Source: Candidatus Hydrogenedentes bacterium CG07_land_8_20_14_0_80_42_17 (lineage in GTDB: Bacteria; UBA8481). From it: a stretch of 11,553 bases of DNA. The notes under the pieces were generated by a model. That model ran no database searches and was not told the DNA's origin. It saw only the letters and a program-made list of their open reading frames with translations. The stretch covers positions 1 to 11,553 of the forward strand of contig PEWQ01000202.1 of assembly GCA_002780065.1 (NCBI GenBank), written 5' to 3'. The translations under genes were made by a program, and so were the position numbers. Positions 1 through 11,553 of the stretch are shown here, piece after piece. Position 1 is the stretch's first letter. Each line of letters starts with the position of its first letter.

Positions 1-724
1 ATCTTTTTTGCACGACTCGCATTAATCCTCCGGTGCCGACTACTTTGGCTTCGGGAAGCTCGCTCTGCATTTCACTCAGCAATCCTTCTATCATCTTCGC
101 ATGTCCTAAAACAATTCCTGATTGTAAAGCGGAAACCGTATTCTTGCCAATAACGCGTTTAGGCATAGCTAGATCAATTTTTGGCAATTTTGCCGTTCGC
201 GTCGACAATGCTTCCGTTACCAGTGAAATACCAGGAGCAATTATTCCGCCGAGATATGCTCCATTCTTATCAATTGCATCGAATGTAGTGGCTGTTCCCA
301 TATCAACTACAATAAGCGGGCCGCCGTATCTTCTGAATCCCATCCATGCATTGACAATACGGTCTATTCCGGCCTCAGAAGGATTATCTATTTTCAATTC
401 TATTCCGGGAATTTTCATTGGATCGAGAAGTAATGTTTTAGAATCAAGCAGACGATTTCCAAATTCTGACCAGGCTGAATTCAATTGAGGAACAACGGAA
501 GAAATTGCTATTACATTCAGCTTCTTCTTCTGAAAGTGTGGAGCAAAAACGGAAAAAAGTGAATCTGGAGTTTCATAATGACGAGTTGGTATTCGAATAA
601 CTTTTTCTCGAATAATGCTTGAACAATTGTGAGACTTATTTTTTCTTATTGTTTTGTAAATTGCTACTGCTGTTTCCGTGTTGCCGATATCAACAGCAAG
701 GAAATTTGTGATTTTATTTTTCAT
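1..724 (-). CDS. coaX: Type III pantothenate kinase, 3' end cut by window edge
   Basis: This enzyme phosphorylates pantothenate with ATP, the first committed step of coenzyme A synthesis, in the cytosol. Reading leftward from the ATG at 724, 241 codons are visible and the frame is still open at base 1; the family is usually about 250-260 residues, so only a short C-terminus is missing. Family motifs seen: the N-terminal phosphate-binding D-I-G-N-T at residues 12-16, G-I-D-R at 119-122 (D121 is the expected catalytic aspartate), D-M-G-T-A-T-T at 141-147 and G-G-x-x-x-P-G at 159-165. These mark the ASKHA-fold type III enzyme and not the CoaA or PanK II types. Its start overlaps the stop of the upstream PilZ gene as ATGA and has no Shine-Dalgarno sequence, so translation is probably coupled to that gene. 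The frame shows no interruption. Confidence 0.95.
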   Translation of the reverse strand, partial: MKNKITNFLAVDIGNTETAVAIYKTIRKNKSHNCSSIIREKVIRIPTRHYETPDSLFSVFAPHFQKKKLNVIAISSVVPQLNSAWSEFGNRLLDSKTLLLDPMKIPGIELKIDNPSEAGIDRIVNAWMGFRRYGGPLIVVDMGTATTFDAIDKNGAYLGGIIAPGISLVTEALSTRTAKLPKIDLAMPKRVIGKNTVSALQSGIVLGHAKMIEGLLSEMQSELPEAKVVGTGGLMRVVQKR

Positions 725-1140
725 GACGGAGAAGGTATTTCATCGCCGTTACGCTCTGCTTGAGAATATACCTGACAAATTTTCGTAATTTCATCCCGAT
801 CAGATTCCCTTATGAAATCGAAAAACAGAACCAACCCGACACCATTTGGAATATTATCAATTCTCGCAAGAGTTGCAGTCGCAGTAGTAGCAAGCAAATT
901 TCTGAATCGGAACGTTATTAAAAATCTTTTACCTATTCCGCAAACTTTAATTAATTCTTCAGAACTAATTGGCAGTCCGACTTTCACTGCCCTGGGAGTC
1001 AAATCTAATAACACTCCACTAAATTCGACCTGCTCACCAAATTGCTCGGCAAGCCTGACCTGAATCCAATCCGAAAGGTCTTCGCTCTTCTCGACGTATC
1101 TCGGATCTCGCCGCTTCGATAGAGAATTTTCTTCTGCCAT
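721..1140 (-). CDS. PilZ-domain protein with degenerate second motif
   Basis: A 139-residue single-domain protein that looks like a PilZ domain, a beta-barrel that often binds cyclic di-GMP. Evidence: the N-terminal R-R-D-P-R-Y (residues 10-15) matches the PilZ arginine motif; the middle has alternating hydrophobic strands; and the G-V-G-L-V-L-F-F-D-F stretch followed by a charged helix resembles the usual PilZ ending. The second c-di-GMP motif, normally D/N-x-S-x-x-G, reads D46-x-T48-x-x-A51, with serine to threonine and glycine to alanine, so nucleotide binding is uncertain. There is no signal peptide or membrane segment. It is the first gene of a two-gene unit with coaX, overlapping it by four bases. 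A candidate promoter lies directly upstream and no Shine-Dalgarno sequence is present. The target process cannot be told from sequence. Confidence 0.75.
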   Translation of the reverse strand: MAEENSLSKRRDPRYVEKSEDLSDWIQVRLAEQFGEQVEFSGVLLDLTPRAVKVGLPISSEELIKVCGIGKRFLITFRFRNLLATTATATLARIDNIPNGVGLVLFFDFIRESDRDEITKICQVYSQAERNGDEIPSPS

Positions 1141-1146
1141 AAGTTA

Positions 1147-1175
1147 ACAATAGCAAATAAACGAAGAATAGTGAA
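1147..1175 (-). promoter_or_regulatory. Candidate sigma-70 promoter for the PilZ-coaX unit
   Basis: On the minus strand, TTCACT (1175-1170; 4 of 6 to TTGACA), a 17-base spacer, then TATTGT (1152-1147; 4 of 6 to TATAAT) preceded directly by TGC, an extended -10 feature. The hexamer ends 6 bases before the ATG at 1140, so the predicted first transcribed base falls at or next to the start codon. No Shine-Dalgarno sequence lies in between. Each element alone is weak; the spacing and the same arrangement at two other genes here raise its credibility. Confidence 0.45.
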
Positions 1176-1202
1176 TTAAGTTTTTTGTGATTCAAATATA
1201 GT

Positions 1203-1232
1203 TTAACTCTCTACCTAACACTGTGCTAAAAT
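1203..1232 (+). promoter_or_regulatory. Candidate sigma-70 promoter for cysE
   Basis: TTAACT (1203-1208; 4 of 6 to TTGACA), an 18-base spacer, then TAAAAT (1227-1232; 5 of 6 to TATAAT). The -10-like hexamer ends 6 bases before the ATG at 1239, so transcription would begin at about the start codon. There is no Shine-Dalgarno sequence upstream of this ATG. The promoter diverges from the one for the PilZ gene, with 27 bases between the two -35 elements. Confidence 0.45.
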
Positions 1233-1238
1233 AAACTA

Positions 1239-2021
1239 ATGCCAAGAGTTCCGGAACAAGAAAAATTTGAACTGACTCGTGTTGGAGTCATCGCTCGAAT
1301 CAATGAAGACGTAAGAACAGTGACGGAGAGCGATCCGGCCGCGCGAAGTTATATCGAGGTATTGCTGTGCTATCCCGGTCTTCACGCGCTTTGGTTTCAT
1401 CGACTCGCTTACGCTCTGTGGTGGCGTGGTTTTAAACTTCTTGGAAGAATCGTTTCGCATATCTCCCGCCATTGCACCGGAATTGAAATTCATCCCGGCG
1501 CCAAGATTGGAAGGCGGGTTTTTATTGATCATGGAATGGGAGTTGTAATCGGGGAAACCGCGACGGTTGAAGATGACGTATTGATTTACAAAGGAGTGGT
1601 ACTCGGCGGAACTACCTGTGAAAGAAAAATTCGCCATCCTTATATTAAGCGAGGAACAGTAATCGGTTCAAATGCGTGTATTCTCGGAGCGATAGTCATT
1701 GGAGAAAACTCGCGTATTGGCTCCGGCTCTGTTGTTATTCACGATGTGCCTGATTCTGCAACTGTAGTTGGAGTTCCAGGAAGAATAGTCATAACTCACG
1801 TTCCAAATAAACCTCACAACCTTCTTCACGGCGATCTTCCCGATCCTGTAGCGCGTGCGTTAGATGCCTTGATGATTCGACTCTCCGATGTTCAAAAGCG
1901 ACTTTCAAAAGTTGAAGGAAAATGTGAAATAGAACCTGCTCACGACCAAATGGCTCCGCTTGAAGATTTGCAGTCGATCTTCTCCGACCCTAATATGCAT
2001 CAGGACGGTTCGGGAATATGA
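1239..2021 (+). CDS. cysE: Serine O-acetyltransferase
   Basis: Transfers acetyl from acetyl-CoA to L-serine, making O-acetylserine for cysteine synthesis in the cytosol. The 260 residues comprise a short helical N-terminal region with the D-P-A-A-R motif (32-36), then a left-handed beta-helix of hexapeptide repeats from about 81 to 183. Catalytic features: I-H-P-G-A-K-I-G (84-91), the catalytic histidine in D-H-G-M-G (H98), E83 where E. coli has aspartate, and G-V-P-G-R-I-V closing the helix (178-184). It resembles the short Bacillus-type enzyme, but with a C-terminal extension of about 75 residues. The last residue is isoleucine (G-S-G-I), as in E. coli CysE, where that residue docks into the cysteine synthase active site. 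The stop overlaps the next gene's ATG. The start has no Shine-Dalgarno sequence but a promoter-like element ends 6 bases before it. Confidence 0.97.
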
Positions 2022-2503
2022 AGAAAGATCTGCACAGTTTCTCCGACGTCTGGAAAAGTTTTGATTCTCAACCTCTGACTCACAGTATGGCGCATTATTT
2101 GCTGGCAATATCTGAACTCAGACATGAACGCGGCTACGCAAGAATCACCGATGTTGCAAAACGGCTTGGAATAACCAAAGGAGCGGCGTCGATAGCTCTG
2201 AAAGCGATGCGCGAAAAAAAATTCATCAAAGAAGATGAAAATCGAATGCTGTTTCTTACACAACGTGGAATAAGAGCGGCAAAAAACATCAGTGGTTCGA
2301 GAGCGGCACTTCTCAAATTTATCCATGAAGTTCTCGGCATAGAAGAAAATATTGCGCTCGAAGACGCCTGCAAAATAGAACATCTTATCAGCAGAACAAC
2401 AACTGATATGCTTGTCCGTTTTACTCGCTTCATTGTCAATAATCCTTTAGGCTCTGAACTCATTTCCAAATTCAAATGCTCAAGAAAATCATATAGCTCG
2501 TAA
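2018..2503 (+). CDS. DtxR/MntR-family metal-dependent transcriptional regulator
   Basis: A 161-residue protein with the two-domain plan of DtxR-family repressors: a winged-helix DNA-binding domain (about 25-85, including [14 protein letters not shown]) and a metal-binding/dimerisation domain (about 90-145, including A-C-K-I-E-H). No SH3-like third domain is present. Aligned by eye with DtxR, the primary site would be H26 (DtxR Met10), C118 (Cys102), E121 (Glu105) and H122 (His106). The ancillary-site ligands appear lost: R95 for His79, L99 for Glu83, L114 for His98. MntR-type D8 and E11 are also absent, so iron or another thiophilic metal seems likelier than manganese; that is inference. The ATG lies in a 4-base overlap with cysE, implying co-expression. 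M24 is an alternative start closer to the usual family N-terminus. Family assignment is firm; the metal and targets are not known. Confidence 0.88.
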
Positions 2504-2520
2504 AACTTTAAATATTTGCC

Positions 2521-2542
2521 AATAAGTCATTCTGATCTTATT
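2521..2542. promoter_or_regulatory. Small AT-rich inverted repeat after the DtxR-family gene
   Basis: AATAAG (2521-2526) and CTTATT (2537-2542) form a perfect 6-base stem around a 10-base loop. It begins 18 bases after the regulator's stop codon. It is too short, too AT-rich and lacks a following T-run, so it is a poor intrinsic terminator; it could be an operator or chance. The rest of the 139-base gap 2504-2642 holds a period-7 repeat, a sigma-54-like element and the clpB ribosome binding site. Confidence 0.2.
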
Positions 2543-2571
2543 ACAAAGTCACATTGTCATTTAAACAATTT

Positions 2572-2599
2572 TTAACTCTTCATTTTTCAATTCTAATTT
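2572..2599. repeat. Degenerate 7-base-period repeat, four units
   Basis: Four consecutive heptads, TTAACTC, TTCATTT, TTCAATT and CTAATTT, share T at position 2, A at position 4 and T at position 6. It sits between the DtxR-family gene and clpB. The low complexity of the stretch means part of this agreement could be compositional. Two other gene borders in the window also carry period-7 repeats, of different sequence. Confidence 0.4.
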
Positions 2600-2600
2600 C

Positions 2601-2616
2601 TGGCATAAGACTTGAA
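2601..2616 (+). promoter_or_regulatory. Sigma-54-like -24/-12 element upstream of clpB
   Basis: TGGCATAAGACTTGAA compares well with the RpoN consensus TGGCAYRNNNNTTGCW: every specified base matches except the C of the -12 GC, which is A here. The GG to -12 spacing is correct. Transcription would start near 2627, leaving a leader of about 16 bases that contains the ribosome binding site at 2632. The mismatch at the -12 element and the lack of evidence for an RpoN gene or activator site keep this tentative. Confidence 0.35.
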
Positions 2617-2631
2617 ACTTATCTGTTAGAG

Positions 2632-2636
2632 AGGAG
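2632..2636 (+). promoter_or_regulatory. Ribosome binding site of clpB
   Basis: AGGAG lies 6 bases upstream of the ATG at 2643, the clearest Shine-Dalgarno sequence in the window. It fixes the clpB start and shows that this organism uses Shine-Dalgarno initiation for some genes, in contrast to the PilZ, cysE and CCA genes. Confidence 0.85.
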
Positions 2637-2642
2637 ATAAAA

Positions 2643-5192
2643 ATGAATCCGAATAACTGGACGGAAAAAGTTCAAGCGATAATTCAAAACGCGTTTGAAT
2701 ATGCTATAAAGTTTTCAAACTCTGAAATTGAGCCTCTGCATGTCGGACTTTCATTACTAGAATCTGAAGGATCGATATGCCCAAAAATTCTGGAGGCTAG
2801 CGAGGAAGCGCCAAAAAAAATACGCGAAAAAATTGCGATAGATATTCAACGCCTGCCAAAAGTAGAAGGAAGCGGATTAAGAAATCCGTCATTGTCGCGA
2901 GCGACTTCGAGCAGAATCCAGAAAGCGGACGATGAACGCAAGAAGATGGGAGACGATTATCTAAGCGTCGAACATTTAACAATTGCATTCAGTGATGTAT
3001 TCGGAATAGATGAAGATAGAATCAGGTCTGCAGTTAAGAGTTACAGAGGAAACAAACGTGTAGATTCTAAAACTCCCGAGATGAAGTATGAAGCTTTGGA
3101 AAAATACGGCCGCGATCTTGTTGCGCTTGCTCGGGAAGGAAAGCTGGATCCTGTTATCGGAAGGGAATCCGAACAGAGACGTGTGATCAGAATTCTTGCA
3201 AGAAGAACAAAAAACAATCCGGTTCTTGTTGGACCTCCGGGCACGGGCAAGACCGCAGTAGTTGAGGGAATTGCTCAGCGAATATATCGCGGCGACGTTC
3301 CTGAAGCGTTGAAGGATAAAGTAGTTTTTTCGCTGGATATGGGAGCTCTGATTGCCGGAGCAAAATATCGCGGAGAATTCGAAGAGCGGCTGAAGGCAGT
3401 GCTCGACGAAATAAAAGATTCGAACGGCAGAATAATTCTTTTTATTGACGAATTGCATTTAATCGTCGGAGCGGGAAAAACAGAAGGCGCGATGGATGCC
3501 GGCAATCTTCTGAAGCCTTTGCTTGCGCGCGGCGAACTGCACTGCATCGGAGCGACCACTTACGACGAATACAGACAGAACATCGAAAAAGATGTGGCGC
3601 TAGAACGCAGGTTTCAACCGGTGCCGATTGATCCTCCGGACATAGAATCCACTATCAGCATTTTAAGAGGATTAAAGGAACGTTATGAATTATATCATGG
3701 AGTAAAAATTCTCGACTCAGCGCTGGTTGCCGCGGCAAAACTTTCAGACAGATACATAGCCGACAGATTTTTGCCTGACAAAGCGATAGATTTAATCGAT
3801 GAAGCCGCGGCCGCAGTTCGAACGGAGATAGAAAGTTTTCCGGCAGAACTCGACGATCTAAACAGAAAAATAATGCAACGTGAAATCGAAGAGACTGCGC
3901 TCAGTTCAGAAAAAGATGCGGAATCGAAAAACCGTCTCTCTGCATTGCATAAGGAAATATCCGAGTTTAAAGAGAAAGCGTCAGGTTTGAAAGCTCAGTG
4001 GGAATCAGAGAAAAAAGATATAAGCAAATTGAAAGAGCTTAAGCAAAAACTCGACGACGCGCGAAGAGAGATGGAATCTGCAGAGCGCGCTTATGACCTT
4101 CAGAAAGCAGCAGAGCTGAAACACGGAACCATTCCTCAGCTCGAAAAGAAATTGGAAGAACTTTATGCCGGTAAAAGTTCGAAGGTGTTATTGAAAGAGG
4201 AAGTCACGTCCGACGAGATTGCAGAAGTCATCAGCAAATGGTCTGGGATACCTATCGAGAAGCTTGTGGAATCCGATCGTGAAAAATTATTGCGGCTCGA
4301 TTCGACTCTGCACAAAAGAATAATCGGACAAGACGAAGCTGTCCAAAAAGTTGCGGATGCTATAATTCGTTCCAGAGCAGGATTAAAAGATTCGAGAAGA
4401 CCTGTGGGAACATTTCTTTTTCTCGGTCCGACAGGAGTCGGCAAGACAGAGCTTGCTAAGACTTTAGCGGCAACGCTCTTTGATAGTGAAGACCGGATTA
4501 TCAGAATAGATATGAGCGAGTACATGGAGAAGCATTCAGTCTCAAGGCTTATCGGTGCTCCGCCGGGATACGTAGGTTATGACGAAGGCGGGCAATTAAC
4601 CGAAGCAGTGAGAAGAAAACCGTATTCTGTGATTCTCTGCGACGAGATTGAAAAAGCTCATCCTGATGTATTCAACATTTTTCTGCAGATACTCGATGAC
4701 GGAAGGCTGACTGATAATCAGGGGCGAACAGTTAATTTCAAAAACACGATAATTATTATGACATCAAATCTTGGAACCGAAATCATTACGGAAAAACTCG
4801 GTGTCGGCGGAGAAATAACTGAAGGCATACGAAGAACAATTTTTGAAGAGCTCAAAAAAAGATTCAAACCGGAATTTTTAAATCGGCTTGACGACATTGT
4901 TATCTTCAAACCTTTGACGATAAATGAAGTTGAGAAGATAGTCGAACTGCTTATCGAAGAGCTGAAGAAAAGGGCTCGAGATCGAGAGATAGAGCTTACA
5001 GTTACCAGCCGTGCGATAAAGTATATTGCGGAAAAAGGTTTCGAACCTGCATTCGGCGCCAGGCCTCTGCGAAGGTATATTGAACGCGAAGTTGAAATGC
5101 GATTGGCGAGAGCATTGATAAGCGGAGAAATTCATGCAGGAGAAAAAATCATGATCGATTGGGACAGCGAGTGGAAGATAGCTGATGAATGA
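2643..5192 (+). CDS. clpB: ATP-dependent protein disaggregase ClpB
   Basis: A hexameric AAA+ unfoldase that, with DnaK, threads aggregated proteins through its pore after stress. Its 849 residues are near the family norm (about 855-880). In order: N-terminal Clp domain (about 1-145); first AAA+ module with Walker A G-P-P-G-T-G-K-T (197-204), pore loop K-Y-R-G (241-244) and Walker B ending I-D-E (268-270); a long charged coiled-coil middle domain (about 405-525); second AAA+ module with Walker A G-P-T-G-V-G-K-T (595-602), pore loop G-Y-V-G-Y-D (642-647), Walker B ending C-D-E (666-668) and sensor 2 G-A-R-P-L-R-R (805-811). The full middle domain and lack of a ClpP-binding I/L-G-F loop favour ClpB over ClpC or ClpA. 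Walker A1 has P-P-G-T where ClpB usually has E-P-G-V. No CIRCE element is visible upstream; the candidate promoter is sigma-54-like. Confidence 0.96.
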
Positions 5193-5197
5193 TGAAC

Positions 5198-5220
5198 GCA
5201 TCACGCACCACGCCTCCCGC
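5198..5220. repeat. Degenerate 7-base-period repeat, three units plus GC
   Basis: Heptads GCATCAC (5198-5204), GCACCAC (5205-5211) and GCCTCCC (5212-5218), then GC. It starts 6 bases after the clpB stop and ends just before the -35 of the CCA gene. The unit GCATCAC recurs exactly within the repeat at 9734-9754, and CTTTTAAC follows downstream at both places (5230-5237 and 9754-9761). Confidence 0.5.
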
Positions 5221-5225
5221 TTCAT

Positions 5226-5254
5226 TTGCCTTTTAACTGAATCAAGTTTATCAT
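5226..5254 (+). promoter_or_regulatory. Candidate sigma-70 promoter for the CCA-secA-fthC operon
   Basis: TTGCCT (5226-5231; 4 of 6 to TTGACA), an exact 17-base spacer, then TATCAT (5249-5254; 5 of 6 to TATAAT). It is the best sigma-70 match in the window. The -10 ends 7 bases before the ATG at 5262, so the predicted transcript starts at or one base before the start codon. No Shine-Dalgarno sequence is present. Confidence 0.6.
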
Positions 5255-5261
5255 ATACAAA

Positions 5262-6599
5262 ATGAAGGTTAAAAAATTACCGGCAAACGCATCTACAGCG
5301 TTGAAAATAATTAAGATCGTCAAAAATTGCGGAGCTGAAGCGTATTTGATTGGAGGCTGTGTCCGCGATTTGTATTTGGGTATAGAACCGAAAGATTACG
5401 ATGTGGCAACCTCATTGCCGCCCGACGAAATATTAAAGCTTTTTCCTCATTCAAACGAAACCGGAAAATCTTTTGGAGTTGTAAGAGTCAATGACCAAGG
5501 TGAAGAAGTAGAAGTCGCAACATTCAGACTTGACGGTCCTTACTCTGATGGAAGAAGACCTGATTATGTCACTTTTTCGTCCTTGAAAGAAGATATCTCT
5601 CGCCGCGACTTTACGATAAATGCGTTGGCATTGAATCCAGATACGTTGGAGATCATAGACTATGTCGGAGGAATCGATGATCTTGAAAACGGAATAGTGC
5701 GCACTGTAGGTCTGCCGGAGAAACGTTTTCAAGAAGACAGGCTCAGGCTGATTCGCTCAATTCGTTTCGCTCATCGGCTTAACTTCAAGATAGAAGATGA
5801 AACCGGAAAAGCATTGACTCGGATGGCGCAGGAAATAAAAACAGTTGCTATGGAGCGAGTAGCAGACGAATTTCAGAAGATTCTTTTGACCTCGCCGGCT
5901 GGCGATGGAATAAAAATGCTCGACCGATACGGTCTTCTCTCTCCGATACTGCCTGAAATAATCCGAATGAAAGGAGTCGACCAGCCTGAACAATTTCATC
6001 CTGAAGGAGACGTATTCATTCATACTTGTCTTGCATTAAACGAGCTGAAACCGAATCCGACAAAAGCGATTGTCTGGGCGACTTTGTTTCATGACGTCGG
6101 CAAACCGGATACTTTTATGGTGACTGACAGAATAAGATTTCATGGCCACGCTGAACGTGGAGCGGAAATGATTTTCGATATCGGAAAGAGATTAAAACTT
6201 TCAAATGAACTGATAGAAAGAGTTTCGAAGATAATTCTCGAGCATCAAAGATTTGGCGACATAGATAAAATGAGACCCGGCAGAATCAAGAACTGGGTGG
6301 CTCAGCCGCATTTTGAAGAACTGCTCGAGGTCCATCGCGCAGACTGCGCAGGCTCTCATAGAGACATGAGCGCATATGAAAAGGCAACGGAGTTTTTGAA
6401 TGAGATTCGTCAGTTAGAAACGATGCCGCCAAGAATAATTACCGGCAAAACTTTAATAGAGATTGGACTCGAGCCGGGACCTATATTCAAAGAACTACTC
6501 ACTGCCGCGTATGAAGCTCAGCTCGAAGATAGTTTTACGAATAAAGAAGAAGGTATAGAATTTGTAAAAAAGTTTATGAATGAAAATAGAAATTGCTGA
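5262..6599 (+). CDS. cca: tRNA CCA-adding nucleotidyltransferase with HD domain
   Basis: A class II nucleotidyltransferase of 445 residues that builds or repairs the 3' CCA end of tRNAs. Motifs: L-I-G-G-C-V-R-D-L-Y-L-G (29-40), the catalytic carboxylates D45-x-D47, the flexible-loop region ending D-G-R-R-P-D-Y-V (96-103), R-R-D-F-T-I-N-A-L (114-122) and the nucleotide-selecting E-D-R-L-R (158-162). A C-terminal HD phosphohydrolase-like domain follows, with H254, H277-D278 and H294/H296. An intact flexible loop argues against a CC-only enzyme; a full CCA enzyme or the A-adding partner of a split pair both fit, and poly(A) polymerase is less likely. It appears to be the first gene of an operon with secA (30 bases downstream) and fthC. 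Its start is set by a strong promoter match ending 7 bases upstream, with no Shine-Dalgarno sequence. Confidence 0.93.
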   Translation: MKVKKLPANASTALKIIKIVKNCGAEAYLIGGCVRDLYLGIEPKDYDVATSLPPDEILKLFPHSNETGKSFGVVRVNDQGEEVEVATFRLDGPYSDGRRPDYVTFSSLKEDISRRDFTINALALNPDTLEIIDYVGGIDDLENGIVRTVGLPEKRFQEDRLRLIRSIRFAHRLNFKIEDETGKALTRMAQEIKTVAMERVADEFQKILLTSPAGDGIKMLDRYGLLSPILPEIIRMKGVDQPEQFHPEGDVFIHTCLALNELKPNPTKAIVWATLFHDVGKPDTFMVTDRIRFHGHAERGAEMIFDIGKRLKLSNELIERVSKIILEHQRFGDIDKMRPGRIKNWVAQPHFEELLEVHRADCAGSHRDMSAYEKATEFLNEIRQLETMPPRIITGKTLIEIGLEPGPIFKELLTAAYEAQLEDSFTNKEEGIEFVKKFMNENRNC

Positions 6600-6611
6600 T
6601 ACGATAGTGAG

Positions 6612-6617
6612 AAGGAG
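6612..6617 (+). promoter_or_regulatory. Ribosome binding site of secA, unusually distant
   Basis: AAGGAG ends 12 bases before the ATG at 6630, longer than the usual 5-9. An in-frame TAA at 6621-6623 sits between the two, so no earlier start is possible, and the N-terminal sequence M-F-Q-K-L-L is typical of SecA. The start is therefore secure despite the spacing. Confidence 0.65.
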
Positions 6618-6629
6618 AATTAACTAGAA

Positions 6630-9230
6630 ATGTTTCAAAAATTGCTTGCGAAAATTTTCGGCACTAAGCATGCGCGTGACGTAAAGCGGCTTCAGCCGAT
6701 TGCAGAGAAGATAAATGAGTTGGAGGCTGAAGTATCGACTCAATCCGATGATGATTTAAAAGGTTTGACTCCGAAGTTCAAAGAGAGGCTTGAGAAAGGC
6801 GAGACGCTTGAGGATATATTGCCGTCTGCATTTGCGGCTGTAAGAGAGATTTCACGCAGAAAATTGGGACTGCGTCACTTTGATGTTCAGCTTATGGGTG
6901 GAGTTGTACTTCACGAAGGCAGAATAGCTGAAATGAAGACTGGTGAAGGAAAGACGCTTGTTGCAACTCTAGCGGTCTATCTCAACGCATTGAGCGGAAA
7001 AGGAGTTCACGTCATAACAGTGAACGATTATCTTGCGCGCAGAGATGCCGAGTGGATGAAACCTATCTACGAGGGATTGGGGATGAGTGTTGGAGTCATA
7101 CAGCACGACATGGATCATGCTCAAAGGCAGATTGCTTACAACTCGGACATAACATACGGAACCAATAACGAATTCGGATTTGATTATCTCAGAGACAACA
7201 TGGTGATCGATATTTCGCACAAGGTTCAGAGAGTTCACAACTTTGCAATAGTGGACGAAGTCGATTCGATTCTAATTGATGAGGCGCGAACTCCGTTAAT
7301 AATCAGCGGTCCTGCCGACGAATCAACTCAGCTCTATACTCAAATTGACAAACTTGTTTCAAAACTACAGCGCGATACTGACTATGAAGTTGAAGAGAAG
7401 GACAAGAATGTCACTCTAACAGAAAACGGCGTTCATAAAGCGGAGCGACTTTTGGGATCCGGAAATCTTTACGAACCGCAGAACATGCATCTGGTCCATC
7501 ATTTGGTTCAGGCTCTGCGCGCACACGAATTGTATCAGATAGATGTAGATTACGTTGTAAAAGACGGAGAGGTCATAATCGTCGATGAATTTACAGGCAG
7601 GCTTATGTCTGGCAGAAGATGGTCTGACGGTTTGCATCAGGCAATAGAGGCAAAAGAGCACATTCCAATCAAACGCGAAAATCAGACTCTTGCGACCATC
7701 ACATTTCAGAATTATTTTAAACTTTACGAAAAGCTTGCCGGCATGACAGGAACTGCCGATACCGAAGCTAATGAATTTATGCAGATATACAAATTGGATG
7801 TAGTAGTTCTTCCAACCAACAAAAACATGATTCGAATCGACAATCCTGATGTAGTTTACAAAACTGAGAAAGAAAAATTTAATGCGGTTGTTGAAGAAAT
7901 CAGAGATTGCTATGACAGAGGACAGCCCATTCTTGTTGGAACGATTTCGATCGAGAAGTCGGAGGTTATTTCAAGAATGCTGGAGAAGTCGGGAATACCT
8001 CATCAGGTTTTGAACGCAAAGCATCATGAACGCGAAGCAGAGATTGTAGCGCAAGCTGGGCGATTGAAGAGTGTCACGATAGCAACGAATATGGCAGGCA
8101 GAGGAACCGACATAGTGCTCGGCGGAAATCCTGTTGCGATGGCGAAACTCAGAACACCAAAAAATCAGCCTGAGCTTTTCGAAAAGGAATTAGAGAAGGC
8201 GCAAGCAGAATGTAAAATTGAACACGAACAGGTGATCTCGCTTGGCGGCCTGCACATTCATGGAACTGAGCGCCATGAATCGCGGCGCATTGATAATCAA
8301 TTGCGAGGACGTTCAGGACGTCAGGGTGATCCCGGTTCTTCGCGTTTTATGGTATCGCTTGAAGATGATCTGATGCGTCTCTTTGGAAGCGATAAGGTCG
8401 CAAAGATGATGGATGCGATGCATTGGGAAGACGGCGAACCTATAATTCATCCATGGGTCACTAAGGCAATTGCTCGAGCTCAAAACCGGGTAGAGATGAT
8501 GAATTTCGACAGGCGCAAACGACTATTCGAGTATGACAACGTGATGAACGAACAACGTAGAGTCATTTACGAGTTGAGAGATATGGCTCTGTTGAACCTC
8601 GATGTCGAATCTTACATTATGGAATCTGCGGAAGAATTATTCGGCTCGATATTCGAATCGAGCATTCCTGAAAAGACTTCTTCCGGCGAATGGAATTTAA
8701 GTTATCTGCTCGAAACTTTGAACCGCATCTTCGCATCGCCTCTGAGAGAAGCTTCAATGATCGAAGGTTTGGATCGGGATGCCTTGAGAGAAATGCTCTG
8801 GTCTGAAATTCTTGCTTTATTCAAAAGTAGAAAAGAGCGTTTTGGAGAAGAAAATTTTTCCTACATAATTAAGCAGATAATTTTGATGCTGGTCGATCAA
8901 AAATGGAAAGAGCATCTTTACACGATGGATTCTTTGCGCGAAGGAATAGGTTGGCGAGGCATGGGCGGAACAGATCCTCTGGTGGAATACAAGCACGAGG
9001 GATTTGCGCTATTCGAAAACTTAATCCAAACTTTGCGCCAGGAACTTGTGACTTGGGCTTTGCATGTTGAGCCGGCAGTTCATACGCCTCAAAGACAGAC
9101 TAGGCGGACGCTTATAATGTCAGATGAGGAAAAAATAGAAAAAGAACCCGTTCGGGTAAAAAAAATCGGAAGAAATGATACGTGTCCTTGCGGCTCCGGA
9201 AAGAAATATAAAAAATGTTGTGGAGCATAA
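6630..9230 (+). CDS. secA: Preprotein translocase ATPase SecA
   Basis: The motor that pushes unfolded preproteins through SecYEG using ATP. The 866 residues have the normal order: N-terminal helix M-F-Q-K-L-L-A-K-I-F-G-T-K, Walker A K-T-G-E-G-K-T (103-109), V-D-E-V-D and I-D-E-A (208-219) in the first nucleotide-binding domain, preprotein cross-linking domain (about 225-370), G-M-T-G-T-A-D-T-E, second nucleotide-binding domain with A-T-N-M-A-G-R-G-T-D-I-V-L-G-G and Q-L-R-G-R-S-G-R-Q-G-D-P-G, helical scaffold/wing, and a C-terminal SecB/phospholipid-binding zinc motif C-x-C-x8-C-C (C852, C854, C863, C864). One usually conserved stretch of the scaffold domain reads I-G-W-R-G-M-G-G-T-D-P where the common form is I-G-L-R-G-Y-x-Q-x-D-P. 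It lies 30 bases after the CCA gene and is probably co-transcribed with it. Confidence 0.98.
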   Translation: MFQKLLAKIFGTKHARDVKRLQPIAEKINELEAEVSTQSDDDLKGLTPKFKERLEKGETLEDILPSAFAAVREISRRKLGLRHFDVQLMGGVVLHEGRIAEMKTGEGKTLVATLAVYLNALSGKGVHVITVNDYLARRDAEWMKPIYEGLGMSVGVIQHDMDHAQRQIAYNSDITYGTNNEFGFDYLRDNMVIDISHKVQRVHNFAIVDEVDSILIDEARTPLIISGPADESTQLYTQIDKLVSKLQRDTDYEVEEKDKNVTLTENGVHKAERLLGSGNLYEPQNMHLVHHLVQALRAHELYQIDVDYVVKDGEVIIVDEFTGRLMSGRRWSDGLHQAIEAKEHIPIKRENQTLATITFQNYFKLYEKLAGMTGTADTEANEFMQIYKLDVVVLPTNKNMIRIDNPDVVYKTEKEKFNAVVEEIRDCYDRGQPILVGTISIEKSEVISRMLEKSGIPHQVLNAKHHEREAEIVAQAGRLKSVTIATNMAGRGTDIVLGGNPVAMAKLRTPKNQPELFEKELEKAQAECKIEHEQVISLGGLHIHGTERHESRRIDNQLRGRSGRQGDPGSSRFMVSLEDDLMRLFGSDKVAKMMDAMHWEDGEPIIHPWVTKAIARAQNRVEMMNFDRRKRLFEYDNVMNEQRRVIYELRDMALLNLDVESYIMESAEELFGSIFESSIPEKTSSGEWNLSYLLETLNRIFASPLREASMIEGLDRDALREMLWSEILALFKSRKERFGEENFSYIIKQIILMLVDQKWKEHLYTMDSLREGIGWRGMGGTDPLVEYKHEGFALFENLIQTLRQELVTWALHVEPAVHTPQRQTRRTLIMSDEEKIEKEPVRVKKIGRNDTCPCGSGKKYKKCCGA

Positions 9231-9236
9231 TTAGAA

Positions 9237-9725
9237 GTGAAAGAAGAGAAGGCAAAAATACGAATTAAAGTTAAAACTTTAATTGCAGGAGTGAATCGTA
9301 TTGAAGCTTCTAAAAAGATAACTCAAAAACTTAAAGAATTTATGCCGAATAAAGGCTTTGTTTTGGGGTTTGAGCCATTAAGTGACGAACCTGATATTTC
9401 AACTCTAATTGATAAACTCAAGGAAGAAAAAAGATTGGTGCTCGTATGCGGAGAAAGAAGCAATCCTATATTGGTTTCTGATGTAAAAGATATTTCACTC
9501 GCTCTGATTCCGGGCAGAGCATTCAACAAAAAAGGTGTGAGGCTTGGTAGAGGCGGAGGAACATTCGATCGTATTCTATCAAAAATTAAGTGTTTAAAAA
9601 TAGGCGTAGCTTTCAACGTTCAAATACTGGATGAACTTCCTAAAGAATCTCACGATCAGCCGGTCGATATTATAGTCACCGAAAAAGAAATAATTAAATG
9701 CAATATTGATTTTAGTGGAAAGTAA
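9237..9725 (+). CDS. fthC: 5-formyltetrahydrofolate cyclo-ligase, compact form
   Basis: Converts 5-formyltetrahydrofolate to 5,10-methenyltetrahydrofolate with ATP, returning a dead-end folate to one-carbon metabolism. Evidence: the C-terminal signature P-G-R-A-F-N-x-x-G-x-R-L-G-R-G-G-G-T-F-D-R (about 92-112), a basic N-terminal segment, E-P-D-I-S-T-L in place of the usual E-v-D-T, I-G-V-A-F-N-x-Q and the ending L-P-x-E-x-H-D-x-x-V-D-x-I-V-T-E. At 162 residues it is shorter than the usual 180-200. The missing part is mid-protein, between the V-L-V-C strand and the signature; compact members of similar size are known in mycoplasmas. It starts with GTG, in the same frame as secA and two codons after its TAA. 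The nearest Shine-Dalgarno-like GGAG (9222-9225) is 11 bases away, so re-initiation after secA is plausible. Confidence 0.9.
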   Translation: MKEEKAKIRIKVKTLIAGVNRIEASKKITQKLKEFMPNKGFVLGFEPLSDEPDISTLIDKLKEEKRLVLVCGERSNPILVSDVKDISLALIPGRAFNKKGVRLGRGGGTFDRILSKIKCLKIGVAFNVQILDELPKESHDQPVDIIVTEKEIIKCNIDFSGK

Positions 9726-9733
9726 AACTCTAC

Positions 9734-9754
9734 AAATCACGCATCACTAATCAC
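9734..9754. repeat. 7-base-period repeat at the convergent gene ends
   Basis: Three heptads, AAATCAC (9734-9740), GCATCAC (9741-9747) and TAATCAC (9748-9754), share the core ATCAC. The repeat covers most of the 11-base gap between fthC and the minus-strand gene and extends into that gene, encoding its last residues and stop. GCATCAC is also the first unit of the repeat after clpB, and CTTTTAAC follows in both. No terminator hairpin is visible between these convergent genes. Confidence 0.55.
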
Positions 9755-11553
9755 TTTTAACAGGTCAGCTATCTCGGCAAGAATAAGTTGACTCACCTTT
9801 CTGGTCAAATGTCCGTACTTCAATAACCTGATCAAAGTTATCAGCAAGGCAATGCTGTAAAGAACAGAAAGTTCACCGGAAGAAAGTCCGAATACAGTCA
9901 TGGAAACTCGGCGCAATTCAGCGCTTACTCTAACTCTCTTCATAAGAGAATATCGAACATCCAGTTTTTCAATTTCGGAAGGATCGAAATTATTCGCAAG
10001 AGTGTAATCCAACCATCGCAATTCCTTTTCATCTGCAGAGCCATCTTGAAGCGTTTCGTATCGCAAATCAACCTCAAGCCGCGCCGCATCAAGAAGCTGA
10101 AACCCTACAGAAGTTTTGTAAAAATCAATAAGGCAAATCATACCTCGATTATCCAAAATAATATTTCTAGCATTCAAATCGCCATGATGAATTCCCTCTG
10201 GAATCGAAATTTTTTCCGATGACTTGTTTGATATAAGATTTTTCATTAAAAATAGCGGGTTGTTCGTTTCGATTCCTAGATCAGGAAGTTGAATTATCTC
10301 TTCTTCAATATTGGAATTCAACTGCATTCCTTCCAATCTGTCTTTTAACAAAGAGGTAAATCTCGAAAGTCCCTTGAAGAGATAAATTGCTCTACGGTGC
10401 GAATTTCTAGTATGCCAGTCGGAGAGAACTCTCAAGAATAAATTATCGATAATGTTTACAATACTCTCTATGCTGTTTTCAGAATTTTGATAAACCTGCC
10501 GGAGTGAAAATGGAATTTCATTCGGCTCTGAAGCCCACGAGAGCCTTAGTGCGGCAGTTTTCAATCCGAATGCATAGCCGATCATTCTTGGATGATAATT
10601 TGGATGGAGAATTCCTGAAACGAATGTCTCCATCTTCTCTTTCTCTATTGCGATTCTGAATTTTCTGCCGACCTTTACAAGGCATGACTGCTCAACAGCT
10701 TCTTTGCGTTCAGGGTTTGCCCGCAAAACTCTGTCTCCGGAAAGCCCCGCGTTCTCCTCATCAATTTCGCAGAACTCTGCGCTTTGATATCTGTTAAAAA
10801 GTTCTCTCAAAAGTAAAGTTTCCTCTTCGCTGAACGGCACACCAGAAAGTTTCGGATGTTTCAATCTTGAACCGAGTATTGAATAAAATTCACGTTTCGT
10901 TTTATTTTCAGATCCAAGAAAAATTTCTGGAGAGATTGATCTAAATAGAGGCCCGTAAACTGTATGATTGATAAACTCATGCCGCAGTTTTGCAATTTCA
11001 TTCGCGAAGAGATCAGTATCTCCGCCTTTAATAAAATCATCCAGCAGTTGAAAAAAAATAAGGCGTGAGTGCTGAACTTTATTCATTTTTAAACGGTCAA
11101 CCAATTTCGAAAGATTTTCGGAATCTCCGAGAAGCGCCAGCCTTAATGCCTCTAGATAATCCGCTCGGACAATTGGACTGTCTGCAGATAATTTGTATAA
11201 CTTTTTTATTTCTCTGTCCGCCTCGATAAATCTGGAGGAAAAAAGGAGAATTCTCGCTAGAGTAAATCGAGTTGTAAATTGTTTATCATCCTGATCGAGT
11301 CTGGCTTTCAGAAGAGTTTCTGCCTCGGCATACATTCCGTCTTCGATGAGCATATCGGCAATCGCCGCCGCATCGGTAGAGGCTTGTTTCAGGGAAAGAG
11401 CTTTTAGTCGGGCGTCAAGGGAACTAGGTCGATCACCGAGTTCATAAAGAATTCGCGATTTAACAAAGAGCGCCGGTGCATCGTTCGGATGCGATTCGAG
11501 ATATTCCTCGATTATCTTCAAGGCACCTCTGGCATTGCCGCCATAAAGCCGAG
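9737..11553 (-). CDS. TPR-repeat protein with APH-like phosphotransferase domain, N-terminus cut by window edge
   Basis: The frame is open at the right edge, so the true start lies outside; at least 604 residues are visible. A TTG at 11521 could be mistaken for a start, but ten upstream codons continue a TPR helix (L-Y-G-G-N-A-R-G-A). Counting from that TTG, residues up to about 140 hold four or five TPR-like helix pairs; 140-225 is helical and unassigned. From about 235 the sequence resembles an aminoglycoside-phosphotransferase/choline-kinase-like fold: a G-L-S-G-D-R-V-L loop (259-266), C-L-V-K with likely ATP-binding K283, E293/E295, catalytic H-G-D-L-N-A-R-N (446-453) and metal-binding I-D-F (465-467), then L-D-A-A-R-L-E. 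All core catalytic residues look intact. From memory it resembles the kinase-like domain named ternary-complex-associated domain 9 in bacterial conflict systems; this is unverified. Substrate unknown. It converges on fthC with an 11-base gap. Confidence 0.8.
   Translation of the reverse strand, partial: RLYGGNARGALKIIEEYLESHPNDAPALFVKSRILYELGDRPSSLDARLKALSLKQASTDAAAIADMLIEDGMYAEAETLLKARLDQDDKQFTTRFTLARILLFSSRFIEADREIKKLYKLSADSPIVRADYLEALRLALLGDSENLSKLVDRLKMNKVQHSRLIFFQLLDDFIKGGDTDLFANEIAKLRHEFINHTVYGPLFRSISPEIFLGSENKTKREFYSILGSRLKHPKLSGVPFSEEETLLLRELFNRYQSAEFCEIDEENAGLSGDRVLRANPERKEAVEQSCLVKVGRKFRIAIEKEKMETFVSGILHPNYHPRMIGYAFGLKTAALRLSWASEPNEIPFSLRQVYQNSENSIESIVNIIDNLFLRVLSDWHTRNSHRRAIYLFKGLSRFTSLLKDRLEGMQLNSNIEEEIIQLPDLGIETNNPLFLMKNLISNKSSEKISIPEGIHHGDLNARNIILDNRGMICLIDFYKTSVGFQLLDAARLEVDLRYETLQDGSADEKELRWLDYTLANNFDPSEIEKLDVRYSLMKRVRVSAELRRVSMTVFGLSSGELSVLYSIALLITLIRLLKYGHLTRKVSQLILAEIADLLKVISDA

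Follow-up and report, generated by a model that had tools for sequence, protein, structure and literature searches.

The stretch of DNA analysed here (the window, 11,553 nucleotides) is one entire contig (C110) of the genome of Candidatus Hydrogenedentes bacterium CG07_land_8_20_14_0_80_42_17 (G000; 2.39 Mb in 207 contigs, 87% complete). At its right-hand end is a gene (9737..11551, minus strand) encoding TPR repeats joined to a C-terminal TCAD9 domain. Its 604 codons form one unbroken frame from 11551 to 9740, the stop codon occupies 9739-9737, and the 5' end is cut off where contig and window both end. The preliminary description placed the N-terminus of the protein beyond the window; this is so, yet only about 18 residues (or codons) are missing from this copy, as judged by alignment with the ortholog described below.

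The TPR-TCAD9 gene converges on an opposite-strand run of genes that were described beforehand, correctly, as housekeeping: those for a cysE-like hexapeptide transferase, a DtxR/MntR-like repressor, a Clp ATPase, a CCA-adding/polyA polymerase-like protein, SecA and 5-formyltetrahydrofolate cyclo-ligase. Only the C-terminal part of the Pfam model (114-186 of 186) was matched by the cyclo-ligase (9237-9725), whose N-terminal half is divergent or shortened.

A conserved fusion at two loci

An ortholog with 46% identity over its whole length is encoded by Candidatus Hydrogenedentota bacterium isolate J006 (G001, contig RFFU01000117.1), which belongs to the same order and was the sole other genome of that order among the first 60 genomes searched. 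With a TTG as the assumed start codon, in a four-base overlap with the ispG stop, this ortholog has 623 amino acids, and its Pfam scores are 75 bits for TCAD9, 42.7 for APH and 28.4 for TPR_19. Since the independently assembled J006 genome encodes the same full-length protein, the fusion is no assembly artefact. The joining of TPRs to a kinase-like domain had been proposed from the window alone; with Pfam TPR and TCAD9 matches above cut-off and a full-length ortholog of the same build, the two sequences show it to be real and conserved. The gene is present in a single copy per genome, and the two known orthologs come from two families of one order. A scan of genome contigs with the single window sequence gave no match, and one with a two-row alignment (window and J006) recovered only the known ortholog.

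In J006 rseP and ispG precede the gene, and an aldehyde dehydrogenase gene converges on it from the other side. In the genome of the window rseP-ispG is on another contig (C153), where dapF and two ABC transporter genes come next. An operon link to ispG, as seen in J006, was rejected because ispG lies elsewhere in the window's genome, with dapF after it. Gene order is not shared by the two genomes and so gives no functional clue, and no substrate or partner gene was linked to TPR-TCAD9 at either locus. The J006 contig also carries, some 5 kb away from TPR-TCAD9 and next to the gene for RNase III, a gene for a STAS-domain protein (L010:9583-10200), and two tandem, near-identical type IV prepilin-like genes (L010:5899-7621; leader GFTL[MI]EMLTVVAIIG).

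Domains and catalytic motifs

The N-terminal part (10970..11551, minus strand; residues 1 to ~194) consists of TPR-like helical hairpins, matching Pfam TPR_19 (25.9 bits, cut-off 25) and TPR_14 (24.1 bits, cut-off 23.5) and predicted with pLDDT ~45-80. TPRs are usually protein-binding. A short linker joins these hairpins to the kinase-like domain (9740..10846, minus strand; residues ~236-604), which scores 70.8 bits against TCAD9 (PF19974; cut-off 40, E 1.6e-19) in two stretches, covering 11-145 and 293-348 of the 429 profile positions; in the J006 ortholog the match reaches position 423. Against APH (PF01636) the same domain scores 28 bits (cut-off 23.2), far below TCAD9. By these profile scores the C-terminal region belongs to TCAD9 itself and is more than APH-like. 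A resemblance to TCAD9 had been noted in the preliminary description, and TCAD9 proved to be the family, at 70.8 bits in the window and 75 in the ortholog. The protein was not assigned to any characterised enzyme family.

Twelve TCAD9 domains (those of the window and J006 and ten from unrelated genomes) were aligned to compare motifs, all given here on the minus strand. The equivalent of the nucleotide-binding loop, GLSGDRV (10727..10747, residues 269-275), keeps G269 in 10 of the 12 domains and S271 in 11. The conserved beta3 lysine, K293 in CLVKV (10673..10675), and E303 (10643..10645), the candidate helix-C glutamate, are each found in 11 of 12. In the catalytic loop HGDLNARN (10163..10186, residues 456-463), H456, G457, D458 (the putative base) and N463 (the putative metal ligand) are invariant, as are I475, D476 and F477 of the metal-binding IDF motif (10121..10129, residues 475-477) and D488 (10088..10090), a family-specific aspartate in a D..[RK]LE motif. 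The catalytic residues had been called intact from the window alone, and the motifs named then do fall in register with those of the 11 other domains.

While the window domain thus has the G.SG, K, E, HGDLN..N, IDF and D..[RK]LE motifs of TCAD9, it and its ortholog form a divergent subfamily, with 17-23% identity to TCAD9 domains of other phyla, and the window protein differs further in its N-terminal TPRs and in a genome without ternary-system genes. A tree of 13 TCAD9 domains grouped the pair (100/100) without placing it firmly among the rest. Within the pair, identity is highest in the TPR part (63%, residues 1-123) and the catalytic-loop stretch (62%) and only 23% in the middle part. With these as its best-conserved regions, the alignment points to constraint on binding as well as on catalysis.

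The likeness to the APH superfamily lies in the HGDxxxxN and IDF catalytic core, which takes the domain above the Pfam cut-off. In contrast, the APH score is much the weaker, there is no NCBIfam equivalog above cut-off, and the window protein has the extra C-terminal helical segment of TCAD9 and the fused TPRs. When a profile of 11 TCAD9 domains was compared with PDB sequences, the best solved-structure matches were to the protein kinases RIO2 (E 1.4e-5) and GCN2 (1.4e-4), followed by an aminoglycoside phosphotransferase (1.7e-4). The likeness to RIO2 and GCN2 is confined to the catalytic core, at E ~1e-5 to 1e-4, and TCAD9 is not a member of either kinase family. AlphaFold gave low-confidence models (mean pLDDT 43.7 from the two-row alignment and 35.0 for the kinase region alone), which are uninformative, the alignment being too shallow.

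Partners of TCAD9 and the question of conflict systems

TCAD9 is uncommon. It scored above the family cut-off in six of 290 relatives, in 8/251 genomes of the phylum of G061, 2/17 of that of G175 and 2/44 of that of G357. Fusions to STAS were found in four genomes (G311, G175, G270 and G079) and to receiver domains in three (G573, L062; G469, L064; G605, L065). A further TCAD9 protein (G463) has an N-terminus that looks receiver-like by eye, with no Pfam match at E 0.001. One genome each has a fusion to Clp_N (G623, L058:904-2862), to NB-ARC (G607), to the SpoIIE PP2C phosphatase (G659, L073:1-1977) and to isochorismatase plus a dual-specificity phosphatase (G357). The partner domains therefore include two protein phosphatases and several phospho-signalling parts. 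Among the TCAD9 proteins opened, the TPR form occurs only in the order of the window.

Fusion to STAS, receiver, phosphatase, Clp_N and NB-ARC domains points to TCAD9 as a putative mobile signalling-kinase module. The window protein shares with the STAS and SpoIIE forms (G311, G175, G270, G079 and G659) a C-terminal kinase-like domain with a regulatory N-terminal domain, which in theirs is STAS or a PP2C phosphatase and in the window's is TPRs. It is possible that the SpoIIE, STAS and isochorismatase plus dual-specificity phosphatase forms (L073, L015, L016, L018, L019 and L017) are one-chain partner-switching or kinase-phosphatase modules. The middle domain of the STAS-TCAD9 proteins was suspected to be a degenerate PP2C, which was unsupported by hhalign. 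In the receiver fusions TCAD9 would serve as a two-component output domain.

In G357 a ClpB-like AAA ATPase gene (L045:4975-9249) lies directly upstream of the TCAD9 gene. Together with the Clp_N fusion in G623, this neighbour makes a link between TCAD9 and Clp machines possible. The same two cases raised a possible link of TPR-TCAD9 with the window's own Clp ATPase (2643-5192); these two genes lie on opposite strands, with 4.5 kb between them.

No TCAD9 protein was found in the viral contigs searched, the single match being a short phage kinase-like protein, and the plasmids searched gave only one Streptomyces phosphotransferase (E 6e-3). On one viral contig (L071:3162-5665) a short kinase-like protein with HGDLNANN is encoded directly before a chaperonin (GroEL-like) gene.

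The name TCAD9 ties the family to vWA-MoxR-VMAP ternary systems (figure legend, PMC10910872). The ternary system itself is described in an eLife paper of 2020 (PMC7159879), in the main text of which the term TCAD does not appear. The link to NTP-dependent conflict systems drawn in the preliminary description was not borne out. VMAP-C (PF20028), which marks vWA-MoxR systems, was absent from the window's genome (87% complete) and from J006 (94%) and present in the control genome G061; no vWA, MoxR or NACHT gene lies near TPR-TCAD9 at either locus (for the window, on its assembled side); and PADLOC gave no credible match, only one of 10.7 bits, in the ortholog. That the protein is part of an anti-phage or conflict system, of the vWA-MoxR-VMAP ternary or NACHT/STAND type, has some appeal from the family name, the NB-ARC fusion in G607, the G061 TCAD9 gene, which directly precedes an ATPase-like ORF in a genome with VMAP-C, and the rare active APH kinases noted as effector domains (PMC7159879). 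We nevertheless consider it improbable, given the lack of VMAP-C in both genomes, the housekeeping neighbours, the PADLOC result, the single copy per genome and conservation at 46% identity across two families of one order, which is not patchy. A conflict-system role for the TPR-TCAD9 protein is therefore unlikely, although the right side of the window gene lies beyond the assembly.

Catalysis and probable role

Both orthologs retain all catalytic and metal-binding residues. Most Ser/Thr kinase domains of vWA-associated systems are reported to have lost theirs (PMC7159879), which would favour a scaffold of pseudokinase type, without catalysis, whose role is limited to sensing ATP or binding partners. 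Retention of these residues in both orthologs and across the family makes such a scaffold very improbable here.

Rather, the explanation with the best support is that the protein would be a soluble, probably catalytically active TCAD9-family kinase, docked through its TPRs, that phosphorylates a protein partner, a proposal that we regard as evenly poised. It accords with PF19974 scores above cut-off in both orthologs, with signature residues invariant or near-invariant across 12 divergent domains and with the PDB matches and best-conserved regions given above. ATP-Mg would be bound through G269-V275, K293, E303, N463 and D476, D458 would act as the catalytic base, and the TPRs would dock a protein partner. 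Within the cell, the TCAD9 domain would then pass on a signal by phosphorylating this partner (Ser/Thr), and free antibiotics or metabolites would not be its substrates; a protein substrate is favoured because TCAD9 is elsewhere fused to phosphatase, STAS and receiver domains.

As read from the sequences, the intact motifs fit a protein kinase and a small-molecule kinase alike, and APH ranks second among the Pfam families. The main alternative is a metabolic phosphotransferase for a small molecule (APH-, homoserine- or choline-kinase-like), with TPRs for oligomerisation or localisation. Scores above the APH cut-off (28 bits in the window, 42.7 in the ortholog), weak matches to models of 3-deoxy-D-manno-octulosonic acid kinase, APH(3') and homoserine kinase, and the four-base overlap with ispG in the rseP-ispG run of J006 are consistent with such an enzyme. 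However, TCAD9 outscores APH by far, its relatives are fused to signalling domains, linkage to ispG is absent in the window's genome (dapF comes after ispG there) and TPRs usually bind protein, so that we hold this alternative to be a serious but minority prospect.

TCAD9 is a Pfam model with almost no literature: among the papers searched two use the term, and the one clearly concerned with this domain (PMC10910872) names it only in a figure legend. Our literature search, mostly without subscription papers, found no report of the TPR-TCAD9 pairing or of TCAD9 signalling fusions and no biochemistry on any TCAD9 protein. The pairing looks undescribed, and its parts are all of known kinds. The TPR-docked kinase proposed here would be convenient to assay since it is compact and appears soluble, without a membrane or sensor part. 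More tentatively, rather than being chiefly a conflict-system domain, TCAD9 could represent bacterial protein kinases of a widespread but uncharacterised family that plugs into STAS/SpoIIE partner-switching, receiver two-component, Clp_N and TPR proteins, with the window protein as its TPR-docked form. Should TCAD9 domains prove to be protein kinases connected with phosphatase, STAS and receiver domains, they would constitute an overlooked branch of bacterial signalling.
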